Assembly: GCA_021129695.1 (NCBI GenBank)
Contig: JAJOKU010000026.1
Location: 1 to 13,454, forward strand
Reading direction: 5' to 3'
From: a candidate division NPL-UPA2 bacterium
GTDB lineage: Bacteria; NPL-UPA2; JAGMAN01
DNA: 13,454 nt
The notes beneath the pieces are model-generated. The model was not told the origin of the DNA. It made no database searches and saw only the letters and a list, made by a program, of their open reading frames with translations. The number at the start of each line of letters is the position of its first letter. Position 1 is the stretch's first letter. Of the stretch, positions 1-13,454 are shown one piece after another. The translations under genes were made by a program, and so were the position numbers.

Positions 1-10
1 TTCTTCGCCT

Positions 11-1036
11 TTGGCTCAGAATGACACGCCAATAGAACTCTATTTTCGGAACAAAAGTTTAGGAGTAGTTGCCAGGGAATTGAATCAAAGAAGTTTTAAG
101 ACAAAGAAGGGTAAGTTATTCTCAAAAGAGAGTATCAGAACAATCCTTAAGAATCCCCTCTATGTAGGAATGGTTCTTTACAAAGGTAAGGTTTACAAGA
201 GTGAGCATCAGGGGATTGTAGAGAAGGAGAAATGGCAGAGGATTCAGAATCTTTTGGAAGAAAATTACAAAGAAAGAGGAAGGATTGAAAAGGATAGGCA
301 TCAGTATCTCCTTAAAGGACTGGTCAAGTGTGGAGATTGCAAATTTCTTATGACCCCCAAATCAGCTAAAAGTGGTCAGTATTTCTATTACAGTTGCACG
401 GTCAATAATCGGTTTGGTAGAGATAATTGTAGTATCAGGGCAGTCTCGGCTCCAGAGTTGGAAAGAGTCGTTGTCTTTGGACTAAAAGAAATTCAGAGAA
501 AGGAAGACCTTCTTGATGAGATGATTAGAAAGGCTACTCAGGTTTCCAAAGATGGGATTAAACCATTGCAAGAAGAGAAGGAAACCAAAGAGAAAGAATT
601 AGAAGAAGTCAAAAAGACCATTAGGACTTTTATTGACTCCCTCAAAGATGGTTCCAAGACTTTAGGATTGATAGAGGACGAGTTGGAAGAATTGGAAGAG
701 AAAAAGAAAAATCTGGAAAGGGATATAAATCTTCTCTCAATCAGGATTGAAGAAAAGAAGCGGTATGTAGTTGATGGAGAGGTTTTGAAAAATCACCTTC
801 AGGAGTTCGGTATTATTTTTGACCATCTTAAGCCTCTTGACCAGCAGAGACTCCTTCATATTCTCTTGAGAGAGGTTGTCTTCTCTGGTGACAGAATAAA
901 AATAAGCCTGTGGGATTTACCCTCCACAGGCTTATCACTTCAGGAAACCATCACTTCTGACTGGTTCGCCAATAGTCAAATCTGGCTCCCCGGGCAAGAC
1001 TCGAACTTGCGACAAGGTGGTTACAGGGTCCCCTGA
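11..1036 (+). CDS. Large serine recombinase, C-terminal part (5' truncated)
   Basis: This is the DNA-binding half of a large serine recombinase, the enzyme class that integrates and excises phages and mobile elements through a serine-DNA intermediate. Residues about 8-90 match the Recombinase domain, with the typical ELYFRNKSLGVVARELN and ILKNPLYVG stretches. Cys107, Cys110, Cys129 and Cys140 form the zinc beta-ribbon, and residues about 185-250 are a Lys/Glu-rich coiled coil. The N-terminal catalytic resolvase domain with its active serine is absent: the frame is open to the window edge, and the first 30 bases look unrelated to the family. A TTG at base 11 is only the first possible start, not a convincing one. 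The last 20 or so residues (WLPGQDSNLR and after) are the antisense of the tRNA-Asn 3' exon read as protein, so the true C-terminus is unclear. It is convergent with the tRNA. It is either an edge-cut gene or a decayed remnant. Confidence 0.75.
   Translation: MAQNDTPIELYFRNKSLGVVARELNQRSFKTKKGKLFSKESIRTILKNPLYVGMVLYKGKVYKSEHQGIVEKEKWQRIQNLLEENYKERGRIEKDRHQYLLKGLVKCGDCKFLMTPKSAKSGQYFYYSCTVNNRFGRDNCSIRAVSAPELERVVVFGLKEIQRKEDLLDEMIRKATQVSKDGIKPLQEEKETKEKELEEVKKTIRTFIDSLKDGSKTLGLIEDELEELEEKKKNLERDINLLSIRIEEKKRYVVDGEVLKNHLQEFGIIFDHLKPLDQQRLLHILLREVVFSGDRIKISLWDLPSTGLSLQETITSDWFANSQIWLPGQDSNLRQGGYRVP
894..935 (-). terminator. Rho-independent terminator of the tRNA-Asn gene
   Basis: A perfect 12-bp inverted repeat (ATAAGCCTGTGG at 902-913 and its complement at 924-935, 10-base loop) is followed on the minus strand by the U-rich run TTATTTTTATT. 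It ends 47 bases beyond the tRNA CCA. It lies inside the 3' part of the convergent recombinase frame. The plus-strand side has no U-tract, so it works toward the minus strand only. Confidence 0.85.
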
Positions 1037-1218
1037 TATTTCTACCAGGCCTGGACTTTCTCTTTACCCTCGACTCTACGTTAGGGTAGCGGGTGTATAG
1101 TCTCTGCACTCCCCCCATTCTTGCTTTCGCCCCTAGAAATCGCAAGGCGATTTCGGGGACTCAGCCCTGGAAATGTTTCACATTTCACAGGGCAAGAAAG
1201 CATGGGGGTAGCTCAGGA

Positions 1219-1590
1219 TTACCATAGCCTTGCGGCCTTAGGCTTCCCTGAATTAGCCCGCTTTTTCATCCCGGTGTTTCCACCGGGAGCTGCGCTTGGA
1301 GCATGGATTTCTCGGTGGCAATTGGCACAAAGCATCACACATTTATCCAGCTCTTCCTTAACCCTATTCCAACTTCGAGTATATCCTTTATCAGATATGC
1401 TGAGGTCTTTTCCGGAAGAATTGTCGTGATGAAATTCAAGTGCGTCAATACAGCGATTGTAGCCGCATATGCTACATTTCCCGCCTTTGTACTCGATAGT
1501 CATAAGACGTATTTTTCTACGTCTCTTGTGTACGGCCCTAATCAAATACTGGCGGCGATCGCTATATTTTCGCCTCTCTTTCTTGGCCAA
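1219..1590 (-). CDS. Intron-encoded HNH homing endonuclease
   Basis: A 123-residue HNH nuclease, which would cut intronless tRNA-Asn alleles so that repair copies the intron into them. Zinc-binding pairs are Cys39/Cys42 (CSICGYNRC) and Cys88/Cys91 (LCANCHREIH). The catalytic HNH residues sit in LEFHHDN (His54, His55) and the CHREIH block (His92, His96). The first 30 residues are strongly basic, as expected for DNA contact. The TTG start is chosen because a strong Shine-Dalgarno AAAGGAGGTGA lies 5-6 bases ahead of it, and no ATG lies upstream in the intron. The start is 52 bases into the intron. Residues 1 to about 97 are encoded in the P1 loop. The tail from about 98 is encoded by the guide sequence, P2, P3, P4 and P5, and the TAA stop falls at the Q element. 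The tail looks unstructured and is probably shaped by RNA folding. Confidence 0.88.
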   Translation of the reverse strand: MAKKERRKYSDRRQYLIRAVHKRRRKIRLMTIEYKGGKCSICGYNRCIDALEFHHDNSSGKDLSISDKGYTRSWNRVKEELDKCVMLCANCHREIHAPSAAPGGNTGMKKRANSGKPKAARLW

Positions 1591-1622
1591 TTGTCACCTC
1601 CTTTCATGCCCCGTTTTGCTCA

Positions 1623-1637
1623 GCATCCTTCGGATGC
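1623..1637. repeat. Short hairpin with TTC loop near the intron 5' end
   Basis: GCATCC and GGATGC form a 6-bp stem around TTC, four bases inside the intron, in the P1 loop. The same stem-C-TTC-G-stem design recurs at 6269-6283 and 6294-6304 and, on the other strand, at 4684-4692 and 6351-6359. Confidence 0.6.
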
Positions 1638-1748
1638 TTCGCACAGCCACCTGCTCTACCGACTGAGCTACCGGGGAAAACTATTTTCCAAAGAACTTTT
1701 GCTTCTTTTTACCCATCCGGACTTAAAAAAACTTCTCTCTCCACTATC

Positions 1749-1840
1749 AAACCACAGATTAACACAGATTCTCACAGAAAATCAATAATATCCTTAAGTC
1801 TTTATAATTCTCATGTTAATCCGTGAAATCGGTAGTTTAT
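1749..1840. repeat. Ten-base tandem repeats in an imperfect inverted pair
   Basis: Three ten-base units, CACAGATTAA, CACAGATTCT and CACAGAAAAT (1753-1782), are followed after an AT-rich spacer by a related block in reverse orientation (1812-1840; on the minus strand AACTACCGATTTCACGGATT). The pair fills most of the gap between tRNA-Asn and the porG remnant. I see no gene or convincing terminator in 1678-1836. Confidence 0.55.
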
Positions 1841-1979
1841 AGTCTTTCCGGGCCATATTCGGGAAAGGCCTGAATGAACTTTCCCTCCTCAAGGGCAGCC
1901 TCGGCAACAAATTGTGCGGGGCTGTCTTTGCACCCTGTCCACCACACCCATGCCAGCGAATCTCAATCAGCCCTTTCAT
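1837..1979 (-). pseudogene. porG: 5' remnant of a 2-oxoacid:ferredoxin oxidoreductase gamma subunit
   Basis: The intact gene would encode the gamma subunit of pyruvate (or 2-oxoacid):ferredoxin oxidoreductase, an anaerobic enzyme that makes acyl-CoA, CO2 and reduced ferredoxin. From an ATG at 1979 the frame reads MKGLIEIRWHGCGGQGAKTA, the classic family start. At about 1914-1919, in a CCCC run, the frame shifts by one. The next frame reads on as AQFVAEAALEEGKFIQAF and PEYGPER, then stops at TAA 1837-1839. Family proteins continue with about 130 more residues, which are missing here. The ATG lies one base after the recR stop, so this was a translationally coupled operon member. Frameshift plus truncation mark it as decayed, unless the shift is an assembly error. 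Pyruvate versus another 2-oxoacid cannot be told. Confidence 0.75.
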
Positions 1980-1980
1980 C

Positions 1981-2580
1981 TCAGAACTCCCTTCTCCCAT
2001 CCAGGGCTTTGCCCAGGGTGACTTCATCAATGTATTCCAGGCTGCTCCCCATTGGAATCCCTCGAGCCAGCCGGGTGAGTTTTACTCCCAGGGGATTGAT
2101 CTGCTTGGCTAAATAGATGGCGGTAGCTTCCCCCTCGGCATTGGGATTGGTAGCTAAGATTATCTCTTGCGGCTTTTCTTCTTTTATCCTCTTCAAAAGT
2201 TCCTTTATTCTAAGATTCTCCGGGCCAATTCCATTTAAGGGCGAGAGGGCTCCAGAGAGGACATGGTAGAGACCTTTATACTGGCTTGTCTTCTCCATGG
2301 CAGCTACATCGCCTGGCTCTTCCACCACGCAGATTGGCGAACTATCTCGCTTGGGACTGCGGCAGATGTAACACTTCTCTTCTTCGCTCAGGTTCCCGCA
2401 GACCGAGCAGTAGTTCACCTTCTCCTTGAGCTCTCCAATGGCGGTGGCCAGGGCCTTCACCTCTTCCTTAGAGCTCTTAAGGAGGAAGATGGTCAACCGT
2501 TCAGCCGTCCTCGGCCCGATGCCGGGAAGCTTGCTTAGATTCTCAATTGCTCTTACTACCGCTTGAGGGTAACGGTACAT
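1981..2580 (-). CDS. recR: Recombination mediator RecR
   Basis: RecR works with RecO (and RecF) to load RecA on SSB-coated single-stranded DNA at gaps. The 199-residue product has normal length and domain order: helix-hairpin-helix at about 10-35 (LSKLPGIGPRTAERLT), a four-cysteine zinc finger (Cys58, 61, 70, 73), a Toprim domain at about 80-175 with the ATNPNAEGEATA motif, and the typical C-terminal segment LARGIPMGSSLEYIDEVTLG. It starts two bases after the ybaB stop and ends one base before the start of the porG remnant, so it is a coupled member of the dnaX-ybaB-recR operon. This gene trio is conserved in many bacteria. Confidence 0.97.
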   Translation of the reverse strand: MYRYPQAVVRAIENLSKLPGIGPRTAERLTIFLLKSSKEEVKALATAIGELKEKVNYCSVCGNLSEEEKCYICRSPKRDSSPICVVEEPGDVAAMEKTSQYKGLYHVLSGALSPLNGIGPENLRIKELLKRIKEEKPQEIILATNPNAEGEATAIYLAKQINPLGVKLTRLARGIPMGSSLEYIDEVTLGKALDGRREF

Positions 2581-2582
2581 TT

Positions 2583-2915
2583 TTAAGTTCCTGAGCCAAG
2601 CATCTGGGAAAGACCGGGCATGTCCAGTCCTCCGGCTATTCTGCCCATCTCCTCGGTCATCAACTGATGAGCCTTGCGCAATCCCTCATTTACGGCGGCC
2701 AGGACTAAATCCTCTAACATCTCCATATCTTTGGAATCCACCACTTCCGGCTCTATCTTTATGGAAAGAATTTGACCTTCGCCATTGACTTTGACGGTGA
2801 CCATCCCTCCCCCGGCGCTAGCCTCCACCGTCTTCTCCCGGAGTTCCTGCTGAACCTTAGCCATCTTCTCCTGAATTGTCTTTGCCTGACTTAACAGCTG
2901 CCATAATCCCTTCAT
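2583..2915 (-). CDS. YbaB/EbfC nucleoid-associated protein
   Basis: A 110-residue DNA-binding protein of the YbaB/EbfC family. These form dimers with a tweezer shape that bind DNA and associate with the nucleoid. Seen here are the helical N-terminus rich in Gln and Lys (AKTIQEKMAKVQQELREKTV), the glycine-rich strand turn ASAGGGMVTV, and the conserved block DLVLAAVNEGLRKAHQL. A Shine-Dalgarno GGAGG lies in the last codons of dnaX, and the start is four bases past the dnaX stop. Its usual place between dnaX and recR supports the call and hints at a role connected with replication or repair. Confidence 0.95.
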   Translation of the reverse strand: MKGLWQLLSQAKTIQEKMAKVQQELREKTVEASAGGGMVTVKVNGEGQILSIKIEPEVVDSKDMEMLEDLVLAAVNEGLRKAHQLMTEEMGRIAGGLDMPGLSQMLGSGT

Positions 2916-2919
2916 TCGG

Positions 2920-4521
2920 CTATCCCTCCTTCTTCTTCACTTCAACTATTCTGCCTCCAAATGTATCCAGGGCGGCTTTAATGATTGGCTCTTCCCTGAG
3001 TCTGCTGGTGAGCTCATCTTCTTTATCGGCGCTCCCTGGTTGACTGATTTTCACCTCCTTCCGCTTTGAACCGCTGAGGATGGGGTGGATCATTAGATCG
3101 TGAGCGAAGACCTCTTTCAACGCCCCTTCAATAATCTGCCTGATCTCGTTTCTCTCTACATTCTCTTTGTGGAAATTAAGCTCTCCGGGGAAAGCAACGG
3201 TTACTATCTTCTCACTCACTTTGACTGGGCTGCCTTCCTTTAAGAAGGCCTCGGCCGAAATTTTCTTCTCCTTCACCCGCTCTAATACCTGAGGCCAGCC
3301 CTCTCTGACTTTCTCCAGAGATAAAGTGCTCGGCTCAGGAGAAGCAGATTCTTCTCTCACTTTCTCCAGAGATAAAGTGTTCTTTCCAGAAGGAGCAACC
3401 TCTCTTTTTGCCTCAGTTGAGTTAGAGGCCGGTTTTAATCTGGTCAATTTTATGACGGCCAGTTCCAGGGGGATGCGACCTAACTGGGAGCGCCTCAAAT
3501 TCTCTTCTGCCTGGGAGATGGTGGCAATGGCTTCCTCCATCTCCTCAAAGCTGAAGTGGGCCGCCTCGCCTTTCAGCCTTTTAATGCTATCTTCAGGTAG
3601 GTCAACAAGCTCAACTCCTTCTCCGCCAACCTTGAGCATGAGCATGTTGCGGAAATGCTCAATGAGGTTAGCGCAGAAGAGACGAGGGTCTTTCCCCTCA
3701 CCAATGATAGCATCCACTAACTCCACTGCCCTTAAGGTATCTCCTTTAATCATGGCCTTGGTTAAATCAAGAAAGCGCTCCTCCTCCACCATCCCCAGGA
3801 TGGCATTTACCTCCTCCTCCACAATCTTCTCCCCTGCTGAGAAGGAGGCCAGCTGATCCAGGATGGAAAGGGCATCCCGCATGCTCCCCTCAGCGCCCCG
3901 GGCCATGGCGAAAAGCGCTTTCTCCTCTACCTTCAGCCCCTCTTCTTTAGCAATAAGTTTTAATCTCCCCATTAATTCAAGAACCGCAATCCTGCGGAAA
4001 TCGAACCGCTGGCAGCGGGAAAGAATAGTGAGCAATACCTTATGAGGCAAGGTGGTGGCGAAGATAAACTTCACATGCTCCGGTGGCTCCTCCAGCGTCT
4101 TAAGGAGGGCATTGAAAGCTTCCTGAGTAAGCATATGGACCTCGTCAATGATATAGATCTTGAACCTGTCCCGGCTGGGGGCAAACTTAACATTCTCCCT
4201 CAGGCTTCTTATCTCATCGATCCCCCGATTAGAAGCCCCGTCTATTTCCAATACATCCAGGCTGATGCTATCAGTAATCTCCTGACAGGAACCACATTTA
4301 TTACAGGGCTTAACCGTCGGACCATTCACACAGTTTAAAGCTTTGGCCAGGAGCCGGGCGGTGGTCGTCTTGCCAATTCCCCTGGGGCCGGCGAAAAGAT
4401 AGGCGTGAGCTACTTTCTTGGTGAGGATGGCGTTTCGCAGGGTGCGGGTAATGTGCTCCTGTCCGACCACTTCCTCAAAAGTTTGAGGTCGCCACTTCCT
4501 GGCTAAGACGATGTAAGTCAT
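2920..4521 (-). CDS. dnaX: DNA polymerase III subunit tau/gamma (clamp loader)
   Basis: The ATPase of the clamp loader that places the sliding clamp on primed DNA. The 533 residues show Walker A GPRGIGKT (45-52), a zinc module (Cys64, 73, 76, 79), Walker B IIDEVH (124-129), sensor 1 at FATT (154-157) and the arginine finger in SRC (168-170). The AAA+ lid follows to about 240 and the oligomerisation domain to about 370. A Pro/Ser/Glu-rich linker contains a duplicated TLSLEKVRE segment. The C-terminal region (about 395-533) is tau-like. I find no A-AAA-AAG slippery run, so a frameshifted short gamma form is not expected from that signal. The start is ATG at 4521 with only a weak ribosome site (AGTAGAG). 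The gene lies 57 bases downstream of tRNA-Ser(GGA), probably in one transcript with the tRNAs. Confidence 0.97.
   Translation of the reverse strand: MTYIVLARKWRPQTFEEVVGQEHITRTLRNAILTKKVAHAYLFAGPRGIGKTTTARLLAKALNCVNGPTVKPCNKCGSCQEITDSISLDVLEIDGASNRGIDEIRSLRENVKFAPSRDRFKIYIIDEVHMLTQEAFNALLKTLEEPPEHVKFIFATTLPHKVLLTILSRCQRFDFRRIAVLELMGRLKLIAKEEGLKVEEKALFAMARGAEGSMRDALSILDQLASFSAGEKIVEEEVNAILGMVEEERFLDLTKAMIKGDTLRAVELVDAIIGEGKDPRLFCANLIEHFRNMLMLKVGGEGVELVDLPEDSIKRLKGEAAHFSFEEMEEAIATISQAEENLRRSQLGRIPLELAVIKLTRLKPASNSTEAKREVAPSGKNTLSLEKVREESASPEPSTLSLEKVREGWPQVLERVKEKKISAEAFLKEGSPVKVSEKIVTVAFPGELNFHKENVERNEIRQIIEGALKEVFAHDLMIHPILSGSKRKEVKISQPGSADKEDELTSRLREEPIIKAALDTFGGRIVEVKKKEG
3308..3379. repeat. 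In-frame duplication in the dnaX linker
   Basis: The same 21 bases occur at 3308-3328 and 3359-3379, 51 bases (17 codons) apart, with weaker likeness in the sequence between and after. This encodes two copies of TLSLEKVRE in the linker between the clamp-loader core and the tau region. It looks like a diverging 51-bp tandem duplication. Confidence 0.8.
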
Positions 4522-4578
4522 GACTCTACTCTAATCTTCAAGGTACTGCCACTTCCCCATCTATCACGACCATTCCAG

Positions 4579-4665
4579 CGGAGAGGCTGGGATTTGAACC
4601 CAGGGTGAACATAAGCCCACACGTGCTCTCCAGGCACGCCCCTTAAGCCGCTCGGGCACCTCTCC
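4579..4665 (-). tRNA. tRNA-Ser(GGA)
   Basis: Acceptor GGAGAGG/CCTCTCC, anticodon stem CGTGC/GCACG with loop CTGGAGA (anticodon GGA), a long class II variable arm, and T arm CTGGG/CCCAG with loop TTCAAAT. The discriminator is G and CCA is not encoded. It is the last tRNA before dnaX. Confidence 0.95.
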
Positions 4666-4682
4666 AAGATACCCCCGCACAT

Positions 4683-4744
4683 AGCCGAAGGCAGTGCCGT
4701 AGGGCACTCCCTAATCAGCATCGGAATTTTCAAATTCCGATGCT
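4683..4744. repeat. Hairpin cluster within the tRNA operon
   Basis: Three adjacent inverted repeats lie between tRNA-Arg and tRNA-Ser(GGA): GCC-GAA-GGC (4684-4692), AGTGCC/GGCACT around 4693-4708, and a 13-bp stem with a 2-base loop (4717-4744). The 19 bases at 4683-4701 recur exactly at 6350-6368. No U-run follows on either strand, so these are not simple terminators. They could act as processing sites in the tRNA precursor or be members of a dispersed repeat family. Confidence 0.7.
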
Positions 4745-4750
4745 CCCGGA

Positions 4751-4825
4751 TACGCCTGCCGCGACTCGAACGCGGGACCTTTGGGTCCGCAACCCAACGC
4801 TCTATCCAAGCTGAGCTACAGGCGC
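4751..4825 (-). tRNA. tRNA-Arg(GCG)
   Basis: Acceptor GCGCCTG paired with CAGGCGT (one G-U pair), D arm with GCTC/GAGC, anticodon stem TTGGG/CCCAA with loop TTGCGGA (anticodon GCG, decoding CGC/CGU), and T arm CCGCG/CGCGG. The discriminator is A and no CCA is encoded. Most bacteria use an ACG anticodon edited to ICG here, so GCG is notable. Confidence 0.93.
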
Positions 4826-4854
4826 AGCAGCATTAAAAGCAAATGGATAATAAG

Positions 4855-4944
4855 CGGAGAGGCCGGGATTCGAACCCGGGGAGGAGTTATTCACCCCTCA
4901 ACTGCTTAGCAGGCAGCTGCCTTCAGCCGCTCGGCCACCTCTCC
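4855..4944 (-). tRNA. tRNA-Ser(GCU)
   Basis: Acceptor GGAGAGG/CCTCTCC (identical to the Ser(GGA) gene), anticodon stem GCTGC/GCAGT with loop CTGCTAA (anticodon GCU, AGC/AGU codons), a long variable arm, and T arm CCGGG/CCCGG with loop TTCGAAT. The discriminator is G and no CCA is encoded. Confidence 0.95.
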
Positions 4945-4947
4945 TCT

Positions 4948-5006
4948 GAACACAAATCTCACCAATTAGCGCAAATCTGTTCGGTGAATTGGTGCCAATC
5001 GGTGTT
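4948..5006. repeat. Imperfect inverted repeat between two tRNA-Ser genes
   Basis: GAACAC (4948-4953) and GTGTTC (5001-5006) enclose CACCAATT and AATTGGTG. The spacer repeats short ATTGGTG and AAATCT units and resembles the repeat block at 1749-1840 in style. No U-tract follows on the minus strand. Confidence 0.5.
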
Positions 5007-5032
5007 CTCTGAGCTTGTTTTGCACACTACCC

Positions 5033-5119
5033 TGGCGGAGGGCGAGGGATTTGAACCCCCAAGGGCTTTAAACCCGCCTGATTTCAAGTCAGGTGCCTTA
5101 CCGTTAGGACTAGCCCTCC
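5033..5119 (-). tRNA. tRNA-Ser(UGA)
   Basis: Acceptor GGAGGGC/GCCCTCC, anticodon stem CCTGA/TCAGG with loop CTTGAAA (anticodon UGA), a class II variable arm with GGG/CCC stem, and T arm GGGGG/CCCTC (one G-U pair). The discriminator is G and CCA is encoded. The D arm is short. It is the first gene of the tRNA-dnaX run. Confidence 0.93.
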
Positions 5120-5127
5120 CAACCGAA

Positions 5128-5157
5128 ATATTAGCACGCCCCCATCCCTTCTGTCAA
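5128..5157 (-). promoter_or_regulatory. Promoter of the tRNA-dnaX-ybaB-recR transcript
   Basis: A consensus -35 box TTGACA (5157-5152) and a -10-like TAATAT (5133-5128) with 18-base spacing. The -10 ends eight bases before the first base of tRNA-Ser(UGA), so transcription would start almost at the tRNA 5' end. Confidence 0.75.
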
Positions 5158-5241
5158 CAAACTTTTGAAACTTTGTCTTTTTCACAGCGCCCTTAAAAAT
5201 GTTCAGTTTCTGGCCAGGGCAAGAGAACTATGGCTCTTATG

Positions 5242-5286
5242 CTGAAATTTCAGGAAATCTAAAGGGAAATCTTGAAAGGGAAATCT
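5242..5286. repeat. Palindrome and short direct repeats behind rluD
   Basis: The palindrome CTGAAATTTCAG (5242-5253) is followed by AAAGGGAAATCT at 5261-5272 and again at 5275-5286, the second copy running into the rluD stop codon. No convincing terminator is visible in the gap 5158-5284. Confidence 0.5.
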
Positions 5287-6241
5287 ATGCCCTCAAATTA
5301 TGCAATAACTGCTCTATATCGTGGGGAAGGGGAGCCGTGAACTGCATGTATTCTTTTCTGGAGGGATGAGCAAAACCGAGTAACCGGGCGTGCAGTGCCT
5401 GACGATTTATAGGGGAAGTTTCTCGCTTAAACCTCGTTAGAGAATTATCTCTAAACGGGGTAAACCTTAAACCTTTTCTCCCGTAGGTCTTATCCCCCAC
5501 TACCGGATGCCCAATATAGGCTAAATGCACTCTTATTTGATGGGTTCGTCCGGTAGCTAAAGTTATCTCTAATAAGGTAGCTGCCCTGAACCTCTCTAAG
5601 ACACGGTAATGGGTAAGGGCAAACCTTCCGCCCTGATGGCGCACAGCCATTCTCTTTCGCTTGAGGATGTGACGTCCGAGGGGAGCTTCAATAGTTCCTT
5701 CATCCAGTTCGAGCCTTCCCTCCACCAGGGCCAAATACTTTCTTTTAACGCGGCGCTCTTTCATCTGCCTAACTAAATCAAGATGAGCCTCATCGGTCTT
5801 AGCCACCATCAATGTTCCAGAAGTATCCTTATCCAGGCGGTGCACGATCCCTGGCCGAAGAGGACCATTTATCGCAGAAAGATGGGGGCAGTGGAAGAGA
5901 AGGCTGTTAACCAGGGTTCCCGAGTAATGCCCGGCCGCCGGATGGACCACCATCCCGTGGGGCTTGTTGACTATTAGAAGCTCCGCATCTTCATATAAGA
6001 TATCCAGAGGAATATCCTCGGGAAGAACTTTTAGGGGTTCCTGCTCAGGAATGAGAACACTTACTTTATCACCGGCCACCACTCTATGGCTGGATTTGGA
6101 TGGCAGCCTATTTATGGTGATCTTGCCTCGTTTAATCAAACTTTGAATTTGAGATCGAGATAGGGCAACAGCTCGTTTAGATATGAATTTATCCAGCCGC
6201 ATCCCATCTTCTTCAACTATGAATTCTTGCCTCTCTTCCAT
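5285..6241 (-). CDS. rluD: RluA/RluD-family 23S rRNA pseudouridine synthase
   Basis: Converts uridine to pseudouridine in RNA; by family resemblance the likely target is helix 69 of 23S rRNA. The 318 residues contain an S4 RNA-binding domain at about 14-75 (MRLDKFISKR, SRSQIQSLIKRGKI) and the RluA-type catalytic domain at about 85-300. Motif I is HRLDKDTSG with catalytic Asp137; RTHQIRVHL and IGHPVVGDKTYG follow. The length is usual for RluD. The ATG at 6241 has a ribosome site GGAGG nine bases ahead, inside a 7-bp hairpin (6246-6262). rluD after lspA/lgt is a common arrangement, but here a hairpin-filled gap of 157 bases separates it from lgt. RluC- or RluA-type specificity cannot be excluded from sequence alone. 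Confidence 0.93.
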   Translation of the reverse strand: MEERQEFIVEEDGMRLDKFISKRAVALSRSQIQSLIKRGKITINRLPSKSSHRVVAGDKVSVLIPEQEPLKVLPEDIPLDILYEDAELLIVNKPHGMVVHPAAGHYSGTLVNSLLFHCPHLSAINGPLRPGIVHRLDKDTSGTLMVAKTDEAHLDLVRQMKERRVKRKYLALVEGRLELDEGTIEAPLGRHILKRKRMAVRHQGGRFALTHYRVLERFRAATLLEITLATGRTHQIRVHLAYIGHPVVGDKTYGRKGLRFTPFRDNSLTRFKRETSPINRQALHARLLGFAHPSRKEYMQFTAPLPHDIEQLLHNLRA

Positions 6242-6245
6242 AAGA

Positions 6246-6374
6246 TAGTCCCTCCGGGACTACTTCCCAGGGGCTTCGCCCCTAAGGCGGCGTGTCCTTC
6301 GGACTCGCCTGTTACCCCTTAAGGGGAACCAGATTGTTCCCCTTAACACAGCCGAAGGCAGTGCCGTAAGGCAA
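6246..6374. repeat. Array of consecutive hairpins between lgt and rluD
   Basis: The gap 6242-6398 is filled with inverted repeats in close succession: TAGTCCC/GGGACTA with a 3-base loop (6246-6262); AGGGGC-TTC-GCCCCT (6269-6283); AGGCG/CGCCT enclosing GTCC-TTC-GGAC (6285-6310); an 11-bp perfect stem TTAAGGGGAAC with a 6-base loop (6319-6346); and GCC-GAA-GGC plus TGCC-GTAA-GGCA (6351-6374), whose first part repeats 4683-4701. No U-run marks any of them as a terminator. Besides these I see no gene here. Confidence 0.75.
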
Positions 6375-6398
6375 CCCCAATCCGCTCAGGAAAGCATT

Positions 6399-7160
6399 TT
6401 ATACTTTCCTGGTGTGTAATATCACCATAGAGGCTGTGGCCAGGAGGAAGATGGCCAGACTGATAACCTGAGATATGGTTAACTGAAAGAGGATTGGTGG
6501 ATTATCTCCCCGCAAGAACTCGATGAGAAAGCGAAAAACGCCGTAAAGGAGAAGGTATCTGAGAAAGACCTGCCCCTGGTAACGGCTGCGTCGGCGAAGT
6601 TTAATCAAGACGACGAAGATAAATAAATTGGCTAACAACTGATAGACCTGAGTTGGGTGGAGAGAGGCATCCAAGAAGTGGCTGTGGGCGGGGCTCTTAG
6701 GTGGGAAGGTGATTGCCCAGGGTAAATTAGTGGGAAGCCCGTAACAGCAGCCATTCAAGAAGCATCCAATCCTCCCTACTGCCTGGCCCAGGGCTACGTA
6801 GGGAATGACTAAATCAGCTGTTGTCCCCACTTTCATTCGCTTTCTCCGCAGAAACCATATTCCACTGGCCAGCGCTAAAAAAAGACCACCATGGAATGCC
6901 AGTCCTCCCTGCTGGAGCATGAAGATTTGACCCGGATGAGCAAGGTAATCCTTGATATTGAGGAGGACGAAGAGTGCTCTGGAACCGACTATAGCTGAAA
7001 TTAGGATAACGAAGCTTAGGTCCAGGATATTCTCCACATCAATACCCTCCCTCCTTGCTTGCCTCCTAACTAACAGCACTCCTGAGAAGAAGGCCAGGGC
7101 AAGCATGACTCCATAAGAATGAATAGAAATGGGACCAAGCTTAAACAGGATGGGATGCAT
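6399..7160 (-). CDS. lgt: Prolipoprotein diacylglyceryl transferase Lgt
   Basis: Integral membrane enzyme that moves a diacylglyceryl group from phosphatidylglycerol to the lipobox cysteine of prolipoproteins, the first step of lipoprotein maturation. The frame is open to 7205, but the start at 7160 is chosen: it gives the family N-terminus MHPILFKLGPISIHSYG, lies eight bases after the lspA stop, and makes a 253-residue protein of usual length. Several hydrophobic membrane spans are visible. Family motifs are GLAFHGG with His90, GRIGCFLNGCCYG with Arg130, the HPTQVYQLL segment, and RFLIEFLRGD near the C-terminus with a conserved Arg. The next enzyme of the pathway, LspA, is encoded immediately upstream, so both steps are made from one transcript. 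Confidence 0.95.
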   Translation of the reverse strand: MHPILFKLGPISIHSYGVMLALAFFSGVLLVRRQARREGIDVENILDLSFVILISAIVGSRALFVLLNIKDYLAHPGQIFMLQQGGLAFHGGLFLALASGIWFLRRKRMKVGTTADLVIPYVALGQAVGRIGCFLNGCCYGLPTNLPWAITFPPKSPAHSHFLDASLHPTQVYQLLANLFIFVVLIKLRRRSRYQGQVFLRYLLLYGVFRFLIEFLRGDNPPILFQLTISQVISLAIFLLATASMVILHTRKV

Positions 7161-7168
7161 GAGATATC

Positions 7169-7624
7169 TTAACTCTTTCTGCTTTCCCGGAGCATTTTCC
7201 AGCACACGATTATTACTCCAGCGGTGATGGCTGAATCGGCAAGATTGAAGACCGGCCAGTGATGGCCGTAGAGACTGAAATCCAGAAAATCGACCACATA
7301 CCCAAAACGCAATCTGTCAATGAGGTTGCCGATAGCCCCTCCCAGGACGAGGCCGAGCGAAGAAGTGCAGTTAGGGTATCTCTCAGAGAACTTTCTCTGA
7401 AGGGACAGTATCAAGATGATGCTGAGGATAGAGATGAGAATGAGGAAAGCTGTCTGGTGACGCAAGAGTCCGAAGGCAGCTCCATAGTTATGGATATGGG
7501 TGAGATGAAATATATCCTTAAGGACTGGAATTGATTGACCGGGCAGGATTAATTTCTGAACATAGTATTTAGAGACTTGGTCAAGGATCAAAATGAGGCC
7601 AGCAAGAGCAAGAAATAAGGTCAT
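7169..7624 (-). CDS. lspA: Lipoprotein signal peptidase LspA (signal peptidase II)
   Basis: Aspartic membrane protease that removes the signal peptide from diacylglyceryl-modified prolipoproteins. The 151-residue product has four hydrophobic spans (about 3-20, 57-76, 88-104, 128-144). Conserved motifs are DQVSKYYV, NYGAAFGLL, GNLIDRL, and the catalytic pair Asp112 (VVDFLDF) and Asp130 (FNLADSA), 18 residues apart as in characterised enzymes. The frame is open far upstream, but that extension overlaps the TraR gene and is not LspA-like. The ATG at 7624 has a ribosome site AGGAAG and lies seven bases after the TraR stop. Normal length, coupled with lgt. Confidence 0.96.
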   Translation of the reverse strand: MTLFLALAGLILILDQVSKYYVQKLILPGQSIPVLKDIFHLTHIHNYGAAFGLLRHQTAFLILISILSIILILSLQRKFSERYPNCTSSLGLVLGGAIGNLIDRLRFGYVVDFLDFSLYGHHWPVFNLADSAITAGVIIVCWKMLRESRKS

Positions 7625-7631
7625 ATTCTTC

Positions 7632-8003
7632 CTATTTTTTCTCCATCTCCTCCTTGCACTTGATGCAGAGCCGGGCATAGGGAACTGCCTCCAGGCGCTT
7701 ATGCCTAATGTCTTTCCCGCACTGCTGGCAGAGGCCAAACGTGCCTTCCTTAATTCGGCGTAAAGCCTCATCCACTTCGTAAAGGAGTTTCTGCTCGGTG
7801 CTAACCAAATCGAGAGTAAGTTCCCGGTCAAAATTGTCCGTCCCCATATCGGCCATGTGGAAGGAGTAGCCGGAGAGGTCCCCGGAAGCATCCCGCTGTG
7901 ACTTATTCAGGCTGTCATTTTCCAGATGCTCGATTTCAGAGAGAAGGCCTTCCCTCCTCTTCTCTAAAAGACATCTGAACTTCTCCTTGTCCTTTTTCTT
8001 CAC
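7632..8003 (-). CDS. DksA/TraR-family zinc-finger protein
   Basis: A 123-residue member of the DksA/TraR family, small proteins that enter the RNA polymerase secondary channel and adjust initiation, often together with ppGpp. An N-terminal helical region is followed by FHMADMGTDNFDRE, typical of this subfamily, then the C-terminal C4 zinc finger CQQCGK...LCIKC (Cys92, 95, 113, 116). The start chosen is GTG at 8003, because GGGAG lies eight bases ahead of it; a GTG at 8012 would add three residues but has its ribosome site too close. The gene sits 23 bases after ileS and just before lspA. A similar zinc-finger gene beside ileS and lspA occurs in several phyla. Whether it acts as DksA proper is unknown. 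Confidence 0.88.
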   Translation of the reverse strand: MKKKDKEKFRCLLEKRREGLLSEIEHLENDSLNKSQRDASGDLSGYSFHMADMGTDNFDRELTLDLVSTEQKLLYEVDEALRRIKEGTFGLCQQCGKDIRHKRLEAVPYARLCIKCKEEMEKK

Positions 8004-8026
8004 ATAAATCACTCCCTTATTTCATC

Positions 8027-10834
8027 CTAAATGACCTTAAAGCATCTCCTGCAGATAGTTGGATGCTCCTCTATTTCCCCCACTGTCTCACTCCAGATCC
8101 AGCATCGCTCGCATTTTCGCCCCGGAGCTTTCTCTGCCCTCATTCCCAACTCCTTGATTTCTTCTCCCGGGGAGACATCCTCCGGAAGAGTCTTAACCGG
8201 CCTTAGCTCAACACTGGAAACGATGAAGACGGTAGCCAGTTCTGATTCATATTCCTTCAGGAACGAAGTAAGGCGAGATGAGGTAGAAAAAAGCACTACC
8301 TTAGCTTCCAGGAAATTCCCGATCATCTTCTCCCGACGCGCCTTCTCTAAAATGCGGTACACTTCCTCTCTCACCCGCAGAAGTCTCTCCCATCTTTCCT
8401 CCAATTTCTCATTTAGATAAGATTCATCTGAGCTTGGCCAGGAGGCAAGGTGAACGCTTTCTTCCTCATTTCCAGGAAGATGCCGCCAGACATCCTCAGC
8501 CGTAAACGAGAGAAGTGGTGCCATCAGCTTGGTCAAGGTCAACAGAATTTCGTACAGCACTGTCTGGGCAGAGCGGCGCTCCCGGGAAGAGGCGGCGAAA
8601 GTATAAAGCCTATCCTTAAGAACATCAAAGTAGAAGGAACCGAGGTCAACTGTGCAGAAATTGTGAAGGTCGTGATAGAGGCGATGGAATTCAAAACTAT
8701 CGTATGCCCGGGTCGCCTTCCCGAGAAGCCCAGCCAGCCTGGACAGCGCCCATCTGTCTATCTCGGGTAACTGCTCGTAGTCCACTCTATCCTTATCGGG
8801 ATCAAAATCATAGATATTCCCCAGGATAAAACGGCAACTATTTCTGATGCGGCGGTAGGCTTCCACCATCCGGGTGAGGATCTCTGAGGAGAAGGCAATG
8901 TCATTTCTATAGTCCTCCGAGGATGCCCACAGCCGGATGACATCAGCTCCAAACTTCCCGATGGCTTCCTCGGAGGAGATTAAATTCCCTAAGGATTTAG
9001 ACATCTTCTTTCCATCTCCATCAACCATAAAACCGTGAGTTAAGACCGTCTTGTAAGGAGCCTGGCTTTCCACTCCCAGCGCCGTAAGCAGTGAGGTCTG
9101 AAACCAGCCCCGGTGCTGGTCGCTTCCCTCTAAATAGAGATCGGCCGGATAGGAGAGGTTCTCGCTATCTTTGAGCACCGCCCGGTGGCTTACTCCCGAT
9201 TCAAACCAGACATCAAGGATATCAGTCTCCTTCCTGAATTTTCTCTGGCCACAGCCTGGACAACTGATATCCGGGGGGAGGACCTCGTCTCTGGAGAACC
9301 AACTATCACTGCCTTCCTTTAAGAAAAGATCTGACACTGCCTTAATAGCTTTCTCACTGAGCAACTCCCGTCCGCATCCCAGACAGTAGAAGATGGGGAT
9401 GGGGACTCCCCAAACCCTCTGGCGGGAGATACACCAGTCAGGGCGCTCCCGGACCATATTTCTTATCCGAACCTGGCCCCAACCTGGAATCCAGTTAACT
9501 TTCTCTATTTCCTTCAGGCTTCTCTCACGGAGGCTGTTCTTATCAACGGAGATAAACCACTGCTCAGTGGCTCGAAAGATGACCGGGCGCTTGCAGCGCC
9601 AGCAGTGGGGATAGGAGTGAGTGAGGAGTTCCTGGTGAAGAAGGTGACTTTTCTCCCTCAGTCTTTCCGTTATCGGCTGGTTGGCTTCAAACACATTCAT
9701 GCCAGAAAACTCAGGGATCTTAGAGCTGAATCGCCCCTTCTCATCAACCGGGGCGAAGATTGGCAATTTATACTTCAGGCCTAACTCATAATCTGCTTCC
9801 CCATGGCCAGGGGCAGTATGGACACAGCCAGTTCCCTCATCCTTAACTACTGTTTCACCTAAAATCACCGGGCACTCATCCTTGCTTAGCGGATGGAGAT
9901 ACTTTATCCCTTTTAGCTTCTTGCCCTGCGCAGTTGCGACTATTTTATATTCAGTTATACCCGCCTTCTGCATGACAATATCTACCAGATCCCTGACCAC
10001 AATGAGCGTCTCATTGCCTACCGTCACCAGGGCATATTCGTAATCTGGATGCAGGGCAGTAGCCCGGTTAGCCGGCAGTGTCCAGGGGGTAGTCGTCCAG
10101 ATTAAGACGTTTACAGGGCCATTTGGCAGGTTCCAATCCAATCGCACCCGGCCTTTACTCTCTATCTCTATCTTGGATTCCCCGGTCAGCGGGAACTTTA
10201 CATAGATAGAAGGGGATTCGTGGTCGCTATACTCAACCTCAGCCTCAGCCAGAGCAGTTTGACACTGGATGCACCAGTGGACGGGCTTAAGGGAGCGGTA
10301 GATGAGCCCTTTGGCAACCAGTTCTCCGAAAACTTCAATGATCTTAGCTTCATAGTTAGGGTGCATGGTAAGGTAAGGATTATCCCAATCTCCCAGGACT
10401 CCCAATCTTTTAAACTGTTCCCTCTGAATGCCCACAAACTTCTCCGCAAAGCGGCGGCACTGCTTCCTTGTCTCCAGCTTGGTCAGGTTGTTTCTCTTTT
10501 TTCCTCGGAGGGATTTCATCACCTGATGCTCAATGGGCAGTCCGTGGCAATCCCAGCCTGGAAGGTAAGGGCTATCATAACCCTGCATTGACTTATATTT
10601 GACGATGATATCTTTCAATATCTTATTCAGGGCGGTGCCAATGTGAACATCTCCGTTAGCGTAAGGGGGGCCGTCATGGAGGATATATTTTGGCTTGCCT
10701 TTGAGTTTCTTCCTTAAAGCTTCATAGACTCTATTCTCTTCCCAGAACTTGAGGAGCTCGGGCTCCCGTCTTACCAGGTCAGCCCTCATGGGAAACTTGG
10801 TCTGCGGTAAATTAAGGGTCTTGCGGTAATCCAT
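8027..10834 (-). CDS. ileS: Isoleucyl-tRNA synthetase
   Basis: Attaches isoleucine to tRNA-Ile in the cytoplasm, using ATP, and edits mischarged valine. The 935-residue class Ia enzyme shows the HIGH signature as HIGT (64-67, in [20 protein letters not shown]), the [11 protein letters not shown] segment, the CP1 editing domain with [14 protein letters not shown]-type residues and the [13 protein letters not shown] motif, the KMSKS motif at about 606-610, the anticodon-binding helical domain, and a C-terminal zinc finger (CERCWIW and CRRC). This architecture is the usual bacterial IleS. The start ATG lies two bases after the punA stop. The hydrophilic zinc tail and the HIGT variant are normal for bacterial IleS. 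It is the largest member of the punA-ileS-traR-lspA-lgt run. Confidence 0.98.
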
Positions 10835-10836
10835 CT

Positions 10837-11658
10837 TTACATTCTACCAATTACCTGACTTACCAATCGAGTCAGCTTAGGTTCTGCTGTTCTGGCTACT
10901 TTGAAGATAGCTTCGATATTGGCTGGCTTCAGGACATCCGGGAGACACTTATCAGTTATGCAGGAAATTCCCAGTACCCTCATTCCCGCCTGTACGGCCA
11001 CAATTACCTCAGGAACGGTGGACATACCAACAGCATCAGCCCCGATGAGACGCAAGAATCTATATTCAGCGGCCGTCTCTAAATTAGGCCCGGTTACGGC
11101 TACATAGACGCCTTTCTGAGCCTTTATCTTCTCTTCCCTGGCCACTTTCTCAGTAAGACGGACGAGTTTGCGGTCGTAGGGCTCAGACATATCCGGGAAT
11201 CGAGGGCCAAGCCTCTCATCACTAACTCCGATTAAAGGATTGACGCCCATGAGATTTATATGGTCGGTGATGATCATCAAATCCCCTGTCTCAAACTGCG
11301 GATTCATGCCCCCGGCGGCATTGGAGACGATGAAGGTCTCCGCTCCCAGAGCTCTCATCACCCGAACAGGGAAGGTGACCTCCTCCAATGAGTAACCCTC
11401 ATAGTAATGAAACCTACCCTGCATGGCCACAACTTTCTTTCCTCCAATCTTCCCTAAGACGAGCTGCCCGGCGTGGCCGATGACCGTGGAAGCGGGGAAA
11501 GAGGGTATGTCAGAATAGGGAACAGTCTCATCTGCCTCAATCTCATCGGCCAGAGCTCCCAATCCCGTTCCCAGGATTATGGCAATCCTGGGCCGGACCT
11601 TGCTCCTGGATTTGATAAAGCTAACTGCTTCTTTTATTCTCCCCTTCAAATCTGCCAT
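10837..11658 (-). CDS. punA: Purine nucleoside phosphorylase (trimeric type)
   Basis: Cleaves purine nucleosides with phosphate to give free base and ribose 1-phosphate, for purine salvage. The 273 residues match the trimeric PNP/MTAP family: ILGTGLG phosphate loop (28-34), GHAGQLVLG (61-69), [11 protein letters not shown] (79-89), SNAAGGMN (112-119), [14 protein letters not shown] with Glu194, and VGMSTVPEV (210-218). At the base-contacting position of human Asn243 this protein has Asp236 (ITDKCLPD). In human PNP that exchange widens activity toward adenosine, so the substrate range here may include 6-aminopurines; this is inference. Ribosome site AGGAG lies eight bases ahead of the ATG. It is coupled to ileS (2-base gap) and separated from proC by 187 bases with inverted repeats. 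Methylthioadenosine phosphorylase is the main alternative, but the motifs read as PNP. Confidence 0.93.
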
Positions 11659-11722
11659 AGTTTTACTCCTGTAACCACTGAGCCCTGCAAAGGTTCGGTC
11701 TTAGCCCTGAGCGGATTTTTTA

Positions 11723-11829
11723 TTGCCGCCGTGTCTTAAGATGCTGGAAGCGGCAAGAAAACCCTCGGAGGCACGCTCCCAATAAAGACTGTATCTATCA
11801 GCAGTTCCATATTTCGCATGGAGCGTGCC
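11723..11829. repeat. Two inverted repeats in the punA leader
   Basis: In the 187-base gap between proC and punA, TTGCCGC (11723-11729) pairs with GCGGCAA (11750-11756), flanked by A/T runs. GGCACGCTCC (11770-11779) pairs with GGAGCGTGCC (11820-11829) across 40 bases. Neither is followed by a U-tract on the minus strand. I find no T-box or known riboswitch motif. They may be leader structures or repeats. Confidence 0.55.
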
Positions 11830-11845
11830 GAGAATGAGCGAAGGG

Positions 11846-12670
11846 CTATGCCGAAACTTTGTGTTGTAGTTCCTTTGCCCTCCTGGTTGCCGAGGCGACT
11901 GCCTCAAGGATGATATCTTGAAGCCCCTTCTTCTTGAAAATATTCAGGGCAGCCTCCGTCGTTCCCCCCGGGGAAGTGACCATCTCCCTTAACGCAGAAA
12001 GCTTCTCCTTGGCCTGACTTGCCATCTTAGCTGCTCCTAAGGCGGTCTGTTTAATAAGAGTATCAGCTAATTGAGGAGGTAGCCCCTCCCTGATACCTGC
12101 TTCTATGAGATTCTCCATAACAGCAAAAATATAAGCCGGACCACTGCCACTTAAGGCGGTGACCGCGTTCATTAACTCTTCCTCTACCTCAACCACTTTC
12201 CCCACTGCTGAAAATATTGTGCAAGATATTTTCTCTTCTTCCTCTCCGGCAAATCTACCCCGGGCTATGGCTGCCATACCCTCTCCAACCAGGACGGCTG
12301 TGTTGGGCATTACCCTGACTACAGGGACCTCCTTTCCGAGCATATTCTCAATATAGTCCGTAGTTATCCCGGCCGCAATAGAAATAACCAATTTTGAGGG
12401 TTCCAAAGAATCGGCTATTTCCTTCAGAACATTCTCTACCGCCTTTGGCTTTACCGCTATAATGACAATATCTGCCTTCCTGACTGCTTCCCTGTTATCC
12501 CCGGCCACTGTAACCTGTAACTCACTCTGGCAGCTCCCTAACTTATCTTTGTCAATGTCACTAACAATGATGCCCTTTTGTTCAACTATTCCTTTCTCAA
12601 GAATGCCTCTCGCGAGAGCCTGACCCATATTACCCACCCCAATGAAGGCAATCTTCTTCTTGAGCTCCAT
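11846..12670 (-). CDS. proC: Pyrroline-5-carboxylate reductase
   Basis: Last step of proline synthesis: reduces 1-pyrroline-5-carboxylate to L-proline with NAD(P)H in the cytoplasm. The 274-residue protein has the Rossmann motif GVGNMG (11-16), the VIIAVKP strand, a SIAAGIT segment, RVMPNTAVLVGEGM, the substrate-site helix VTALSGSGPAYIF and MVTSPGGTTEAAL near the C-terminus, all standard for P5CR. The ATG at 12670 overlaps the yggS stop in TGATG; an upstream GTG at 12673 would add one residue. The overlap indicates translational coupling. yggS-proC is a widespread pair. Confidence 0.97.
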   Translation of the reverse strand: MELKKKIAFIGVGNMGQALARGILEKGIVEQKGIIVSDIDKDKLGSCQSELQVTVAGDNREAVRKADIVIIAVKPKAVENVLKEIADSLEPSKLVISIAAGITTDYIENMLGKEVPVVRVMPNTAVLVGEGMAAIARGRFAGEEEEKISCTIFSAVGKVVEVEEELMNAVTALSGSGPAYIFAVMENLIEAGIREGLPPQLADTLIKQTALGAAKMASQAKEKLSALREMVTSPGGTTEAALNIFKKKGLQDIILEAVASATRRAKELQHKVSA

Positions 12671-13362
12671 CACTGCTTTCGTTCCCCAAATATGGCGGTG
12701 CCGACACGAACCATATTTGCTCCCTCTTCAATGGCTGTCTCAAAATCCTGACTCATCCCCATAGAAAGATACTTCATCTCCACGCCTTCTATCCCAGCGG
12801 ACTTAATCTCCTCGCTCAGACATCTAAGTTTACGGAAATAGGGCCTTGAGGTTTCCGGCGATGCGGTGAAAGGGGTCATGGTCATTAGCCCCAATATGTG
12901 TATATTTTTAAGTTTGGAGGCATTCTCCAGAAATTTAAATACTTCTTCTACCTTCAACCCAAACTTTGACTCTTCCCCGGAGACATTCACTTCCAACAAT
13001 ACATCCATCTTTCTTTCCAAACCTCCAGCCCGTCTATCTATCTCCTCCGCTAAGGCAGAAGAATCAACTGAATGAATAAGATCAAAAACCTCTAAAGCCT
13101 TTTTCGCCTTATTCCTCTGTAGATGTCCAACCATATGCCAGTTGACCTCAGGGCCGATCTCCTTATGCTTGATTGAAGCTTCCTGCACCCGGTTCTCCCC
13201 GATGGTCTTCACTCCGGCCTGGATAGCTTCCCGAATACGGGCAACCTCCACCGTTTTGGTCACCGCCACCAGCTCGATCTCCTCTTCCCTTCGGCCTGCC
13301 CTCCTGGCTGCCCGGGCTATCCGCTCCCTTACCAGGCTGAGATTATCAGCAATCTCTCCCAT
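12670..13362 (-). CDS. yggS: YggS-type PLP homeostasis protein
   Basis: A pyridoxal 5'-phosphate-binding protein of the YggS/PROSC (COG0325) family, which has no proven enzyme activity but keeps PLP and amino-acid pools in balance. The 230 residues form the alanine-racemase-like barrel: the PLP lysine in VAVTKT (Lys36), GENRVQEA, WHMVGHLQRNKAK, LLEVNVSGEESKFGL, and the phosphate-binding end MGMSQDFETAIEEGANMVRVGTAIFG. Length is normal. The ATG at 13362 has GAGGGTG just ahead. A perfect -10 box ends 12 bases upstream, giving a very short leader. It is the first gene of a two-gene operon with proC. Confidence 0.96.
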   Translation of the reverse strand: MGEIADNLSLVRERIARAARRAGRREEEIELVAVTKTVEVARIREAIQAGVKTIGENRVQEASIKHKEIGPEVNWHMVGHLQRNKAKKALEVFDLIHSVDSSALAEEIDRRAGGLERKMDVLLEVNVSGEESKFGLKVEEVFKFLENASKLKNIHILGLMTMTPFTASPETSRPYFRKLRCLSEEIKSAGIEGVEMKYLSMGMSQDFETAIEEGANMVRVGTAIFGERKQ

Positions 13363-13374
13363 TTCACCCTCATT

Positions 13375-13402
13375 ATTATATCAACTGCGGCCAAAAAGGC
13401 AA
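13375..13402 (-). promoter_or_regulatory. Promoter of yggS-proC
   Basis: A perfect -10 box TATAAT (13380-13375) and a -35-like TTGCCT (13402-13397, four of six matches to consensus) 16 bases apart. Transcription would begin only a few bases before the ribosome site of yggS, so the leader is under about ten bases. The remaining sequence to the window end shows no gene I can support. Confidence 0.65.
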
Positions 13403-13454
13403 CAAGAAAATTCGTCGCTTCGCTCCTCATGACTTTGATTAACGCAAGACTGTG

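Follow-up and report, generated by a model that had tools for sequence, protein, structure and literature searches.

Introduction

The group I introns of bacterial tRNA-Leu(UAA), tRNA-Ile(CAU), tRNA-Arg(CCU) and tRNA-fMet genes share a group I core located in the anticodon loop, a terminal G and a U.G pair at the 5′ splice site. A 2007 compilation, in its accessible part, counts four tRNA hosts (PMC1995217); the usual place of the bacterial tRNA introns is given as 37/38 in the available text of a 2014 review (PMC4033280), and the tRNAscan-SE 2.0 paper, in the extract at hand, mentions group I introns in fMet and Ile2 (PMC8450103). A chloroplast survey places tRNA-Asn among the tRNAs that have no group I intron, according to the excerpt available (PMC9840617). 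Group I introns of 22-49 nt have been claimed in Arg, Gly and Lys genes in the accessible part of a cyanobacterial survey (PMC5733544); in our view, they are too short for group I.

The tRNA-fMet intron of Synechocystis carries an endonuclease, I-Ssp6803I, which belongs to the PD-(D/E)XK family and is specific for an anticodon region (PMC1995217). Outside tRNA genes, the archaeal rRNA and bacterial tmRNA introns are found with or without homing endonucleases in many phyla, as far as the extracts of PMC6125680 and PMC11915505 go. The tmRNA introns lie in the T-psi-C loop. All 39 archaeal group I introns of PMC6125680 are in rRNA genes, and all phage introns known by 2014 lie in protein genes, according to the available portion of another review of that year, devoted to bacterial group I introns (PMC3984707).

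The intron described here interrupts the tRNA-Asn(GUU) gene of a candidate division NPL-UPA2 bacterium, on a contig of 13,454 nt (JAJOKU010000026.1, assembly GCA_021129695.1) analysed over its whole length and called the window below. It shares core, terminal G and U.G pair with the known bacterial tRNA introns, and differs from them by its host and by its site, 35/36; unlike the tmRNA introns, it does not lie in the T-psi-C loop. Its putative endonuclease is intron-borne like I-Ssp6803I and would likewise act near the anticodon, but it is of the HNH type and is encoded in the P1 loop. Related phage HNH endonucleases (phrog_2255 and relatives) are mostly free-standing beside an intact tRNA-Asn gene, whereas this one lies inside the intron.

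We recognised no paper reporting a group I intron in tRNA-Asn in the accessible portions of the open-access literature, and a term search of the available text of PMC3984707 did not return the words asparagine, Asn or HNH. A preliminary description of this DNA had put forward the novelty of the site with caution, and this caution was apt: a 2025 preprint (Nakagawa), cited in PMC12641178, announces in its title a novel place of insertion in the tRNA genes of Patescibacteria. Compared by title alone, it deals with group I introns inserted at this novel tRNA site, in a group of bacteria that also hosts the tRNA-Asn intron. As the Nakagawa site may be tRNA-Asn 35/36, our claim to a new site is limited; what is least likely to have been published already is the location of the HNH gene in P1, the connection with phages and the spread beyond Patescibacteria.

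Results

Interruption of a tRNA-Asn(GUU) gene at anticodon site 35/36

Two segments of the minus strand, one ending GGTGGCTGT, the other beginning TAACCACC and finishing with an encoded CCA (Table 1), join into a 76-nt tRNA-Asn(GUU) whose four stems of 7, 4, 5 and 5 bp are, by eye, fully paired. ARAGORN named the joined exons (without CCA) tRNA-Asn (gtt), which is none of the known tRNA intron hosts; run on the uncut window, it reported no tRNA at this locus. The anticodon is cut between positions 35 and 36, and splicing was placed after U35, the only position that yields a terminal G together with an anticodon loop of 7 nt. The two halves 619 nt apart, their perfect pairing and the split at 35/36 are as the preliminary description had them, and its expectation that a tRNA finder would miss the gene was borne out.

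Table 1. Features of the tRNA-Asn locus in the window
Feature	Position	Strand	Remarks
Possible terminator of the tRNA unit	902..935	-	hairpin of 12 bp, then TTTT; by eye
3′ exon of tRNA-Asn	983..1023	-	CCA at 985-983; joined exons give tRNA-Asn
Group I intron, 619 nt	1024..1642	-	terminal G at 1024; RF00028 match and junctions
P9, CCUGGU/AUCAGG	1032..1049	-	RF00028 match and position check
P7 3′ strand, AAGUC	1054..1058	-	UAGUC in three relatives; alignment
P8, ACCCU/AGGGU	1066..1087	-	by eye
P7 5′ strand, GACUA	1098..1102	-	end base A1098 opposite A1058, mismatch; alignment
Repeat-like insert in P6	1112..1200	-	ends approximate; missing from L030 and L031, mostly from L029
HNH endonuclease ORF, 123 aa	1219..1590	-	TTG start, stop within the core; phrog_2255 match
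P3 5′ strand, GCGGG	1257..1261	-	pairs with CCCGC 1093-1089; by eye
P2 hairpin, CCCGGT/ACCGGG	1270..1287	-	by eye
Internal guide, GCAGCU	1288..1293	-	P1 with 5′ exon GGCUGU (1648-1643), U.G at the splice site; by eye
5′ exon of tRNA-Asn(GUU)	1643..1677	-	ends at U35; conserved in L029-L031

The Rfam group I intron model RF00028 matched the minus strand at 1312-1032 with 77.3 bits (E 1.4e-18; cut-off 50), and this was the sole group I match across the assembly. U1643, the last base of the 5′ exon, pairs with G1293 of the internal guide (GGCUGU/GCAGCU), some 350 nt into the intron and beyond most of the HNH open reading frame. The Rfam model pairs its own P1 positions inside the intron instead, with several non-pairs. 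The covariance-model search that had been suggested for this strand thus gave its match, and the full core first described stands as regards this match, the U.G pair of P1 and the terminal G; a mismatch at the end of P7 had been overlooked, and neither the HNH frame nor the P6 insert had been mentioned.

The intron is conserved at the identical site in two genomes of the same genus (L029 and L031, 324 and 196 nt) and one of the same order (L030, 214 nt). The tRNA-Asn gene is uninterrupted in another genome of the same order (L033) and in one of the same phylum (L032). Chance is excluded for the intron, because relatives keep it at the same site while others have an empty site there. With a probability of roughly 0.8, we conclude that this tRNA-Asn(GUU) gene is split by a group I intron that would splice itself and home by means of its HNH protein.

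From the arrangement of these elements, the transcript is predicted to fold with P1 formed between GGCUGU and GCAGCU and the HNH message looped out. An external guanosine would attack after U35, and U35 would then attack after G1024, joining the exons into tRNA-Asn. The HNH protein, translated from unspliced RNA, would make a cut or nick close to the anticodon of intronless tRNA-Asn genes, into which repair would then copy the intron.

As to the surroundings, a promoter scan gave 2 matches versus 1.2 expected. The putative terminator hairpin has a loop of 10 and is unlisted by the hairpin scan, whose loop limit is 8. A large serine recombinase gene (PF07508, PF13408) occupies positions 11-1036 of the plus strand, is truncated by the contig start, and converges on the tRNA-Asn 3′ end; recR lies at 1981-2580 (TIGR00615, 2.2e-79). 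The same layout of tRNA-Asn, recR and recombinase recurs at locus L266, and because of this repetition the tRNA-Asn gene is probably an attachment site of integrative elements. L266 comes from the viral collection and was rejected as a phage tRNA intron. Flanked by RecR (TIGR00615, E 6.8e-75) and, opposite, by a convergent large serine recombinase, it was read as a tRNA of a chromosome, bordering an integrated element, and not counted as phage-borne. An ordinary cluster of tRNA-Ser, Arg, Ser and Ser genes is found further on in the window (4578-5119, minus strand).

Introns at the tRNA-Asn site in other genomes

The sampling pattern, a tRNA-Asn 5′ half not followed by T, matched 19 of 386 genomes. 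RF00028 detected a group I intron at the tRNA-Asn site in 12 of the 386 (4 in the source order including the window, 8 elsewhere), which is a lower bound since the pattern was exact. The other seven matching genomes, in which the loop is CTGTG and was taken for that of tRNA-His, were dropped as uninterrupted tRNA genes (RF00005 over the match). A further scan, of named genome contigs, produced at least 117 loci, 52 of which carry a tRNA-Asn intron (51 distinct, as L133 repeats L030). The 65 loci discarded were mostly archaeal, with CTGT followed by A, a motif taken, without isotyping, to fit tRNA-Tyr with enzyme-spliced introns; the rest were stray matches or loci where no 3′ exon was found (e.g. 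L087, L102).

Together, the 12 introns from sampled genomes and the 51 from named contigs make at least 63 distinct tRNA-Asn introns of 196-710 nt. The collecting scripts accepted an intron only when a G was followed by a 3′ exon that pairs and begins with TAA, so the terminal G and the good cloverleaf are partly built into the set; in a run without the demand for G, all candidates of at least 190 nt that scored 21 or more nevertheless had G as their last base. Among the matches listed, RF00028 was above cut-off in 52 of the 63 introns (12/12, 13/19, 16/18 and 11/14 by batch), and a new search of the 11 misses brought this to 57 at E≤0.01. At E 0.01 the model gave no match for 6 of these 63 (L086, L089, L109, L137, L138, L175), in which P7-like motifs are still present. 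The guide motif GCAG[CT] was found in 63 of the 63 introns among the matches listed, such a 5-mer not being rare by chance. In the Clostridial L089, L137, L138 and L175, which RF00028 missed, P7 has undergone a double change (GACTT/AAGTC), and three of the four loci adjoin 5S rRNA.

The introns collected among the matches listed span about a dozen phyla and one archaeal contig. According to record titles and taxonomy, the hosts are Nitrospirota, Omnitrophota, Elusimicrobiota, several Patescibacteria, Bacillota (Clostridia), Rokuibacteriota, Planctomycetota, Deltaproteobacteria (two placed in Myxococcota), Cyanobacteriota, Bacteroidota/Ignavibacteriota, Stahlbacteria, Margulisbacteria and Ratteibacteria. 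In a tree of the cores (62 of 63 rows, L142 being left out by the length limit), the source-order introns form one clade (100/99); the Nitrospira-type introns stand apart from it, with a Rokubacterial one among them (99/99), and the starred branches force three label changes for Nitrospirota. Phylum labels required 18 changes on this tree, versus a mean of 33.1 when shuffled. This clustering indicates that inheritance within groups is common and that much of the spread is inherited.

Two further observations involve Nitrospira genomes. Nitrospira sp. CG24E (L110, about 2540-2990, minus strand) carries an additional tRNA-Asn 5′ half, after which comes an HNH fragment; this pair lies 1.6 kb upstream of another copy, whose intron has no HNH gene. 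A split-tRNA scan round 11 group I matches, one of them the tRNA-Asn copy L253, pointed by eye to tRNA-fMet as the host of three (L254, L255 and L261, the first Nitrospira and cyanobacterial genomes together accounting for two and one kind of host genome); its automatic assignments could not be relied on, and most of the 11 matches are left with no host assignment.

The archaeal contig (L086, Pacearchaeota) has at about 895-1390 a tRNA-Asn gene with a 423-nt intron, a truncated HNH frame and a core read by eye; the RF00028 search of this contig reported no match. This core groups with those of two Omnitrophota introns (97/89, core tree), and among 30 tRNA matches examined, of the 33 in the genome, ARAGORN named no Asn. 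The neighbouring genes encode a universal archaeal KH protein (E 2.4e-30, just below the model cut-off) and Taw3 (4.8e-38, below the model cut-off; TYW3 above the Pfam cut-off). Since these neighbours are archaeal, misbinning is unlikely; a misassembly is conceivable.

An HNH gene in the P1 loop and its phage relatives

The product of the open reading frame matched phrog_2255 (HNH) with E 7e-28, no Pfam family being found at 1e-3, and was 51-68% identical to 12 HNH ORFs from other tRNA-Asn introns. C39-C42, H54-H55 and C88-C91-H92 are invariant in the alignment of the 13 sequences. As most of the frame lies between the splice site and the guide, the gene sits in the P1 loop, with its end overlapping the core. 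The empty sites of L033 and L032 correspond to the very intron that here contains the HNH gene.

An HNH protein may be a passenger of an intron that splices, and not home to tRNA-Asn. In favour of this, an HNH ORF of at least 80 aa with the HH motif is missing from 49 of the 63 collected introns among the matches listed. It is present in the remaining 14 (truncated in L101), always in the P1 loop; some HNH-like motif was seen in 21 of the 63 among the matches listed, that of L089 at least being probably due to chance. Against a passenger, these 14 genes belong to one family, at the same P1 position, in introns from several phyla. In a protein tree, the window HNH groups weakly with the Omnitrophota and Elusimicrobia intron HNHs rather than with those of Nitrospira, and the tree speaks neither for nor against monophyly of the intron-borne HNHs (AU p 0.57, with 22 of the 42 inner branches open).

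Viral relatives also argue against a passenger. At least 567 stretches of viral contigs encode relatives of the window HNH, with identities up to 73%. Among the best 80 of these at least 567 loci, a sample chosen by likeness to the window HNH and containing near-copies, an intact tRNA-Asn gene lies at most 300 nt from the HNH ORF in 62; the other 18 have only other tRNAs nearby (12) or none (6). Grouping the same best 80 into clusters, 29 of 47 have a member adjoining tRNA-Asn, and within 250 nt of the HNH genes tRNA-Asn occurs 61 times, the next isotype being Gly with 21. A match was present in 390 phage records, and the five examined, chosen from the top 20 listed, all carry tRNA-Asn next to their HNH gene (Aeromonas phage LAh_6, Klebsiella phages Muenster and RCIP0023, Prevotella phage Lak-C1 and Vibrio phage F86). 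This adjacency points to tRNA-Asn as the putative target of the HNH family, and we consider a passenger HNH unlikely.

Some viral tRNA-Asn genes are themselves interrupted. In two tRNA-rich viral contigs (L276, 2499-2760, and L281, 870-1120, approximate positions), the interruptions of 194 and 206 nt display group I-like motifs by eye, with a free-standing HNH gene upstream; RF00028 found no match in either. Two other viral tRNA-Asn genes beside HNH genes (L283, 2368-2415, and L285, 2287-2334) contain, at exactly 35/36, hairpin-forming inserts of 48 nt, of which one ends in G and the other in A; they are too short to be group I introns. These inserts recall T4 gene 60, where a 50-nt insert lies beside a homing endonuclease gene.

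State of the window copy and number of tRNA-Asn genes

A second concern is that the intron is real and the window copy decayed, splicing poorly or not at all, with an intact tRNA-Asn gene in the missing part of the genome. By alignment, the window intron consists of the core common to L029, L030 and L031, to which are added the HNH gene, absent from these three near relatives, and the P6 insert. The extra insert, of some 80-90 nt, might betray decay; it resembles dispersed sequences of its own genome and of relatives (76-85% identity over 55-97 nt), and it belongs to a dispersed hairpin-rich repeat of these genomes (L373-L378). P7 speaks in the same direction, with 4 of 5 pairs formed and A1098/A1058 unpaired. 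The end pair is kept in 61 of the 62 scorable introns (54 A-U, 6 doubly changed to U-A, 1 G-U), the window alone being unpaired, and on account of this uniqueness the copy may be decaying, or may carry a sequence error; the mismatched base could be such an error. Against decay, the exons are still fully paired and the HNH frame is open.

The source assembly, a metagenome product of 167 contigs and 0.91 Mb, is 69.6% complete, which leaves room for a second gene. The search for an intact tRNA-Asn elsewhere, advised at the outset, found none in the assembled part: ARAGORN named no Asn among the 26 tRNA matches of the assembly, which is weak evidence since several other isotypes were missing too. 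By pattern, no intact tRNA-Asn gene was found in the 12 intron-bearing genomes tested, including two of the same genus and one of the same order. This pattern misses many genes, as the control found one in 50 of 98 sampled genomes only, none of the 7 intron bearers being among these 50. The single-contig Omnitrophota genome CP070684.1 likewise yielded no Asn among 40 tRNA matches, a weak result because Tyr, Ile(GAU), Ala(UGC), Gly(UCC) and Thr(UGU) were also missing from the isotypes that ARAGORN named in this genome. A decayed copy backed by a second gene appears quite unlikely.

Removal of the interruption by protein enzymes of the archaeal, bulge-helix-bulge type is highly improbable: the site in the anticodon loop recalls enzyme-spliced tRNA introns, but the group I core, the terminal G, the length of 619 nt and the bacterial host speak against it, and we know of no bacterial enzyme of this kind. 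An assembly artefact, conceivable in a metagenome of 167 contigs, is refuted for the junctions by separate assemblies of relatives that show the same ones, and is hardly credible overall.

Discussion

A group I intron that would splice itself out of tRNA-Asn and move with its HNH gene fits a cycle of gain, HNH loss and decay. We base this on the scatter over phyla, the empty sites in relatives, the HNH remnants, and the phage HNH relatives beside tRNA-Asn. HNH genes were seen at several stages: beside an intact gene, beside an interrupted gene, inside the intron and as a remnant; other introns have none. More tentatively, and at somewhat less than even odds, the 35/36 intron would stem from, or be mobilised by, an HNH lineage aimed at tRNA-Asn that phages keep as free-standing genes next to their own tRNA-Asn, and the intron would have crossed bacterial phyla and entered a DPANN archaeon. 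If this were true, an archaeal tRNA gene would host a group I intron, and the stages would document in nature the formation and decay of a mobile intron.

Since ARAGORN drops the split gene, the absence of Asn from the tRNA inventories of many uncultured lineages may be artificial. Phage and cellular copies gathered round one target would offer a testable case for the union of homing endonucleases and group I introns. For the bacterium itself, the intron system may be essential: if the interrupted gene is its only tRNA-Asn, the host would rely on a ribozyme for every asparagine codon.
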